A stretch of 64,000 nucleotides of DNA from positions 2,113,001 to 2,177,000 of the forward strand of contig NZ_JAKRKC020000001.1 in assembly GCF_022664455.2 (NCBI RefSeq), given 5' to 3'. Positions within the stretch are counted from its first letter, which is position 1; every line of letters begins with the position of its first letter. The position numbers and the translations under genes were made by a program. Origin of the DNA: Actinomadura luzonensis (lineage in GTDB: Bacteria; Actinomycetota; Actinomycetes; Streptosporangiales; Streptosporangiaceae). This document shows, piece by piece, positions 1 to 64,000 of this stretch. The notes beneath the pieces are model-generated. The model saw only the letters and a program-made list of their open reading frames with translations. It was not told where the DNA came from and did not search any database.

Positions 1-66
1 CGGCCCATGGCTACTCCCTAGTCCCCGCTGTCATGCTATCCAACAACGTTACGACTTGAAGAATTA

Positions 67-92
67 TGCAACTGCGCTGGATTAGTCTTGCA
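67..92. promoter_or_regulatory. Weak dyad upstream of the ArsR gene
   Basis: TGCAA at 67-71 and TTGCA at 88-92 form an inverted repeat that ends just before the ATG at 95. ArsR proteins usually bind such dyads at their own promoters, so autoregulation is inferred. The arms are short and could be chance. Confidence 0.3.
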
Positions 93-94
93 AT

Positions 95-427
95 ATGCAC
101 GTGGAGGTCTATCAGGCCAAGGCCGACTTCTTCCGGACGCTCGGCCACCCCGCTCGCATCAGAGTGTTGGAGCTTCTCCAGGAAGGGCCGCTACCCGTCA
201 GGGATCTTCTGGCCCAGATCGACATCGAGCCGTCGAGCCTTTCCCAGCAGCTCGCGGTCCTGCGCAGGGCGGGCATCGTGAGCGCCATCCGCGAGGGCAG
301 CACCGTGGTCTACACGCTGGCCACCCCCGAGCTGGCCGACCTGCTCGGAGCCGCCCGCCGCATCCTCACCGACATGCTTGCCGACCAGGGCGAACTGCTC
401 GCCGAGCTGAGAGCCGAGGTCACCTAG
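95..427 (+). CDS. ArsR/SmtB-family winged-helix repressor
   Basis: A 110-residue protein of the normal ArsR size. The N-terminal helices read LGHPARIRVLELL, a family hallmark, and the recognition helix region is SSLSQQLAVLRRAGIV (about residues 47-62), followed by a beta wing with VVYTLA. There is no cysteine anywhere, so the classical ELCVC metal site is missing and a metal is unlikely to be the ligand. The start at 95 has no clear Shine-Dalgarno sequence and may be leaderless. It points at the next gene, is separated from it by a strong hairpin, and has no obvious target beside it; the upstream neighbour lies outside the window. Confidence 0.9.
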   Translation: MHVEVYQAKADFFRTLGHPARIRVLELLQEGPLPVRDLLAQIDIEPSSLSQQLAVLRRAGIVSAIREGSTVVYTLATPELADLLGAARRILTDMLADQGELLAELRAEVT

Positions 428-430
428 CGG

Positions 431-464
431 GCGCCCGGGCGGGGCCCCCGTCCCGCCCGGGCGC
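431..464. terminator. Strong hairpin between convergent genes
   Basis: GCGCCCGGGCGGG at 431-443 pairs perfectly with 452-464 across an 8-base loop. It lies between the ends of the convergent ArsR and membrane-protein genes. No T-tract follows, as is common for actinobacterial terminators, so bidirectional termination is inferred from position. Confidence 0.6.
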
Positions 465-472
465 ACCGGAGA

Positions 473-1030
473 TCAGCCCGCCGCCGGCCGCCGCCGCACG
501 TGCTTCGGATACCAGGCAGTGAAGGCGGCGGGCACCACGAACGAGAGCACCTTGACGGCGACCACCACGGTCGTGGCGTGCGGCGAGAGCGCCAGCACGT
601 ACGTCAGGGAGATCGCCGCGACGGTGAAGGCCACCGCCCAGGCCACGGTGATGACCACGTTGACGCGGTAGAACTGCGGCGTGTCCCAGACCTCGCGCGG
701 CGCCATGGTCCGCGCGATGCCCAGCGTGAACGGCCGCCGCACGGCCAGCGACCCCCACGCCGTGCCGGCCAGCCAGACGTTGACCAGCGCGGGCCCGTAC
801 GGCGTGAGCGGCGAGTGCGGGGCCACCAGGGAGAGCACCGTCAGGCAGGCGAAGAACAGCGCCGCGCTGGACTCGATGACCATCTCGTCCCAGCCCCGGC
901 CGGCCCGCCGGTCCAGCAGGACGAGCGCGACGGCGATGACCAGGCCGGTGATGGCCCCCCAGCGCCACTCGTCGCTGGTGGCGACCACGGCGTAGACGAT
1001 CCAGGGCAGGAAACCGAGCAGACCGCGCAT
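473..1030 (-). CDS. Conserved hypothetical membrane protein (septation-protein-A-like topology)
   Basis: About 185 residues with five or six hydrophobic segments (GLLGFLPWIVYAVV, AITGLVIAVALVLL, SSAALFFACLTVLSLVA, VVITVAWAVAFTVAAISLTYVLA, TVVVAVKVLSFVVPAAF). A loop around VRRPFTLGIARTMAPREVW and a C-terminal FTAWYPKHVRRR resemble small integral membrane proteins often labelled intracellular septation protein A-like, but I cannot name it firmly. The ATG at 1030 is taken as start; an in-frame GTG at 1039 is equally possible. It is divergent from the PadR gene and shares a promoter region holding a long inverted repeat, so it is the likely PadR target. Confidence 0.8.
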   Translation of the reverse strand: MRGLLGFLPWIVYAVVATSDEWRWGAITGLVIAVALVLLDRRAGRGWDEMVIESSAALFFACLTVLSLVAPHSPLTPYGPALVNVWLAGTAWGSLAVRRPFTLGIARTMAPREVWDTPQFYRVNVVITVAWAVAFTVAAISLTYVLALSPHATTVVVAVKVLSFVVPAAFTAWYPKHVRRRPAAG

Positions 1031-1046
1031 TGCTCTCACTCTCTAC

Positions 1047-1105
1047 ATTCCTACAGTGACATGTCGAAGCTAGACCCTCCACTTTCGATGTGTCAATATA
1101 GGAAT
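1047..1105. promoter_or_regulatory. Long inverted repeat, probable PadR operator
   Basis: The left arm at 1047-1069 starts ATTCCTA and contains TGACA and TCGAAG. The right arm at 1082-1105 is its imperfect reverse complement (CTTTCGA, TGTCA, TAGGAAT). It fills the gap between the divergent membrane-protein and PadR genes and ends at the PadR ATG. Autorepression together with control of the divergent gene is inferred. Confidence 0.6.
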
Positions 1106-1618
1106 ATGAGCCTCCGACACGCCGTGCTGGGCCTGCTCGCCGAAGGGCCGGCGAGCGGCTACGACCTGATGAAGCTGTTCGACGTCTCCCTGGCCAACAC
1201 CTGGCCGGCCACCCAGAGCCAGCTCTACTCGGAGCTGGGCAAGCTCGCCGAGGCGGGCCTGGTCGCCGTTGCCGCCGAGGGGCCGCGCGGGCGCAAGGAG
1301 TACGCGATCACCGACGCGGGCCGCGCCGAGCTGCGCCGCTGGATCACCGACGTCGAGCCGACCCGGGTCACCCGCAGCGACATGTTGCTGCGGGTGTTCT
1401 TCCTGGCCCAGGTGTCACCCGAGGAGGCCCGCGGCTACCTGCGCAACCAGGCCGGGCTCGCGGCCGAGCGGGTGGAGCGCCTGGAGGGCATCCGCCCGTT
1501 CGTGGAGGACGGCGACGACAACCTGTCCCGCTACGGCCGGATCGCCCTGGAGTACGGCCTGCGCCTGGGCAAGGCCCAGCAGGAGTGGGCCGAGTGGGCC
1601 GAGAGCCAGATCAAGTAG
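1106..1618 (+). CDS. PadR-family transcriptional regulator
   Basis: A 170-residue PadR protein. The opening MSLRHAVLGLLAEGPASGYDL is the family signature; the winged helix spans about residues 1-80 with the typical QLYSELGKLAEAGLV helix and GRKEYAITDAGRAEL wing. The C-terminal helical dimerisation domain (about 85-165) carries DMLLRVFFLAQ and YLRNQAGLAAERVERLE. The reading frame is open far upstream, but the ATG at 1106 is where homology begins. It sits divergent from a membrane-protein gene and only 10 bases before menB, so it may be cotranscribed with menB. Confidence 0.92.
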   Translation: MSLRHAVLGLLAEGPASGYDLMKLFDVSLANTWPATQSQLYSELGKLAEAGLVAVAAEGPRGRKEYAITDAGRAELRRWITDVEPTRVTRSDMLLRVFFLAQVSPEEARGYLRNQAGLAAERVERLEGIRPFVEDGDDNLSRYGRIALEYGLRLGKAQQEWAEWAESQIK

Positions 1619-1628
1619 GCTCCTGGCC

Positions 1629-2507
1629 ATGGTCTCCGAGCTGTTCGATCCCAAGGCGTGGCAGGCGGTCGAGGGATTCGACTTCACCGACATCACCTAC
1701 CACCGGGCGATCGACCAGGGCACCGTGCGCATCGCCTTCGACCGGCCCGAGGTGCGCAACGCCTTCCGCCCGCAGACCGTCGACGAGCTCTACCGGGCGT
1801 TCGACCACGCCCGGCAGAGCACCGACGTCGGCTGCGTGCTGCTCACCGGCAACGGCCCCTCGCCCAAGGACGGCGGCTGGGCCTTCTGCTCCGGCGGCGA
1901 CCAGCGCATCCGGGGCAAGGACGGCTACCAGTACGCCGACGGCACGGCCGCGACCGGCCGCCTGCACATCCTGGAGGTGCAGCGGCTCATCCGGTTCATG
2001 CCGAAGGTCGTGATCTGCGTGGTGCCGGGCTGGGCCGCGGGCGGCGGCCACAGCCTGCACGTGGTGGCCGACCTCACGCTCGCCAGCGCCGAGCACGCCC
2101 GCTTCAAGCAGACCGACGCCGACGTGGCCAGCTTCGACGGCGGCTTCGGCTCGGCGTACCTGGCGCGGCAGGTCGGGCAGAAGTTCGCGCGGGAGATCTT
2201 CTTCCTCGGCGACACCTACACCGCGGCCGACGCCCACCGCATGGGCATGGTCAACGCCGTCGTGCCGCACGCCGAGCTGGAGGCCACCGCCCTGGAGTGG
2301 GCCCGCAAGATCAACGGCAAGTCGCCGACCGCGCAGCGCATGCTGAAGTTCGCCTTCAACATGATCGACGACGGGCTGGTCGGGCAGCAGGTGTTCGCGG
2401 GCGAGGCGACGCGGCTGGCGTACATGACGGACGAGGCGGCCGAGGGGCGCGACTCGTTCCTGCAGAAGCGCGAGCCCGACTGGTCGCCGTTCCCCTGGCA
2501 CTTCTAG
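1629..2507 (+). CDS. menB: 1,4-dihydroxy-2-naphthoyl-CoA synthase (MenB)
   Basis: A 292-residue crotonase-fold enzyme that closes the second ring of the menaquinone head group (o-succinylbenzoyl-CoA to 1,4-dihydroxy-2-naphthoyl-CoA). MenB-specific stretches are visible: CSGGDQRIRG at 87-96, GWAAGGGHSLHVVADLTLAS at 134-153 with the oxyanion-hole glycines, SFDGGFGS at 168-175, LKFAFNMIDDGLVGQQ and the C-terminal DWSPFPWHF. It matches the mycobacterial MenB pattern almost word for word. The start at 1629 is chosen because the family N-terminus (ELFDPKAW) begins there. No other men gene is in the window; the neighbours are PadR upstream and an oxidoreductase on the opposite strand. Confidence 0.95.
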   Translation: MVSELFDPKAWQAVEGFDFTDITYHRAIDQGTVRIAFDRPEVRNAFRPQTVDELYRAFDHARQSTDVGCVLLTGNGPSPKDGGWAFCSGGDQRIRGKDGYQYADGTAATGRLHILEVQRLIRFMPKVVICVVPGWAAGGGHSLHVVADLTLASAEHARFKQTDADVASFDGGFGSAYLARQVGQKFAREIFFLGDTYTAADAHRMGMVNAVVPHAELEATALEWARKINGKSPTAQRMLKFAFNMIDDGLVGQQVFAGEATRLAYMTDEAAEGRDSFLQKREPDWSPFPWHF

Positions 2508-2515
2508 GGGCGGCC

Positions 2516-3493
2516 TCAGGCCACCTGGAGCACGATCTTGCCCTGGATGTGCCCCTGCTCGGCCCGCTCGTGCGCCTTCGCGGCGTCCGCGAGCGGGTGG
2601 ACGCTGTCGAGGCCGACCCGGAGGAGCCCGGCGTCGGCCAGGCGGGCCAGCTCGGCCAGTTGCCCGCCGTCGGAGCGCACCTGCCCTGAGGGGAAGGTGA
2701 TGCCGCGCGCGGCGGCGCGCTCGCGGTGGTACTCGCCGAGGAAGACCGGGCTGATCGTGCCGCCCGGGGCGACCACCGGCACGAGCCGGTGCCCCTCCGG
2801 GCCGCCGACGGTGTCGAAGAGGTGGTCCACGTCGCGGACGACGTCCTCGGGCGGCGTGACGGTGTAGTCCACGAACTCGGCCGCGCCGAGGTCGCGCAGG
2901 AAGCGCTCGTGGCGGCCGGAGGCGACCGCGATGACCCGGGCGTCCCTGGTGTTCGTCGCGAGCTGGATGAGGAAGTGCCCGACGCCGCCGGCCGCGCCGT
3001 TGACCAGCACGGTTCTGCCCGGTTCGAGCCGTACGTGGTCGAAGAGGAACTGGTAGGCGGTGAGCCCGGCCATCGGGATCCCGGCGGCCTCGACGTGGTC
3101 GAGCGCGGCCGGCTTGCGGGCCAGGTGGGACGCGGGCGAGGTGGTGTACTCGGCGTAGCCCCTGCCGCCGTCGCCGTCGACGGGCGGGAAACGCACCAGG
3201 CCGAACACCTCGTCGCCGACCTCCCACTCGGTGACGCCGGGGCCGAGCGCGGCGACCACGCCCGAGATGTCCGAGCCGGGCGTGAAGGGCAGGCGCAGGG
3301 CAGGGCGTAGCTCCTCGGGGATGTTGGCGAAGCCGGTCCTCGCGTACCAGTCGGGCGGGTTGAGACCGGCCGCGCGCACGCGCACCAGCACGTCGCCGGG
3401 GCCCGGCTCCGGACGCGGGACCTCCTCGGCCACCAGCACCTCGGGGCCGCCGAAGGCGTGCACGCGCACGGCCGTCATCGTCTGTTCCGTCAT
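2516..3493 (-). CDS. NADP-dependent quinone oxidoreductase-like MDR protein
   Basis: A 325-residue medium-chain dehydrogenase/reductase of the zinc-independent quinone-reductase type. The GroES-like half contains GLNPPDWYARTG and GSDISGVVAALGPGV; the nucleotide-binding fold has VLVNGAAGGVGHFLIQLA. The C-terminal HIQGKIVLQV is typical. No structural zinc cysteines are present. The ATG at 3493 is followed by MTEQTMTAVRVHAFGGPEVL. It is divergent from a TetR gene across a perfect double operator, so TetR repression is inferred. The substrate is unknown; these enzymes usually reduce quinones or enones. Confidence 0.88.
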   Translation of the reverse strand: MTEQTMTAVRVHAFGGPEVLVAEEVPRPEPGPGDVLVRVRAAGLNPPDWYARTGFANIPEELRPALRLPFTPGSDISGVVAALGPGVTEWEVGDEVFGLVRFPPVDGDGGRGYAEYTTSPASHLARKPAALDHVEAAGIPMAGLTAYQFLFDHVRLEPGRTVLVNGAAGGVGHFLIQLATNTRDARVIAVASGRHERFLRDLGAAEFVDYTVTPPEDVVRDVDHLFDTVGGPEGHRLVPVVAPGGTISPVFLGEYHRERAAARGITFPSGQVRSDGGQLAELARLADAGLLRVGLDSVHPLADAAKAHERAEQGHIQGKIVLQVA

Positions 3494-3514
3494 GGTCGCT
3501 CCCTTGTCGATAGG

Positions 3515-3559
3515 ATGTGGAGCACTGCTCCGGAATATAACCGGAGCAGTGCTCCACAT
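3515..3559. promoter_or_regulatory. Perfect nested inverted repeat, TetR operator
   Basis: ATGTGGAGCACTGCTCCGG at 3515-3533 is repeated as its exact reverse complement at 3541-3559. Each arm is itself nearly palindromic (GGAGCA-N-TGCTCC), so the site looks like two TetR dimer sites facing each other. It fills the space between the divergent oxidoreductase and TetR genes, 15 bases from the TetR start. Confidence 0.75.
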
Positions 3560-3574
3560 ACAAGGGACGGTGCC

Positions 3575-4147
3575 GTGACGGACGAGGAACCCCGCGCCCC
3601 CAGAGCGGACGCGCAACGCAACCGCGCCCGCATCCTGGAGGTCGCCCGGACGGTCGTGGCCGAACAGGGCACGCAGGCATCGCTGCGCGACGTCGCCCGC
3701 CGGGCCGGCATCGGCCTCGGCACGCTCTACCGCCACTTCCCGACCCGGGACGAACTCCTCGAAACCCTCCTCAGCGACCGCTTCGACCGGCTCGCCGCCC
3801 GAGCCGCCGCACTGGAGTCCACCCGGCCGCCGGCGGACGCCCTCGCACAGTGGGTCAGCGACTTCGCCGAAGGCGCCACCGCCTACCGGGGCCTCGCCGC
3901 CTCGATGCTGGCGACCATCGAGGACGAGACGTCGTCGTTGCACGCCTCCTGCCTGGCCATGCGGCAGGCGGCGGGACGACTGCTCGGCAACGCGCAGGCG
4001 GCCGGGGCGGTGCGGGCCGACGTGGACGGGACGGACCTGTTCGCGCTGGTCAACGCCGTGGGCTGGATCGCCGACCAGGCCCCGTCCCTGTCGGCGCGCC
4101 GCGCCCACCTCCTCTCCCTCGTCCTCGACGGCCTCAAACCCCACTGA
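3575..4147 (+). CDS. TetR/AcrR-family regulator of the divergent oxidoreductase
   Basis: A 190-residue TetR protein. The DNA-binding domain runs from about residue 12 to 60 with ILEVARTVVAEQGTQASLRDVARRAGIGLGTLYRHFPTRDELLETL, of which the last half is the helix-turn-helix. The ligand domain is acidic in linkers and resembles the SbtR/TetR_C type. The GTG at 3575 is chosen because AAGGGACG lies 7-14 bases ahead and the protein opens TDEEPRAPRADAQRNRARIL. The nested operator next to it argues for autoregulation plus control of the divergent quinone oxidoreductase. Confidence 0.92.
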   Translation: MTDEEPRAPRADAQRNRARILEVARTVVAEQGTQASLRDVARRAGIGLGTLYRHFPTRDELLETLLSDRFDRLAARAAALESTRPPADALAQWVSDFAEGATAYRGLAASMLATIEDETSSLHASCLAMRQAAGRLLGNAQAAGAVRADVDGTDLFALVNAVGWIADQAPSLSARRAHLLSLVLDGLKPH

Positions 4148-4436
4148 CCCCCTCTCTCCCCTCAGGACCCCCGCCGCAGCCGCCGCAGTACGGCGAAGGG
4201 CACGGGGCCGGCGGCGCACCCGGCCCGGCACCCCACACTCCTCCCCCGAAAGGGCTCACCGGCGAGGTCGGCAAGCCAACCCGAGGAGCGTGCGCCTCCC
4301 CCGGAAGAGGGCGCGCCTCTCAGGAGGGCCGGGCTCTCCCGGAAGGACGCCGCCGGAGTACGGAGGGAGGGTGGGCCCTCGCCGCCCTTCCCCCGGCGAG
4401 GGGCCCCTGCCCGGAGGGCCCGCCGTAGCACGGCGG
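4148..4436. other. Intergenic region between convergent genes, with hairpin
   Basis: These 289 bases are extremely GC-rich and hold no convincing gene. A hairpin at 4373-4406 (GGGCCCTCGCCG against CGGCGAGGGGCCC) lies near the end of the alpha/beta hydrolase and may terminate transcription from one or both sides. Short repeats of GGAGG and CCGCCG type are present without clear periodicity. Confidence 0.4.
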
Positions 4437-5276
4437 TCAGGCGCAGGTGCGGCCGATGGGGGTGGCGACAGTGGGGTGGCCGAGGTAGCGGTCGATGGAG
4501 TGCGGTTCGTTGCCGTTCTCCACCTCCACCTGCCGCAGCGGCGTCCCCCACGACCGCTCCAGCGGGTGCCCGAGCGCCACCACGTCGTTCACGTCGTACG
4601 TCGTCAGCCAGTCCACCCCGGGATGCACCGTCCCCCGCGCCAGCAGGTTCCGCTGGATGGTGGGCAGGCCCAGCGGCGAGCCGGCCGTCACCCACAGCGT
4701 CACGCGCCGCCGCACCGCCTCCTCCACCAGCAGGTCGCGGCCGACGACCGTCCCCAGGCTGTGGGTGACGAGCACGATCGGCCCGTCGGCGGGGAGCTGG
4801 CGGCGCACCTCGGCGAGCACCGGCTGCCGGCCGTGGCTGAGGTAGACGGCCACGTCCTGGAGGAAGACCTTGATGATCTCCTTGTCGACGCCGGTGCGCC
4901 GGCACACCCATTGGAGCATCTGCCGGGCCAGCGTCCAGGTCAGGATGTCCTCGATGCCCGCCTCCAGCGGCGAGCCGACCGCGCCGGCCAGGTCCGCCAT
5001 CAGGCAGCGTTCCAGCGTGCCGGTCTCGGCCGGCAGGTACGGGTGGAACGGCACCTCCTGCGTGGCCTCCACCGGCACGGCCTCGGCGAGGTCGGGCAGG
5101 CCCGCGATCTCGGCGGTGACCCGGTGGAGCACGTTGCCGTAGTACGCCATCACGGCCTGGACGGGCGGGCGAGCCAGGCCGAGCCCGGCCGACAGCGCGT
5201 GGTCCCACTCCTCCAGCAGGGCTCGCGGGTCCTTGCCCTCCTGCCCCCGGCCGTGGATGAAGACGAGAGTCGTCAC
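4437..5276 (-). CDS. Alpha/beta-fold hydrolase
   Basis: A 279-residue alpha/beta hydrolase. It opens TTLVFIHGRGQEG (oxyanion HGxG-type loop) and has the nucleophile elbow VTHSLGTVVGRDL with Ser173. Likely acid and base are an Asp in TTYDVNDVVALGHP (about 227-233) and His in NEPHSIDRYLGH (about 257). The middle contains an unusual helical lid (AGIEDILTWTLARQMLQWVCRRTGVDKEIIKVFLQD). It reads convergent to the TetR gene and divergent from the kinase gene. Substrate is not evident; an esterase or lipase role is possible. Confidence 0.85.
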   Translation of the reverse strand: MTTLVFIHGRGQEGKDPRALLEEWDHALSAGLGLARPPVQAVMAYYGNVLHRVTAEIAGLPDLAEAVPVEATQEVPFHPYLPAETGTLERCLMADLAGAVGSPLEAGIEDILTWTLARQMLQWVCRRTGVDKEIIKVFLQDVAVYLSHGRQPVLAEVRRQLPADGPIVLVTHSLGTVVGRDLLVEEAVRRRVTLWVTAGSPLGLPTIQRNLLARGTVHPGVDWLTTYDVNDVVALGHPLERSWGTPLRQVEVENGNEPHSIDRYLGHPTVATPIGRTCA

Positions 5277-5365
5277 GTGGGCAGCGTAAGGACGGGCGGC
5301 CCCGGGGCGCGTCAGGGTGCGGATAGGGGGAAGCCCTAGCCCGCGCCCCGGGGCAGACTGGGAGC

Positions 5366-6280
5366 ATGAAGATCGTGGTGCCGGAGGCGCTGACCGCCTC
5401 GCACGTCAGGTGGGACGGCGAGGCCGGCCGCGCCTGGACGGCCGGGCTGCCCGCGCTGGCCGGGCGCTATCTGGAGGAGTGGGAGCTGCGGCTGGACGGT
5501 GAGCCGGGCCACGGCGTGGTGTCCCTGGTGCTGCCGGTGGTCCGGGCGGACGGGACGCCGGCCGCGCTCAAGCTGCAGCCGGTCACCGACGAGAACGTCA
5601 CCGAGGCGGTGGGCCTGCGCGCCTGGGCCGGCGACGGCTCGGTCCGCCTGCTCGCCGAGGACCCGGCCACCGGCACCCTCCTGCTGGAGCGCCTGCACGC
5701 GGGCCGCAGCCTGTCGGCGGTGCCGGACGACCTGGAGGCGCTGGCGGTCCTCACCGCCCTGCTGGCGCGCCTGGTCGCCCACCCCGCTCCGCCCGGCCTG
5801 CGCCGCCTGGCGGACCTCGCGCGGGGCATGCTGGACGGCGTGGACCGCGCGCTGGCCGCCCTCCCCGGCGAGGACGACCGCCGCAGGCTGCGCCGCTGGG
5901 CCGGCGCGCTCGCCGAGGTGGCCGCCGAGCCCGGCGACCGGCTGCTGCACTGGGACCTGCACTACGACAACGTGCTGGCCGCCGACCGGGAGCCGTGGCT
6001 CGCCATCGACCCGAAGCCGCTGGCCGGCGACCCGGGCTTCGACCTGTGGCCGGCGTTGCACAACCGCTGGGCCGACCTGGCGGCGACGGGCGACGTCGGA
6101 CGGGCGGCGCTGCGCCGCTTCGACCTGATGGCCGACGTCCTCGGCCTGGATCCGCGCCGCGCGGCCCGCTGGACGCTGGGCCGGGCGCTGCAGAACGCCC
6201 TGTGGGACGTCGAGGGCGGCGCGGGCCGCCTCGACGAGGCGCACGCGACCCTGGCCGACGCCGTCGCCCGCCGCCTCTGA
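5366..6280 (+). CDS. Aminoglycoside phosphotransferase-family kinase, APH(6)/streptomycin 6-kinase-like
   Basis: A 304-residue protein with a protein-kinase-like fold. Lys69 in AALKLQP and Glu80 match the ATP-anchoring pair, HWDLHYDNVL at 195-204 is the catalytic loop with Asp197, and IDPKPLAGDPGFDL at 214-227 carries the metal-binding Asp215. The wording IDPKP-AGDPxFD is typical of streptomycin/hydroxyurea 6-phosphotransferases. Whether it gives antibiotic resistance or phosphorylates a cell metabolite cannot be told. The start at 5366 follows GGGGCAGACTGGGAGC, which contains a GGGAG ribosome site. Confidence 0.88.
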   Translation: MKIVVPEALTASHVRWDGEAGRAWTAGLPALAGRYLEEWELRLDGEPGHGVVSLVLPVVRADGTPAALKLQPVTDENVTEAVGLRAWAGDGSVRLLAEDPATGTLLLERLHAGRSLSAVPDDLEALAVLTALLARLVAHPAPPGLRRLADLARGMLDGVDRALAALPGEDDRRRLRRWAGALAEVAAEPGDRLLHWDLHYDNVLAADREPWLAIDPKPLAGDPGFDLWPALHNRWADLAATGDVGRAALRRFDLMADVLGLDPRRAARWTLGRALQNALWDVEGGAGRLDEAHATLADAVARRL

Positions 6281-6320
6281 CGAGATCCGGGATCGCCTCT
6301 GACGGAGCCCGCCGGCCGTC

Positions 6321-6348
6321 CCTCTGACGGATCGCCGCCGGTCAGAGG
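6321..6348. terminator. Hairpin between convergent genes
   Basis: CCTCTGAC at 6321-6328 pairs with GTCAGAGG at 6341-6348, with a further CGG/CCG pairing inside. It overlaps the end of the leftward oxidoreductase and follows the kinase by 40 bases, so it can act in both directions. Confidence 0.5.
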
Positions 6349-7277
6349 GTCAGCACGATCTTGCCGTGGCCGTGGCCGGTCTCGATCTCGCGGTGCGCGT
6401 CCGCCGCCTCCGCCAGCGGGTACGCCCGCCGCACCGGCCAGGCGAACCGCCCCTCGGCGTACCGCGCCGCGTAGCGGCCGAGCCGTTCGGCCGTGCGCTC
6501 GCCGCGTACGGTCTGGACGCCCAGCTCGGCGGCCCGCCCGTGCTCGACGAGCGTGACGATCCGCGCCCGGTCGGCGACCAGCTCCAGGGAGACCTCCAGG
6601 GCGTGGCCTCCGGCGCCGTCCAGCGCGGCGTCCACGCCGCCGGGCGCGAGCGCCCGCACCCGGTCGGCCAGCCCTTCCCCGTAGGTGACCGGCTCGGCGC
6701 CGAGCGCGCGCAGGTGGTCGTGGTTGGCCTCGCGGGCGGTGCCGATCACCCGCGCGCCGCGGGCCACGGCGATCTGCGTCGCGGCCGTCCCGACGGCTCC
6801 GGCCGCGCCGTGCACCAGCAGCGTCTCGCCCGCCTTGACGCCGAGCCCGTCGAGGGCGAGTTCGGCGGTCTGCACGCCGGCGGTCAGGCCGCCGGCCACC
6901 TCCCACGGCACGCCGGGCGGCTTGGGGGCCACGTCCGTCGCGTCCACCACGATGTACTCGGCGTAGCCGAACAGCCGCGAGAAGCCCAGCACCTCGTCGC
7001 CCTCGGCCAGGCCGGTCACGCCGGGGCCGACGCGGTCCACCACCCCGGCGAACTCGTTGCCCGGGATGCGCGGGAAGGGCACCTCCCCCAGGTACGGCGG
7101 CAGCCAGCCGGCCCGCACCGCCGTGTCGAAGGGCTGCACCCCGGCCGCCCGCACCCGCACCCGTACCTGGCCGGGCCCCGCCTGCGGGACCGGCAGTTCC
7201 ATCACCTTCAGCACCTCGGGGCCGCCCGGCTCGGCGAACGCCGCCGCCCTCATCACGTTAGTCATGACCGCCAGCAT
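6342..7277 (-). CDS. NADP-dependent oxidoreductase, quinone-reductase type MDR
   Basis: A 311-residue zinc-free MDR enzyme. It shows GVQPFDTAVRAGWLPPYL, the GroES-like IPGNEFAGVVDRVGPGV, and a Rossmann motif LLVHGAAGAVGTAATQIAVARGARVIGTA. The end is GHGHGKIVLTL. The first possible ATG is at 7277 (MLAVMTNVMRAAAF); ATG 7265 is an alternative, and neither has a good ribosome site. A 16-base palindrome lies 5 bases ahead of 7277, so the transcript is probably very short-leadered and controlled by an unlinked regulator. Confidence 0.87.
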   Translation of the reverse strand: MLAVMTNVMRAAAFAEPGGPEVLKVMELPVPQAGPGQVRVRVRAAGVQPFDTAVRAGWLPPYLGEVPFPRIPGNEFAGVVDRVGPGVTGLAEGDEVLGFSRLFGYAEYIVVDATDVAPKPPGVPWEVAGGLTAGVQTAELALDGLGVKAGETLLVHGAAGAVGTAATQIAVARGARVIGTAREANHDHLRALGAEPVTYGEGLADRVRALAPGGVDAALDGAGGHALEVSLELVADRARIVTLVEHGRAAELGVQTVRGERTAERLGRYAARYAEGRFAWPVRRAYPLAEAADAHREIETGHGHGKIVLTL

Positions 7278-7282
7278 GCAAC

Positions 7283-7298
7283 CTCAACCTAGGTTGAG
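7283..7298. promoter_or_regulatory. Perfect 16-base palindrome before the oxidoreductase
   Basis: CTCAACCTAGGTTGAG is an exact palindrome 6 bases upstream of the ATG at 7277. The shape resembles operators of MerR-like or TetR regulators, but no such gene is adjacent. Control of the oxidoreductase is inferred from position. Confidence 0.55.
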
Positions 7299-7411
7299 AG
7301 CAAGTCATCCCGACTTTCAGTCCCGTTTTGGGAACTATCTTCTTTAGTCGTGCTTTATCTAGATATAGTCCGTCGAGACATCGACGCGGGGGATGGGCAC
7401 AACGGGGTGTG

Positions 7412-7963
7412 ATGGCCGACTTCTTTAGTACGGCGTTGAGTTTTCCGACTGTCGTTTTCAGTTTCCTGCTCGTGGTGGTCGTCGGTTATTGGCTGATCGT
7501 CATCACCGGAGTGGTCGAGCTGGACGACGACGCGGCCTGGCTGGGGCTCGGGGGAGTCCCGGCCGGCGTCACGCTCTCGCTGCTGATCGCGCTCGCCTGG
7601 CTGCTGTGCCTGATCGGCAGCCAGGTCGCGAGCGGCGGCCCGCTGCTCGCCGTCCCCTTCGCCGCCGCGGGCGGCGCGTGGCTGGCCGTCCGGGGGCTCA
7701 TCGGGCCGCTGCGCAGGCTGTTCCCCGAGGGCGACCGGCACTCGCGCGGCGACCTGATCGGCCGGCCGTGCGTGATCAGGACCGGCTCGGCGAGCCCCGA
7801 GTTCGGCCAGGCCGAGGTCTCCGCCGCCGACGGCTCCACGGCCGTCGTCCAGGTGCGGACGACGGGCGCGGACCGCCTCGCCCGCGGCGACAAAGCCCTC
7901 ATCTTCGAATACGACAAAGACGGCGAATTCTTCTGGGTCATGCCCTACGAAAGCGAGATTTGA
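7412..7963 (+). CDS. YqiJ-like membrane protein with OB-fold (NfeD-related), flotillin partner
   Basis: A 183-residue protein. Two or three membrane segments fill residues 10-100 (VVFSFLLVVVVGYWLIVITGV, VTLSLLIALAWLLCLIG, LLAVPFAAAGGAWLAV), then a soluble beta-rich domain begins near GDLIGRPCVIRTGSASPEFGQAEVSAADG, like the OB-fold of NfeD/YqiJ proteins. The family pairs with flotillins: in E. coli yqiJ precedes yqiK. Here its TGA overlaps the flotillin ATG in TGATG, so translation is coupled. The ATG at 7412 begins the hydrophobic N-terminus. The 5' region is noticeably less GC-rich than the rest. Probable role: scaffold of a flotillin membrane complex. Confidence 0.85.
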   Translation: MADFFSTALSFPTVVFSFLLVVVVGYWLIVITGVVELDDDAAWLGLGGVPAGVTLSLLIALAWLLCLIGSQVASGGPLLAVPFAAAGGAWLAVRGLIGPLRRLFPEGDRHSRGDLIGRPCVIRTGSASPEFGQAEVSAADGSTAVVQVRTTGADRLARGDKALIFEYDKDGEFFWVMPYESEI

Positions 7964-10074
7964 TGGACGTCATCTCGACAGGTTTCGGTGTTTTCTTAGC
8001 GGTCGTCCTGGTCGTCGCGATCGGCCTGCTCGTCATCATCGGGCGCCTTTTCCGCAAGGTCGAACAGGGCAAGGCACTCATCGTCTCGAAGGTCAACAAG
8101 GTGGACGTGACGTTCACCGGCGCCGTCGTGCTGCCCGTCGTCCACAAGGCCGAGATCATGGACATCTCGGTCAAGACCATCGAGATCGAGCGCTCCGGCC
8201 GCGAGGGACTGATCTGCCGGGACAACATCCGGGCGGACATCAAGATCACCTTCTTCGTCCGGGTGAACAAGACCGCCGAGGACGTCATCAAGGTCGCCCA
8301 GGCCATCGGCACCGCCCGCGCCAGCGACGAGGGCACCCTCCAGTCGTTGTTCAACGCCAAGTTCTCGGAGGCGCTGAAGACCGCCGGCAAGCACCTCGAC
8401 TTCGTCGACCTCTACACCAAGCGCGACGAGTTCCGCGACGAGATCATCCGCCTCATCGGCACCGACCTCAACGGCTACAGCCTGGAGGACGCCGCCATCG
8501 ACTACCTGGAGCAGACCAACCTGCTCCAGCTCGACAAGAACAACATCCTCGACGCGCAGGGCATCAGGAAGATCACCGAGCTGACGGCCATCGAGCACGT
8601 CCGCACGAACGAGTTCCAGCGCAGCGAGGAGAAGGAGATCACCCGCCAGAACGTGGACGCCCGCGAGGCCATCCTCGAACTCCAGCGCCGCCAGGCCGAC
8701 GCCGAGCTGAAGCAGCGACGCGAGATCGAGACCGTCAAGGCCCGCGAGGAGGCGGAGATCGCCCGCGTCCAGGCCGAGGAGCGGCTGCGCGCCCAGAGCG
8801 CCAACATCAAGGCCGACGAGTCCCTCGGCGTGCAGCGCGAGAACCTGGCCCGCGAGGTCGCGGTCGCCGAGAAGAACCGCGAGCGGGTGATCGCCATCGA
8901 GAGTGAGCGCATCGAGAAGGACCGCGTGCTGGAGGTCATCGCCCGCGAGCGGGAGACCGAGCTGTCGCGCATCGCGAAGGACAAGGAGGTCGAGTCCGAG
9001 AAGCGGGTCATCGCCGAGGTCATCCGCGAGCGCATCGTCGTCGACAAGACGGTGGCCGAGCAGGAGGAGGCCATCAAGCGGCTGCGCGTGGTCGAGGAGG
9101 CCGAGCGCACCCGCCAGCAGGTCGTCATCGCCGCCGAGGCCGAGGCCCAGGAGAACCTGGTCAAGGACATCAAGGCGGCCGAGGCCGCCGAGGCCGCCTC
9201 GAAGTTCCGCGCCCGCGAGGAGCTGGTGCTGGCCGAGGCCCGGCAGCAGGCCGCCGAGCTGGAGGCGCGGGCCAAGATCCGGCTCGCCGAGGGCGTGCAG
9301 GCCGAGGCCGCGGCGAGCGGGCTGGCGCAGGTGCAGGTCAAGGAGCGCGACGCCGCGGCCATCGAGCAGGTCGGCCGCGCCGAGGCCGCCGCGCTGCGCG
9401 AGAAGCTGGCCGCCGAGGCCGACGGCGCCAAGGCGATGGCGCTGGTCGAGGGCGAGCGGCTGAAGGCCCAGGCGGCGGGCGAGCAGGCGATGGCCCTGGC
9501 CGGCGCCGCCGCCGTGGGCGAGCGGCTGAAGGCCGAGGCCGAGGGCCTGACCGAGAAGGCCGCCGCGCTGGCCGCGCTGGACGAGGCGAGCCGGGCGCAC
9601 GAGGAGTACCGCCTGCGCCTGGAGGCCGACAAGGAGATCCGGCTCAAGCACATCGACGTCTCCCGCGCGGTGGCCGAGTCGCAGGCGAGCGTGCTGGCCG
9701 CCGGGCTCGCCAAGGCCAACATCGACATCGTCGGCGGCGACACGATGTTCTTCGACAAGGTCGTCGGCTCGATCACGGCGGGCAAGGCCGTGGACGGGTT
9801 CGTGGAGCACTCGCAGGTCGCCGGCGCGATCGCCGGCCCGTACGTCAACGGCCAGGCCAGCCTCGCCGCCGACCTCGCGAACGTCATCAGCGGGGTCCGC
9901 TCCGAGGACCTCAAGAACGTCACCGTCTCCGCCCTGCTCATGAAGCTCATCGCGGCCGGCGGCCCGCAGGTCACCGCGCTCGGCGAGCTGCTGGAGACCG
10001 CCCGCCGGCTCGGCGTCGCCGACTCCCCGGTGAACGGCGCGCACACGGTGACCGCGCTGGCCGGGACGAAGTGA
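7963..10074 (+). CDS. Flotillin / band-7 (SPFH) protein, YqiK-like
   Basis: A 703-residue protein: one N-terminal membrane helix (about residues 9-28), a band-7 domain with KVNKVDVTFTGAVVLPVVHKAEIMDISVKTIEIERSG-type beta strands (about 40-200), then a very long charged coiled coil (about 220-590) rich in EAEIARVQAEERLRAQ- and AAEAEAQE-like repeats, and a globular tail with DKVVGSITAGKAVDGFVEHS. The architecture matches flotillins that oligomerise at membranes. It starts inside the TGA of the YqiJ-like gene, and its own stop overlaps the GTG of the ATPase gene in GTGA, so all three are translationally coupled. Confidence 0.93.
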   Translation: MDVISTGFGVFLAVVLVVAIGLLVIIGRLFRKVEQGKALIVSKVNKVDVTFTGAVVLPVVHKAEIMDISVKTIEIERSGREGLICRDNIRADIKITFFVRVNKTAEDVIKVAQAIGTARASDEGTLQSLFNAKFSEALKTAGKHLDFVDLYTKRDEFRDEIIRLIGTDLNGYSLEDAAIDYLEQTNLLQLDKNNILDAQGIRKITELTAIEHVRTNEFQRSEEKEITRQNVDAREAILELQRRQADAELKQRREIETVKAREEAEIARVQAEERLRAQSANIKADESLGVQRENLAREVAVAEKNRERVIAIESERIEKDRVLEVIARERETELSRIAKDKEVESEKRVIAEVIRERIVVDKTVAEQEEAIKRLRVVEEAERTRQQVVIAAEAEAQENLVKDIKAAEAAEAASKFRAREELVLAEARQQAAELEARAKIRLAEGVQAEAAASGLAQVQVKERDAAAIEQVGRAEAAALREKLAAEADGAKAMALVEGERLKAQAAGEQAMALAGAAAVGERLKAEAEGLTEKAAALAALDEASRAHEEYRLRLEADKEIRLKHIDVSRAVAESQASVLAAGLAKANIDIVGGDTMFFDKVVGSITAGKAVDGFVEHSQVAGAIAGPYVNGQASLAADLANVISGVRSEDLKNVTVSALLMKLIAAGGPQVTALGELLETARRLGVADSPVNGAHTVTALAGTK

Positions 10075-13000
10075 GCATGACCGTCACGGAGCTGGAGGCG
10101 GGGACGTACGAGGTCCTGCGGAACCGCCTCCAGGCCCAGGCCAAGGCCCTCGCGGCGGCCGCCGGGACGCTCAACGGCGAGCGGCTGAAGGTCTTCGGCG
10201 GCGCGGAGCTGCGCCTGCTCGGCACCGAACGCATCAGGACCGAGAACAACTGCGTCCCAAGGGACATCGTCTCGCTGGGCGGGGTGATGTTGTTCGGCTA
10301 CAACGTCTTCATCGGGCTCAAGCCGGAGACGAGCGTGGCCGACGTGTTCGCGGTCCACCGCTTCAGCCGCGACGGCGACGCCTTCCGCTTCGACACCGGC
10401 ACGCTGGACGCGCTCGGCGATCCGGCGTTCGCCAAGGACTTCGCCGAGCTCTACCGCTACTACAAGGAGACCCGGCTCCAGCAGCTCCGGCGGGTCGAGG
10501 GCAAGCTGCTGGCGGTGTTCCGGACCGGCCCGGCCGACCTGCGGGTGCTGCGCTGGGCCGTGGACGCCGCCGGGGTCCCCCGCTACCTGGACAACCGGGG
10601 CGAGCGCGACCACGTCTTCCCGCCGTCGCACGACTTCGCCTGGACGCCGACCACCCGCGACGACCACGTCCTCGGCCGGCACCCGCACATCTCCATCGGG
10701 GGCGAGGTGTTCGTCGAGACGGTCGGCGGCGACCTGACCATCAAGATCGAGGACAACACCGAGACCGGGGCCGGCATCTACAGCGAGCCGGTGAACGAGC
10801 CGCTGCAGAGCCTCGCCGACGCCGACGTCGAGCACGCCCGGGTGGGGCCGCTCGTGCTCATGCGGGTGCGGCCGTACAAGGAGAGCGAGTGGCGGCACCT
10901 GGTCTTCAACACCCGCACCAAGGCCGTCATCCGGCTGGACGGCATCGGGCAGGCCTGCCAGCGGCTGCCCGAGGACCAAGGGCTGATCTTCCCCGGCGGC
11001 TACTACCTGACGACCGGCATCAGCAAGACGTTCGACACCGACGTCAGCGACCTGGAGTTCGAGCGGGTGGTCCGGGCGCCCAACGGCGAGGACGTCCTGT
11101 ACGTCTTCCACGCGCGCGGTGACGGGCGCTCGCTGCTGCTGCCGTACAACGTGATCAGGAAGGAGGTGGCCAACCCCATCGTCTGCCACGGGTACTCGCT
11201 GTTCGACGACGGCACGATGGTGGTCTTCCGCGCCACCTCCGAGGAGCCGACGCGGGTGCACCCGATGCAGGTGTGGCAGACGCCGTACGTCTCCGACACC
11301 TACGCCGCCGCGCAGCCCGCCGGGACCGGGCCGCTGGAGCGCATCGGCAACGCCGAGCTGGTGCGCGGCATCTCCGACTGCCTGTCCGTGGCCCGGATGG
11401 TCGAGGAGATGGCGCCCTCCTCGGCCACGTTCGAGGCGCTGATCGCCGCCTGCACCCGGGCCTTCGACTCCTACCACTGGCTCGCCGAGCACGGCCTGCG
11501 CGGGCCGCTCACCGACGTCCGGGCCACCGCCGAGCAGGTCCTCGACGAGTACGAGAACGTCGAGCAGCTCACTCGCCAGGCCCGCGACACCCTCGGCCGG
11601 ACCGGCGAGGAGATCGCCCACCTGCTCCGCGAGGCGCGCGGCGGCAGCCCGGACAGCGCCGACGCCTGGGTGAGCACGCTCGCCACGCTGCGCCGGGCGC
11701 AGGGCCGGCTGGTGACGCTGCGCGAGACCCGCTACATCGACCTGGCCGCGCTGGACGGCCTGTCGGCGGAGGTGGCCGGGGAGCTGGACGCGACCGGGCG
11801 GCGGGCGGTCGCGTTCCTGTCCGGCGCGGAGGCGTTCACCTCCTACCATGCCGCCGTCGAGCGCCTGGCCGCCGAGGCCGCCGCGATCGCCACGGTGGCC
11901 GAGGCCGGGCCCGTCACCGAGCGGCTGGCCGAGCAGGCCGAGGGGCTGGAGGTGGTGACCGAGGTCGTCGGCTCGCTGGACATCGCCGACGCGACCGTGC
12001 GCACCTCCATCCTCGGCCGCATCGCCGAGGTCCTCGGCGGGGTGAACCGGGCGCGGGCCGTGCTCGACGGGCGGCGGCGCGAGCTGCTGGGCGCCGAGGG
12101 CCGGGCCGCGTTCGCCGCCGAGTTCGCGCTGTTCGGGCAGGCCGTCACCGGGGCGCTGGCGGCGGCCGGCACGCCCGCCGCGTGCGACGAGCAGCTCGGC
12201 CGGCTCATGCTGCACCTGGAGAACCTGGAGTCGCGCTTCGGCGAGTTCGACGACTTCGCCGCGCAGCTCGCCGCCAAGCGGGACGACGTCTACGAGGCGT
12301 TCTCGGCGCGCAAGCAGAGCCGGCTCGACGAGCTGGCGCGGCGGGCCGACCGGCTGTTCGGCTCGGCCGAGCGGGTGCTGGGGACGATCACCCGGCGGCT
12401 CGGGACGCTCGCCTCGCCCGACGAGGTCAACACCTACTTCGCGACCGACCCGATGGTGGCCAAGGTGGGCGCGGCGGCGGCCGAGCTGCGGTCGCTGGGC
12501 GACGCCGTACGGGCCGAGGAGCTGGACGGGCGGGTCAAGGCGGCGCGGCAGGAGGCGGGCCGGGCCCTCCGGGACCGCCTGGAGCTGTTCGACGACGGCG
12601 GCGAGACGCTGCGGCTCGGCCGCCACCGCTTCGCCGTCAACACCCAGCCCATCGACCTGACGCTGGTGCCGCACGAGGGCGCGATGCACTTCGCCATCAC
12701 CGGCACCGACTACCGCTCCCCCGTGCCCGCCTCCTTCGCCGACACCCGGCCGTTCTGGGACCAGCTCCTGGTCTCGGAGACCGCGGACGTCTACCGCGCC
12801 GAGCACCTGGCCGCCTGCCTCCTGCCCGAGGTCACGGCCGGGGTCGCGGTGGCCGACCTGGTCCGGCGGGCCGCCGGGGCCCGCTACGACGAGGGCTACG
12901 AGCGCGGCGTCCACGACCACGACGCGGCCGCTATCCTGGACGCGCTGGTCCGCCTGCGCGAGGGCGCCGGGCTGCTGTGCCACCCGCCGGAGGCACGGGC

Positions 13001-14903
13001 GCTGGCCCAGCTCTTCTGGACGTTCGGGACCGACGAGGTTTCACGTAAAACATTGGCCACCCGGGCCGTGTCGCTGGCCCGCGCCCGCGCCCTGTTCGGG
13101 CCCACTCCCGCGCTGGACGCGCTCGCCGCCGAGCTGGGCGGCCGCATCACCGCCTTCGCCGAGAGCTTGGGTGTCAGCCCGGCCGAGGCGGCGGGCGAGT
13201 ACCTGGTCGAGGAGCTGGGCGGCGCCCCCGACGGGTTCGTGACCGGCAAGGCGGCCCGTGACGTGCTCGACGGGTTCCGCGCCGGGCTCGGCCCGGTCAA
13301 GCTGCGCGAGTTCGAGGCGGACCTGCGGGCGCTGCCGCTGCCCGAGCGGGTGCAGCTCGCCCAGGCCTGGCTGACGGCCTACCACCAGGGCCCCGAGACG
13401 GCCGAGGCCGTCGCCGTGCTGCTCTGCGGCGACCTGCCCCGCTACGACTCCAGCGCCGCCACCACCGCCACGGTGACCGGCCTGCTCGGCACCCACCCCC
13501 GGATCAAGGACCGCGAGCTGAGCCTCCGCCTGGAGGAGTTCCTGCCGCGCACCCGCCGGTTCCGCGCCGAGCGGGTGCCGGCGTACCGGGCCTACCAGCG
13601 CCGCCGCACCGAGCTGGTCCAGGCCGAGCGCGCCCGGCTGCGGCTGGAGGAGTACAAGCCGAAGGTCATGAGCGCCTTCGTCCGCAACCGCCTGCTCGAC
13701 GAGGTCTACCTGCCGCTGATCGGCGACAACCTGGCCAAGCAGGTCGGCGCGGCGGGCGCGGGCAAGCGCACCGACCAGATGGGCCTGCTGCTGCTCATCT
13801 CGCCGCCCGGCTACGGCAAGACCACGCTCATGGAGTACGTGGCGAGCCGCCTCGGCCTGGTCTTCGTCAAGGTGAACGGCCCCGCCCTGGGCCACCAGGT
13901 CACCTCGCTGGACCCGGCCGACGCGCCCGACGCGACCGCCCGGCAGGAGGTCGAGAAGATCTCCTTCGCGCTGGAGACCGGCAACAACACGCTGCTCTAC
14001 CTGGACGACATCCAGCACACCTCGCCGGAGCTGCTGCAGAAGTTCATCTCGCTCTGCGACGCCCAGCGCCGCATCGAGGGCGTGTGGAACGGCCGGACCA
14101 GGACCTACGACCTGCGCGGCAAACGCTTCGCGGTGTGCATGGCGGGCAACCCGTACACCGAGTCGGGCACCCGCTTCCGCATCCCCGACATGCTGGCCAA
14201 CCGGGCCGACGTGTGGAACCTGGGCGACGTGCTGTCCGGCAAGGACGAGCTGTTCGCGCTCAGCTACGTGGACAACGCCCTCACCTCCAACCCGGTGCTC
14301 GCCCCGCTGGCCGGCCGCGACCGGGCGGACGTGGAGCTGCTGGTGCGGCTGGCCAAGGGCGACCCGGCCGTCCGGGCCGACCAGCTCGCGCACCCCTACA
14401 CGAAGCCGGAGCTGGAGCAGATCCTCGCCGTCCTGGCCAAGCTGGTGCGGGCGCAGGAGGTCGTGCTGGCCAACAACCGGGCCTACATCGCCTCGGCGGC
14501 CCAGTCGGACGCGGCGCGGACCGAGCCGCCGTACCGGCTGCAGGGCTCCTACCGCAACATGAACAAGCTGGCCGAGCGGATCGTCCCGGCGATGAACGAC
14601 GACGAGCTGGAGGCGGTGATCGACGACCACTACCTGGGCGAGGCGCAGACGCTGACCGCGGACGCCGAGGCCAACCTGCTCAAGCTGGCCGAGCTGCGCG
14701 GCCGCCTCACCCCGGAGCAGGCCGCGCGCTGGGCGGAGATCAAGCGCGCCTACCTGAAGGCGAAGGCGCTCGGCGGCGCCGAGGACGACCCGGCCGCCCG
14801 GGCCGTGGGCGCGATCGGGCTGCTGGCGGACCGGGTGGGCGAGGTCGGCACGGCCATCAGGGAGTCGCGCACCTCCCCCTGGTTCAGCCCGCCCGCCCGC
14901 TGA
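10071..14903 (+). CDS. Giant AAA ATPase of the DUF3686 'DNA repair ATPase' type
   Basis: A 1610-residue protein. The N-terminal third is beta-rich (RTENNCVPRDIVSLGGVMLFGYNVF, HISIGGEVFVETVGGDLTIKIEDNTE) and matches my memory of DUF3686; the middle is helical and coiled (about 430-800). The C-terminal third is an AAA module: Walker A PPGYGKTT at 1245-1252, Walker B LLYLDDIQ near 1312, sensor-1 AGNPYTESG and arginine-rich FRIPDMLANRADVW, a MoxR-like layout. The name 'DNA repair' in databases is not backed by visible nuclease or helicase motifs. A GTG at 10071 overlaps the flotillin stop; ATG 10077 is an alternative. The 3' end overlaps the convergent lyase gene by 20 bases. Confidence 0.9.
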   Translation: MSMTVTELEAGTYEVLRNRLQAQAKALAAAAGTLNGERLKVFGGAELRLLGTERIRTENNCVPRDIVSLGGVMLFGYNVFIGLKPETSVADVFAVHRFSRDGDAFRFDTGTLDALGDPAFAKDFAELYRYYKETRLQQLRRVEGKLLAVFRTGPADLRVLRWAVDAAGVPRYLDNRGERDHVFPPSHDFAWTPTTRDDHVLGRHPHISIGGEVFVETVGGDLTIKIEDNTETGAGIYSEPVNEPLQSLADADVEHARVGPLVLMRVRPYKESEWRHLVFNTRTKAVIRLDGIGQACQRLPEDQGLIFPGGYYLTTGISKTFDTDVSDLEFERVVRAPNGEDVLYVFHARGDGRSLLLPYNVIRKEVANPIVCHGYSLFDDGTMVVFRATSEEPTRVHPMQVWQTPYVSDTYAAAQPAGTGPLERIGNAELVRGISDCLSVARMVEEMAPSSATFEALIAACTRAFDSYHWLAEHGLRGPLTDVRATAEQVLDEYENVEQLTRQARDTLGRTGEEIAHLLREARGGSPDSADAWVSTLATLRRAQGRLVTLRETRYIDLAALDGLSAEVAGELDATGRRAVAFLSGAEAFTSYHAAVERLAAEAAAIATVAEAGPVTERLAEQAEGLEVVTEVVGSLDIADATVRTSILGRIAEVLGGVNRARAVLDGRRRELLGAEGRAAFAAEFALFGQAVTGALAAAGTPAACDEQLGRLMLHLENLESRFGEFDDFAAQLAAKRDDVYEAFSARKQSRLDELARRADRLFGSAERVLGTITRRLGTLASPDEVNTYFATDPMVAKVGAAAAELRSLGDAVRAEELDGRVKAARQEAGRALRDRLELFDDGGETLRLGRHRFAVNTQPIDLTLVPHEGAMHFAITGTDYRSPVPASFADTRPFWDQLLVSETADVYRAEHLAACLLPEVTAGVAVADLVRRAAGARYDEGYERGVHDHDAAAILDALVRLREGAGLLCHPPEARALAQLFWTFGTDEVSRKTLATRAVSLARARALFGPTPALDALAAELGGRITAFAESLGVSPAEAAGEYLVEELGGAPDGFVTGKAARDVLDGFRAGLGPVKLREFEADLRALPLPERVQLAQAWLTAYHQGPETAEAVAVLLCGDLPRYDSSAATTATVTGLLGTHPRIKDRELSLRLEEFLPRTRRFRAERVPAYRAYQRRRTELVQAERARLRLEEYKPKVMSAFVRNRLLDEVYLPLIGDNLAKQVGAAGAGKRTDQMGLLLLISPPGYGKTTLMEYVASRLGLVFVKVNGPALGHQVTSLDPADAPDATARQEVEKISFALETGNNTLLYLDDIQHTSPELLQKFISLCDAQRRIEGVWNGRTRTYDLRGKRFAVCMAGNPYTESGTRFRIPDMLANRADVWNLGDVLSGKDELFALSYVDNALTSNPVLAPLAGRDRADVELLVRLAKGDPAVRADQLAHPYTKPELEQILAVLAKLVRAQEVVLANNRAYIASAAQSDAARTEPPYRLQGSYRNMNKLAERIVPAMNDDELEAVIDDHYLGEAQTLTADAEANLLKLAELRGRLTPEQAARWAEIKRAYLKAKALGGAEDDPAARAVGAIGLLADRVGEVGTAIRESRTSPWFSPPAR

Positions 14904-15759
14904 TCTCCAGCGCTCTGGACACCGCCGCGGGGCCGGCGGGCAGCAGCGGCAGCCGCACGTCCGGGGTCGGGATGAGGCCCCGGGCGTGCAGGACGCCCTT
15001 GAGCACGGTGGGGTTCGGCTCGGCGAACAGCGCGGCCGACAGCCCCGACAGCCGGTGGCCGAGCGCCCGGGCGCGGACCGCGTTCCCCTCCCGCCAGGCG
15101 TCGGCGAGGCCAGTGAACTCGCGCGTCCGCAGGTGCGCCGAGGCGAGGACGCCGCCCGCCGCCCCGAGGGCCAGCATCGGCGAGACGAACAGGTCGTCGC
15201 CGCACAACACCTCGAACCCCTCGGGCGGGTCGCGAAGCAGGTCGATGGCGTCCTGGTCGAGGCCGCCCGCGGCGTACTTGACCCCGGCGACCATCGGGTG
15301 CTCCCCCAGCCGCCGCAGCGTCGCCGCCCCCACGGCCTGCCCGGTCCGGTACGGGATGTGGTAGATCACCAGCGGCACCGGCGTCCGCTCGGCCAGCGCC
15401 TCGACGTGCGCGAGGACGCCGCGCTCGCCGGGCCGCAGGAACGACGGGACGGTCACCAGCGCCGCCCCCACCCCCGGCGGCAGGGCGTCCAGCGCGCGGG
15501 CGGCCGCGCGGGTGTCGCTGCCGGTCACGCCCACGGTGAGCAGCGCGTCCCGGGCGGCGCAGACGCGGGCGCAGGTCTCGATGACCAGGGCCCGCTCGTC
15601 CGGGTCGAGCGCGGCGGCCTCGCCGGTGGTGCCGAGCGCGACCAGCCCGGCCGCGCCCTCGTCCAGGACGTGGCCGGCGAGCTTCTCGACGGCGTCGGCG
15701 GCCACCTCGCCGCCGGGGGTGAAGGGGGTGACCAGCGGTACGTGGATTCCTCTCAGCAT
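14884..15759 (-). CDS. Dihydrodipicolinate synthase-family aldolase/lyase
   Basis: A 291-residue TIM-barrel protein of the DapA/NanA family. Visible are GTTGEAAAL (pyruvate-binding loop, about 43-51), the tyrosine motif VIYHIPYRTG, and the Schiff-base lysine in VAGVKYAAGG. The substrate pocket residues do not identify true DapA, and it is not near lysine genes, so another keto-acid aldolase or dehydratase is possible. It is divergent from a LysR gene across 71 bases and overlaps the end of the giant ATPase gene by 20 bases. LysR control is inferred. Confidence 0.85.
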   Translation of the reverse strand: MLRGIHVPLVTPFTPGGEVAADAVEKLAGHVLDEGAAGLVALGTTGEAAALDPDERALVIETCARVCAARDALLTVGVTGSDTRAAARALDALPPGVGAALVTVPSFLRPGERGVLAHVEALAERTPVPLVIYHIPYRTGQAVGAATLRRLGEHPMVAGVKYAAGGLDQDAIDLLRDPPEGFEVLCGDDLFVSPMLALGAAGGVLASAHLRTREFTGLADAWREGNAVRARALGHRLSGLSAALFAEPNPTVLKGVLHARGLIPTPDVRLPLLPAGPAAVSRALEISGRAG

Positions 15760-15781
15760 GCTCCGAGCCTGGCCCGGGCTC

Positions 15782-15793
15782 GACCTTAAGGTC
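15782..15793. promoter_or_regulatory. Palindrome in the DHDPS-like/LysR intergenic region
   Basis: GACCTTAAGGTC is a perfect 12-base palindrome, and a further TAAGGT half-site lies at about 15819. Position between divergent genes suggests the LysR binding site. Confidence 0.5.
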
Positions 15794-15830
15794 CAGTTCG
15801 GATCGCTGACGTGGAGCGTAAGGTGAGCTT

Positions 15831-16718
15831 ATGCTCGATCCGCGCAAGCTCCATCTGCTCCGCGAGCTGGCCGCGCGCGGCACGATCGCCGCGGTCGCGG
15901 AGGCCGTCATGTTCACCCCGTCGGCCGTGTCGCAGCAGCTCAGCGCGCTGGAGCGGGAGGCCGGCGTGCCGCTGCTGGAGCGCACCGGCCGGCGGGTGAG
16001 CCTGACCCCGGCCGGTCACCTGCTCGTCGAGCACGCGCAGGCCGTGCTCGAACAGCTCGACCGCGCCGCGGCCGCGCTGTCCGCGGCGCGGGGCGGCCCG
16101 TCCGGTCCCTTGCGGATCGGCGCGTTCCCGACGGCCGCCCGGGTGCTGCTGCCGTCCGCGCTGGCCGCGCTCACCGCCGGGCATCCCGGGCTGGAGCCGA
16201 TGGTCGCCGAGATCGACCCCGCCGACGTCTCGGCCGCGCTGCGGGCCGGCGAGCTGGACGTGGCGCTGGTCCACGACTACGACTTCGTCCCGCCGGTCAC
16301 CGACGCGGCCGTCGGCACCGAGCCGCTGTTCGCCGAGCCCGTCTACCTGACCGGCCGCCGCTCGCTGGCCGAGGCCCGCGACGACGCCTGGATCACCGGC
16401 AAGCCGGGCACGCTCTGCCACCTGATGACGATCCGGGCCTGCCAGGCGGCCGGGTTCGAGCCGCGGGTGCGGCACCACGTGGACGACTTCGACACCGTGC
16501 TGGCCTTCGCCGCGGCCGGTCAGGGCGTGGCGCTCGTCCCGCACCTGGCCGCGACCGCTCCGCCGGCCGGCGTCACGCTGACCCCCTTGCCGCTGAGCCG
16601 CCGCACGCTCGCCGCCTTCCGGCGCGGGCACGGCGGCCATCCGGGGGTGCGCGCCGCGATCGCCGCCTTCCGCACCGCCTTCCGTGCCGCCGCGGCGGAC
16701 CTACCCCCGGCCCGCTGA
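15831..16718 (+). CDS. LysR-family transcriptional regulator
   Basis: A 295-residue LysR protein. The winged helix covers residues 3-62, with [35 protein letters not shown] as recognition region. The effector domain starts near residue 92 (PLRIGAFPTAARVLLPSAL). The opening MLDPRKLHLLRELAARGTI is a subgroup common in actinomycetes. It is transcribed away from the DHDPS-like gene, the classic LysR arrangement, so that gene is the probable target. Its end overlaps the convergent TetR gene by 18 bases. Confidence 0.92.
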   Translation: MLDPRKLHLLRELAARGTIAAVAEAVMFTPSAVSQQLSALEREAGVPLLERTGRRVSLTPAGHLLVEHAQAVLEQLDRAAAALSAARGGPSGPLRIGAFPTAARVLLPSALAALTAGHPGLEPMVAEIDPADVSAALRAGELDVALVHDYDFVPPVTDAAVGTEPLFAEPVYLTGRRSLAEARDDAWITGKPGTLCHLMTIRACQAAGFEPRVRHHVDDFDTVLAFAAAGQGVALVPHLAATAPPAGVTLTPLPLSRRTLAAFRRGHGGHPGVRAAIAAFRTAFRAAAADLPPAR

Positions 16719-17318
16719 GCCGCCCAGCAGCCCCCGCACCAGGTCGGCGTAGCTCGCGGCGAGCCGTTCGTGCGCGCCGGCCCGCAGGCTGCTCGCGACC
16801 GGCTCCATGTGCAGCACGCCGAGCAGCATGTGCGCGATCAGCCCGGCGTCCACGTCGGGCCGCCCCTCGGCGATCAGGGCCGTCACGTGCCGGTGCCAGG
16901 AGAGGTAGATCGGGTGCGACTCCCGGGGCTCGGGGCTCTTGCTGGTGAGGACGGCGTGCTCGTGGGCCGCCAGCAGGTTGCCGTTGCGCGCGGCCAGCGC
17001 GGCCACCTCGGCGAGGAAGGCGACCAGCCGCTCGGCCGGCGGCGCGCCCGGCCCGAGCGGCGGCGGCCCCTCGGCGACGGCCTGCTCCAGCTCGCGCGCC
17101 CGCTCGTTCATCAGCTCCCGCATGAGCCCGGTCCTGCTGCCGAACCGGTGGAAGACGGTGCCCTTGCCCACGCCGGCCTCGGCCGCCACCCGCTCGATCG
17201 ACACCTGCTCGGGCGGGTGCCGCCGCAGCAGCTCCTCGGCCGCCCGGAGGATGGCCTGCCTGTTGCGCGCGGCGTCGGCCCGCTCCCGGCGTTCTTCCAT
17301 CCGGTCATTCTTTCGCAT
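16701..17318 (-). CDS. TetR-family regulator of the divergent oxidoreductase
   Basis: About 205 residues. The DNA-binding domain has ILRAAEELLRRHPPEQVSIERVAAEAGVGKGTVFHRFGSRTGLMREL, and the C-terminal half is a SbtR-like ligand domain. ATG 17318 is chosen; a further ATG at 17300 and an upstream TTG-like extension to 17342 are possible, but the latter would run the gene into the operator. It is divergent from an MDR oxidoreductase with two operator-like sites in between. Confidence 0.9.
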   Translation of the reverse strand: MRKNDRMEERRERADAARNRQAILRAAEELLRRHPPEQVSIERVAAEAGVGKGTVFHRFGSRTGLMRELMNERARELEQAVAEGPPPLGPGAPPAERLVAFLAEVAALAARNGNLLAAHEHAVLTSKSPEPRESHPIYLSWHRHVTALIAEGRPDVDAGLIAHMLLGVLHMEPVASSLRAGAHERLAASYADLVRGLLGGSAGRG

Positions 17319-17328
17319 GGACAAACTT

Positions 17329-17365
17329 GACCAGTGGTCCATATATTAACTGAACCAACGGTCCA
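17329..17365. promoter_or_regulatory. Paired TetR operator sites
   Basis: GACCA-G-TGGTC at 17329-17339 is palindromic, and TGAACCAACGGTCCA at 17351-17365 is a degenerate second copy (shared pattern GNACCA-NN-GGTCCA). They sit between the divergent TetR and oxidoreductase genes, in a locally AT-rich promoter stretch. Confidence 0.6.
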
Positions 17366-17385
17366 CTTACCCCTTGGAGACCTCC

Positions 17386-18342
17386 ATGCGCGCTGTCGTC
17401 CTGACCGAGACCGGCGGCCCCGAGCAGCTCAAGGCCCAGGACGTGCCGCGGCCCGTCCCCGGCCCCGGGCAGCTCCTCATCCGCGCCCACGCCGCCGGCG
17501 TCGGCTACGCCGAGACGCAGATCCGGGCCGGCACGCTGCCCTTCCCGCTGCCGCTGCCCGCCGTGCTCGGCGCCGAGGCGGTCGGCGAGGTCGTGGAGAC
17601 CGGCGACGGCGTCGCCCCCGAGCTGCTGGGCACCGTCCGCGTCGGCGTGACCGGCGGGCTGGGCGCCTACGCGGAGTACGTCCTCATGCCGGCCGCCCTG
17701 ACCTGCCCCGTCCCCGAGGGCGTGCCCCCGCTGGACGCGCTCGCCCTGGCCGCGCCCGGCGCGATCGCGCTCGCCCTGCTGCACCGCGCCGGGCTGCGCG
17801 GCGGGGAGAGCGTGCTGGTGGAGGCCGCGACCAGCTCGGTCGGCACCCAGCTCGTCCGGCACGCCAAGGAGTTCGGCGCGGCCAGGGTGATCGCCACCGC
17901 CGGCTCGGCCGCCAAGCGGGAGCGCGCCGCCGGGCTGGGCGCCGACCTCGTCCTCGACCACGGCTCGGCGGACTGGCCCGATGAGCTGCCCGGCGACGTG
18001 GACGTGGTCTTCGACTCCATCGGCGGCGCGTCGGCCCGCGCGGTGCTCGACCATCTGACGCCCGGCTCGGGACGCCTGCTCTCCTACGGCCTGCTCAGCG
18101 GCGAGCCGGCCGCCGTCACCGCCGCCGACCTGATCGACCGCGGCCTCACCCTCATCGGCTGCGGCGGCCCCGGCTGGGCCGCGCAGGTGTTCGGCACGCA
18201 CTACCCCGAGATGCTGGAGCGCCTGGCGGACGGCCGGAGCCGGGCCTTCGTCGAGCGCACGCTCCCGCTGGAGGCGGCGGCCGAGGCCCACCGCCTGGTG
18301 GAGGGCCGCACGCTCACCGGCCGCGTCCTGCTAGTCCCCTAG
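17386..18342 (+). CDS. Zinc-free MDR quinone oxidoreductase-like enzyme
   Basis: A 318-residue MDR protein (MRAVVLTETGGPEQLKAQDVPRPVPGPGQLLI). The nucleotide-binding motif is VLVEAATSSVGTQLVRHAKEFGAARVIATAGSAAKRE, a variant in which the usual GAAGGVG is EAATSSVG. The end RTLTGRVLLVP is typical. ATG 17386 is preceded by TTGGAGACC with GGAG at proper distance; the in-frame TTG at 17374 is less likely. It is controlled, by inference, by the divergent TetR. It overlaps the convergent serine hydrolase by 12 bases. This is the third such enzyme in 18 kb. Confidence 0.88.
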   Translation: MRAVVLTETGGPEQLKAQDVPRPVPGPGQLLIRAHAAGVGYAETQIRAGTLPFPLPLPAVLGAEAVGEVVETGDGVAPELLGTVRVGVTGGLGAYAEYVLMPAALTCPVPEGVPPLDALALAAPGAIALALLHRAGLRGGESVLVEAATSSVGTQLVRHAKEFGAARVIATAGSAAKRERAAGLGADLVLDHGSADWPDELPGDVDVVFDSIGGASARAVLDHLTPGSGRLLSYGLLSGEPAAVTAADLIDRGLTLIGCGGPGWAAQVFGTHYPEMLERLADGRSRAFVERTLPLEAAAEAHRLVEGRTLTGRVLLVP

Positions 18343-19287
18343 GACGGCCGCCAGGAGCGCCCACGAGCCGTTCGCGTCGCCGTCGTAGTTCCCGCCGGTC
18401 ACCGCCACCACCAGCTCCTCGCCGGGCACCACGGCGAGCAGCTGCCCGCCGTTGCCGATGCCGAGGACGCGGCGGCGTTCCCCGGTGACGACGTACCAGT
18501 GGTAGCCGTAGGTGAAGGAGCCGTCGATCGGCACCCGCGAGCGCAGCGTCTCCCCCAGCCAGTCCGCCGGCACGATCCCGCGCCCGCCGTCGAGCACGAG
18601 CTGCCCGACGGCGGCCAGGTCCACCGGCCGCAGCCGCAGCCCGGCGGCGGCCGAGACGACCCCGTCGCCCCCCTTCGTCCACGCGAAGGACGTGATGCCG
18701 AGCGGCCCGAACAACGCCTCGGCCGCGTACTCCTCCAGCGGCCGGCCCACGCCCCTCGCGATGATGCCGCCGAGCAGCGCGGTCGCGCCGCCGCAGTAGC
18801 GCCAGCGCTTGCCCGCCTCCTCGGCGACCGGGCGCTCCAGCACGTACCGGTAGCGGTCGGGGGCCAGCTCCATGGCGATCTCGCTGTTGGCGGGGCTGGT
18901 ATAGGGGGCGTCCTCGTTCCAGTCGAGGCCGAGCGTCATGGTCAGCGCGTGCTCGATCGTCAGGTGGGCCCGGCCGGGGTCGGCCGCCAGGTCCGGATAG
19001 TGCGGGAACTGCGCCAGCAGGCCGGCCCCGGGCTCCGGCACCAGCCCGTCGCCGAGCGCGACGCCGTACAGCAGCGCCACCACGCTCTTGCTGACCGACC
19101 GCACGTCGTGCAGCGTGTCCCGGTCGAACGTGACGTGCCCGAGCGCCTCGCCCAGCCGCCGGTCCTGGCCGGCCCCGTACCGCTCCAGCACCGGCTCCCC
19201 ACCCCGCATCACCACCAGTCCGTGGAAGCCGGGCGCGCGCCCGTCCCGCAGCACCGCCTCGACCCGCTCCGCCATGCTCATGTCCAT
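18331..19287 (-). CDS. Serine hydrolase, beta-lactamase/penicillin-binding-protein fold
   Basis: A 318-residue protein of the class C beta-lactamase/esterase family. The SxxK motif is SVSK at 64-67 with nucleophile Ser64. The second motif is YCG (in RWRYCGGATALLGGII) where YxN is usual, and the third region is GIGNGGQLLAVVP, resembling HxG. No signal peptide is visible, so it acts in the cytoplasm, more likely as an esterase than a beta-lactamase. It is followed, after a 17-base gap on the same strand, by nothing coupled; upstream lies the flavoprotein. Confidence 0.86.
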   Translation of the reverse strand: MDMSMAERVEAVLRDGRAPGFHGLVVMRGGEPVLERYGAGQDRRLGEALGHVTFDRDTLHDVRSVSKSVVALLYGVALGDGLVPEPGAGLLAQFPHYPDLAADPGRAHLTIEHALTMTLGLDWNEDAPYTSPANSEIAMELAPDRYRYVLERPVAEEAGKRWRYCGGATALLGGIIARGVGRPLEEYAAEALFGPLGITSFAWTKGGDGVVSAAAGLRLRPVDLAAVGQLVLDGGRGIVPADWLGETLRSRVPIDGSFTYGYHWYVVTGERRRVLGIGNGGQLLAVVPGEELVVAVTGGNYDGDANGSWALLAAVLGD

Positions 19288-19304
19288 GCTTCAGGCATAC
19301 GCCC

Positions 19305-19847
19305 TCACACCGTGTGAGACTCAACTCCCGCTGGTGGCGGGCCCAGCTCCTTCAGCGCGGGTCTCCAGGGGTCGGGGTCGGCGGCGTCGGCCGGGGGCAG
19401 GACGCGGACGCCGTCGGCGAGCAGGTCGGCGACCGCGCGCCGGAACGGCAGCCGGGCGGCCAGCGCCGCGTTGACGAAGGGCAGCACGACGACCGGGATG
19501 CCGAGCCCCGGCGCCTCGGCCAGCACCCCCAGCGCGTACGTGTCCGCGATCCCCTGCGCGAACTTGTTGACCGTGTTGTACGTCGCCGGCGCCACGATCA
19601 TGGCGTCGGCCCGCGGCGGCTTCGGCTCCGACGGCTTGCGGTAGCGGCTGCGGACCGGCCGCCCGGTGCGGGCCTCCAGGGCCGGGACGTCGATGAAGTC
19701 CAGCGCGGCCGGGGTGGCGACGACCTGCACGATCCAGCCGAGGTCCTGGGCCGCGGCGACGAGGCGGCCGGCGTCCGAGGCCGCGAAGGCGGCGCACACG
19801 ATGACGTACAGGACCTTCCCGGCGGGCGGGGGTGGGGATGCGGTCAC
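19305..19847 (-). CDS. Flavoprotein of the HFCD (phosphopantothenoylcysteine decarboxylase-like) family
   Basis: About 180 residues. GKVLYVIVCAAFAASDAGRLVAAAQDLGWIVQVVATPAALDF is the Rossmann-like N-terminus; ADAMIVAPATYNTVNKFAQGIADTYALGVLAEAPG matches the substrate and FMN-binding core (the PAT and N-K-F-A-xGIAD signature). It is a stand-alone domain, not fused to a CoaB part, so it is unlikely to be the main CoaBC. GTG 19847 is taken as start, since residues further upstream look non-coding. The exact reaction is unknown. Confidence 0.82.
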   Translation of the reverse strand: MTASPPPPAGKVLYVIVCAAFAASDAGRLVAAAQDLGWIVQVVATPAALDFIDVPALEARTGRPVRSRYRKPSEPKPPRADAMIVAPATYNTVNKFAQGIADTYALGVLAEAPGLGIPVVVLPFVNAALAARLPFRRAVADLLADGVRVLPPADAADPDPWRPALKELGPPPAGVESHTV

Positions 19848-19998
19848 GTCCGCCAGGATCGCACGCGCCCCGCCGGAAGGCCCTGACGCACCCCCTGACG
19901 CCAACCAGTCGAGATTTGTTGGAACAAATGGTAGAAATCTTGGCCCATTCCCAAAAAATGCGCTCATACTGGAGGTACACACCTCCGGGAGCACGCCC
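19848..19998. promoter_or_regulatory. AT-richer promoter region of the membrane-protein/TS-fold pair
   Basis: This stretch is clearly lower in GC than its surroundings (around 19915-19970). TTGGCC at 19940-19945 and CATACT at 19965-19970 are -35 and -10-like but 19 bases apart. A small hairpin GGAGGT-acac-ACCTCC at 19971-19986 follows, just before the ribosome site GGGAG. The hairpin copies a Shine-Dalgarno sequence and could affect initiation. Confidence 0.4.
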
Positions 19999-20658
19999 AT
20001 GCGGAAGACCCCCCAGCGTGACGACTGGGCCCCGGGCCAGTTCCTCCAGCTGGCCGCGGTGGACTTCACCGGCATCTACGCGGTGCACCTCGCCGCGAAG
20101 GAGGAGCGGCTGAAGATGACCAGGCTCGCGCTGAGCCTGCTCTCCGCCCCGTTCCTCGCCGCCGTCGCCCTGGCCGGCGCGAAAGTGGTCGACCCGCAGA
20201 GCCTGACGCGGTGGGAGCAGGTGCCGTGGTACCTGTTCGCCCTGGTGACCGCGTTCGGGCTGCTGAGCGTGCTGCCGTTCCTGCGCCTCATCGAGGCGGT
20301 CAACGCGCACGCCAGGACCGCGCGGGCGATCAACAACTTCCGGCTCCTGTACGCCACCCGGTTGCTCAAGGACCTGGACTGGAGCCCGAACCTGCCGATC
20401 GACCCGCGCTTCCCCGAGACGTACGCGCCGCTGGCCTGGCCGGGCATCAACGTCATGGTGCTCGCCATCGTCAACAGCACCTATCTGACCGTCGGCATGA
20501 CGGGCCTGACCGGGCAGCGGCCCGGCCTGCCCTCGCTCATGACCGGCATCCTGCTGGTGGCACTGGTCCACTACGCGGTGTACTACGTGCGCTGCAACGT
20601 GAGCAGGCGCCGCCGGCTCCCCCGCAATCCGTACGAATTCCCGAATCTGGAGACCTGA
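19999..20658 (+). CDS. Uncharacterised four-helix membrane protein, first gene of a two-gene unit
   Basis: 219 residues, not recognised. About 40 polar N-terminal residues (MRKTPQRDDWAPGQFLQLAAVDF) precede two helices (SLLSAPFLAAVALAGA; WYLFALVTAFGLLSVLPFLRLI). A cytosolic-looking loop with INNFRLLYATRLLKDLDWSPNLPIDPRFPETYAP follows, then two more helices (INVMVLAIVNSTYLTVGMTGL; MTGILLVALVHYAVYYV) and a basic tail. The start at 19999 follows GGGAG at good distance. The thymidylate-synthase-fold gene begins 1 base-step after its stop (TGA then ATG), so the two products very likely act together. Confidence 0.8.
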   Translation: MRKTPQRDDWAPGQFLQLAAVDFTGIYAVHLAAKEERLKMTRLALSLLSAPFLAAVALAGAKVVDPQSLTRWEQVPWYLFALVTAFGLLSVLPFLRLIEAVNAHARTARAINNFRLLYATRLLKDLDWSPNLPIDPRFPETYAPLAWPGINVMVLAIVNSTYLTVGMTGLTGQRPGLPSLMTGILLVALVHYAVYYVRCNVSRRRRLPRNPYEFPNLET

Positions 20659-21318
20659 ATGCCCGGCCCGGCTCAATGGGCGTCGTGTGGGGAGGCGTGG
20701 ATGTGGTTGATGCGCCACGTGTGGTCGGCGGGGACGCTCGCCCTCGACGACCGCGGCCCCGTCATCGAGGGGCCGGCCGTGCTGTTCGAGATCGCTCGGG
20801 TCAGCCGAGACGACCCGATCCTCGAACGGCACGGCGACCCCGAACGGCTGGCGTTGTACAGCCGCAAGTTCAGCGAGGAGGCGGTCGTGCCGCCGTTCAA
20901 GTACAGCTATGGAGCACGGATCAAGGGCCAGCTCCGGTGGGCGGCCGACCTGTTACGGCTGAAGCCGTACAGCAAGAGCGCGTGGATCTCGCTCACCGAG
21001 CCGGGCGAGGCGTACGACGCCGTGCCGTGCCTGGTGGGGCTGGCGTTCCGGATCAGGCAGGACGCGCTCGTCATGACCGCGTCGTTCCGTTCCCAGAACG
21101 CCTACACCAGCTACCTCAACTACGTGCCGCTCGCCGACGTGCACGCGCGCATGGCGCGCACGCTGCGCATGGAACGCGGCCCGATGCGGGTGTTCGTGGA
21201 CGTGCCCCACCTGTACCTGGCCGACAGCACCCAGGTGCTGACGATCATGCGGCGGCCCGTGCCCCGGCAGCGGACAGCGGCTCGGCGATATCCTCAAGCC
21301 CCCTCCGCTCGGCCTTGA
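20659..21318 (+). CDS. Thymidylate synthase-fold protein (divergent, archaeal-like)
   Basis: 219 residues. The N-terminal GEAWMWLMRHVWSAG, DDPILERHGDPER and PPFKYSYGARI are typical of the thymidylate synthase/dCMP hydroxymethylase fold. The nucleophile region AVPCLVGLAF has Cys124; FRSQNAY (Arg144, Ser145) matches the phosphate-binding RSxD motif, with Asn147 where Asp is usual; VPHLYLAD keeps His184 and Tyr186. These suggest a working nucleotide site. It is short compared with ThyA and lacks the folate-side inserts. The start is immediately after the upstream stop with GGAG in front. The last 74 bases overlap the convergent MFS gene, and the tail (RRPVPRQRTAARR) looks low in information. Confidence 0.78.
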   Translation: MPGPAQWASCGEAWMWLMRHVWSAGTLALDDRGPVIEGPAVLFEIARVSRDDPILERHGDPERLALYSRKFSEEAVVPPFKYSYGARIKGQLRWAADLLRLKPYSKSAWISLTEPGEAYDAVPCLVGLAFRIRQDALVMTASFRSQNAYTSYLNYVPLADVHARMARTLRMERGPMRVFVDVPHLYLADSTQVLTIMRRPVPRQRTAARRYPQAPSARP

Positions 21319-22684
21319 CCCCGAGGAACACCTCGACCAGGCCGCCGACGATCATCACCAGCCCGCCGATGCTGAACGCGAGCGCCGTGTCACCCGGCAC
21401 CCCGCTCTCGACCAGCGAGGAGAAGACCAGCGGGCCGGCGATGCCGCCGGCGGCGGTGCCGATCGCGAAGAAGAACGCGATGGCCATGGCCCTGGTCTCC
21501 ATCGGGAAGATCTCGCTCACCGTCAGGTAGGCCGAGCTCGCCCCCGCCGAGGCCACGAACAGCACCACGCACCAGCAGGCGGTCAGCGTCACCGCGGTCA
21601 GCATGCCCTGGTTGAACAGCCAGGCCGTGCCGAGCAGCAGCACCCCGGAGCCGATGTAGGTGGCCGAGATCATCGGCACCCGGCCGACGGTGTCGAAGAG
21701 GTGGCCGAGCAGCAGCGGGCCGAGGAAGTTGCCGGCCGCGATGACCGCGAAGTAGTAGCCCGTGTGCGTGTCGATCTTGAAGAACGTGGACAGGATCTGC
21801 GCGTACCCGAAGGTGATGGCGTTGTAGAGGAACGCCTGCCCGATGAACAGCGACAGGCCCAGCACCGTGCGCTTGGGGTAGAGCGCGACCATCGTGTGCG
21901 CGATCCGCAGGAAGCCGATCGACCTGCGCGTGTGGATGGTCATCGAGCGCTCCGGCTCGGGCAGGTCGCCGCCGATCTGCCGCTCGACGTCGTCGACGAT
22001 CCCCTCGGCCTCCTTGCCGCGGCCGTGGATGAACAACCAGCGCGGGCTCTCCGGCACGTGCCGCCGGACCAGCAGGATGGCCAGGCCCAGCACCACGCCC
22101 AGCCCGAACGCCACCCGCCAGCCGATGTTGACCGGCAGGTCGTTGAGCAGCGGCACGGTCAGCAGCGCGCCGCCGGCCGCGCCGAGCCAGTAGCTGCCGT
22201 TGATGATGATGTCGATGCGGCCCCGGTGCTTGCTCGGGATCAGCTCGTCGATCGCCGAGTTGATGGCCGCGTACTCGCCGCCGATGCCGAAACCGGTCAT
22301 GAACCTGAACAGGAAGAACCACCACGCGCTGAAGGAGAAGGCCGTCATCAGCGTCGCCGCCAGGTAGACCAGCAGCGTGATGAGGAACAGCTTCTTGCGG
22401 CCGAAGCGGTCGGTCAGCCAGCCGAAGAACAGCGCCCCGGCGCAGGCCCCCGCGACGTAGAGCGCGGCGGCCAGGCCCGCGACCTGGGCCTGCGTGATGT
22501 CGATCCCGCTGCCCGGCTTGGCGAGCTGGGCGGACAGGTTGCCGACGATGGTGACCTCCAGCCCGTCGAGGATCCAGACGGTGCCGAGGCCGATGACGAT
22601 CATCCAGTGCCAGCGGGACCAGGGAAGCCGGTCCAGCCGCGCGGGCACCTTGGTGGTGACGGTGCCGGTTTCCACGTCGCTCAT
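21245..22684 (-). CDS. MFS transporter, sugar/metabolite porter type
   Basis: 479 residues with 12 predicted membrane helices. Between helices 2 and 3 is GWLTDRFGRKK, the MFS motif A; FRFMTGFGIGGEYAAINSAIDELIP and HVPESPRW are signatures of the sugar/metabolite:H+ symporter group; GHLFDTVGRVP is the second motif A copy. The central loop (about 225-275) is soluble. No substrate can be assigned. It overlaps the thymidylate-synthase-fold gene at its 3' end and lies 31 bases from the methyltransferase stop on the same strand, so the two may share a transcript. Confidence 0.92.
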   Translation of the reverse strand: MSDVETGTVTTKVPARLDRLPWSRWHWMIVIGLGTVWILDGLEVTIVGNLSAQLAKPGSGIDITQAQVAGLAAALYVAGACAGALFFGWLTDRFGRKKLFLITLLVYLAATLMTAFSFSAWWFFLFRFMTGFGIGGEYAAINSAIDELIPSKHRGRIDIIINGSYWLGAAGGALLTVPLLNDLPVNIGWRVAFGLGVVLGLAILLVRRHVPESPRWLFIHGRGKEAEGIVDDVERQIGGDLPEPERSMTIHTRRSIGFLRIAHTMVALYPKRTVLGLSLFIGQAFLYNAITFGYAQILSTFFKIDTHTGYYFAVIAAGNFLGPLLLGHLFDTVGRVPMISATYIGSGVLLLGTAWLFNQGMLTAVTLTACWCVVLFVASAGASSAYLTVSEIFPMETRAMAIAFFFAIGTAAGGIAGPLVFSSLVESGVPGDTALAFSIGGLVMIVGGLVEVFLGVKAERRGLEDIAEPLSAAGARAAA

Positions 22685-22715
22685 AAAAGCGACCCGATAC
22701 CCCGGAAAGCCTTTT

Positions 22716-23447
22716 CTACGCGGGTTTCCTGGCTTCCAACAGCCATGTGGCGAACCAGGGGCCGCCGTACCAGAAGCGCCAGCCGGCGTCGCGGCGGCGC
22801 ACGTCCACGACGCCGAGCCCGCGTAAGAGCTCCTCGTAGTCGGGGGTGTGGCGGAAGTCGGCGACGAGCAGGAGCCCGCCGGGCCGCAGCACCCGGTGCG
22901 CCTCGCGCACGGCCTGGGCCCGCCCCTCGGCGTCGGCGATGTTGTGGATCGCCATGCTGGAGACGACCACGTCGAACGCGGCGTCGCCGAAGGGCAGGTC
23001 GCGCAGGTCGCCGGTGACCAGCTCCACCCGGTCGGCGACGCCCTCGGCCGCGGCGTTGGCCCGGGTCACCGCCTCGGCGTTGCCCGACTGGTCCTTCGCG
23101 CGCCACAGGTCGACGCCGGTGGCGCGGCCCTTCGGCAGGTGCTCCGCGGCCATGAGCAGCACCGCGCCGCGCCCGCAGCCGAGGTCGAGCAGGCGCTCGT
23201 GGCCCTCCAGCCGCCGCAGCTCGCCGGCCCAGACGGCGAACTTGCCGCGCCGGGTCGTGTAGAGGTAGCTGGCCGCGCTGGCCAGCGTGTAGAGCCCGCC
23301 GAAGAGGAAGGCGATGCCCGCCGCCACGATGTCGAGGGCGAACGAGACCACTGCGAGGGCCACCAGCACGACCGCTCCGAAGAGCAGACCCGCCAGGGCC
23401 CACGGCGCGTCGAAGCCGTAGCTGCCGTGTCGTTTGCGCACACTCAC
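22716..23447 (-). CDS. Membrane-anchored class I SAM methyltransferase
   Basis: About 243 residues. Two hydrophobic helices near the N-terminus (WALAGLLFGAVVLVALAVVSFALDIVAAGIAFLFGGLYTLASAA is split by short polar turns) precede the methyltransferase fold: motif I LLDLGCGRGAVLL, an acidic VDLW end of strand 2, VVSSMAIHNI and LRPGGLLLVADF. GTG 23447 or 23441 is the likely start, since the frame upstream is rich in basic residues of non-coding look; no ribosome site is visible and a TATAAC element lies right ahead, consistent with a leaderless transcript. Function unknown; membrane location suggests a lipid or quinone substrate. Confidence 0.82.
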   Translation of the reverse strand: MSVRKRHGSYGFDAPWALAGLLFGAVVLVALAVVSFALDIVAAGIAFLFGGLYTLASAASYLYTTRRGKFAVWAGELRRLEGHERLLDLGCGRGAVLLMAAEHLPKGRATGVDLWRAKDQSGNAEAVTRANAAAEGVADRVELVTGDLRDLPFGDAAFDVVVSSMAIHNIADAEGRAQAVREAHRVLRPGGLLLVADFRHTPDYEELLRGLGVVDVRRRDAGWRFWYGGPWFATWLLEARKPA

Positions 23448-23541
23448 GTTATATCGCAAGATGGTTATTTGACGGCGACTTGACCTGACCCTTCCCTTTC
23501 GCAGCGGCAATCACGCACATCCCATTACTAGGGTGACGTGG

Positions 23542-24906
23542 ATGGATAAACAGCGGGGATTCGGCCTCGGCGCCAGCATCGCGTTGACGCTGGCCTCGGC
23601 CGTGTTGTGGGGTGTGGCGCACCTGGCCGCCGAGCGGCGGCGGGCCGGGCTCGCGCTGATGGCGGCGTACATCCTCATGCTGGCCGCGATCCTCGTCGTG
23701 TTCACCGCCTTCAGCACGCGCCTGCTCTCGCTCGCGGTGCAGCCCCGCTGGATGATCGGGCTGACCGTCGGCCTGGTGGTGATCGCGCTGGCCTGGACCG
23801 GGGTGATCATCTGGTCGTTCCTGCTGGTCCGGCCGCCGCGCGCGGACGCCGTCGGCCGCGTGCTCAGCACCTCGCTGGTCATCGCCCTGTGCGCGCTCGT
23901 CCTCGGGCCGACGGTCTACGCCGCCCGGCTCGCCTACGTCTCGCGCGACGTCGTGGACAGCCTGTTCCCGTCCGGGGGCGGCGCCCCGGTCCTCGCCCAG
24001 GACCCGTGGAACGACGCCGACCGGGTCAACTTCCTGCTGCTCGGCGCGGACGCCGCGCCCGGCAGGCCCGGCGTGCGCACCGACAGCATGACCGTGGCCA
24101 GCGTGGACGTGCACACCGGCGCGACCACGCTGTTCGGCCTGCCGCGCAACCTCCAGCGCGTGCAGCTCCCCGAGGGCCCGGCGCGGGCCCGCTTCCCCTC
24201 CGGCTTCACGGGCGAGGGCCCGGAGACCCCGGGCCTGCTCAACGAGGTCTTCCAGTACGCCGAGGACCACCCCGACCTGGTGCCCGGCGTCGAGCGCGGC
24301 CGACGCGGCGCCGAGCTGCTGAAGCAGACCGTCGGCGACATCCTCGGCCTCCCGGTGAGCTACTACGCGATGGTCGACATGAAGGGCTTCGCCGAGATCA
24401 TCGACGCCATGGGCGGCGTCGAGGTCACCGTCAAGGAGCCCATCGTGTACGGCCGCTACCGCGAGGGCCTGCTGCCCGCCGGCACCCGCAAGCTGACCGG
24501 CCAGCAGGCGTTGTGGTTCGGCCGCTCGCGCACCGACAGCGACGACTACGTCCGGATGGGCCGCCAGAAGTGCCTGCTCAACGCCGTCGCCAAGCAGGCC
24601 GACCCGATGACCGTGCTCAACAGCTTCGAGCGCCTGGCGGCCGCCACCAAGCGGGCCATCTCCACCGACCTGCCGCAGGACCTGCTGCCGGCCCTGGTGG
24701 AGCTGTCGCAGAAGGTGAAGGAGAACAAGATCCACAGCCTCAGCTTCGTCCCGCCGCTGATCAGCACGGTCGATCCGGACTGGTCGCTGATCCGGCGCAA
24801 GGTGGCCGACGCGCTGGACGAGCGCCGCACGGCCCGCTCGGCCAGGAACGCCACGCCGCAGCAGAGCCCGGAGGATCCGGTCAACCTCGACGCGGCCTGC
24901 CGGTAA
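23542..24906 (+). CDS. LytR-CpsA-Psr (LCP) family cell-wall ligase
   Basis: About 454 residues. Three or four membrane helices occupy residues 10-125, more than the single helix of most LCP proteins. The catalytic domain begins near residue 150: NDADRVNFLLLGADAAPGRPGVRTDSMTVASVD, then GATTLFGLPRNLQRV, GRRGAELLKQTVGDILGLPVSYYAMVDMKGFAEIIDAMGGVEV and the arginine-rich WFGRSRTDSDDYVRMGRQ that binds pyrophosphate. Such enzymes attach glycopolymers to peptidoglycan. ATG 23542 is favoured; a GTG at 23533 is in frame. It is divergent from the methyltransferase gene. Confidence 0.92.
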   Translation: MDKQRGFGLGASIALTLASAVLWGVAHLAAERRRAGLALMAAYILMLAAILVVFTAFSTRLLSLAVQPRWMIGLTVGLVVIALAWTGVIIWSFLLVRPPRADAVGRVLSTSLVIALCALVLGPTVYAARLAYVSRDVVDSLFPSGGGAPVLAQDPWNDADRVNFLLLGADAAPGRPGVRTDSMTVASVDVHTGATTLFGLPRNLQRVQLPEGPARARFPSGFTGEGPETPGLLNEVFQYAEDHPDLVPGVERGRRGAELLKQTVGDILGLPVSYYAMVDMKGFAEIIDAMGGVEVTVKEPIVYGRYREGLLPAGTRKLTGQQALWFGRSRTDSDDYVRMGRQKCLLNAVAKQADPMTVLNSFERLAAATKRAISTDLPQDLLPALVELSQKVKENKIHSLSFVPPLISTVDPDWSLIRRKVADALDERRTARSARNATPQQSPEDPVNLDAACR

Positions 24907-24914
24907 GCCCTTTA

Positions 24915-24978
24915 TCCCTACTTGACGTATCGGGAACTGTGCCCTTTAATCTGGCATAGCCGACTAAAAAAGTAGGAA
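24915..24978 (+). promoter_or_regulatory. Promoter and flanking inverted repeat of the ABC/Rrf2 operon
   Basis: TTGACG at 24922-24927 and TTTAAT at 24945-24950 are spaced 17 bases, a near-consensus housekeeping promoter. TCCCTACTT at 24915-24923 and AAGTAGGAA at 24970-24978 form an inverted repeat that brackets it. The Rrf2 protein encoded at the operon end is the likely ligand; this is inference. Confidence 0.6.
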
Positions 24979-24991
24979 TAGAGGGTACGGC

Positions 24992-26029
24992 ATGAACGCT
25001 CGCCGGGTGCTGGCCGCATTGGCGCTGATGGCACTCACCGCCGGGACGGCCGCCTGCGGGAACGACGCCGCCGGCAGCGCCGACGCGGGCGCCGACCAGG
25101 TGCGCCTCGGCTTCTTCCCGAACATCACCCACGCCACCGCCCTGGTGGGGGTCGAGAAGGGCTTCTACCAGAAGGAGCTGGGCGTCCCGGTCAGGACCAG
25201 CACGTTCAACGCCGGCCCCGCCGCCATCGAGGCGGTCTTCTCCGGCGCCATCGACGCCACCTACGTCGGCCCGAACCCGGCCATCAACGCCTGGCAGAAG
25301 TCCAAGGGCCAGGCCATCAAGATCATCGCAGGGGCCGCGTCCGGCGGCGTCGCCCTGGTCGTCAAGCCGGAGATCAAGAGCGTCGAGGACCTCCGGGGCA
25401 AGAAGATCGCCACCCCGCAGCTCGGCAACACCCAGGACGTCGCGCTCCGCTACTGGCTGCGCAGCAAGGGCCTCAACACCGACACCAAGGGCGGCGGCGA
25501 CGTGCACATCGTGCCGCAGGAGAACGCGCAGACGCTCCAGACCTTCGCCACCGGCGACATCGACGGCGCCTGGGTGCCCGAGCCGTTCGCCAGCCGGCTG
25601 GTCCTCGAGAGCGGCGGCAAGGTGCTCCAGGACGAGCGTGAGCTGTGGCCGGGCAAGCAGTTCGTGATCACCCACCTGATCGTCCGGCAGGAGTGGGCCA
25701 AGGCCCACCCCGACCTGGTCAAGAAGCTGCTCAAGGCGCACGTCGCGGCCAACAAGTTCATCAACGACGACCCGGACGGCGCCGCCCAGGTCGCCAACGC
25801 CGCGATCGAGAAGCTGACCAAGAAGCCGCTCAAGCCCGAGGTGCTGGCGAGCGCCTTCAAGAACATCACCTTCACGAACGACCCGATCGCCTCCTCGCTG
25901 ACCGCCAGCGCCAAGCACGCCGAGGAGGTCGGCCTGCTCGAGCCGGTGGACCTCACCGGCATCTACGACCTCAAGCCGCTCAACGAGGTCCTGGCCGCCG
26001 AGGGCCAGGCGGCCGTCTCGGACAGATGA
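24992..26029 (+). CDS. Sulfonate/taurine/nitrate-type ABC transporter substrate-binding lipoprotein
   Basis: 345 residues. A signal peptide with lipobox ending LTAGTAAC gives the lipidated Cys22. The mature part VRLGFFPNITHATALVGVEKGFYQKELG, VGPNPAINAWQKS and GDIDGAWVPEPFASRLVLESG belongs to the SsuA/TauA/NMT1-like family. It is the first gene of an ABC operon with ATPase, permease and an Rrf2 regulator, and is the usual high-copy periplasm-side receptor. An alkanesulfonate or taurine substrate is the most probable, given the Rrf2 (CymR-like) partner. Confidence 0.9.
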   Translation: MNARRVLAALALMALTAGTAACGNDAAGSADAGADQVRLGFFPNITHATALVGVEKGFYQKELGVPVRTSTFNAGPAAIEAVFSGAIDATYVGPNPAINAWQKSKGQAIKIIAGAASGGVALVVKPEIKSVEDLRGKKIATPQLGNTQDVALRYWLRSKGLNTDTKGGGDVHIVPQENAQTLQTFATGDIDGAWVPEPFASRLVLESGGKVLQDERELWPGKQFVITHLIVRQEWAKAHPDLVKKLLKAHVAANKFINDDPDGAAQVANAAIEKLTKKPLKPEVLASAFKNITFTNDPIASSLTASAKHAEEVGLLEPVDLTGIYDLKPLNEVLAAEGQAAVSDR

Positions 26030-26035
26030 GGTGAC

Positions 26036-26824
26036 ATGACCACCACCACCACGCAGCTCGACGGCGGGACCGCGGTCCGCCTGGAGACCGTCTCGAAGAC
26101 CTACGGCCACGGCAGGAACGCGCTGCTCGCGCTGGACCAGGTGTCGCTGGAGGTGGGGCCCGGCGAGTTCGTCTGCCTGCTCGGGGCCTCCGGCTGCGGC
26201 AAGAGCACGCTGCTGTCGCTGGTCGCCGGCCTCGACCGGCCGAGCACGGGACAGATCTCCACCAACGGCCACAAGGTCGCGATGATGTTCCAGGACCCGG
26301 CGTTGTTCCCGTGGCTGACCGTCGGGGCCAACGTCGAGCTGGCCTTCCGCGCCGGCGGCGTGCCCAAGGCCGAGCGCAGGGCCAGGGCGGCGGAGTTCCT
26401 GGAGCTGGTGCACCTGGGCGGGTTCGGCGGCAAGCGCCCGCACGAGCTGTCCGGCGGCATGCGCCAGCGGGTGGCGCTGGCCCGCGCGCTCGCCCAGTCG
26501 TCGTCCTCGGAGGGCTCGGCGGTGCTGCTCATGGACGAGCCGTTCGGCGCGCTCGACGCGATGACCCGCGACCTGCTGCACGACGAGCTGGAGCGCATCT
26601 GGCGCGAGCGGTCGCTGTCGGTGTTGTTCGTCACTCACAACGTGCGCGAGGCCGTCCGGCTCGGCGACCGGGTCGTGCTGCTGAGCAGCCGGCCCGGACG
26701 GGTCGTGGAGGAGTTCCCCGTCGAGCTGGCGCGGCCCCGCCGCACCGACTCGGCCGAGGTCGCCACGCTCGCCGCGAGGATCACCGACCGGCTGAAGGAG
26801 GAGGTCGCGCGGCATGGCCGTTGA
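26036..26824 (+). CDS. ABC transporter ATPase, SsuB/TauB family
   Basis: 262 residues. Walker A GASGCGKST at 50-58, Q-loop MMFQDPALFPWLTV, signature LSGGMRQRVALARAL, Walker B VLLMDEPFGALD, and the H-loop VTHNVREAVRLGD are all intact. The start follows GAGGTGAC closely, 6 bases after the receptor stop. The permease gene overlaps its end by 11 bases. Confidence 0.95.
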   Translation: MTTTTTQLDGGTAVRLETVSKTYGHGRNALLALDQVSLEVGPGEFVCLLGASGCGKSTLLSLVAGLDRPSTGQISTNGHKVAMMFQDPALFPWLTVGANVELAFRAGGVPKAERRARAAEFLELVHLGGFGGKRPHELSGGMRQRVALARALAQSSSSEGSAVLLMDEPFGALDAMTRDLLHDELERIWRERSLSVLFVTHNVREAVRLGDRVVLLSSRPGRVVEEFPVELARPRRTDSAEVATLAARITDRLKEEVARHGR

Positions 26825-27671
26825 CACGCAGCACGCCCAGCGGCTCGCCGGGCTGGACGCGCTGGAGCTGGGCGGCGAGCGGCGGGCCGGGTTCGCGGCG
26901 CGGGCGTGGGCGCGCACCTGGCCGATGCTGACGGCGGTCGCGCTGGTGCTGGTGGCCTGGCAGCTCGTCGTGATGAGCGGGCGCTGGCCCGAGTACGTCT
27001 TCGCCGGGCCGGTGGAGACGTTCCAGGCCATGGCCAAGCGGTTCGGCGAGGCCGACTTCTACCGGGCGATCGCCACGACCATGCGGCGGGCGTTCACCGG
27101 GTTCGCGCTCGCGGTGCTGGTCGGGCTGCTGGTCGGCGCGGCGGTGTCGCGGGTGAAGGTGCTGCGGGCGGCGTTCGGGGCGCTCATCACCGGGCTGCAG
27201 ACGATGCCGTCGATCGCCTGGTTCCCGTTCGCGATCCTGCTGTTCGGGCTGACCGAGAGCGCGATCACGTTCGTGGTGATCCTGGGGGCGGCGCCGTCCA
27301 TCGCCAACGGGCTGATCACCGGCGTGGACTACACGCCGCCGCTGCTGCTGCGGGCCGGGCACGTGCTCGGGTTCCGGCGGCTGAGCCTCTACCGGCACGT
27401 CATCCTGCCGGCGTCGCTGCCGTCGTTCCTCGCGGGGCTGAAGCAGGGATGGGCCTTCGCCTGGCGCTCGCTCATGGCGGGCGAGCTGCTGGTGATCATC
27501 GCCTACCAGTCCTCGCTGGGCGAGCAGCTCGCCTACGCCCGCGAGGTGTCGGACTCGCCGGGCCTGATCGGCACCATGATCGTGATCTTGGCCATCGGCA
27601 TCGTCATCGACCTGCTCTTCGAGGCGGCCGACGGCGCGCTGCGCCGCCGCTGGGGTCTCGACCAGGCGTGA
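26814..27671 (+). CDS. ABC transporter permease, SsuC/TauC family
   Basis: 285 residues with six membrane helices. The EAA loop reads RAGHVLGFRRLSLYRHVILPASLPSFLAGLKQGWAFAWRSLMAGELL, typical of binding-protein-dependent permeases. The N-terminal 35 residues are soluble and basic. It overlaps the ATPase gene by 11 bases and its TGA overlaps the ATG of the Rrf2 gene by one base, so the operon is tightly coupled. Confidence 0.94.
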   Translation: MAVDTQHAQRLAGLDALELGGERRAGFAARAWARTWPMLTAVALVLVAWQLVVMSGRWPEYVFAGPVETFQAMAKRFGEADFYRAIATTMRRAFTGFALAVLVGLLVGAAVSRVKVLRAAFGALITGLQTMPSIAWFPFAILLFGLTESAITFVVILGAAPSIANGLITGVDYTPPLLLRAGHVLGFRRLSLYRHVILPASLPSFLAGLKQGWAFAWRSLMAGELLVIIAYQSSLGEQLAYAREVSDSPGLIGTMIVILAIGIVIDLLFEAADGALRRRWGLDQA

Positions 27672-28054
27672 TGCGCGTCTCCGCGAGAACCGACTACGCG
27701 CTGCGGGCGGTCAGCGAGCTGGCCGCCGCACCGCCCGGACCGGTTCCGGCCGAACGCATCGCCGCGGCGCAGAACATCCCGCGGAGGTTCCTCGACAACA
27801 TCCTGCTCCAGCTCCGGCGGGCCGGGCTGATCCACAGCCTGCGCGGCCCCGAGGGCGGCTACTGGCTGGCCCGGCCGCCCGAGGAGATCACGCTGGCCGA
27901 CGTCGTGCTCGTCGTCGAGGGCAAGCCGGAGTACCAGGAACGCGGCGGCTATCCCGGCGTGGCCAAGCCGCTGGCGGAGGTGTGGACGGCCCTGCGCGAG
28001 CACGAGGAGCGCCTGCTCGCCGAGATCACCTTCGCCCAGATCGTCGAGCGCTGA
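27671..28054 (+). CDS. Rrf2-family transcriptional regulator without Fe-S cysteines
   Basis: 127 residues. MRVSARTDYALRAVSELAA, the helix QNIPRRFLDNILLQLRRAGLIHSLRGPEGGYWLARPPEEITLADVV and the wing are the Rrf2 signature. There is no cysteine, so unlike IscR or NsrR it cannot hold an iron-sulfur cluster; CymR-type regulators, which sense sulfur status through cysteine synthase, share this. It is the last gene of the ABC operon, so it probably controls the operon from the dyad at its promoter. Confidence 0.92.
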   Translation: MRVSARTDYALRAVSELAAAPPGPVPAERIAAAQNIPRRFLDNILLQLRRAGLIHSLRGPEGGYWLARPPEEITLADVVLVVEGKPEYQERGGYPGVAKPLAEVWTALREHEERLLAEITFAQIVER

Positions 28055-28059
28055 CCGTC

Positions 28060-28109
28060 CCACCCGGCCCGAACCCACCCGGCCCGAACCCCCCTGCCCG
28101 AACCCACCG
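28060..28109. repeat. Short tandem repeat after the Rrf2 gene
   Basis: A 15-base unit CCACCCGGCCCGAAC occurs at 28060-28074 and 28075-28089, followed by a 14-base variant and part of a fourth unit. It lies between the Rrf2 stop and the Zur-like box, is not translated in any convincing frame, and has no hairpin potential. Confidence 0.6.
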
Positions 28110-28147
28110 TGCGCCGGTCGTCGTTGTGGCATGATGATGCCGACGGA

Positions 28148-28164
28148 ATGACAACGATTTTCAT
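28148..28164. promoter_or_regulatory. Zur-box-like operator before the CooC-like gene
   Basis: ATGACAACGATTTTCAT is a 17-base near-palindrome resembling the actinobacterial Zur box (TGAAAATNATTTTCA). It ends 18 bases before the GTG at 28182, where a repressor would block initiation. Just upstream, CGTTGT and GGCAT-gatg-ATGCC form nested arms with ACAACG inside the box. Zinc control is inferred from the match. Confidence 0.6.
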
Positions 28165-28181
28165 CCTCACCTGGAGCACGC

Positions 28182-29114
28182 GTGAGAGTGGCCTTCGTCG
28201 GCAAGGGCGGCAGCGGCAAGACGACGATGTCGGCGCTGTTCGCCAGACACCTGGCGAGCCAGGGCGCACCGGTGGTCGCCGTGGACGCCGACATCAACCA
28301 GCACCTGGCCCTCGTCCTCGGCCTCGACCGGCAGCCCGAGCCGCTCGGCGCCCACCTCACCGAGATCAAGGACCGCCTGCGCGGCGACAACCCGCGCATC
28401 CCGTCCGCGGCGGCCATGGTCAAGACCACCCCGCCGGGGCGCGGCTCCCGGCTGCTGAGCTTCGACGACCTCGCCGCCGACCCGTACGGGCTGACCACTC
28501 CCGACGGCCTCCGCCTGCTGGCCACCGGCCCCTTCAGCGAGGACGACCTCGGCGTCTCCTGCTACCACTCCAAGGTCGGCGCGGTCGAGCTGCTGCTCAA
28601 CCACCTCGTGGACGGCCCGGGCGAGTACGTCGTCGTGGACATGACCGCCGGCGCCGACTCCTTCGCCTCCGGCCTGTTCACCCGCTTCGACCTGACCTTC
28701 CTCGTCGCCGAGCCCACCCGCCAGGGCGTCAGCGTCTACCGCCAGTACCGCGAGTACGCCGCGAAGTACGACGTGGCCCTCGCCGTGGTCGGCAACAAGG
28801 TGCACGGCCCGTCCGACGTCGCGTTCCTGCGCGAGCAGGCGGGCGGCGACCTGCTCACCTGGATGGAGCACTCCGCCGCCGTGCGCGCGATGGAGCAGGG
28901 CCGCCACTTCACCCTCGACGACCTGGAGCCGGCCAACGCCGACGCGCTCAGCCTGCTGCGCAAGACGCTCGACGAGCGGGAGAAGGACTGGGAGCGCTTC
29001 GGCCGCCAGACGGTCGAGTTCCACCTGCGCAACGCCCTCGCGTGGGCGAACGAGCGCACCGGCCTCGACCTGGCCGGACAGGTCGATCCGGGCTTCGTCT
29101 ATGGCCCGCGATGA
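28182..29114 (+). CDS. CooC/MinD-like P-loop ATPase, possible metal-centre chaperone
   Basis: 310 residues. It begins with the deviant Walker A RVAFVGKGGSGKTTMSALFARHL (KGGSGKTT at 8-15), then VVAVDADINQHLALVLGL (switch I) and VVVDMTAGADSFASGLFTRFDL (switch II/Walker B). CooC proteins load nickel, and relatives act in other metal-insertion systems. No CODH or hydrogenase gene is nearby. The GTG at 28182 follows GGAG. The Zur-like box ahead of it suggests use under zinc limitation. Next on the same strand is a SCO5389-family gene 86 bases away. Confidence 0.85.
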   Translation: MRVAFVGKGGSGKTTMSALFARHLASQGAPVVAVDADINQHLALVLGLDRQPEPLGAHLTEIKDRLRGDNPRIPSAAAMVKTTPPGRGSRLLSFDDLAADPYGLTTPDGLRLLATGPFSEDDLGVSCYHSKVGAVELLLNHLVDGPGEYVVVDMTAGADSFASGLFTRFDLTFLVAEPTRQGVSVYRQYREYAAKYDVALAVVGNKVHGPSDVAFLREQAGGDLLTWMEHSAAVRAMEQGRHFTLDDLEPANADALSLLRKTLDEREKDWERFGRQTVEFHLRNALAWANERTGLDLAGQVDPGFVYGPR

Positions 29115-29199
29115 CCATGACACTGTGCCCGCCAGGTATCTGGAGAGTCACCATTTTTCAACCTAGCGTCATTGATGACCCCTTTCGAGAGGAGAAAGC

Positions 29200-29586
29200 A
29201 TGTCGCTGACCGTTCCGAACGATCTGCTCGACCAGGCCAGGGCCGGTGACGTCGACGACGCCGCCTTCGTCGCGTGCGTGCGCGACTCCCTGCCCTACGC
29301 GTGGTCGCTGATCAGCGAGCTGGTCAAGCAGCGTGAGCACAGCGGGGCCGACTTCGCCGACAACCAGGTGCCGCCGCCGTCCGAGGAGGCCCGCGGCCAG
29401 CTCCTGCGCTGCCTGGCGAGCGACTCGATGCGCGGCGCGCTGGAGCGTCACTTCGGGGTGCGGCTGGCCTTCCAGAACTGCCACCGGGTCGCCGTCTTCG
29501 ACCCGTCGGCGACGGCCGCCCTGGCCGACTTCGTCACCCCGAGGGCACAGATCCTCAACCAGAAACCGGAGCTGGTGGACTGCTGA
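29200..29586 (+). CDS. SCO5389-family conserved actinobacterial protein
   Basis: 128 residues. The sequence (LTVPNDLLDQARAGDVDDAAF, SLPYAWSLISELVKQ, FADNQVPPPSEEARGQLLRCLASDSMRGALERHFGVRLAFQNCHRVAVF) fits what I remember as the SCO5389 family, whose function is unknown. ATG 29200 has a strong GAGGAG ahead. A palindrome GTCATTGATGAC lies at 29168-29179 in its promoter. It follows the CooC-like gene. The last 32 bases overlap the convergent LLM gene. Confidence 0.85.
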   Translation: MSLTVPNDLLDQARAGDVDDAAFVACVRDSLPYAWSLISELVKQREHSGADFADNQVPPPSEEARGQLLRCLASDSMRGALERHFGVRLAFQNCHRVAVFDPSATAALADFVTPRAQILNQKPELVDC

Positions 29587-30604
29587 GGTCCCCGTCCGGC
29601 GGGCCGGCCCTGCCCGGCCCGCCGGCGCTCCGCACCAGGGGCAGCACCTCCGCGCCGAGCCGCCGGACGTTCTCCAGCGCGCGCCGGTGCCCGCCGCCGC
29701 CCTCGACCAGCAGGATGACGTGCCCGATCCCGGTGCGCTCCGCGGTGCGCAGGATCGTCGCGGCGCAGTGCGCGGGCGAGCCGACCGGGTGGATGCGGGT
29801 GAGCAGGTCCACGTAGTCGCCGACGTCGCGCGACGGACGCGGCCGGCCGTCCACCGGCCGGTAGCCCGCGAGCCCGGGCCCGAGCCAGCGCGGCATCGCC
29901 TCCTTCAGCTCGCGCACCGCCTCGGCGGTGGTGTCGGCGACGTGCCCGACGGCCGCCGCCACGTGCCCTACCGCGCGCCCGCCGCCCGCCCGGTAGGCGG
30001 CGACCGCGGCCGCCTTCTCCTCGTCGCCGACGTGCAGGCCGAGCAGCATCGGCAGGTCGCGCGCGGCGGCCAGCGCGACGGTGCCCGGCGACGTGCAGGC
30101 CACCACGGGCCGCAGCGGCGCGCGCGGCACCACGCGGACCTCGCGGAAGCGGAAGAACTCGCCCTCGGCGGCCACCCGCTCCGCCGAGAGCGCGGCCAGC
30201 AGCAGGTCCAGCGACTCGGGGAAGCCGCGCTCGTAGCGCTCCAGGCCGGTGCCGAACACCTCCAGGTCCACCCATGGGCCGCCCCGCCCCACGCCGAGCG
30301 TGAACCGCCTGCCGGACAGGTGGTGCAGCATCGCCGCCTGCTCGGCCAGCGCCACCGGGTGCTGCGTGGACAGCACGCTCACCGCCGTGCCGAGCCCGAT
30401 GCGCGTGGTGCGGCCCGCGGCGACCGCCATCAGCGTGGTCGCCGACGGGCAGACGCCGTAGGACATGAAGTGGTGCTCGGCCACCCACGCGTCGTCGAAC
30501 CCCGCCCGCTCGGCCGCCACGACCAGCTCCACCGTGTCGGCCAGCACCCGCCCGGCCTCCTGGCCGGGGAACTGCGCCGCGACGAGAAACACGCCTATCC
30601 GCAC
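29555..30604 (-). CDS. LLM-class flavin-dependent oxidoreductase (luciferase-like)
   Basis: 349 residues of the bacterial luciferase-like fold. AAERAGFDDAWVAEHHFMSYGVCPSATTLMAVAAGRTTRIGLGTAVSVLSTQHPVALAEQAAMLHHLSGRRFTLGVGRG carries the usual barrel motifs; F420 or FMN is the likely cofactor. GTG 30604 is the start. Its 3' end overlaps the SCO5389-family gene by 32 bases. The substrate is unknown. Confidence 0.88.
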   Translation of the reverse strand: MRIGVFLVAAQFPGQEAGRVLADTVELVVAAERAGFDDAWVAEHHFMSYGVCPSATTLMAVAAGRTTRIGLGTAVSVLSTQHPVALAEQAAMLHHLSGRRFTLGVGRGGPWVDLEVFGTGLERYERGFPESLDLLLAALSAERVAAEGEFFRFREVRVVPRAPLRPVVACTSPGTVALAAARDLPMLLGLHVGDEEKAAAVAAYRAGGGRAVGHVAAAVGHVADTTAEAVRELKEAMPRWLGPGLAGYRPVDGRPRPSRDVGDYVDLLTRIHPVGSPAHCAATILRTAERTGIGHVILLVEGGGGHRRALENVRRLGAEVLPLVRSAGGPGRAGPPDGDLSSPPAPVSG

Positions 30605-30683
30605 CCGACCGATGATGGCCGATCGGCCGGGACCGCCGCAGGTCGAGGGCGCTTTGTCGGTATTCGGGCCGACCGGGGCGTGG

Positions 30684-31355
30684 CTAGCCGAAGAGCGCGG
30701 CCTGGCCCTCGCCCGCCAGCGGGTCGCGGTGCAGCTTGAGGTGCCGCCAGCGCGGCAGGTCGTCGAGGTAGGACCAGGACAGCCGGTGGTGGGCGGTGGG
30801 GCCGAGCCGGGCCAGGGCCTCCTGGTGCAGGGGCGAGGGGTAGCCGGCGTTGTCGGCGAAGCCGTACTCGTCGCAGCCGAGCGTCGCCATGTAGGCGTCG
30901 CGCCGCACCTTGGCCAGCACCGACGCCGCCGCCACCGACACGCTGGCGGCGTCCCCCTTGACCTCCAGCCGCACCGGCCAGGGGGCGCCGATGTAGTCGT
31001 GCTTGCCGTCCAGGATCACCGCGTCGGGGCGGACCGGCAGCGCCTCCAGCGCGCGGCGGGCGGCCCGGCGCAGCGCCTCGGTCATGCCGAGCGCGTCGAT
31101 CTCCTCGTGCGTGGCCTCGCCGAAGGCGGCGCCCGCCGCCCACGCGGCCAGCTCGGCGGCGAGCGGGCCGCGCCGGGCCGGGGTGAGCTGCTTGGAGTCG
31201 GTCAGGCCGGCCGGGGGCGCGGACAGGTCGGTGACGACCGCGCAGACGGTGACGGGGCCCGCCCAGGCGCCCCGGCCGACCTCGTCGACGCCGGCGACCG
31301 TGCGGACGCTCGGCTGGGCGAGCAAGAGCTGCTCGATCTCGTACGTCGGCGCCAT
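30684..31355 (-). CDS. rnhB: Ribonuclease HII
   Basis: 223 residues. [16 protein letters not shown] carries the first two catalytic acids (Asp24, Glu25); [22 protein letters not shown] and [11 protein letters not shown] complete the DEDD centre. It removes RNA from RNA-DNA hybrids and single misinserted ribonucleotides. It is a housekeeping gene standing alone here, not in the usual rplS-lepB-rnhB run, though that cluster may be elsewhere. Confidence 0.96.
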
Positions 31356-31392
31356 GACAGCAGACGCTACCGCCTCCCCCGGTGCCGCGGGA

Positions 31393-32424
31393 TCACTCCC
31401 CGAGCGGGCTGCCGAGGTGGCTGTCGAAGGACCCGTCCAGAGGGACGCCGTCGAGAGGGACGCCGTCGAGGGGGACGCCGTCGAGCGGCCGCCGCTCGGC
31501 CGCCCGCACCGGCTCCAGGTCGGCGGCGAGGTAGCGGGCGGCCACGTGGACGGCCCGCAGCGTCACCGACACCGACGGCCGGTGCACGCTGGAGCCGCGG
31601 GCGACGGCGTGCACGTCCCGGCCGACGGGGTTGCCCGGGATGGGCCGCACGGCCAGCCCGCGCACGCCCGCGGCCAGCGCCAGCGCGGGCACGGCCGCGA
31701 TGCCGATGCCCTTGGCGACCAGCGACAGGATGGTGCCGAGGCCCTCGAACTCCCACGGCGTGGGCCGGGTGCCGCCGACGTCCACCAGCAGCCGGTCCAC
31801 GGCCAGGCGTGACGGCTCGCCGTCGGGCGTCGCCATCCACGCCTCGTCGCGCAGCTCCCGCAGGTCGACCGGGACGAGCGGGTCGGCCAGGCGGTGCTTG
31901 CGCGGCACCACCAGCACCAGCGGGTCGCGCAGCAGCGGGAAGACGCGCAGGCTCTCGCTGTCGCGGACGCGCCCGTACCAGTCGTCCACCAGGGCGATGT
32001 CCACCTCGCCCGACTGCACCTCGCGCATGCCGCGACCGGAGCGGGCCTGGCCGAGCCGCAGTGTGAGGCCGGTGTGCCGGCGCAGCGAGCGGGCCAGCGC
32101 GGGCGCGAAGGCCACCGCCGCCGTCGGGAACGCGGTCACCGTGACCCGTCCCGACGGGGTGCCGGCGTGCGCCGACAGGTCGGACTCGGCCTCCTCCACC
32201 ATGGACAGGATGCGCTCGGCGTGCGCGACCAGGCGGCGGCCCGCGTCGGTGAGCTCGGCGCTGCGCGCGGTGCGGTCGATGAGCGCGGTGCCGGCCTCCC
32301 GTTCGAGCGCCTGGAGCTGCTGCGAGACGGCCGACGGGCTGTAGCCGAGCGAGGCGGCGGCGCCCGCGATGCTGCCCCGGCGAGCGAACTCGCAAATCAG
32401 GACCAATCGCCGCAATTCAAGCAT
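31393..32424 (-). CDS. LysR-family regulator with PLDGV repeat tail
   Basis: 343 residues. The winged helix is at 3-62 ([39 protein letters not shown]), the effector domain begins near 92 ([19 protein letters not shown]). The C-terminus ends in four PLDG(V/S) pentapeptides encoded by a 15-base tandem repeat, which lengthens it by about 20 residues over normal. It is divergent from an aminotransferase gene across 79 bases, the likely target. The start is ATG 32424. Confidence 0.92.
31429..31488. repeat. 15-base minisatellite inside the LysR gene
   Basis: GACGCCGTCGAGNGG occurs at 31444-31458, 31459-31473 and 31474-31488, with a degenerate copy just before. It encodes the PLDGV tail and keeps the frame in every copy number, so unit gain or loss would not break the protein. 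Confidence 0.75.
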
Positions 32425-32503
32425 CGGACTTCCTTACGCCTACCCACGAAAAGCCTCGCTTGTGCTGATGCCTTCATCCAACCACGCTGGGAACGTGACA
32501 AGC

Positions 32504-33751
32504 ATGACGGTTACCTTGTCCGCCACTTTGGCGGCCAACGAGGACATCGAACGAAGACGACGCGCCGGGGAACGCGTGCTTCATCTCGCCTTCGGCGAGG
32601 CCGGGCTGCCCGTCCACCCGGCGCTCCGCGACAGGCTGGCAGCCGCCTCCGGACGCAACGGCTACGGGCCGGTCGCGGGCGCGGAGGCGTTGCGGGAGTC
32701 GGCGGCGGGCTACTGGAGCCGGCGCGGCCTCCCCACCGATCCCGAGACGGTGGTCTGCGGGCCGGGCAGCAAGTCGCTGCTCTACGGCCTGCTGCTGGCG
32801 CTCGGCGGCGACATCGTGCTGCCCATGCCGAGCTGGGTGAGCTACGCGGCGCAGGCCGACCTCGTCGGATCCCGCCCCCTCCTGGTGCCCGCACCACCAG
32901 GAGAGGGCGGCGCGCCCGACCCGGACCTGGTGGCCGAGGCCGTGCGCGCGGCCCGGGCGGCGGGCAGGACGGTCAGCTCCGTGCTGGTGACGCTGCCGGA
33001 CAACCCGACAGGACGGCTGGCCCCGCCCGAGGTCGTCGCCCGCCTGGTGGCGGTCGCCAGGGAGCTGGACCTGACGATCATCTCGGACGAGATCTACCGC
33101 GACGTGGTCCACGACCCGGCCCTGCCGTACACCTCGCCCGCCGACCTCGCGCCCGAGCGCACGGTCGTCACCACCGGCCTCAGCAAGAGCCTCGCCCTCG
33201 GCGGCTGGCGGATCGGCGTGGCCCGGCTGCCCGCCGGGGCGCACGAGCTGCGCAGGAAGCTGCTGGCGGTGGCGAGCGAGATCTGGTCGGCGCCCGCCGC
33301 CCCCGTGCAGGAGGCCGCGGCCTACGCCTTCGGCGAGCCGGAGGAGCTGGTGGAGCGCGTCGCGCTCAGCCGGCGGCTGCACGGCGCGGTCGCGCGGGCG
33401 GTCCACCGGAGCTTCACCGCCGCGGGGGCGCTGACGCCGGAGCCGCAGGGCGGCTTCTACCTCTATCCGGACCTCGGCCACCTCGGCCGCGGCGGCTCGG
33501 CCGAGATCACCAAGCTGCTGCTGGAGGAGCACGGCATCGGCGTCCTGCCCGGGCACGCCTTCGGCGACGACCCGGCGGCGGCCCGCGTGCGCGTGGCCGT
33601 CAGCCTGCTCTACGGCACCACCCCCGAGCAGCGCCTGACCGCGCTGACCAGCGAGGACCCGCTCCGGCTGCCGTGGATCGCGGACAGCCTCGACCACCTC
33701 GCCCGCGGCCTGGACGGGCTCGCCGGCGGCCGCCTCCGGCAGCCCGGGTGA
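32504..33751 (+). CDS. Class I/II PLP-dependent aminotransferase
   Basis: 415 residues. Visible are PDNPTG at 165-170, SDEIYRD with Asp195 and Tyr198, the PLP lysine Lys228 in TTGLSKSLALGG, and Arg236 in GWRIGV. It belongs to the aspartate aminotransferase fold type I. ATG 32504 is chosen; residues further upstream read as non-coding. The divergent LysR is the likely regulator. The amino-acid substrate is not evident. Confidence 0.9.
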   Translation: MTVTLSATLAANEDIERRRRAGERVLHLAFGEAGLPVHPALRDRLAAASGRNGYGPVAGAEALRESAAGYWSRRGLPTDPETVVCGPGSKSLLYGLLLALGGDIVLPMPSWVSYAAQADLVGSRPLLVPAPPGEGGAPDPDLVAEAVRAARAAGRTVSSVLVTLPDNPTGRLAPPEVVARLVAVARELDLTIISDEIYRDVVHDPALPYTSPADLAPERTVVTTGLSKSLALGGWRIGVARLPAGAHELRRKLLAVASEIWSAPAAPVQEAAAYAFGEPEELVERVALSRRLHGAVARAVHRSFTAAGALTPEPQGGFYLYPDLGHLGRGGSAEITKLLLEEHGIGVLPGHAFGDDPAAARVRVAVSLLYGTTPEQRLTALTSEDPLRLPWIADSLDHLARGLDGLAGGRLRQPG

Positions 33752-33932
33752 ACCCCGCCCGGCCGCCGTCCCGACGGGATGTCACGGTTAGGCGAATCTT
33801 TTCCCAAGGGGAGGTTGACCGTCCCCCAAAAGGGGCCTTTGACCTGCGAGAACACCCTGCCGGCCGAACCCCCTAAAAGATCTTCCCGCCGGCCTGGTCA
33901 CATGCACCCATCGCACCCCCCATCATGTGCAC

Positions 33933-34577
33933 ATGCCCGCTCTTGTCACCTTGTCCGGGCGCCTCGTGCGCCTGGAGCCTCTCAGCCTCGCGGCGGTCGA
34001 TGACCTGGTCGCCGCGGCGAGTGAAGACCGTGCCACGTACGCCTTCACTCGGGTCCCGAACGGTCGGGACGAGATGGTCTCCTATGTGGAGGCCGCCATG
34101 GCTGAGCAGGCGGAGGGCCGTTCGATGCCCTTCGCCATCCGGTGGCTGAACACCGACCGCGTGGTCGGTGCCACCCGTCTCATGCACCTGGAGTACTGGC
34201 AGGGCCCCATGCCCTGGCCTCCGGGCACGCGCGGCGCGGTGGGCGACATCCCGTCCGTGGCGGACATCGGTTACACCTGGCTGGGCGCGAGCGCCCAGGG
34301 CACGGGAGTCAACCGGGAGAGCAAGTTCCTCATGCTCTCGCACGCCTTCGAGACCTGGGACGTCCATCGCATCACGTTGAAGGCAGACGTACGCAACACC
34401 AAGTCCCGGGCCGCCATCGAGGCCCTCGGCGCACACTTCGACGGGGTGCGGCGAGCGGACAGCCGAGGCGCCGACAACACGGTCCGAGATACCGCGTTCT
34501 ACTCGATCCTGAACTGCGAATGGCCGCTCGTGCGTGAGCGCCTGATCGCACGGATGGGACTGTTCGAGGCAGCCTGA
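33933..34577 (+). CDS. GNAT-family N-acetyltransferase, RimJ/RimL-like
   Basis: About 214 residues. GRLVRLEPLSLAAVDDLVAAASE opens the fold; IGYTWLGASAQGTGVNRESKFLMLSHAFETWDVHRITLKADVRNTKSRAAIEALGAHFDGVRR is the acetyl-CoA binding and substrate region of RimJ/RimL-like enzymes. The gene is less extreme in codon use than its neighbours. ATG 33933 or the in-frame GTG 33927 may start it; no ribosome site is seen, and a perfect 12-base palindrome CATGTGCACATG covers the start. A strong terminator follows. Confidence 0.9.
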   Translation: MPALVTLSGRLVRLEPLSLAAVDDLVAAASEDRATYAFTRVPNGRDEMVSYVEAAMAEQAEGRSMPFAIRWLNTDRVVGATRLMHLEYWQGPMPWPPGTRGAVGDIPSVADIGYTWLGASAQGTGVNRESKFLMLSHAFETWDVHRITLKADVRNTKSRAAIEALGAHFDGVRRADSRGADNTVRDTAFYSILNCEWPLVRERLIARMGLFEAA

Positions 34578-34591
34578 GTCCCCGTTCACCA

Positions 34592-34627
34592 CGGCCCCGC
34601 CCTCCTTCGGGCGGGGCCGGTATTTTT
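34592..34627 (+). terminator. Rho-independent terminator after the GNAT gene
   Basis: CGGCCCCGCCC at 34592-34602 pairs perfectly with 34609-34619 across a 6-base loop and is followed by TATTTTT. This is the cleanest intrinsic terminator of the window. Confidence 0.9.
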
Positions 34628-34747
34628 CCCGGTCTGTCCCGGCTCTGTCTGACCGCATGCTCAACACCCGATCTGGATCTAGGTGACGAGCGAGCATGGA
34701 TCTATCATTTGGTCACAAAACGTTCCATTGGCTGGGAGACAGACGGC

Positions 34748-37700
34748 ATGGCTGGTCAGAGCGGTGAGGGCGGGCTGTGGTTCGCCGTGCTCGGTCCTGT
34801 CCGCGCGTGGCGTGACGGCCGGGAACTCGACCTGGGCACCCCGCTGCAGCGGTCCATCCTCGGGATGCTGCTGCTGCGCGAGGGCCGCGCGGTCACGCCC
34901 AACGAGATGATCGACGCGGTCTGGGGCGAGGACGCGCCGCCACGGGCCCTCGGCGCCCTGCGCACCTACGTCTCCCGCCTCCGCACCGTGCTCGAACCCG
35001 ACCGGCCCGCCCGCTCCCGTCCCGAGCTGCTGACCTCCATCGGCCGCGGCTACGCGCTGCGCCTGCCCGACGACGCCCTCGACCTCACCCGCTTCGAGCG
35101 CCGCATCGCCGCCGCCGAGGCCGCGCGCAAGGCCGGCCGCCCGCGCGAGGCCGCCGAGGGCCTGCGCGCCGCGCTCGCCCTGTTCGAGGGCGAGCCGCTG
35201 GCCGGCACCGTCGGCCCGTACGCCGAGCACCAGCGCGACCGCCTGGCCGAGCGCCGCCTCAGCGTCGTCGAGACCCTGATGGACGTCGACCTCGAACTCG
35301 GCGACCACGCCGCCGTCGTCTCCGAGCTGATCGCGCTCACCGCCGACCACCCGCTGCGCGAGCGCCTGCGCGCCCAGCTCATGCTGGCCCTCTACCGCTG
35401 CGGCCGGCAGGGCGACGCGCTCAACGTCTTCACCGAGACCCGCGAGGCGCTGATCGACGAGCTGGGCATCGAGCCCGGCCCCGAGCTGGCTGCGCTGCAC
35501 CAGCGCATCCTGGCCGCCGACCCCACGCTCGCGCCGCCCCCGGCCCCCGCCGAGCCGGCGGCGCCCGCCACCGGAACCGCCGCCGGGCCCTCCGCCGCCC
35601 CCGCTCATGGGGCCGCCGGGCGTCCCGACGAGCCGGCGCCCGAGCCAGCCGACGACGACCAGCCCGCCCCGCCCGAGCTGCCGCGCCCCGCCCAGCTCCC
35701 CGCCGCCGTCACCGACTTCACCGGCCGCAAGGAGGTCGCCGGCCGGCTGCGCACGCTGCTGTCCACGGCCTCCGCCGACGGCGTGCCGATGGTCGCGATC
35801 TCCGGCATCGGCGGCGTCGGCAAGACCACCCTCGCCGTGCACGTCGCCCACCAGGTCGACGAGGTCTTCCCCGACGGCCAGCTCTACGCCGACCTGCGCG
35901 GCTACACCGACGGCACCACCGCGCCCGAGTCCGCGCTCGGCGGCTTCCTGCGCGCCCTCGGCATCCCGCCCGACGTCATCCCCGACGGCCTGCCCGAGCG
36001 CTCGGCGCTCTACCGCTCGATCCTGGCCGAGCGCCGCATCCTCGTGCTGCTCGACAACGCCCGCGACGCCGAGCAGGTCAGCCCGCTGCTGCCCGGCTCG
36101 CCTGGCTGCGCCACGATCGTCACCAGCCGGGTCAAGCTGGCCGACCTGCCCGGCGCCCGGCTGGTCGACCTCGACGTGATGGAGCCGGACGAGGCCCTGT
36201 CGCTGTTCGCCGCCGTCGCCGGGCCCGAACGGGTGGCCGCCGAGCACGGCGCGGCCATGGACGTCGTCGCCGCCTGCGGCTTCCTGCCGCTCGCGGTCCG
36301 CATCGTGGCCGCCCGGCTGGCCGCCCGCCCGTCCTGGACGGTCGCCTCGCTGGTGCCGCGCCTGGCCGACGAGCAACGCCGGCTCGACGAGATGCGGGTC
36401 GGCACCCTGGCCGTCGAGGCCACCTTCGCGCTCGGCTACAGCCAGCTCACCGCCGAGCAGGCCCGCGCGTTCCGGCTGCTGTCGCTGCCCAACGGGCCCG
36501 ACGTCTCCTCCGGCGCCGCCGCGGCCGTGCTCGCGCTGAGCGCGTTCGAGGCCGAGGAGGTGCTGGAGTCGCTGGTGGACGCGAGCCTGCTGGAGGCCCC
36601 CGGCCCCGGCCGCTACCGCTTCCACGACCTGCTCAAGCTGTTCGCCCGGCGCGAGCTGGACAAGAGCGAGCGCCCCCAGGCCAAGGCGCTCGCGCTGCGC
36701 CGGCTGCTCGGCTTCTACCTGGCCTCCGCCCAGTCGGCGCACCGGCTGGCCTACGAGGGCAGCGCCATCGCCGACAACCTCGTGGTGGTCGGCAGCGGAC
36801 GCACGTTCACGACGGTGGACGAGGCCGTGGCGTGGCTGATCGCCGAGGGCGACTCGTTGTTCGCCGCCATCGGCCAGGCCGCCGACTCCTCCCGCACCGG
36901 CGAGCAGCTGCTGCCCGCCGGCGACCTGCTGGTGGCCATGGAGCCGCTGCTGGAGTCCGGCACCCACACCCGCGAGTTCGACCAGGGCACCAGGGCCGTG
37001 CTGGCCGCCGCGCTCAAGCTCGGCGACCGGGGCAGCGAGCTGCGCTCCCGCTACGTGCTGGGCCGGGTGCTGTTCGCCGCCAACCGGCTGCGCGAGGCCG
37101 AGGAGCAGTTCCGGCGGGTGCGCGAGCTGTCGGCCGAGCGCGGCGAGAAGGTCGTCACCGGCGAGGTGCTCAACGCCCTGGCCGTGGTCGTCGGCAGGCA
37201 GCGCCGCCACGCCGAGGCGCTGACCCTGTTCGAGGCCGCGATGGCCTGGTACCGGGAGAACGGCGTGCCGGCCGGCGAGGCGCTGGTGCTCAGCTACTCC
37301 GCCCGCGACCACCTGGGCCTCGGCCACCCCGAGGACGCCATCGCCGCCGCCGAGAAGGGCCTGGCCATCTTCACCGAGATGGGCAGCGGCGCCGGCACCG
37401 CGCGGGCCCGCTACCACCTGGGCATCGTCCTCAGCAGGGTCGGCCGGCTCACCGAGGCCGTGCACCACCACGCCGAGTGCCTGGCCTTCTTCCGGGCCAG
37501 CAAGCAGCGGGTCTGGGAGCAGCGGGTGTGCTCGCGGCTGGCGGAGACGTTCATCGCCGCCGAGCGGTACCCGGAGGCGGTCCGCCACGCCGAGCAGGCG
37601 CTCGTCGTCTCCAGGGAGATCGGCCACCCGTACGGCGAGGCGCTGTCGCTGACCGTGCTCGGCAAGGCCCTGCGCGGGCTCGGCAGCACGGCGCGGAGCG

Positions 37701-37852
37701 TCGACTGCCTACGACGGGCGTTCGACATCTTCTCGCGGCTCGGCGCCCCCGAGGCCGGCGACCTCAAGGTCCTGCTCGACACCGTCGCTCTGACCGACCC
37801 CATGACCGGCCCCATGACCGGTGCCGCGGTCAGCGGTGTCGTCGAGACCTGA
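34748..37852 (+). CDS. AfsR/SARP-family regulator with NB-ARC and TPR domains
   Basis: 1034 residues. An OmpR-like DNA-binding domain (about 10-105, LGPVRAWRDGRELDLGTPLQRSILGMLLL) is followed by a bacterial transcriptional activation domain (about 112-260). A proline/alanine linker (260-320) leads to an NB-ARC ATPase with P-loop GIGGVGKTT at 353-361, RILVLLDNARDAEQV and TSRVKLADLPGA. TPR-like helices fill 650-1000. This is the AfsR layout that switches on secondary metabolism; no biosynthetic cluster is adjacent. ATG 34748 follows GGGAG; the in-frame TTG at 34709 is less likely. An inverted CATGCTC/GAGCATG pair (34656-34698) lies upstream. Confidence 0.93.
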   Translation: MAGQSGEGGLWFAVLGPVRAWRDGRELDLGTPLQRSILGMLLLREGRAVTPNEMIDAVWGEDAPPRALGALRTYVSRLRTVLEPDRPARSRPELLTSIGRGYALRLPDDALDLTRFERRIAAAEAARKAGRPREAAEGLRAALALFEGEPLAGTVGPYAEHQRDRLAERRLSVVETLMDVDLELGDHAAVVSELIALTADHPLRERLRAQLMLALYRCGRQGDALNVFTETREALIDELGIEPGPELAALHQRILAADPTLAPPPAPAEPAAPATGTAAGPSAAPAHGAAGRPDEPAPEPADDDQPAPPELPRPAQLPAAVTDFTGRKEVAGRLRTLLSTASADGVPMVAISGIGGVGKTTLAVHVAHQVDEVFPDGQLYADLRGYTDGTTAPESALGGFLRALGIPPDVIPDGLPERSALYRSILAERRILVLLDNARDAEQVSPLLPGSPGCATIVTSRVKLADLPGARLVDLDVMEPDEALSLFAAVAGPERVAAEHGAAMDVVAACGFLPLAVRIVAARLAARPSWTVASLVPRLADEQRRLDEMRVGTLAVEATFALGYSQLTAEQARAFRLLSLPNGPDVSSGAAAAVLALSAFEAEEVLESLVDASLLEAPGPGRYRFHDLLKLFARRELDKSERPQAKALALRRLLGFYLASAQSAHRLAYEGSAIADNLVVVGSGRTFTTVDEAVAWLIAEGDSLFAAIGQAADSSRTGEQLLPAGDLLVAMEPLLESGTHTREFDQGTRAVLAAALKLGDRGSELRSRYVLGRVLFAANRLREAEEQFRRVRELSAERGEKVVTGEVLNALAVVVGRQRRHAEALTLFEAAMAWYRENGVPAGEALVLSYSARDHLGLGHPEDAIAAAEKGLAIFTEMGSGAGTARARYHLGIVLSRVGRLTEAVHHHAECLAFFRASKQRVWEQRVCSRLAETFIAAERYPEAVRHAEQALVVSREIGHPYGEALSLTVLGKALRGLGSTARSVDCLRRAFDIFSRLGAPEAGDLKVLLDTVALTDPMTGPMTGAAVSGVVET

Positions 37853-38132
37853 GTACAGCTCGTCGTCCAGACGTGTCATCCACACATGGTTGATCAAGGC
37901 TGTCCTCGGCATTCACGATCGCGCTCTCGATCGGAGCTGATGAGCAGCCCGGCCGGTCATCCTCGCCACCGCGCGTCGCTAGGGGGCCCGGTCATCCGGA
38001 TGCTCCGCGCGGTGGCCAGCCGCCTCACTGATCAGACGACCGGCCGGACTCCGACACGGCCCTCGAACCCCCCAGGTCCGTGTCGTGCGTCACACTCTTC
38101 ACGACCGGGGTCAACGTCCAATCAACGGCGGA
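37853..38132. other. Intergenic region between convergent genes
   Basis: 280 bases between the SARP regulator and the convergent methyltransferase. Base composition is more even than in the coding sequence. A 91-residue open frame at 37886-38161 is Ser/Arg-rich and has no ribosome site, so I regard the stretch as non-coding. I see no clear terminator hairpin. Confidence 0.4.
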
Positions 38133-39539
38133 TTAAAGCAGGAAATAACCCTCCGCTATGAGCGGCCGGATGGCGTCGGCGTCGGGCATCTCACCCTGTC
38201 CGACCAGCTCGGCGATGACGTTGAGCAGCGGGCCGAGCGCCAGCTCGCCGTCGCACACCCCGGCCAGCGCGGCCTCCACCGTGCCGACCTCCCTGCTGCG
38301 CCGCAGCCCCTGGGTCTGGCGCAGCACGATGCGGATCGGGTCCTCGGCGCCGGGCAGGCCGATGCGCTCGTCGAGCAGGCCGTCGGCGGTGCGCAGCCGG
38401 GCCGCGTCGAGGCCCTGCGCCCGGTGCGCGGCGGCGATCGCGTCGAGCACGTCGTCCACGTAGTCGCCGACGGGGAGCGCCACCTGGTGGTCGAGGTGCT
38501 CGACCCGGACGACGGGGTCGAGGCTGCCGGACGCGCGCAGGCTGATCCAGCCGAAGCCGATCCCCTCGACCTTGTTGTCGTCGAACCAGCCGAGCCAGCG
38601 GTCGTAGAGCTCGGTGTAGCGGGCGGTGCCCTGCTGGGCGGCGTCCCTCAGCCACAGCTCGACGTACTCGGCCGGGTCCTGGACGTCGCGCTGCACCACC
38701 CAGCCGTCGCAGCCGGTCTCGCGCAGCCAGCCGCCCACCCGGTCGTGCCAGTCCTCGCCCTCGACGTGCAGCCAGTTGGCCAGGAAGTGGGCCTGGCCGC
38801 CCGGGTTGAGCCGGGCGGGGGTGCCGCGCACCAGCTCGCGGCAGAAGGAGTCGCCGGCCTGCCCCGACTCGCGGTAGGTCAGCTCGCCGCCGTCGCCGGG
38901 GGCGATGACGAACGGCGGGTTGCTCACGATCAGGTCGAACCGCTCGTCGCCGACCGGGTCGTACATCGAGCCGGCCCGCGCCTCCACGCCCTCGACGCCG
39001 GACAGCGCCCAGCTCAGCCGGGCCAGCTCCAGGGCGCGCGGGTTGAGGTCGGTGGCGACGATCCGCCCGGCCCGCCCGGCCAGGTGCAGCACTTGTACGC
39101 CGCAGCCGGTGCCGAGGTCGAGCGCGCTGCCCACGGGCCGGCGGGTGACGAGCTGGGCCAGGTTGGCCGAGGCCCCGCCGGCCCCCACGACGTGGTCGGG
39201 CCGCAGCGGCGGGTCGCCGGGCCGCACTTTGCGGTCGGAGACCAGGTAGCCGCCGGTCTCCCACGGCTGCAGGTGCACGGTGGCCCGGATCTCGCCGTCG
39301 CCGGTCTCCTCGACCAGCCCGGACCGCGCGACCTCCGGGGCCACGGCCGCGGCCGGGACGGGCACGCCGAGCCACCACAGCCTGATCAGGACGGCGAGGG
39401 GGTCGCCGTCGGCGGTCGCCCGCAGGGCGGGGACCAGCTCCTCGCGGGCCAGGGCCGAGGCGGCCATGCTGCCCAGTCGTTCGCGTACGCCGTCGATCGT
39501 GTAGTCGGTCTCGAGCAGATGATGGCGCAGTCGTTCCAC
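38133..39539 (-). CDS. Class I SAM methyltransferase, HemK/RlmG-like (NPPF type)
   Basis: 468 residues. An N-terminal helical domain (about 1-85) is followed by the methyltransferase core: ALDLGTGCGVQVLHLA (motif I, 141-147), ATDLNPRALELAR, and FDLIVSNPPFVI with NPPF at 207-210, which marks amino-group methylation of a base or glutamine. The C-terminal part (about 330-468) is unfamiliar. A GTG at 39539 opens VERLRHHLLETDYTIDGVRERLG. Likely an RNA or protein methyltransferase; target unknown. Confidence 0.88.
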   Translation of the reverse strand: MERLRHHLLETDYTIDGVRERLGSMAASALAREELVPALRATADGDPLAVLIRLWWLGVPVPAAAVAPEVARSGLVEETGDGEIRATVHLQPWETGGYLVSDRKVRPGDPPLRPDHVVGAGGASANLAQLVTRRPVGSALDLGTGCGVQVLHLAGRAGRIVATDLNPRALELARLSWALSGVEGVEARAGSMYDPVGDERFDLIVSNPPFVIAPGDGGELTYRESGQAGDSFCRELVRGTPARLNPGGQAHFLANWLHVEGEDWHDRVGGWLRETGCDGWVVQRDVQDPAEYVELWLRDAAQQGTARYTELYDRWLGWFDDNKVEGIGFGWISLRASGSLDPVVRVEHLDHQVALPVGDYVDDVLDAIAAAHRAQGLDAARLRTADGLLDERIGLPGAEDPIRIVLRQTQGLRRSREVGTVEAALAGVCDGELALGPLLNVIAELVGQGEMPDADAIRPLIAEGYFLL

Positions 39540-39599
39540 GCGTCCATCCTTTCACCGCGGACGCTCGCGCATGATCTGATACCGACAGTGCCCATACTG

Positions 39600-39653
39600 T
39601 TACTTAGATACCCAAGTGAACTGCAAGCGGCGGATAAGTGGGACACGGTATCT
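39600..39653. promoter_or_regulatory. Inverted repeats in the methyltransferase/zinc-ribbon gap
   Basis: TTACTT at 39600-39605 faces AAGTGAA at 39614-39620, and AGATACC at 39606-39612 faces GGTATCT at 39647-39653. The region is AT-richer and lies between divergent genes. A binding site or a transcribed stem are both possible. Confidence 0.4.
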
Positions 39654-39691
39654 CTAGGGGTGCACGGCACGACATCCCGAGGAGTGGACCC

Positions 39692-39994
39692 ATGCTGATC
39701 CCTTGCTTGGCCTGCGAGTCCCGCTTCGGGCCCGACGAGTACTTCAGCGCCTGCTCCGACTACAACCGCGGCCTGGACCTCGTCTCCTGGACGTGCCCGC
39801 GCTGCGGCAATCGCGACGACCTGCGGGTGCTGCCCGGCGAGCTGGGCTTCGGCTACCCGCACCGGGGGCGGTTCGACGTGCACGACCGGCTGCGCGTGCC
39901 CGGCCTGCGGCGTCATCGTGGCGACCTGCGGCTCGACATTTCCTTGGACCGCTCCAGCTGGCGCGTCCCCACGCGGCTGCGCCAGCCGGCCTGA
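39692..39994 (+). CDS. Small zinc-ribbon protein
   Basis: 100 residues. Two CxxC knuckles, CLAC near residue 4-7 and CPRC near 34-37, form a zinc ribbon around a FGPDEYFSACSDYNRGLDLVSW core. ATG 39692 has GAGGAG ahead. The C-terminal half (GDLRLDISLDRSSWRVP) is beta-like. It is not recognised as a named family; such proteins bind nucleic acid or partner proteins. It ends 10 bases before the convergent dehydrogenase stop. Confidence 0.75.
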   Translation: MLIPCLACESRFGPDEYFSACSDYNRGLDLVSWTCPRCGNRDDLRVLPGELGFGYPHRGRFDVHDRLRVPGLRRHRGDLRLDISLDRSSWRVPTRLRQPA

Positions 39995-40004
39995 GCGGGC
40001 GGGA

Positions 40005-40973
40005 TCAGGCGGGCTCGGCCGCCAGCGGCACGGCCCAGCCGTCCGGGTCGTCGCCGCGCAGCACCCGTTCGAGGTCGGCGACCAGCGCCTCGGCCAGCTC
40101 CTCCCGCGACTCCCCGGTGGCCGCGCCGAGCCGGGGCGTCAGCACGACGTTCGGCAGCCGGATCAGGGGGTGGGAGGCGTCCAGCCACTCGCCCTCGAAG
40201 TGGTCGAGCCCGGCGCCGCCCACCTGGCCCTGGCGCAGCGCCTCGACCAGGGCCGTCAGGTCGTGGAGCGCGCCACGCGAGGTGTTGAGGTAGATCGCGC
40301 CCGGTCGCATCGCGCCGAACTCGGCGTAGCCGAACAGGCCGCGGGTCTCGTCGGTCAGCGGCACGTGCAGCGAGACCACGTCCGACTCGGCGAGCAGGTC
40401 GGGGAAGGCGTGCGTGGCCTCGGGGTCGCGCGGGTCGCAGGCGATCACCCGCATGCCGATGCCCTCGCAGCGCCAGCGCATGGCCCGGCCGGTGCGGCCG
40501 AGCCCGACGATGCCGAGCGTGCGGCCGGTGAGCCGGCGCCCGCGGTGGCGCTGGGCGGGCGGCACCCTCCCGTGGTACGGGCGGCCCCTGCGGACCTCCC
40601 TGTCGGCCGTGACGATGTGCCTGCTGACCGCGAGCATCAGCGCCAGCGTCAGCTCGGCCACCGCGTCGGGGTCGCGGTCGCGGGCGTGCAGCACGGTGAC
40701 CCCGCGCTCGGCGGCGAGGGCCAGGTCGACGCTGGAGGGCTGGCCGAGGACGGCCACGACGCGCAGGTCCAGGTCGAGGACGGAGGCGCGCACCTGGTCC
40801 CCGTCGGTGACGAGCACGGTGGCGCCGGTCGCCACGACCAGGTCGGCCAGCCGGTCGTCGGTGAACCCGAGGCTGGGGCGCGGCGGAACCTCGGTCAGCT
40901 CGGCCACCTCGCGCAGGCGGGCGAGCGCGCTCTCCGGCATGGCGGGCAGCACCAGAGCCCGAGGTCTGTTCAC
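40005..40973 (-). CDS. D-isomer-specific 2-hydroxyacid dehydrogenase-like protein with altered catalytic site
   Basis: About 322 residues. The Rossmann motif LGIVGLGRTGRAM and the NTSRGALHD region (catalytic Arg) are typical, and GLDHFEGE keeps the Glu. The usual catalytic His of TPHxG is replaced by Arg in LTPRLGAAT. GTG 40973 is chosen (NRPRALVLPAMPESAL); an upstream GTG at 41006 is less likely. The dehydrogenase may be inactive or act on a different substrate. No partner gene is adjacent. Confidence 0.85.
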   Translation of the reverse strand: MNRPRALVLPAMPESALARLREVAELTEVPPRPSLGFTDDRLADLVVATGATVLVTDGDQVRASVLDLDLRVVAVLGQPSSVDLALAAERGVTVLHARDRDPDAVAELTLALMLAVSRHIVTADREVRRGRPYHGRVPPAQRHRGRRLTGRTLGIVGLGRTGRAMRWRCEGIGMRVIACDPRDPEATHAFPDLLAESDVVSLHVPLTDETRGLFGYAEFGAMRPGAIYLNTSRGALHDLTALVEALRQGQVGGAGLDHFEGEWLDASHPLIRLPNVVLTPRLGAATGESREELAEALVADLERVLRGDDPDGWAVPLAAEPA

Positions 40974-41171
40974 ATTCAGGACAATAACACCACAGACCGT
41001 GCTCAATTCATCGCTCCCCGCGCAGGCATCAGAGCCCGTCAGGCAACCCCCTTGTCGCTCGCGGGGGCTGGCGCACGGGCACCCGATCCGCTCGCGCGGA
41101 CTCCCGGCAGCCTCCTGGCCCGCCCCACGTCGCCGGCGTCACAGCGGCGCCGCGGCGGCCTCACGCCCGGG

Positions 41172-41768
41172 TCACCCGGCCGGCTGGCGGAGGCTGTGCC
41201 ACGCGGCCTCGCCCAGGCCCTTGATCTCCTCCTCGGTGGGCGTGTGCGCCCCCGCGAACCACAACCGGCACATCTCCTGCGCCGGGCCCAGCCACAACAC
41301 GTAACACATGGTCGGATGGACCGGCTGGAGCAGCCCGTTCTTCATGTGCGGCCGCCACCAGTCGGAGACCTGGCGGAAGAAGGCGCGGCGGGCCTCGGCC
41401 ACCTCCACGCCGCCCGGCTCCTGCTTGCGCGGCGGGCGCTCGCTGATGAACAGCCGGGCGCGCTCCGGGTGCTCGCCGGCCCAGCGCATGTGGAAGGCGA
41501 CCACGGCCTCGATGCCGTCGCGCGCCTCCTCGTGCCGCGTCAGCTCGGCGAGGAACGCCTCCTGGTAGGCGTCGAGGATCTCGGCGTACAGGACGCCGAA
41601 GACGTGTTCCTTGCTGGCGAAGTGGTGGTAGAAGCTGCCGACGCTTACGCCGCTCTCCTCGCGGAGGCTGGCCAGCGTCGTGGCCGAGACCCCGTCCTGG
41701 CTGAAGCGGCGGAGGGCGCCCTCGATGATGCGGGTCCGGCCGTCGCGTCCGTTCTTGGCACTCTTCAC
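41172..41768 (-). CDS. TetR-family regulator, coupled to a GNAT gene
   Basis: About 198 residues. IIEGALRRFSQDGVSATTLASLREESGVSVGSFYHHFASKEHVFGVL is the DNA-binding domain; the C-terminal half is a TetR_C domain rich in Trp/His. The GTG at 41768 overlaps the GNAT stop by 4 bases (GTGA), so both are read from one transcript starting near 42316. Confidence 0.9.
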   Translation of the reverse strand: MKSAKNGRDGRTRIIEGALRRFSQDGVSATTLASLREESGVSVGSFYHHFASKEHVFGVLYAEILDAYQEAFLAELTRHEEARDGIEAVVAFHMRWAGEHPERARLFISERPPRKQEPGGVEVAEARRAFFRQVSDWWRPHMKNGLLQPVHPTMCYVLWLGPAQEMCRLWFAGAHTPTEEEIKGLGEAAWHSLRQPAG

Positions 41769-42280
41769 GCTGTCAATGGTGTGGCACCAGAACCTTGTTC
41801 CGCAAATAGCACCGCCTGATCGATCATAGCGGTCACTTCGACAGCACCCGAACTCACCGTCATCCGGGCGTCCGGCCACATCCTACGCACCAGGCGTAAC
41901 ATACGCCGGTTCTCCCCCATCACGTCGGCCGCCACCGTCCGCGCGCCCCGGACGGCGGCCCGCAGCACCAGCGCGTTGATCAGCCGCGGGCCGAGGCCGA
42001 GGCCCTGCCAGCGGTCGGTCACCACCACCGCGACCTCGACGTCGGCGAGGCCGCCCCGGTAGCTCATGCCGTGCCCGACGACCTCGCCGTCCGGCGTGGT
42101 GGCCACCAGCGCGTCACGCCGCTCGTCGAGCGCGATCATCGCGCGGACCAGGCTCGCCGCCGGCTGGGCGTACCCGGAGAAGAACCTCAGCGTCTTCGTG
42201 TGCAGCGACAGCCCGCACAGGAAGTGCCTGATCCGCTCCTCGTCCTCCGGGCGGACGGGCCTGATCTGAGTCTGATGCAT
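41765..42280 (-). CDS. GNAT-family N-acetyltransferase
   Basis: About 171 residues. IRPVRPEDEERIRHFLCGLS opens the fold; VVVTDRWQGLGLGPRLINALVLRAAVRGARTVAADVMGENRRMLRLVRRM carries the QGxGxG acetyl-CoA loop. This short, stand-alone GNAT resembles the domain fused to acyl-CoA synthetases (Pat-like). ATG 42280 is chosen; a TTG at 42316 is in frame but lies inside the HxlR dyad. It is translationally coupled to the downstream TetR. Confidence 0.87.
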   Translation of the reverse strand: MHQTQIRPVRPEDEERIRHFLCGLSLHTKTLRFFSGYAQPAASLVRAMIALDERRDALVATTPDGEVVGHGMSYRGGLADVEVAVVVTDRWQGLGLGPRLINALVLRAAVRGARTVAADVMGENRRMLRLVRRMWPDARMTVSSGAVEVTAMIDQAVLFAEQGSGATPLTA

Positions 42281-42302
42281 GAACCCAGCCTGCTCCTCGA
42301 CC

Positions 42303-42333
42303 CCTGAGTCTGTCAATCGAACTCAGGTATAAT
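42303..42333 (+). promoter_or_regulatory. HxlR operator and leaderless promoter
   Basis: CCTGAGT at 42303-42309 and ACTCAGG at 42321-42327 form a perfect inverted repeat with 11 bases between. TATAAT at 42328-42333 follows directly, 6 bases before the ATG at 42340, so transcription should begin at the start codon. The operator lies in the -35/spacer zone and also upstream of the divergent GNAT-TetR operon. Confidence 0.7.
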
Positions 42334-42339
42334 GCAAAG

Positions 42340-42807
42340 ATGAACGTTCCCTTCCGGGTGGACAACTGCTCGATCGAGCGCACCCTGGACATCGTCGGGG
42401 AGAAGTGGACCTTCCTGGTGCTGCGTGAGGCGTTCAGCGGCGTGCGGCGCTTCGCCGACATGCAGGCCGTCACCGGCGCCCCCCGCCAGGTGCTCAGCGC
42501 CCGCCTGGCCCGGCTGGTCGAGGAGGGGTTGCTGCGCAAGGAGCCCTATCGCGAGCCCGGCCAGCGCCAGCGCGACGAGTACCGCCTCACCGACAAGGGC
42601 CGCGACCTCTATCCACTGCTGGTCGCGCTCATGCACTGGGGCGACAAGTACCTCGCGGGCGAGGAGGGCCCGCCCGTGCTGCTCACCCACCGCGACTGCG
42701 GCGCCCCCATCGAGCTGCACTTCCGCTGCGCCGACGGCCACGAGGTGGCCGGCCCGCGCGAGGTCACCCCGCTGCCCGGCCAGGGCGCCCGGGTCAGGAG
42801 CGCCTGA
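42340..42807 (+). CDS. HxlR-family transcriptional regulator
   Basis: 155 residues. NCSIERTLDIVGEKWTFLVLREAFSGVRRFADMQAVTGAPRQVLSARLARLVEEGLLRKEPY is the HxlR winged helix with the Cys10 present in redox-type members, followed by EYRLTDKGRDLYPLLVALMHWGDKYL. A C-terminal extension (about 115-155) contains further cysteines (HRDCGAP, FRCADGH), possibly a zinc or redox site. The transcript appears leaderless, and the dyad ahead suggests autoregulation and control of the divergent genes. Confidence 0.93.
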   Translation: MNVPFRVDNCSIERTLDIVGEKWTFLVLREAFSGVRRFADMQAVTGAPRQVLSARLARLVEEGLLRKEPYREPGQRQRDEYRLTDKGRDLYPLLVALMHWGDKYLAGEEGPPVLLTHRDCGAPIELHFRCADGHEVAGPREVTPLPGQGARVRSA

Positions 42808-42834
42808 CCAGGCGAGGCGCGTACGGGGGCACCG

Positions 42835-43662
42835 GTGCGGGTGCCTACCCTGGAGAGCGTGTACCGGTTCCTGCTGACGCCCCGATGGCTCGGGCTCACC
42901 CTGGTGGTGCTGCTCGTCATCCCCGCCTTCGTCCTGCTCGGGCGCTGGCAGTACGGGCGCTTCGAGGAGCGGTCGGCCAACAGCGAGCGGGTCACCGCCA
43001 ACATCGAGGCCCCGCCGGTGCCGCTGGAGAAGCTGGCCGCGCCGGGCGGGAAGGTCAGCGAGGACGACCGGTTCCGCCGCGTCACCGTGGCCGGCTCGTA
43101 CGACACCGCGCACGCGCTCGTCGTCCGGCGCCGCCCGCAGGAGGGCCGCCCCGGCTTCTACGTCCTGACCCCGCTCGTCACCGCCGGCGGCACCGCCGTG
43201 CTGGTCAACCGCGGCTGGGTCCCGGCCGGCGCCACCGCCGACACCCCGCCCGCCGTCCCGCCGCCGCCCACCGGTCAGGTAACTGTCACCGGCCGGCTAC
43301 GGCCGAGCGAGACCGAGGAGTCGGCCGGCCTCCGCGAGGTCTCCGGGCTGCCGCCCGGCCAGGTGCTGCTCATCGACGCCGGCGCGATCGGCCGGCGGCT
43401 GCCGTACCGGGTGCTGGACGGGTACGTCGAGCTCATCGCCCAGCAACCGGCCGCCACCCCGGCGCCCGCTCCCGTCCCCGAGCCCGACGTGGGCGCCGGC
43501 GGCGGGCTCAACCTGGCCTACGCCTTCCAGTGGTGGCTGTTCATCGGCATCGCGATCGGCGGCTGGATCCTGCTCATGCGGCGCGAGGCCGCCGAGCTGC
43601 GGGTCAAGGCGCGGCCCGCCGCTCCCGCCGCCGCCGAGGAGGCCCAGACCCCGGCGACGTAA
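42835..43662 (+). CDS. SURF1-family cytochrome oxidase biogenesis protein
   Basis: 275 residues. Two membrane helices flank a soluble domain: WLGLTLVVLLVIPAFVLLGRWQ (about 19-39) and FQWWLFIGIAIGGWILLM (about 225-245). VLVNRGWVPAG is the SURF1 hallmark, and PGFYVLTPLV precedes it. It assists heme insertion into aa3-type oxidase. GTG 42835 has GGGG ahead; GTG 42859 (VYRFLLTPRW) is an equally family-like start. An Ala/Pro tail ends the protein. The phosphatase follows after 9 bases. Confidence 0.92.
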   Translation: MRVPTLESVYRFLLTPRWLGLTLVVLLVIPAFVLLGRWQYGRFEERSANSERVTANIEAPPVPLEKLAAPGGKVSEDDRFRRVTVAGSYDTAHALVVRRRPQEGRPGFYVLTPLVTAGGTAVLVNRGWVPAGATADTPPAVPPPPTGQVTVTGRLRPSETEESAGLREVSGLPPGQVLLIDAGAIGRRLPYRVLDGYVELIAQQPAATPAPAPVPEPDVGAGGGLNLAYAFQWWLFIGIAIGGWILLMRREAAELRVKARPAAPAAAEEAQTPAT

Positions 43663-43671
43663 TGTAAGGGC

Positions 43672-44415
43672 GTGATCCGGCACATCGAGTTCGCCAACCT
43701 CTGCAACTTCCGCGACATGGGCGGATACCGCACCGCCGACGGCCGCGCCGTCCAGTGGCAGCGGCTCTACCGCGCCGACTCGCTCGGCTGGCTCGCCGGC
43801 GACGACCTGCCCGCCTTCCGCGCGCTGCGCGTGCGCACCGTCATCGACCTGCGGCACCCGTTCGAGGTGGAGAAGATGGGGCGGGTGCCGGAGAGCGAGG
43901 GCCAGAGCTACCACAACCTGCCCATCGAGGGCCGCCGCTGGGACGTCGCCGCCTACAGCGACGCCCTGGGCGTGGCCCGCTACCTGGCCGACCGCTACCT
44001 CGAGGTCAGCGAGGACGGCGTCGCCAACCTCAGGACGGCGCTGGAGACCATCGCCGAGGCGGGCAACGCCCCGGTGGTGATCCACTGCGCGGCCGGGAAG
44101 GACCGCACCGGCGTGCTGGCCGCGCTGGTGCTGGCGCTGGCCGGGGTGAGCGAGGACGACATCGTCGCCGACTACGCCCTCACCGGGCTCGCCACCGAGC
44201 GCTTCGTCGCCGACTGGCGCCGCCGGCACCCCGAGGCGCCCATGTGGCCGGGCTTCGGCCTCGCCCCCGCCGAGGCGATGCGCCACTTCCTCACCGATCT
44301 GTCCGCCCGGCACGGCTCACCCGAGCGGTACGTCACGCAGGTCATCGGCCTTTCTCCCGACGCGATCGGCGAGTTGCGCCGGCATCTGCTGACTGAAAGC
44401 GCGCCGGAGGGGTAG
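43672..44415 (+). CDS. Tyrosine-protein phosphatase (LipA/IphP-like)
   Basis: 247 residues. NLCNFRDMGGYRTADGR is the N-terminal family signature and HCAAGKDRTGVLAA carries the P-loop with Cys139 and Arg145 (HCxxGKDRTG), as in MptpB/IphP-type phosphatases that act on phosphotyrosine and phosphoinositides. GTG 43672 follows AAGGG, just after the SURF1 stop, so the two may share a transcript. Confidence 0.93.
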   Translation: MIRHIEFANLCNFRDMGGYRTADGRAVQWQRLYRADSLGWLAGDDLPAFRALRVRTVIDLRHPFEVEKMGRVPESEGQSYHNLPIEGRRWDVAAYSDALGVARYLADRYLEVSEDGVANLRTALETIAEAGNAPVVIHCAAGKDRTGVLAALVLALAGVSEDDIVADYALTGLATERFVADWRRRHPEAPMWPGFGLAPAEAMRHFLTDLSARHGSPERYVTQVIGLSPDAIGELRRHLLTESAPEG

Positions 44416-44470
44416 TGGCGCGCCGGGGTCCGCATGAGCAGTACCCTCGCCGACGGCGGACCCTCGAACA

Positions 44471-44509
44471 CCCGGGATCGCCAGCCATCCCCCTCCCGGC
44501 GATCCCGGG
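44471..44509. terminator. 12-base-arm hairpin after the phosphatase
   Basis: CCCGGGATCGCC at 44471-44482 pairs perfectly with 44498-44509. Position 56 bases past the phosphatase stop fits a terminator without T-tract. Confidence 0.55.
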
Positions 44510-44515
44510 GTTCCA

Positions 44516-44537
44516 ATCCGTCGGATATCCAACGGAT
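44516..44537. promoter_or_regulatory. 22-base near-perfect palindrome before the amidohydrolase
   Basis: The site opens ATCCGT, has the central palindrome GGATATCC, and closes ACGGAT; only one symmetric base pair mismatches. It resembles a TetR-family operator. It is 48 bases before the amidohydrolase GTG. No regulator gene is adjacent, so an unlinked one is implied. Confidence 0.6.
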
Positions 44538-44584
44538 ACGTCGCAGCTTGTTCGACGTTATCCCGCCGTCGTACGGTTACCTGC

Positions 44585-45781
44585 GTGACTACGCCGCTGC
44601 TCCCCGACCCCGAACCCCGGCGGCGCGATTATGTGATCATCTCCGCCGACGACCACCTGATCGAGCCGCCCGACCTCTTCGAGGGCCGGCTGCCGGAGAA
44701 GTACGCCGACGTCGCGCCCAAGGTGGTGGAGACGGAGGCGGGTCACCAGGTCTGGCGCTACGGCGGCGCCACCTACCCGTGCGCCGGCATCGACGTCGGC
44801 GCGGGCCTGCCGCGCGAGCAGTGGACCCTCGACCCGGTCCGCTTCGAGAACATGCGTCCCGGCTGCCACGACATCGAGGCCCGCGTCCAGGACATGGACG
44901 TGGCCGGCATCTGGGCCGCGCTGTGCTTCCCCGGCATGCTGGCGCAGCAGGCCGGCATGCCGTTCGCCCGCACCCGCGACCAGGAGCTCGGCCTCGCCCT
45001 CGTGCGGGCGTGGAACGACTGGCACATCGACGTCTGGGCGGGCACCTACCCCGAGCGCATGATCGGCCTGCAGCTCCCTTGGCTGCCCGACCCCGACGTG
45101 GCCGCCAAGGAGATCCGGGCCAACGCCGCCCGCGGCTTCAAGGCCGTGGTCTTCCCCGAGTTCCCCAACCGGATGCGGCTGCCGTCGATCCACACCGGCC
45201 ACTGGGACCCGTTCTTCGCCGCCTGCGAGGAGACTGGCACCGTCGTGTGCCTGCACACCAGCGACTCCTCCTGGTCGCCGGTGCCCTCGCCGGACACCCC
45301 GATCGAGGCGATCACCACGCTGATGCCCACCACGGCGATGTTCGCCTGCGCCGACTGGTTGTGGTCGGGGCTGCCGCTGCGCTTCCCCGCGCTGCGCGTG
45401 CTCATCGTCGAGGGCGGCGTGGGCTGGCTGCCGCTGCTGGCCGAGCGCGCCGACTACGCTCTCGACCACCCGGTGGCCGGGGAGGCGTCCTGGGACGGCG
45501 GGCTCAAGCCGAGCGAGGTGCTGCGCCGCAACTTCTTCTTCGGCACCCGCGACGACCACGCCCTGTCGGGGGTGCGGCTCGCGGTCGGCCTCGACCACGT
45601 GCTCCAGGAGAGCGGCTACCCGCACTCCGACTCCACCTGGCCCGACACGCAGAAGGCCGTCTCGCGCAACCTCGGCCCGCTGCCGCCCGCGGACATCGCC
45701 CGGGTGGCCTACGGCAACGCGGCCCGCCTGTTCGGGCACCCGCTGCCGTCGCGGGCCTGGCTGCGCATGGAGGAGATCTGA
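44585..45781 (+). CDS. Amidohydrolase 2-family (ACMSD-like) enzyme
   Basis: 398 residues. VIISADDHLIEPPDLFEGRLP gives the first metal motif (D-H where DxH is common), PERMIGLQLPWL, CLHTSDSS and LIVEGGVGWLPLL follow, with SGYPHSDSTWPDT near the end holding the last Asp/His pair. This is the TIM-barrel decarboxylase/hydrolase group of ACMSD and related actinobacterial enzymes for aromatic or steroid ring fragments. Substrate unknown. The GTG at 44585 has no ribosome site, so a leaderless message is likely. Confidence 0.88.
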   Translation: MTTPLLPDPEPRRRDYVIISADDHLIEPPDLFEGRLPEKYADVAPKVVETEAGHQVWRYGGATYPCAGIDVGAGLPREQWTLDPVRFENMRPGCHDIEARVQDMDVAGIWAALCFPGMLAQQAGMPFARTRDQELGLALVRAWNDWHIDVWAGTYPERMIGLQLPWLPDPDVAAKEIRANAARGFKAVVFPEFPNRMRLPSIHTGHWDPFFAACEETGTVVCLHTSDSSWSPVPSPDTPIEAITTLMPTTAMFACADWLWSGLPLRFPALRVLIVEGGVGWLPLLAERADYALDHPVAGEASWDGGLKPSEVLRRNFFFGTRDDHALSGVRLAVGLDHVLQESGYPHSDSTWPDTQKAVSRNLGPLPPADIARVAYGNAARLFGHPLPSRAWLRMEEI

Positions 45782-45809
45782 GCCCTTCCTGAGCTGGGCC
45801 TCTCCGGAG

Positions 45810-46157
45810 CTAGGCCTCTTCGGCGTGGCCCAGGATGACCCGGCGCTCGTGCTCGACGTAGCGGCCGCTCTCGCCGAGCAGCGACGCGGCCAGCCAGAGG
45901 AACACGCCGAAGTCGTCGGCGACGCCGATGAGGGTGAGGAAGTCGGGGACGATGTCGATCGGGGACAGAATGTAGACGACGCCGAGGGCGAGGAGGCCGA
46001 GCCGGCCCTTGCCCATGCCGCCGTAGTCGCCGCGCATCACCGCGCGGACCATCCGCGGGATGGCGCGCACCCTGGTCATGAGACCCGGCGACCCAGGCTT
46101 GGTCACCTCGCGGTACGTGCGCCACGCCGCCGCTGCCCGTGCTGCCTTAGCCATCAT
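45810..46157 (-). CDS. YkvA-family membrane protein (DUF1232)
   Basis: 115 residues. GLLALGVVYILSPIDIVPDFLTLIGVADDFGVFLWLAASLL is the DUF1232 core with the SPIDIVPD signature. One or two hydrophobic stretches suggest membrane association. ATG 46157 follows AGGGGG. A GGAAC-N17-CGTT element upstream looks like an ECF-sigma promoter. Function unknown. Confidence 0.88.
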   Translation of the reverse strand: MMAKAARAAAAWRTYREVTKPGSPGLMTRVRAIPRMVRAVMRGDYGGMGKGRLGLLALGVVYILSPIDIVPDFLTLIGVADDFGVFLWLAASLLGESGRYVEHERRVILGHAEEA

Positions 46158-46189
46158 GTCGAACCCCCTACCCCCGGTTTTTCACGATA

Positions 46190-46216
46190 TAACGCGACGC
46201 GAGGGTGAGAGGTTCC
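46190..46216 (-). promoter_or_regulatory. ECF-sigma-like promoter of the YkvA gene
   Basis: Read leftward, GGAAC (46216-46212) and CGTTA (46194-46190) are 17 bases apart, the SigE-type pattern. The start codon lies 33 bases beyond. Cell-envelope stress control is an inference from the motif only. Confidence 0.4.
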
Positions 46217-46222
46217 TGACGA

Positions 46223-47654
<1,432 letters not shown>

Positions 47655-47662
<8 letters not shown>

Positions 47663-48632
47663 GATCGGCCTCCCCCGCCTTCGGCGACAGGTCGCGCACG
47701 GCCTGCTCGATCGGCACCTCGCCGCCCGGGATGGGGGCGAGGACCGGGGTGTTCAGGCCGTTGGCGACGTACTCGCGGATCCTCGCGCGGCAGGTCGCGG
47801 CGTCGCCGTGCACGATGAGGTCGTCCACCACCTCGTCGGGGATGGCCTTGAGCGCCGCCTGGCGGTCGCCGGCCGCCCACGCCTCGTGCATGGGGCGCAG
47901 CAGCTCGCCGCGGCCGAGCCAGTCGTGGAAGGCGGCGTACACGGGGACGGTCAGGTAGCTCGCCAGCATCCAGCGGGCCAGCTCGCGCACCTTGTCGGTG
48001 TCCTCGCTGACGCACACGAACAGGCGGGCGATCAGCTCGGTGTCCTCGCCGATCTCGGCGCGCACCTTGCGCACGTCGGCGGGCGAGAGCCAGTTGGTGA
48101 TCGCGCCGTCGGCCTCCTCGGCGGCCAGGCGCAGCATGCGCGGGCGCAGCGCGGCCAGCACGATCTTCGGGGGGTTCTTCGGCGCGCGTTCGAGCTTGAA
48201 GCCCTTGATCTCGAACGTCTCGTACGCCTCGGTCACCTTCTCCCCCGCCAGCGCCTTCTTCAGGAAGCGGAGGGTGTCGCGGGTGCGCGCGTAGGGCTTG
48301 GTGAACCGGCCGGCGTTCCAGCGCTCGACGATCGCCGGGGAGGAGGCGCCGATGCCGAGCACGAACCGGCCGGGCGCGAGGTCGGCGACCGTGGCCGCGG
48401 ACATCGCCAGCAGCCCGGGGCCGCGCGTGGAGACCGGCACGATGGCGCTGCCCAGCCGCACCCCCGGCGCCCATTCGGCGGCGAGGGCCAGGGGCGTGAA
48501 CCCGTCCACCCCGTTGACCTCGGCGGACCAGGCGTCGGTGTAGCCGAGCCCGGGCAGCTCGGCGACGAGCTCCCGGGACCTCGCGAGCGATCGGTCGTAG
48601 AAGGGGATGGTCATGCCCCAGTTCTGCGTCAT
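47655..48632 (-). CDS. F420-dependent LLM-class oxidoreductase
   Basis: 325 residues. MTIPFYDRSLARSRELVAELPGLGYTDAWSAEVNGVDGFTPLAL and LAPGRFVLGIGASSPAIVERWNAGRF are typical of the F420-binding LLM enzymes of actinobacteria. ATG 48632 starts the gene. It is followed by the coupled amidase, and a TetR operator lies 36 bases upstream, so the pair forms a TetR-controlled degradation-type operon. Confidence 0.9.
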
Positions 48633-48667
48633 CGGCCAGCCTCCAGAATGATGTTCGACAGGCCGAC

Positions 48668-48687
48668 CATACCAACCGGGTGGTATG
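48668..48687. promoter_or_regulatory. TetR operator of the LLM-amidase operon
   Basis: CATACCAACCGGGTGGTATG is a 20-base palindrome with two mismatches. It lies between the TetR stop at 48693 and the LLM start at 48632, on the promoter of the latter. It has the ATACC...GGTAT form common to TetR sites. Confidence 0.65.
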
Positions 48688-48692
48688 TCCCC

Positions 48693-49370
48693 CTAGGCGC
48701 GCAGCTCGTGCACGGCGGCGATGAAGTCCTGGGTGATGCCCCGCAGCCCCGGCAGGTGCGACAGCCCCACCAGCCGGTCCACCAGCGGCACCGTCACCTC
48801 GATCAGCCGGTACGTCCGCGCGCACCCCGGCGAGGTGTCGTGCACCCAGAACAGCACCATCCCCATGGACAGCAGCCACAGCAGCTCCGGCAGCTCCTCG
48901 CGCAGCTCGGCGTTCATCCGGTCCCGCGAGCCCTCGACGACCTCGCGGTAGAGGGCGATGGACGCCTCACGGGCGGGCGAGGACTGCTTGCTGAACGGGC
49001 TCAGCGGGTTCGTCGGCTCGGCCGCGTGCTTGAAGAACTTCACGGCGAACTCGTGGTACGGGTCGGAGACGCGGACCCACTCGCGCAGCACCCCGCTCAG
49101 CCTCGCCGCGAACGACGTCTCGCCGGCCAGGAACTCCCGGCAGGCCGCCTCGTGCTCGGCCTGGGCGCGGTCGTAATACGCCTGGATCAACGCCTCCTTG
49201 CTGTCGAAGTAGTAGTAGGCGTTGCCCACGGACACCCCGGCCTCGGCGGCGATGGCGCGCATCGTGGTCTTGTCGAAGCCGCGCTCCCTGAACAGTCGCA
49301 AGGCCGTCTCGACGATGACCTCTCGGGTGCTCTCCGCTCCTCGGTTTCGGGCTTCGGACACGTTCGTCAC
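48693..49370 (-). CDS. TetR-family regulator of the LLM-amidase operon
   Basis: 225 residues. VIVETALRLFRERGFDKTTMRAIAAEAGVSVGNAYYYFDSKEALIQAYYDRAQ is the DNA-binding domain; the C-terminal domain is larger than average. GTG 49370 is the start. It lies upstream of its inferred targets on the same strand with an operator in between, and is divergent from the secreted repeat protein. Confidence 0.92.
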   Translation of the reverse strand: MTNVSEARNRGAESTREVIVETALRLFRERGFDKTTMRAIAAEAGVSVGNAYYYFDSKEALIQAYYDRAQAEHEAACREFLAGETSFAARLSGVLREWVRVSDPYHEFAVKFFKHAAEPTNPLSPFSKQSSPAREASIALYREVVEGSRDRMNAELREELPELLWLLSMGMVLFWVHDTSPGCARTYRLIEVTVPLVDRLVGLSHLPGLRGITQDFIAAVHELRA

Positions 49371-49518
49371 TTTACGTCGTGAAACGCGGTTCAGTCATGA
49401 AGCCGCACGGTGATCACCGCCACAAGGCAAAGTTGCCTCTGCGGCGCGAGTTATCTCAGGTGAATGGTGGGATTGTCGTTTGTGGCGGAAGGGCTATTTC
49501 CGCGAAAAAGGCATCGAC

Positions 49519-50844
49519 ATGTGGATACGTGGAACAGTGCGGCTCGCAGTGGTCGCGCTCCTCGGCATTGAGATCACCATAATCGCGCTGGCCTCGGCCG
49601 CCTCCGCCGCTTCCCACCCCGAAGGGAGGCCGGCCGCGGGCGGCACGACCGGGGCCGCACTCCGCCACGGGACGTCCCAGCCGGAGAGCGCCGCCTTCCT
49701 GGCGGGGCTCACGGACGTGATGGGGCCCCGGGCGGACCGCTCGGCCGTCGAGCGTCTCCTGCTCGTGCAGGTGCGCCTGGACGGCGCCCGGAGCGCGCAC
49801 GGGGACGTCACGCGTCCTGAGGCCGCGGCGACGACCCTCGTCCGGCCGCTCACCGCCGCCCTGCGGCCGCTCACCGCCGACGGGACCGTCGAGGAGACCG
49901 GCGACCAGGCGGGCACGCCGGCCGGAGAGCAGGCGGGGACACAGACGGGGACACAGACGGGGACACAGGCCGAAGCCCGGTCGTTCAGCGCCGGCTCGTC
50001 CGGCGCGGGCTCGTCCGGCGCGGGCTCGATCCGCCCGGGGACCGGGGCCGGGACTGAGGCCGGGGCCTGGGCCGAGCTCGGCACTCAGAACGGGACCAGG
50101 ACGGGGCTCGGGACTCAGAACGGGACCAGGGCTGAGCTCGGGACTCCGGCCGGGGCCGGGACCGAGCTGGGGACCAGGACGGGGCTCGGGGCTCAGGCCG
50201 GGGCGCCGAGGCAGCCCGGCGGCCACGCCGCCCGGCGCTCCGCCCCTTCCGTGATCCGTTCCGCGACCCGCGCCGTCATCGGCGGCCGCACGCTCCGCAG
50301 CGCCGCCGTCGTCAAGGCCCTGGAGAGCCCGGTGCGCACCGGCGTGGTGCGGCTGCCGCGGATCCGGCCGCACGCCGTCCACGGCCGCGCCCGGGTGCTC
50401 GGCCCGCAGGCCCGGGTGGACCTCACGCGGGTGCTGCCCCGCCAGGCGGCCGTGCGCATGTCCCACGCCATCGCGAACGGCTGGCTGAGGAGCGCGGGCC
50501 TGCGCACCAAGTCCACCGGCAACTGCGCGAGCAAGCACCAGCACCACTGCACGTCGCTGGACAAGGTGCGCACCGGCACGGTCGCCCGGATCATCCAGCT
50601 CAAGCAGGAGAGCCGCTGCCCGATCATGGTCACCGGCGGCACGGAGGAAGGCCACGCGCCCGGCCGCTTCAGCCACGGCAACGGCTACAAGCTCGACATC
50701 AGCCACAACTCCTGCATCGACCACTACATCACGAAGAACCACAAGAAGTCAGGAGTGCGCGGCGACGGCGCCCGGCTCTACCGCTCCGCCTCGGGCACGA
50801 CCTTCGCCGACGAGATCGACCACTGGGACATCCTGTTCCGGTGA
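49519..50844 (+). CDS. Secreted repeat protein with an M15-like zinc peptidase domain
   Basis: About 441 residues. A signal peptide (MWIRGTVRLAVVALLGIEITIIALASAASAA) is followed by a long low-complexity stretch with TQTG and 10-residue LGTQNGTRTG repeats (about 140-235). The C-terminal domain (about 325-441) contains SHGNGYKLDI, with His386 and Asp393 in HxxGxxxD spacing, and DHWDILF with His435, the zinc ligands of M15 D-Ala-D-Ala/endolysin-type peptidases; TGGTEEGHAP precedes. Four cysteines in the domain could pair outside the cell. A cell-wall hydrolase is inferred. ATG 49519 follows AAAGG. It is divergent from TetR. Confidence 0.8.
   Translation: MWIRGTVRLAVVALLGIEITIIALASAASAASHPEGRPAAGGTTGAALRHGTSQPESAAFLAGLTDVMGPRADRSAVERLLLVQVRLDGARSAHGDVTRPEAAATTLVRPLTAALRPLTADGTVEETGDQAGTPAGEQAGTQTGTQTGTQAEARSFSAGSSGAGSSGAGSIRPGTGAGTEAGAWAELGTQNGTRTGLGTQNGTRAELGTPAGAGTELGTRTGLGAQAGAPRQPGGHAARRSAPSVIRSATRAVIGGRTLRSAAVVKALESPVRTGVVRLPRIRPHAVHGRARVLGPQARVDLTRVLPRQAAVRMSHAIANGWLRSAGLRTKSTGNCASKHQHHCTSLDKVRTGTVARIIQLKQESRCPIMVTGGTEEGHAPGRFSHGNGYKLDISHNSCIDHYITKNHKKSGVRGDGARLYRSASGTTFADEIDHWDILFR
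49936..50166. repeat. Coding tandem repeats of the secreted protein
   Basis: A 12-base unit GGGACACAGACG occurs three times at 49936-49971, and a 30-base unit three times at 50077-50106, 50107-50136 and 50137-50166. Both are multiples of three, so copy changes keep the reading frame. Confidence 0.75.
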
Positions 50845-50853
50845 GCACGACGC

Positions 50854-50892
50854 GGAAGTGGACGCCGCGCGACCCGCGCGACGCCCACTTCC
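50854..50892. terminator. Hairpin between convergent genes
   Basis: GGAAGTGG at 50854-50861 pairs with CCACTTCC at 50885-50892, with inner GC-rich pairing. It lies between the secreted-protein stop and the convergent asd stop and can serve both. Confidence 0.55.
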
Positions 50893-50910
50893 CCGAAGGA
50901 CCAAGTACCG

Positions 50911-51969
50911 CTACAGCTCGCCCGCGACCAGCTCGGCGATCTCCGCCGCGTTGAGCGCCGCGCCCTTGCGCAGGTTGTCGCCGCACACGAACAGGTCGAG
51001 CGTGTTCGGGAAGTCGATCGCCTGGCGGATGCGGCCCACGTAGGTCGGGTCGTTGCCGACCACGTCGAGCGGCGTCGGGTACACGCCGTTCGCCGGGTCG
51101 TCCATGAGGACCACCGTCGGCGCCGCCTCCAGGACGCGGTGCGCGTCGGCGACCGTGATCGGGCGCTCGAAGCGCGCGTGCACGGCCAGCGAGTGCGTGG
51201 TGATCACCGGCACCCGGACGCAGGTCGCGGAGACCTTCAGGTCGGGGATGCCGAGGATCTTGCGGGACTCGTTGCGGAGCTTGAGCTCCTCGGAGGCCCA
51301 GCCGTCGTCCTTGAGCGAGCCGGCCCACGGCACCACGTTGAACGCGATCGGCGCCGGGAACGGCGAGTCGGCGGGCAGCTTGTTGGCCAGCGCCTTGCGC
51401 ACGTCGCCGGCCGCCTGGCCGATCGTGCGGTCGCCGGCCAGCGCCTCGACCTCGTCGTACAGGCGGGCCGAACCGGCCACGCCCGCGCCCGAGACCGCCT
51501 GGTAGGAGGCCACGACCAGCTCGGTCAGGGTGTACTCGGCGTGCAGCGCGCCCATGGCCGCCATCATCGACAGCGTCGTGCAGTTGGGCGTGGAGATGAT
51601 GCCGCGCGGCCGGTTGCGCGCGTCGAGCGGGTTGACCTCGGGCACCACCAGCGGCACGTCGGGGTCCATGCGGAAGGTGCCGGACTTGTCGATGGCGATC
51701 GCGCCGCGCTCGGCCGCGATCGGCACCCACACGGCCGAGACCTCGTCGGGCACGTCGAAGATGGCGATGTCGACGCCGTCGAACACCTCGGGCGCGAGCG
51801 CCTGCACCACGACGTCCTCGCCGCGCACCCGCAGCACCTTGCCGGCCGAGCGCGGGGAGGCCACGAGGCGGATCTCGCCCCAGATGTCCTCGCGGGTCGA
51901 CACGATGTCGCGCATGACGGTGCCCACGGCGCCGGTCGCGCCGATCAGGGCCAGATTGGGCCTGCTCAT
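50911..51969 (-). CDS. asd: Aspartate-semialdehyde dehydrogenase
   Basis: 352 residues. [17 protein letters not shown] binds NADP; STPNCTT holds the catalytic Cys130, and a His in [12 protein letters not shown] serves as base. It reduces aspartyl phosphate to aspartate semialdehyde for lysine, threonine, methionine and diaminopimelate. The ATG at 51969 overlaps the lysC stop by 4 bases (ATGA), so the two are translationally coupled in the usual actinobacterial order. Confidence 0.97.
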
Positions 51970-52487
51970 CGTCCACTACCTCCGTACACCACGGCTTCGA
52001 CCTGGTCGGCGTCGAGATCGAAGGCGCGGTGCGCGGCCGCCACGGCCGCGTCGACGCCGTCCTGCTCGACGATCACTGAGATGCGGATCTCGGACGTCGA
52101 GATCATCTCGATGTTGACCCCCGCGTCGGCGAGGGCCGCGAAGAACGTCGCCGTGACGCCGGGGTGCGAGCGCATGCCCGCGCCGATCAGCGACACCTTC
52201 CCGATCTGGTCGTCGAAGAGCAGCGACTCGTAACCGATGCGCGCCTGGATCTTCTTCAGCGCCGTCAGCGCGGTCTGCGCGTCGGCCGTCGGCAGCGTGA
52301 AGGAGATGTCCGTGCGGCCCGTGGCCGCGGCCGAGACGTTCTGCACGATCATGTCGATGTTGATCTCGGCGTCGGCCAGCGTTTTGAAGATCGAGGCAGC
52401 CTCGCCGACCTTGTCGGGCACCCCGACAACAGTGATCTTGGCCTCGCTCCGGTCGTGCGCGACGCCGGAGATGATCGGCTGCTCCAT
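51966..52487 (-). CDS. lysC: Aspartokinase beta subunit from an internal start
   Basis: The in-frame ATG at 52487 (Met252 of LysC) opens [16 protein letters not shown], the usual beginning of the beta subunit in Corynebacterium and relatives, where alpha2beta2 aspartokinase is made from overlapping genes. A good ribosome site, GAAGGA, lies 6 bases upstream within codons. The product would be the 173-residue ACT-ACT regulatory part that binds lysine and threonine. Seen: ATG and site; use in vivo is inferred. Confidence 0.5.
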
Positions 52488-53240
52488 CTCGGTTCCTTCG
52501 GTGTAAGGGTCGGAGACGACCCACGTGCCTTCCTTGGTGCTGAACGAGCTCCGGACGTGGATCGGCAGGTCGAAGCGACGAGCGTACTCGACGCACCGCA
52601 GATGCAGGATCTTCGCGCCGCACGCGGCCATCTCCATCATCTCGTCGTACGAGATCCTGGGGATCTTGCGGGCCGCGGGCACGATGCGCGGGTCTGCGGT
52701 GAAGATGCCGTCCACGTCGGTGTAGATCTCGCACACGTCGGCCTCCAGGGCCGCCGCGAGCGCCACCGCCGTGGTGTCGGAGCCGCCCCGGCCCAGCGTG
52801 GTGATGTCCTTGGTGTCCTGCGAGACGCCCTGGAAGCCGGCCACGATCGCGATGTGGCCCTGGGCGATGGCCTCCTGGATGCGGCCCGGCGTCACGTCGA
52901 TGATGCGCGCCTTGCCGTGCGTGGAGTCGGTGATCACACCGGCCTGCGAGCCGGTGAACGAGCGGGCCTCGTGGCCGAGGTTGGCGATCGCCATCGCCAG
53001 CAGCGCCATCGAGATGCGCTCGCCCGAGGTCAGCAGCATGTCGAGCTCGCGGCCCGGAGGCAGCGGCGACACCTGCTCGGCCAGGTCGAGCAGCTCGTCC
53101 GTCGTGTCGCCCATCGCGGAGACGATCACGACGACGTCGTTGCCGGCTTTTTTCGTCGCGACGATCCGCTGCGCGACCCGCTTGATGCAGGACGCGTCGG
53201 CGACGGACGAACCACCGTACTTTTGCACAACGAGCGCCAC
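51966..53240 (-). CDS. lysC: Aspartate kinase, alpha subunit
   Basis: 424 residues. [20 protein letters not shown] begins the kinase domain, [18 protein letters not shown] and [15 protein letters not shown] close the active site, and two ACT domains follow (about 265-424). It phosphorylates aspartate at the branch to lysine and threonine and is normally feedback-inhibited by both. GTG 53240 follows GGGAG. No lysine riboswitch is seen upstream. It is the first gene of the lysC-asd operon. Confidence 0.97.
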
Positions 53241-53354
53241 GAGAGTCTCCCGGTCTGGACTGTGAGCTGCCAGTCTACTTGGGTCGTCTCATGCGCCTGC
53301 GGGCTCATACCACTATGTGGGACCAAGCCGCTCAGAGCGTGGTCACCTTCGCGG

Positions 53355-53909
53355 TCAGACCGTGGTCGCCTCGCCCGCCACGTCCAGGGTGCTCTCCTCC
53401 GCCACGTCGAGCCGCGAGTGGGCGGCCAGCGCCTGCAGCGCGCGCATCGCGGCGCCCGCGTGGTTGCCCCACGTGTTGAAGTAGGAGTACTGCCACCACC
53501 ACAGCGCCTCGCCCGGCCGGCCGGCGCGGTAGTGCCGCAGGCCGTGGATGAGGTCGGCGGCGACCGCCGTCAGGTCGTCGGACAGCCGGTAGGGGGTCAC
53601 GCCCGTGTCCTTGTACGGGTCGAACACCTCGGCGTAGTCGTCGACCGGCCCGAGCCGCTCGGCCAGCGCCGTGCGCACGCCGTCGATGTCGGGGTCCTCG
53701 CTCATCGGCGGCTCGTAGTTGCCGGAGAGGATGACGTCCCGGTTGGCGCCCAGCTTGGCGCCCGCGAGGCTCACCTGGGCGACCTCGACCAGCAGCAGCG
53801 ACCAGATGGCGTCGCCGCCCTCGCCGCCCGCGACCCTGGTCAGGCCGTCCACGTAGTCCTGCGCGTGCCTGGAGATCTCCTCGGCGAGCGCGCTCCACTC
53901 GTCAGACAT
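53355..53909 (-). CDS. DUF5063-family conserved protein
   Basis: 184 residues, acidic and helical ([69 protein letters not shown]). This is what I know as DUF5063, normally found directly after recR in actinobacteria. Its start overlaps the recR stop by 8 bases. Function unknown; the fixed position suggests a link to recombination repair. Confidence 0.85.
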
Positions 53910-54501
53910 CCAGCAGCCTCCGTCCTTCGAACGCGCGGCCCAAGGTCACTTCGTCGGCGTACTCCAGATCGCCGCCGACGGGCAGACCGCTGGCCAGTCG
54001 TGTCACTTTGATGCCCATCGGCTTGACCAGACGGGCGAGGTAGGTAGCCGTCGCCTCACCCTCGAGATTGGGGTCGGTGGCGAGGATCAGCTCGGTGACC
54101 CGGCCGTCGGCCAGGCGGGTCATCAGCTCGCGAATGCGCAGGTCGTCGGGGCCGACACCGTCGATCGGGCTGATCGCGCCGCCGAGCACGTGGTAGGTGC
54201 CGCGGAACTCGCGGGTCTTCTCGATCGCGACGACGTCCTTCGGCTCCTCGACCACGCAGATCACGTGCGTGTCGCGCCGCGTGTCGCGGCAGATGCGGCA
54301 CTCCTCCTCGGAGGCCACGTTGCCGCACACCCGGCAGAAGCGGGTCTTCTCCTTGACCTCCAGCAACGCGTGCGCCAGCCGTTTGACGTCGGCCGGATCG
54401 GCCGCCAGCAGGTGGAACGCGATCCGCTGCGCGCTCTTGGGACCGACGCCGGGCAGCAGCCCCAGCTCGTCGATCAGGTTCTGGACGACCCCCTCGTACA
54501 T
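53902..54501 (-). CDS. recR: Recombination mediator protein RecR
   Basis: 199 residues. A helix-hairpin-helix ([24 protein letters not shown]), a four-cysteine zinc finger ([16 protein letters not shown]) and a Toprim domain ([32 protein letters not shown]) are in the standard order. It loads RecA onto SSB-coated gaps with RecF/RecO. ATG 54501 starts 2 bases after the YbaB stop. Confidence 0.97.
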
Positions 54502-54503
54502 GC

Positions 54504-54854
54504 CTAGAACCCTGGCAACTGTCCGAGGCCGCCGCCGCCCAGCCCCTGGGCCAGCGGGCCGAGCTTCTCCTGCTGCAGGTCGGCCGCCGCGCGCACCGCG
54601 TCGCGGACCGCCGCGATCACCAGGTCGGCGATCGTGTCGGCGGTGTCCTGCGGGTCGCCGGCGTCGATCACGCTCGGGTCGATCTTCAGTTCGAGCAGCT
54701 CGCCCGACCCGTTGACGACGGCCGTCACCAGGCCACCGCCGGATGAGCCCTCGATCTGCGCGTCGTTGAGCTCCTGCTGGGCGCTCACAAGCTGCTGCTG
54801 CATGAGCTGGGCCTGCTCCAGCAGCTGCTGCAGGTTGACATCCCCTGGGTTCAC
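54504..54854 (-). CDS. YbaB/EbfC-family nucleoid-associated protein
   Basis: 116 residues. [52 protein letters not shown] is the YbaB core; the tail ends [11 protein letters not shown], as in many actinobacteria. It is a small DNA-binding dimer and sits in the conserved dnaX-ybaB-recR block, though the GAF regulator here separates it from dnaX. GTG 54854 has GGAG ahead. Confidence 0.95.
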
Positions 54855-55311
54855 CGTCGTGCGCTCCTCGTGGCTCCGCGTTCTTGACTGCCACGAGCCT
54901 ACGGTGTTTGGGCGGCGACATGTACTGCGGGGACACCCCATGTTTCGCCGCCCGTCCGGTCGCCACCCCGCCGCCCGCCCGCGCCGCCCGGCGGCACTGG
55001 GACGCGTGGGACCCGTGTTCCCCGCCGGACCTGCCATGCGGGCCTCGGGGCTGCCGTGTGGGACCGATGTCATACCTGCCGTGGGTGTGCTTGGTGGTGT
55101 TATGGCCGGATCCCGGCCCCCCTCCAGTGTCCGAGACCCGGCCAACACGCCGACGGAGCGGCCGCACCACGCCGACGCGATGGGCCATGACATTACGCGG
55201 GGCGACGTTGCACACACGTTGCGTTCATTCAAACACCCTCCGCAATCCCCCGAACAGGTTGCGCAGATCGGCCGCAAGGCGGATGCTCTACATGACTACT
55301 TGGAGTGACCG
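54855..55311. other. Intergenic region between ybaB and the GAF regulator
   Basis: 457 bases. A hairpin at 54910-54953 pairs GGGCGGCGACATG with CATGTTTCGCCGCCC, two bases bulged; it lies in the ybaB-recR leader side. The right half (about 55190-55300) is AT-richer, with a direct repeat ACGTTGC-N4-ACGTTGC, and holds the promoter of the GAF gene. No protein or known RNA is recognised. Confidence 0.4.
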
Positions 55312-56997
55312 ATGAGTTACGCCCACCTCGACGCGTACTCCCGCCTGCTACGCGGGGCACACGAAGCCGCGGCCGCCGGCCACGTCTGGCCGGACGCGCC
55401 CCGCAGCCTCATCCAGGACTCCTGGCGCCGTTCGCTGGCCGCCGGGATCGACCTCGAGGCCAGGAGCGCGCCGCTCGTCTACGACGAGGCGCACCTCGAC
55501 GACATCCGCAGGGAGCACCCGCTGCAGCCGTTGCTGCCCCTGCTCGCCACCACCCTCGCCGGCCTCGCCGCCGAGACCGGCCACGTGATGATCATCACGG
55601 ACGGCCGGGGCCGGGTGCTCTGGCGCGAGGGCGGCAGCTCCATCCTGCGCCGCGCCGACCAGGTCGGCCTCGCCGACGGGCACGAGTGGGAGGAGGGCAC
55701 GGTCGGCACCAACGGCATCGGCACCGCCCTCGCCACCGGCCGCCCCGTGCACGTCTACTCCGAGGAGCACCTGCTGCGCGTGCTGCACGTCTGGTCGTGC
55801 AGCGCCGCCCCGATCACCGACCCCGACTCGGGGCGGGTCATCGGCTGCGTCGACGTCAGCGGCACCGCCCGCACCCTCCACCCCGCCACGGTCGCCCTCG
55901 TCGGGGCGGCGGCCAAGCTCGCCGAGAGCCAGCTCGCGCTGCGCATGCACGAGCGCGACGAGCGCCTGCGGCGGCGGTACGAGTCGCTGCGGGCGCGGTC
56001 CGGCGTGCTGCTCTCGCCCACGGGCCGGGTCATCTCCGGCGACCCGGGCGGGCGGCTGGGCGAGCGCGTCCCCCTCTGGGACGACACCGCCCTGTCCGCC
56101 GCGGACGACCCGCCGCCCGGCGGCGGCTTCGCCCTGCCCGGTGACGGCGCCCTGCCCGGCGGCGGCCTCGCCATGCCCGGCGGCCTCGTCCCGCCCGGCG
56201 GCCTCATTCCCCCCGGCGGCCTCGCCCTGCCCGGCGGCGGCGCCTCTTCCCGCGTCACCGGCCTGTCCGCCATCGTGTCCGGCCCGCCCGGCCGGGAGCC
56301 CGCCGCCGGCCCACCGCTCTACCCCGGCCACCGCCCGCGCCTGTCCGGGCAGCGCATGATCCTGCGCGACGGCACCGTGGCCGTGCTGGAGCCCTTCTCC
56401 GAGGGCTACCTCCTGCGCACCCTGCCCGGCGCCGCGCCGGGCGCGCTCACCCTGACCTTCCTCGGCGAAGGCGTGCCGTCGATCACCCTGAACGAGCGCG
56501 ACCGCCCCCTGTCGCTCCGCCACGCCGAGATCCTGGCCCTGCTCGCGCTGCACCCCCACGGCCTGACGGCCGAGCAGCTCTCCTTCCACATGTACGGCGA
56601 CTCCGGCAACCCCGTGACCATCCGGGCCGAGATCCACCGGCTGCGCACCCAGCTCGGCAACGCCGTCTCCGCCAAGCCGTACCGGCTGGCCTGCCCGGTC
56701 GAGGCCGACTTCCTGGCCGTCCGCCGGCACGTGGCCGCCAAGGACGCGGCGGCGCTGGCGCGCACGTACAAGGGGCCGCTCCTGCCCCGCTCCGAGTCGC
56801 CCGAGATCCGCCGCGAACGGGACGAGCTGGAAGCCCAGGTCCGCGCCTGCCTCCTCCGCCACGGCTCCCCCGAACACCTGTGGACCTACGCGCAGACCCC
56901 GAACGGCCGGGACGACTACGAGGTGCTGGAACGCCTCGCCGCCCTCCACCCCACGGACAGCCGCGCCGCCGCCGCCCGCACCCGCCTCCTCCCCTGA
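55312..56997 (+). CDS. GAF-domain transcriptional regulator with Pro/Gly repeat linker
   Basis: 561 residues. The N-terminal SRLLRGAHEAAA and SLIQDSWRRSLAAGID are typical of GAF activators such as GodR/AcoR. The GAF domain spans about 75-190 (VMIITDGRGRVLWREGG, EGTVGTNGIGTALATGRPVHVYSEEHLL, IGCVDVSG). A linker of LPGGG/PPGGL repeats (about 270-315) follows, then a winged-helix-like C-terminus (about 390-500, LSLRHAEILALLALHPHGLTAEQLSFHMYGD). No AAA domain is present. Such proteins often switch alcohol or aldehyde dehydrogenase genes; no target is adjacent. Confidence 0.87.
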   Translation: MSYAHLDAYSRLLRGAHEAAAAGHVWPDAPRSLIQDSWRRSLAAGIDLEARSAPLVYDEAHLDDIRREHPLQPLLPLLATTLAGLAAETGHVMIITDGRGRVLWREGGSSILRRADQVGLADGHEWEEGTVGTNGIGTALATGRPVHVYSEEHLLRVLHVWSCSAAPITDPDSGRVIGCVDVSGTARTLHPATVALVGAAAKLAESQLALRMHERDERLRRRYESLRARSGVLLSPTGRVISGDPGGRLGERVPLWDDTALSAADDPPPGGGFALPGDGALPGGGLAMPGGLVPPGGLIPPGGLALPGGGASSRVTGLSAIVSGPPGREPAAGPPLYPGHRPRLSGQRMILRDGTVAVLEPFSEGYLLRTLPGAAPGALTLTFLGEGVPSITLNERDRPLSLRHAEILALLALHPHGLTAEQLSFHMYGDSGNPVTIRAEIHRLRTQLGNAVSAKPYRLACPVEADFLAVRRHVAAKDAAALARTYKGPLLPRSESPEIRRERDELEAQVRACLLRHGSPEHLWTYAQTPNGRDDYEVLERLAALHPTDSRAAAARTRLLP

Positions 56998-57606
56998 CCC
57001 TCCACCCGAAGCCCCCCACCCGTTCGCCCATCGATTCACCGGGCCCGCATGAGGGCCGAACGGCCGCCGGCAGGCCCACTGCCAGCAAGTTCACCACCAG
57101 CGGGTCCACCGCCACCCGACCACTGCCAGTGAGCTCGCCACCGGCGGGGTCCACCATGAGCAGATCCGCCGCCGGTAGGCACCCGCCAACAGGCCACCGA
57201 TCAGCGGCTGCGCTGTCAGCAGGGTGCCCACCAACCGGCCGCCCACCAACAGGTCCGCCACTGGCGGATCCACCATCGCAGCCCACCCACCAGCGGTCCG
57301 CCGCCGCGACCACAGCCCCCACCTGTGCTTCAGCCCGCCGTCCTCGAACGGTCGGCATCAGCCACCCCCCGGCCGGCGCACCTCGCACCAGCGGCCCAGC
57401 AGGCGGTAGAGGCAAGGATCCAGGGATCGTGGACCCGAAGCGGCGGAATTTGGGACTCACGCCATCCGGGAGCCGCGAGGCTTGAGAATCCGAGGCCCGG
57501 AAGTCGGGATGCCCGAAAGCCGTGACATCCGCAGGTCACGACGTCCGGAAGTCACGCGTCCACGCGAGCCGCGCGTCCTGGAGCTACGAGCCGCGCGGTC
57601 AGCGGG
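56998..57606. repeat. Degenerate-repeat intergenic region beyond dnaX
   Basis: 609 bases without a credible gene. CCACCAACAGG-, CCACCAGCGG- and CGCCACTGGCGG-like elements recur irregularly at 57090-57310, and short GGAAGTC/GTCACG elements recur at 57480-57570. Any open frames here change register repeatedly and lack ribosome sites. The boundary to dnaX is at 57606. Confidence 0.5.
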
Positions 57607-58758
57607 TCACGTGTGGTCGATCTCGCCGATGACGCGAGCCCCCAGCTCGCGCTCCAGCAGCGCCATCCCCGAGACCGCATCCACATCGGCGTCCGCGTCG
57701 TTGAGCGGATCGACCTCGTCCGCGTCCGGCCCCTTGTTACGCCCGGGGACGGCATCGGGCCAGGCCGCCGCCGTGGCGCCCCGTCCGCCGGCCGCCACCC
57801 GGGGCCCGGCCTGGGCGGCCGCCTTCGCCGCCGACCGTGCGGCGGCCAGGCCCGCGCTCGGCATGGTGGAGACGGCCGCGGCAGGCGCGGTACGGGTCAG
57901 GTCGGGCGAGGGCGGCATGCCGGGGCCCGGGTCGTCCGGGGCCTCGGGCCAGGACTCGTCCGTGGTCGCCCGCGCCGCCGGCACCGCGGCGGCGACCACA
58001 GCGGTGGCCGCGGGAGGCCGCCCGGGGTCCTGCGCGCCCTGGTCGTCCTGGGAGCCGCCGTCGCCGTGCGACGACGTGCGCCCCTGAGGCCCGGGCGCGC
58101 CGTTCTGCGGGCCGGGAGCGGGGCTCTGCGCGTCCGGCGCGGCAGGCGGCACGTACGCCGGCGGCTGCGCGGGCGCCGGTGGACGGCCGCCCCGCCCGGA
58201 CGGCGAAGGAGGCGGCGCGTTCCCGACGACCGCCTCGACGCGCCACGTCCCGCCGAGCACGTCGCTCAACGCGCTGGCCACGACGGCGTCCTTGCCCCCG
58301 CCCGTGAAGTTCTTCATCGCGCCGACCTGGCTGAACCCGAGCGTGACGATGTTGCCCTCGACGCCCACCACCTGGGCGTTGGTGCTCACGTTGGCCCAGA
58401 CCACGATGCTGCGCTGCTTGAGTGAGGCCAGCACGGCGGGCCACTGCTGCTGCATGACCGCGGCCCCGGCTCCGGCCTGGCCCCCGCCGCCGGCGGGAGC
58501 TTCCGGAGCGGCCGCGGAGGGAGCAGAGACGGAGGGAGCGGACACGGGAGAAGGAGGCGCAGATGCAGCGGGCGCGGCGGCCGGGGCGCCAGGACGGGCC
58601 GGTTCCGGCCAGTCGTCCGCCCCACCGCCTCCACCGGCGGCCCCACCGGCGGCCCCACCGGCAGCGCCGGCACCGGCCCCTTGCTCCGCACGACCGGCCG
58701 CACCGGACGACGCCCCGCCGACGGCGGCCCCGCCCGGCGCCTGCTCGACGACACCCGG
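57607..58758 (-). CDS. dnaX: dnaX, C-terminal part in the shifted (-1) frame
   Basis: This frame opens just after a TGA at 58761-58759 and runs to 57607. It reads PGVVEQAPGGAAVGG, a Gly/Ala-rich linker, then the tau-like domain MQQQWPAVLASLKQRSIVVWANVSTNAQVVGVEGNIVTLGFSQVGAMKNFTGGGKDAVVASALSDVLGGTW, which is the DnaX C-terminal domain that contacts the polymerase. Joined to the upstream frame it would make about 840 residues, normal for an actinobacterial tau. No start of its own is needed, although an ATG exists at 58545. Confidence 0.75.
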   Translation of the reverse strand, partial: PGVVEQAPGGAAVGGASSGAAGRAEQGAGAGAAGGAAGGAAGGGGGADDWPEPARPGAPAAAPAASAPPSPVSAPSVSAPSAAAPEAPAGGGGQAGAGAAVMQQQWPAVLASLKQRSIVVWANVSTNAQVVGVEGNIVTLGFSQVGAMKNFTGGGKDAVVASALSDVLGGTWRVEAVVGNAPPPSPSGRGGRPPAPAQPPAYVPPAAPDAQSPAPGPQNGAPGPQGRTSSHGDGGSQDDQGAQDPGRPPAATAVVAAAVPAARATTDESWPEAPDDPGPGMPPSPDLTRTAPAAAVSTMPSAGLAAARSAAKAAAQAGPRVAAGGRGATAAAWPDAVPGRNKGPDADEVDPLNDADADVDAVSGMALLERELGARVIGEIDHT

Positions 58759-60128
58759 TCACCGGCCCCGGCCGGAGCCGGCTCCGGCGCGGCGTGAACC
58801 GAGACGGCACTCGCGCCAGGCGCAGCCGACGCCCCGGCCGGCTCGGCGGCCAGCCGCGCGGACGCCGCCCCCGGCCGCGGGATCGCCACGCCCCCGGAGA
58901 CCGTTCCCCCGGAGACCCCTCCCCCGGAAGCGAGCGCCGGAGCGGCGGCGCGGGCGGCCATGGCGGCGACGGCGCCGCCGCGCTCCAGCCGTTCGAGGCG
59001 GGCCAGCAGCGCCGCCTCCCCCTGCGCGGCCCCCGGCAGCAGCACCCGGGCGCACATCAGTTCGAGCAGCAGCCGCGGCGACGTGGCCCCGCGCATCTCG
59101 GTCAGCCCGGCGTTGAACACCTCGGCGGCCCTGGTCAGCTCGGCGGGCCCCATGGACGCGGCCTGCTGCACGAGCCGCTCCAGCTCGTCGGCGGGCCGGT
59201 CGAGCAGCCCGCTGGTGGCCGCCTCGGGCACGTTGGCCAGGATCACCAGGTCACGGAAGCGTTCGAGCAGGTCGGCGGCGAAGCGGCGCGGGTCGTGGCC
59301 GCCCTCGATGACCCGGTTGACCGTCTGGAACACCTTGCCGCCGTCGCGCGCCGCGAACGCGTTGACGACCTCGTCGAGCAGGTCGCCGTCGGTGTAGCCG
59401 AGCAGCGAGACGGCCTTGGCGTACGTGATGCCGTCCTCCTCGGCCCCGGCGAGGAGCTGGTCGAGGATGGACAGCGAGTCGCGGGCGGAGCCGGCTCCTG
59501 CGCGCACGACGAGCGGCAGCGCGGCCGGCTCGAAGGGGACGTTCTCGGAGGTGAGGATCTCCTCCAGCAGCCCGCGGAGCGTCGCCGGCGGCATCAGCCG
59601 GAACGGGTAGTGGTGCGTGCGCGACTTGATCGTGCCGATGACCTTCTCGGGCTCGGTCGTCGCGAAGATGAACTTCAGGTGCGGCGGGGGCTCCTCGACG
59701 AGCTTGAGCAGCGCGTTGAACCCTTCGCGGGTCACCATGTGCGCCTCGTCGATGATGTAGATCTTGTAGCGCGCCGAGACGGGGGCGAAGAAGGCCCGCT
59801 CGCGCAGGTCGCGCGCGTCGTCGACGCCGCCGTGCGAGGCGGCGTCGATCTCGATGACGTCGAGGTGACCGGGGCCGGTGGGCGCGAGGGCGACGCACGA
59901 CTCGCAGACGCCGCAGGGGTCGGGGGTGGGCCCCTGCTCGCAGTTGAGAGAGCGGGCCAGGATGCGGGCGCTGGAGGTCTTGCCGCAGCCGCGCGGGCCG
60001 CTGAACAGGAAAGCGTGGTTGATGCGGCCCATCCGGAGGGCCTGCCGCAGCGGGTCGGTGACGTGTTCCTGACCCTTGACCTCGGCGAAGGTCCCGGGCC
60101 GGTACTTGCGGTAAAGCGCAAGGCTCAT
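58386..60128 (-). CDS. dnaX: DNA polymerase III gamma/tau subunit, zero-frame part
   Basis: 580 residues in this frame. The clamp-loader ATPase is complete: GPRGCGKTSS Walker A, the four zinc cysteines (C-x8-CGVCESC pattern), IYIIDEAHM Walker B, FATTEPEKVI sensor 1 and GSARDSLSILDQ sensor 2. After about residue 455 the sequence becomes Arg/Pro-rich and no longer looks like DnaX, ending at 58386, while the true C-terminal domain continues in the next frame. One missing C in the GACCGGGTG run at about 58755 would restore the frame. The SRP RNA gene lies 35 bases upstream. Confidence 0.9.
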   Translation of the reverse strand: MSLALYRKYRPGTFAEVKGQEHVTDPLRQALRMGRINHAFLFSGPRGCGKTSSARILARSLNCEQGPTPDPCGVCESCVALAPTGPGHLDVIEIDAASHGGVDDARDLRERAFFAPVSARYKIYIIDEAHMVTREGFNALLKLVEEPPPHLKFIFATTEPEKVIGTIKSRTHHYPFRLMPPATLRGLLEEILTSENVPFEPAALPLVVRAGAGSARDSLSILDQLLAGAEEDGITYAKAVSLLGYTDGDLLDEVVNAFAARDGGKVFQTVNRVIEGGHDPRRFAADLLERFRDLVILANVPEAATSGLLDRPADELERLVQQAASMGPAELTRAAEVFNAGLTEMRGATSPRLLLELMCARVLLPGAAQGEAALLARLERLERGGAVAAMAARAAAPALASGGGVSGGTVSGGVAIPRPGAASARLAAEPAGASAAPGASAVSVHAAPEPAPAGAGDRVSSSRRRAGPPSAGRRPVRPVVRSKGPVPALPVGPPVGPPVEAVGRTTGRNRPVLAPRPPRPLHLRLLLPCPLPPSLLPPRPLRKLPPAAGARPEPGPRSCSSSGPPCWPHSSSAASWSGPT

Positions 60129-60162
60129 GCGACCATCCCGCCTGCGAGGGGGCTCTCAACGA

Positions 60163-60254
60163 AGAGACCCCCCGCACACCCGCCAGAGCCCGCTTATCCT
60201 TGCTGCCTTCCGGCCCTGGGGAGGTTCACAGGATGACGCCGCGCGAGGGGTCCT
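60163..60254 (-). ncRNA. ffs: Small SRP RNA (4.5S type)
   Basis: Read leftward, GGCCGGAAGGCAGCAAGG is the conserved SRP54-binding apical loop. The flanks pair: GGACCCC near 60253 with GGGGTC near 60168, giving a hairpin of about 92 nucleotides. TAGACT at 60265-60260 is a -10 element 6 bases before the inferred start. Location beside dnaX is usual in actinobacteria. End points are estimated from pairing. Confidence 0.88.
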
Positions 60255-60309
60255 TGGACAGTCTAGCCGGACCCGGCAGTGCTTGCTCCATGTCCGCGCC
60301 TCAGGAACG

Positions 60310-60351
60310 CGGAAAGTCGGACCCGGAAAGTCGGACCCGGAAAGTCGGACG
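60310..60351. repeat. 14-base tandem repeat between SRP RNA and tRNA-Ser
   Basis: CGGAAAGTCGGACC occurs at 60310-60323, 60324-60337 and, with the last base changed, 60338-60351. It lies in the shared upstream zone of the divergent SRP RNA and tRNA genes. Confidence 0.75.
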
Positions 60352-60398
60352 AGGAAAGGTGGTCCGGACACCGCCGGAAGTCCGGTAAGCTCGTCGGC

Positions 60399-60483
60399 GG
60401 AGGATTCGCCTAGTGGCCGAGGGCGCACGCTTGGAAAGCGTGTATAGGGCAACCTATCGGGGGTTCAAATCCCCCATCCTCCG
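60399..60483 (+). tRNA. tRNA-Ser (anticodon GGA)
   Basis: 85 bases form a class II cloverleaf: acceptor GGAGGAT with ATCCTCC, anticodon stem CACGC/GCGTG around TTGGAAA (anticodon GGA at 60433-60435), a long variable arm, and a T-arm with GGTTCAAAT. The 3' CCA is not encoded. Confidence 0.95.
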
Positions 60484-60504
60484 CGCCTGGTTGAGGCAGT
60501 AGTA

Positions 60505-60539
60505 CGAAGGGGCCGACCCCATCCAAGTCGGCCCCTTCG
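60505..60539 (+). terminator. Terminator after tRNA-Ser
   Basis: CGAAGGGGCCGAC at 60505-60517 pairs perfectly with GTCGGCCCCTTCG at 60527-60539 across a 9-base loop, 22 bases past the tRNA. Only a short T content follows. Confidence 0.8.
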
Positions 60540-60666
60540 TCGTTTCCGCCCTGGGAGGGTCCTCGGCGCGGAAGCCGGGAGCGGCGCGCCGGAAATGGTT
60601 CGACCGGAGGGTGTCCGGGCTGGTAACGTCCAGCGGACCGTGACCTGACGCCAGGAGGTGAGACCC

Positions 60667-60726
60667 ATGAACGCTGTAACGACGTGGGTGCTCCGCCTCC
60701 TCGTCACGGTCGGGCGACTGACGTAG
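60667..60726 (+). CDS. 19-residue leader peptide
   Basis: ATG 60667 is preceded by AGGAGGTGA at 60653-60661, the best ribosome site in the window, and opens MNAVTTWVLRLLVTVG, ending at TAG 60724-60726. A site this strong on so short a frame argues for real translation. It precedes the GNAT and IF-1 paralogue genes and is followed by alternative hairpins, as in translation attenuators. The peptide itself has no recognised family. Confidence 0.7.
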   Translation: MNAVTTWVLRLLVTVGRLT

Positions 60727-60761
60727 GTGTCGCCGGGAGCGCCTGGACGAGGCAATCCCGG
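60695..60761 (+). promoter_or_regulatory. Predicted translation attenuator before the GNAT gene
   Basis: GGCGAC (60713-60718) can pair with GTCGCC (60729-60734). Alternatively CCGGGA (60733-60738) can pair with TCCCGG (60756-60761), which covers the first bases of the GNAT ribosome site GGAAAGG (60760-60766). The two hairpins share bases and exclude each other. An outer CTCGTC/GACGAG pairing (60700-60705, 60746-60751) is also possible. Ribosome stalling on the leader peptide could choose between them. Confidence 0.55.
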
Positions 60762-60775
60762 AAAGGCGACAAGCT

Positions 60776-61573
60776 ATGCACTCTGCTCATTTCTCTCCGG
60801 ACACGGGCAAGCATGCCGTGTCCGTCACGCGGGTCGCGGAGACGCAGTGGCATGCCGTGGAGGACGACCTGACGGTCGGCCGCGGCCACACCTCGCGCCG
60901 CCTCGACGGACGCACCTTCCTCAGCATCGACGCCTGGCACGGCGCGGCCTTCGACCGGCTCGCCGAGGCCATGCTGGCGGACCTGCCGAGGCCGCTGTAC
61001 ACGGTGGTCGACGAGGCCGACCTCGACCTGGCCGCGCAGTGGCGGCGGGCCGGCTTCGCGACGCGCCGCCGCGAGTGGGAGTACGCCGTGCCCACCGACC
61101 CGGAGGTCACCGGGCTCGGCTCCGCGCTGCCGCCGCCGGACGTGACGATCGTGGCCGCGGGCGGCGCCCAGGCGGGGCCGCTGCGCGCGCTCGACCGTGC
61201 GATCAGGGCCGAGGTCGAGGCCACCGTCGGCTGGCAGGAGATGCCCGCCGAGGTGCTGCCCCTCCTGGACGAGGCCACCCGGCTGGACCCGTCGAAGTAC
61301 GTGGTGGCGGCCCGGCCCGGCGCGTACGTGGGGCTGCTCCGGGTGGCCCACGTGCCGCGCCGGCCGCGCATCGGCCTGGTCGCGGTGCGGTCGGCCCAGC
61401 AGCGGCGCGGCATCGCCCGGGCGCTGCTCGCCCACACACTGAACGCGCTCCACCGCTGCGGCACCGCGACGGCGTCGGCCGAGGTGCACGAGTCCAACGC
61501 GGCGGCCATGGCGCTGTTCGAGGGGATCGGCGCCCGGCGCGCGAGCAGCAACCTGGAGCTGGTGCTCCGCTGA
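60776..61573 (+). CDS. GNAT-family N-acetyltransferase
   Basis: 265 residues. The N-terminal half (about 1-125) looks like a divergent GNAT fold; the second half has the acetyl-CoA motif [31 protein letters not shown] and [18 protein letters not shown]. Two tandem GNAT domains, as in mycothiol synthase or some antibiotic acetyltransferases, are possible. ATG 60776 has GGAAAGG 8 bases ahead. It follows the leader peptide and precedes the IF-1 paralogue, so ribosome-linked regulation is inferred. Substrate unknown. Confidence 0.88.
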
Positions 61574-61626
61574 CACCCCGCCGCCGCGAGCGCGGCGGCT
61601 CATCGACTTCGAGAAAGCGAGAGATC

Positions 61627-61848
61627 ATGCCAAGAACAGCGAACGGCATCGAGATGGAGGGCACCGTCCTCGAGTGCCTCCGCAACGCCACCTTCCGGGT
61701 GGAGCTGCAGAACGGGCACAAGGTGCTCGCGCACATCAGCGGGAAGATCCGCAAGAACTACATCAAGATCCTCCCGTACGACCGGGTGCTCGTGGAGCTC
61801 AGCCCGTACGACCTCACCCGGGGCCGCATCCTCTACCGGTACAGGTAG
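61627..61848 (+). CDS. infA: Translation initiation factor IF-1, second (paralogous) copy
   Basis: 73 residues, the full IF-1 S1-like OB fold: [67 protein letters not shown] is split here into its parts [18 protein letters not shown] and [13 protein letters not shown], which are near universal. Variations such as [15 protein letters not shown] differ from the usual infA of the rpmJ-rpsM operon, and no ribosomal protein genes are near, so this is a paralogue. It follows the GNAT with a GC hairpin (61580-61599) between. Confidence 0.9.
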
Positions 61849-61979
61849 CGGCGGCGGCAGGGGCGGCACGGTGGCGGAGCGGCTGGTATGCCGTCTTCGT
61901 CGGGTCACGGGCGTCGGCGGAAAGGCCCGCTTACGATCGGCTTTGTCGCCCCTGTCCGCCCCGTGAAGGGTGAGCGCGT

Positions 61980-62387
61980 ATGGCCGAGTCGTACCGGGTC
62001 GAGGTCGTTCCCCTGCCGGTGAGCGTGGCGCGCATCTGCATGTGGGTTCAGGCGGGCATGGGCGCGCTGGGGCTGGCGCTGCTGCTCACGCTGGTCGGCG
62101 GGATGAGCGGCGAGGCCGTCGGGACGGCGCTGCCGATGCTGGCCGTCCCGCTGGCCGCGATCCTGGTGATCGGGTACGCCGCCTACCAGGTCCGGTCGCG
62201 CCGCCGCTGGGTGCGGGCGGCCGGCATCGTCGTCGAGTCGTTGCAGGTCCTGCACGGCATCTGGTCGCTCACCGGCGGGTTCGGCGTCAGCACGGTGCTC
62301 AACGTGGCGCTGGCGCTGGCCGTGGCGTACCTGCTGGTCCGGCCGGAGTCGGCGGCCTGGTTCGACCGGTCAGCGGTCAGGCGCTGA
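61980..62387 (+). CDS. Small hypothetical membrane protein
   Basis: 135 residues with about four hydrophobic segments (ARICMWVQAGMGALGLALLLTLVGG, LPMLAVPLAAILVIGYAAYQ, AGIVVESLQVLHGIWSL, STVLNVALALAVAYLLV). The ATG at 61980 follows AAGGGTGAG. No family recognised; the layout is common among actinobacterial small membrane proteins. The end overlaps the LysE gene by 11 bases. Confidence 0.75.
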   Translation: MAESYRVEVVPLPVSVARICMWVQAGMGALGLALLLTLVGGMSGEAVGTALPMLAVPLAAILVIGYAAYQVRSRRRWVRAAGIVVESLQVLHGIWSLTGGFGVSTVLNVALALAVAYLLVRPESAAWFDRSAVRR

Positions 62388-63018
62388 CCAGGGCCTTGGA
62401 GCGGTCGGTCGCCATGTGCACCGCGAAGACGCCGAGGACGCTCCCGGTCACGTAACGCTGGACGCGCAGCCAGAGCGGGCGCGCGGCGAGGAACGCCGCG
62501 AGACCGCTCGCCGAGATCGCGATCAGGCCGTTGACCGTCGTCGCCACCACGATCTGCACCGACCCCAGCGCCAGGCTCTGCAGCAGCACGTGCCCCATCG
62601 CCGGGTCGATGAACTGCGGCAGCAGCGACAGGTACAGGATCGCGATCTTGGGGTTGAGCAGGCAGGTGAGCAGGCCCATCCCGAACAGCTTGGCCGGGCG
62701 CTCGGCGGGCAGCTCGCGCGGCTCGAAGGCCGAGGTGCCGCCCGGCTTGACGGCGTTCCAGGCGAGCCAGAGCAGGTACGCGGCGCCGGCGAGCTTGAGC
62801 GCGGTGTACGCGGCCGGCACGTACGCGAAGACGGCCGTCAGCCCGAGGCAGGTCGCGGTCAGGTAGACGGTGAAGCCCAGGAAGACGCCGGTGAGGGAGA
62901 TCAGCCCGGCGCGGCGGCCCTGGGTGATCGAACGCGAGATGAGATAGATCATGTTGGGGCCGGGAGTGAGGACCATCCCGAGCGACACCAGCGCGATCCC
63001 GATCAGAGCACCCGTCAT
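62377..63018 (-). CDS. LysE/RhtB-family amino acid exporter
   Basis: 213 residues, six helices. LVSLGMVLTPGPNMIYLISRSITQGRRAGLISLTGVFLGF is the LysE signature (TPGPN), and LLTCLLNPKIAILYLSLLPQFID the second motif. It exports amino acids or derivatives. It is not next to the lysine genes of this window. ATG 63018 is the start. Confidence 0.92.
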   Translation of the reverse strand: MTGALIGIALVSLGMVLTPGPNMIYLISRSITQGRRAGLISLTGVFLGFTVYLTATCLGLTAVFAYVPAAYTALKLAGAAYLLWLAWNAVKPGGTSAFEPRELPAERPAKLFGMGLLTCLLNPKIAILYLSLLPQFIDPAMGHVLLQSLALGSVQIVVATTVNGLIAISASGLAAFLAARPLWLRVQRYVTGSVLGVFAVHMATDRSKALVSA

Positions 63019-63124
63019 GGCGGCAGATTAACCGACATGCCGGACAAAAGATCACAGCGCCCCCTTCCCATCACCCTGCGTATCCGCCCCGCTACGGGGG
63101 AGAAACCGGCCAGGGAGGGAACAC

Positions 63125-64000
63125 ATGCAGTTCGACGACGATGCGCGGCTCGACCCGTCCCAGGTCGAGGACGTACGGGCGGGCGGCCCGCGACGGGGCG
63201 GCGGCATGCTGCCCGGCGGCGGGCTGCCCGGCGGGTGCATGCTGCCCATCGGCGGCCGGGCCGGTGGCTGCGGCGGCTGCCTGCTGCTCGCGGTGGCGGC
63301 GATCGGGGCGCTGGTGTTCGGGATCGTGCCGTCCCCCTTCAGCGGGGACGAAAGCGGCCAGCAGGGCGGGCAACAGGGCGGCCAACAGGGCGGGCAGGCG
63401 CCGAGCGCCCCCGCGCAGCTCAGCCCGTCGGGCAACCTGGGCGAGCGGTGCCGCACCGGCGCCGACGCCGACCAGTCCGAGGACTGCCGGATCGTCGGCA
63501 CGGTCAACAGCATCCAGGCGTACTGGCGCCAGCAGTTCGAGCGGAGCGGGCGGCGGGCGTACACGCCGGCCAGGACCGTGCTGTTCTCCCAGGCCGTGAA
63601 CACCGGCTGCGGCACCGCCGACTCCTCCGTCGGCCCCTTCTACTGTCCCGCCGACCGCAAGGTCTACCTCGACCTCAGCTTCTTCGGCACCCTCCAGCGC
63701 GACTTCGGGGCCGAGGGCGGCCCGTTCGCGCAGGCGTACGTCGTCGCCCACGAGTACGGCCACCACGTCCAGAACCTCCTCGGCACCATGAACCGGGTCG
63801 GCAGGAACAACCGCCCCGGCGCGCAGAGCCCGTCCGTCCGCCTGGAGCTGCAGGCCGACTGCTACGCCGGCGTCTGGGCGCAGAACGCCGTCAAGACCGG
63901 CTTCTACCGCGAGCCGTTCTCGCAGAGCGACATCGACCAGGCGCTCGACGCCGCCGCCGCGGTCGGCGACGACAGCATCCAGCGCCGCGCCCAGGGCCGG
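63125..64000 (+). CDS. Neutral zinc metallopeptidase, YpfJ type (cut by the window end)
   Basis: 292 residues are visible with no stop. After a short acidic start and a Gly-rich stretch there is one membrane helix ([17 protein letters not shown]), then a QQGG repeat ([13 protein letters not shown]) and the peptidase domain. [17 protein letters not shown] carries the HExxH zinc motif (HEYGH) and [15 protein letters not shown] the third-ligand helix. The family is secreted or membrane-bound. ATG 63125 has GAGGGA ahead. It continues beyond position 64000. Confidence 0.92.

Follow-up and report, generated by a model that had tools for sequence, protein, structure and literature searches.

A YqiJ-flotillin-DUF3686 ATPase operon in Actinomadura luzonensis, and the nearly strict co-inheritance of its flotillin and ATPase across bacterial phyla

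In E. coli (YqiJ-YqiK) and B. subtilis (YuaF-YuaG/FloT), the gene for an NfeD2-type protein is followed by one for an SPFH2 flotillin. SPFH proteins build membrane-attached cages, and the HflKC cage houses hexamers of FtsH, an AAA+ protease (PMC11260169). Among other AAA+ proteins, those of the MoxR-like group (NorQ-NorD, CbbQ-CbbO, RavA-ViaA) remodel proteins and have a dedicated partner gene, typically for a VWA protein; a helix-2 beta-hairpin insert is given as their mark (PMC13036017). Operons uniting Band-7/flotillin, YqiJ/YuaF and a beta-propeller/coiled-coil AAA+ protein were published without a function by Ravi et al. 2024 (PMC11237479), in a full form with CesT/Tir-PspA and an 'abbreviated' form without PspA, and ESCRT-like roles were proposed there for PspA-AAA+ pairs. 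The sections of that paper at hand contain neither the name DUF3686 nor frequencies, a flotillin lineage or an AAA+ subgroup for the ATPase, and the name was not found in the open-access literature searched. The operon type itself is thus not new; what is new here is the tightness of the tie between flotillin and ATPase, the lineage of the flotillin, and the AAA+ subgroup.

The window, a stretch of 64,000 nucleotides from Actinomadura luzonensis (contig NZ_JAKRKC020000001.1), contains three head-to-tail reading frames on the + strand at 7412-14903, for a YqiJ-like protein, a flotillin and a DUF3686 ATPase (Table 1). The sequence-only reading had described them as coupled by TGATG and GTGA overlaps, and the frames agree: the flotillin ATG overlaps the TGA of the yqiJ-like gene, and the ATPase GTG overlaps that of the flotillin. 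An ATG two codons downstream of this GTG is an equally possible ATPase start, matching the MT... N-termini of homologues; were it used, the gene would begin 2 bases past the flotillin stop, with no overlap. GC at codon position 3 (yqiJ-like 0.91, flotillin 0.98, ATPase 0.99) is as expected for real high-GC genes. The flanking genes, for an APH(6)/hydroxyurea-type kinase, an alcohol dehydrogenase family protein, a DHDPS-family protein, and LysR and TetR regulators, are unrelated to the trio and not conserved around the sampled loci. A promoter and terminator scan gave no signal above background. The ATPase has an 86% match in a Nonomuraea gerenzanensis record.

Table 1. Genes, domains and active-site residues of the locus, in window coordinates
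Feature	Position	Strand	Basis or remark
YqiJ/YuaF-type (NfeD2-like) membrane protein, 183 aa	7412..7963	+	YqiJ_OB E 0.13, sub-threshold; family HMM retrieves E. coli YqiJ, E 3e-10
YqiK/SPFH2-type flotillin, 703 aa	7963..10074	+	membrane segment 1-34, SPFH 32-175, long coiled-coil region, conserved C-terminal part
SPFH/Band 7 domain of flotillin, residues 32-175	8056..8487	+	PF01145, E 6.5e-12
DUF3686 AAA+ ATPase, 1610 aa	10071..14903	+	database annotation 'DNA repair ATPase'; start GTG 10071 or ATG 10077
WD40-like beta-propeller, ATPase residues 48-405, most of DUF3686	10212..11285	+	AlphaFold2 model and structural matches
Long-helix/coiled-coil segment, ATPase residues 409-790, with DUF7902 (587-671) inside	11295..12440	+	Pfam and AlphaFold2 model
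AAA+ module, ATPase residues about 1189-1545	13635..14705	+	closest known folds are CbbQ/NorQ (MoxR-like); sensor 1 is preceded by a beta-hairpin
Walker A SPPGYGKTT (K1250, T1251)	13800..13826	+	invariant in 101/101 homologues
Walker B, ending in D1312, D1313 (Asp replaces usual catalytic Glu)	13992..14009	+	invariant in 101/101
Sensor 1 Asn N1360 in MAGNPYT	14148..14150	+	invariant in 101/101
Candidate arginine finger R1378 in PDMLANRAD	14202..14204	+	invariant in 101/101
Candidate sensor 2 Arg R1495 in LQGSYRNM	14553..14555	+	invariant in 101/101

Scanned whole against Pfam and NCBIfam, the first protein had no hits, and a fragment scan gave a sub-threshold hit to the YqiJ model; named YqiJ already from the letters, it is assigned to the multi-TM YqiJ/YuaF type by an HMM of the upstream proteins that retrieves E. 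coli YqiJ. Two hydrophobic stretches (residues 3-39 and 41-76), which may hold three helices, precede a small soluble C-terminal part with a predicted OB fold. The full-length flotillin likewise had zero Pfam or NCBIfam matches, probably on account of its long coiled coil, and the Band_7/SPFH domain emerges only from a scan restricted to the N-terminal fragment. The coiled coil of more than 350 residues proposed earlier is consistent with a proline-free stretch of 567 residues, 40% of them charged or Gln. The SPFH domain, the coiled coil after it and the NfeD2-type gene in the operon place the protein in the SPFH2 (YqiK/FloT) group, with the same gene order as in E. coli and B. subtilis. In a PDB sequence search the flotillin had no relatives and the ATPase had P-loop matches only.

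The ATPase matches DUF3686 (residues 27-469, E 7e-218), DUF7902 (587-671) and AAA/AAA_5 (1240-1363), and its two halves were modelled confidently with AlphaFold2 (mean pLDDT 91.2 for residues 1-790, 90.2 for 791-1610). The propeller is structurally closest to the WD40 domain of DCAF1 (Z 9.4, rmsd 4.9, 203 aligned). In the models the AAA+ ATPase is fused to a coiled coil and a beta-propeller, the domain make-up of the published operons. The length and the AAA module given in the sequence-only reading both stand, with the module placed in the last quarter of the protein, not the last third. Walker A, Walker B, sensor 1 and the candidate arginine finger and sensor 2 residues are all found and are invariant in 101 sequences; judged from these residues, the AAA+ active site is intact, and the Asp-Asp ending of Walker B could mean slow hydrolysis. 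The scans revealed no protease domain in the protein. They revealed no strong transmembrane segment either, so any contact with the membrane must be indirect.

Structural comparison of the AAA+ module listed 50 matches, among which CbbQ and NorQ are the closest (Z 17.0 to 15, rmsd 3.5 to 3.9; for 6l1q_A, Z 17.0, rmsd 3.7, 253 aligned). RuvB, FtsH and Vps4 entries are absent from these 50, which is not proof that those folds differ. The module shares with MoxR-like proteins both the nearest fold and a beta-hairpin before sensor 1 (strands 544-549 and 552-557, numbered as in the model of 791-1610). However, the stretch from beta-2 to Walker B is free of strands in the predicted structure; since the helix-2 beta-hairpin that marks the group (PMC13036017) is thus missing from the model, we do not file the ATPase as a MoxR protein. 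It also differs from the group in lacking a recurrent VWA partner gene among its neighbours and in having the module as the C-terminal end of a protein as long as 1610 residues.

We collected 100 DUF3686 loci from five phyla, mostly actinobacterial with others from Myxococcota, Pseudomonadota, Bacteroidota and Deinococcota; 97 had enough upstream DNA to be judged. The check suggested in the sequence-only reading, how often a flotillin precedes the DUF3686 gene, came out in its favour: a flotillin lies directly upstream on the same strand in 97/97. Six of these were judged by inspection, four with stop-to-stop frame overlaps (L043, L053, L055, L115) and two with a broken flotillin frame (L017, L018). 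Recurring as it does across phyla, this gene order is not a chance arrangement. A YqiJ gene was found in 79 of 93 testable loci and was missing from 14, nearly all of Streptomyces; this leaves flotillin and ATPase as the invariant core, with YqiJ a frequent but dispensable third component. Besides YqiJ, the neighbour survey found no specific gene recurring in 4 or more genera. Culturable bacteria, in Streptomyces and Myxococcus, are among the carriers of the operon.

Presence and absence, counted partly from draft genomes and with a flotillin profile made from ATPase-paired members, tell the same story: the two genes match one for one in two large sets of genomes and come close to it in a third. 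In the host family (151 genomes), 73 have both genes, none has the flotillin alone and one has the ATPase alone; in this last (G318), deletions have fused parts of yqiJ, flotillin and ATPase into a remnant (Fisher p 4e-43, ignoring shared ancestry). Among 296 Actinomycetota genomes, flotillin and ATPase are found in exactly the same 9. In a second phylum (239 genomes), every one of the 41 with the ATPase also carries a high-scoring flotillin: the two genes are neighbours in 37, a contig end interrupts the pair in two (G583, G610), and in two they are at separate sites. Of the latter, G496 has flotillin-yqiJ and ATPase truly apart, on separate large contigs, while in G549 they are on separate contigs, that of the flotillin 4.2 kb long, with unrelated DNA upstream. 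Pairs kept after separation are stronger evidence of shared function than adjacency alone. One extra flotillin (G565) lies at a contig end, the contig being 3.3 kb long. Another 20 genomes of this phylum have low-scoring flotillins only (65-108 bits); none of the nine low-scoring flotillins entered in the tree described below has a neighbouring ATPase within the fetched DNA. Flotillin and ATPase distances are correlated (mirror-tree rho 0.76, 23 pairs), a correlation that we set aside, since a common history of the species would be enough to produce it. The gene surveys together show an almost strictly joint inheritance of the DUF3686 ATPase and a distinct lineage of flotillins, with the two genes usually side by side.

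That lineage was delimited by a tree built from 35 SPFH regions, 25 from ATPase-paired flotillins of five phyla and 10 from ATPase-free ones including E. coli YqiK. A single branch with 100/100 support separates the two sets, which shows the paired flotillins as a dedicated lineage within a sample where the ATPase-free members are few and long branches meet at the split. The E. coli yqiJK operon differs from the present one on two counts: no ATPase gene lies alongside, and YqiK falls across the branch from the paired flotillins.

The DUF3686 trio was equated with the operon type of Ravi et al. on three grounds, namely a Hymenobacter locus, a locus on plasmid pQBR103 and the predicted fold. The Hymenobacter array encodes a Tir chaperone, PspA, DUF1449/YqiJ, a flotillin and a 'DNA repair ATPase', and so corresponds to the full CesT/Tir-PspA form. 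That of pQBR103 has PspA ahead of DUF2491, DUF350, DUF1190, glutathionylspermidine synthase, a YqiJ-HMM-positive protein, an SPFH protein and a 'DNA repair ATPase'. The only PspA found in the genome of the window is on another contig than the trio; with the CesT/Tir-PspA dyad missing from the operon, the trio is the abbreviated form. The link to envelope stress (PSP) drawn in the sequence-only reading gains support from these arrays and from the published account; on this footing we infer a PspA-type envelope-stress setting.

We lean towards reading the locus as a membrane-scaffold/ATPase unit, with the ATPase as remodeller of the flotillin assembly or of its clients, in a PspA-type stress setting. 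The flotillin would oligomerise into a membrane-attached cage or ring, and YqiJ would tune its attachment to the membrane. The soluble ATPase, probably a hexamer, would dock on the flotillin through its propeller, its coiled coil or both, and use ATP to remodel, open or disassemble either the flotillin assembly or client proteins held there. By analogy it is probably a non-proteolytic counterpart of HflKC-FtsH: both pair an SPFH membrane scaffold with a dedicated AAA+ protein (a hexamer in the case of FtsH), but FtsH is a membrane-anchored protease, whereas the DUF3686 ATPase has neither a strong transmembrane segment nor a recognised protease domain and its AAA+ module is CbbQ/NorQ-like. The setting would be envelope stress, with the single PspA here encoded elsewhere in the genome. 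The contact between flotillin and ATPase and the direction of action are both inferred, and co-inheritance would also suit an ATPase whose targets are clients or lipids in the flotillin domain, not the flotillin itself. The observation in the sequence-only reading is thus confirmed, and its interpretation, of which remodelling of the flotillin assembly by the ATPase was the core, is partly supported.

An ATPase that instead serves as a MoxR-like maturation chaperone for a membrane or respiratory complex, with the flotillin merely gathering the client and not itself remodelled, is unlikely but credible, as NorQ and CbbQ, its nearest folds, mature or reactivate other complexes and the propeller could bind clients. 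Yet no client gene is conserved beside the operon, where no specific gene but YqiJ reaches 4 genera, and it is with the flotillin that the ATPase is co-inherited, over very different genomes. The Hymenobacter and pQBR103 arrays, where CesT/Tir-PspA or PspA with polyamine-type genes precede the trio, could also be read as ESCRT-like membrane repair, the ATPase acting on PspA as Vps4 does on ESCRT-III from a flotillin-YqiJ platform, in line with the roles proposed for PspA-AAA+ pairs in PMC11237479. We think this improbable: in the genome of the window the trio has no PspA nearby, PspA is not a conserved neighbour in the sampled loci, and the AAA+ module is most like CbbQ/NorQ among the matches listed.

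The suggestion of a defence-type complex did not hold up and is a very remote prospect, even though the distribution is patchy (9/291-296 actinobacterial and 73/131-151 host-family genomes) and plasmid carriage occurs occasionally. PADLOC gave no significant family (best E 0.003, P-loop residues only), no defence neighbours recur around the sampled loci, the viral and phage collections searched held zero relatives, and the ATPase is conserved over its whole length, supposed sensor regions included, and is not fast-evolving. Scarcely credible, finally, is a DNA repair ATPase as in the database label, about which the sequence-only reading had been sceptical, a doubt that gains support here. The label agrees with the Pfam title of DUF3686, and RuvB is the top Foldseek match by E-value and shows a weak P-loop similarity, but the RuvB models score 22.9 and 23.7 bits against curated cut-offs of 27 and 282, over the P-loop region only, and CbbQ/NorQ come first by structural Z among the matches listed. 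Past the AAA+ core the model is all-helical, with no RuvB-type winged helix; no DNA-binding domain was recognised in the propeller, helical or AAA+ parts; and the gene, whose DUF3686 goes unnamed in the literature searched, is tied to a membrane scaffold, in a context where nothing points to repair.

Taken further, the scaffold/ATPase reading becomes a more tentative proposal, a little likelier to fail than to hold: one flotillin lineage would have an obligate, soluble, non-proteolytic AAA+ machine (DUF3686) that drives assembly or disassembly of the cage or of what it contains, making a second SPFH-AAA+ partnership after HflKC-FtsH, with a CbbQ/NorQ-like motor lacking both the helix-2 insert and a VWA partner. 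The widely propagated 'DNA repair ATPase' annotation would then be corrected. The matter bears on what bacterial flotillins do and on whether their assemblies are actively turned over, and a flotillin lineage almost never found without one particular ATPase allows a direct two-gene test in culturable bacteria.

Walker B of the DUF3686 ATPase reads Asp-Asp, and not Asp-Glu, in all 101 homologues compared, which is a fixed, unusual change at the catalytic base.

Several relatives carry altered forms of the operon. The locus in genome G318 is a remnant left by deletions, keeping only YqiJ residues 1-24, flotillin residues 325-378 and ATPase residues 6-205; it is a case of whole-operon decay in one actinobacterium. 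Two genomes hold the operon twice. One ATPase frame of G123 is broken by a single in-frame TAG, and its second operon copy is intact. G172 (L017, L018) has the flotillin frame broken in both copies and the ATPase frame open in both; because this assembly is a draft, sequencing error is a possible cause of the flotillin breaks. The genes are split in G496, with YqiJ-flotillin at one site and the ATPase at another (L142, L143), both on large contigs and with unrelated adjoining genes.

Coordinates of the motif and of homologous loci
Feature	Location	Strand	Remarks
Walker B of ATPase, LYLDDIQH	window 13992-14009		Asp-Asp in 101/101 sequences
L123 array	plasmid pQBR103, 85452-104374		PspA through ATPase
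L133 operon remnant (G318)	6186-7478	+	frames 6186-6746, 6470-6754, 6750-7478
L013 ATPase	G123:C1:2600000-2616000, 5178-10187	-	genome with two operon copies, one TAG-interrupted

A plasmid of Pseudomonas fluorescens SBW25, pQBR103, bears an array ordered PspA, polyamine-type genes, YqiJ-like, SPFH and ATPase. This plasmid-borne copy is a tractable setting for genetics and for studying plasmid or host fitness under envelope stress.
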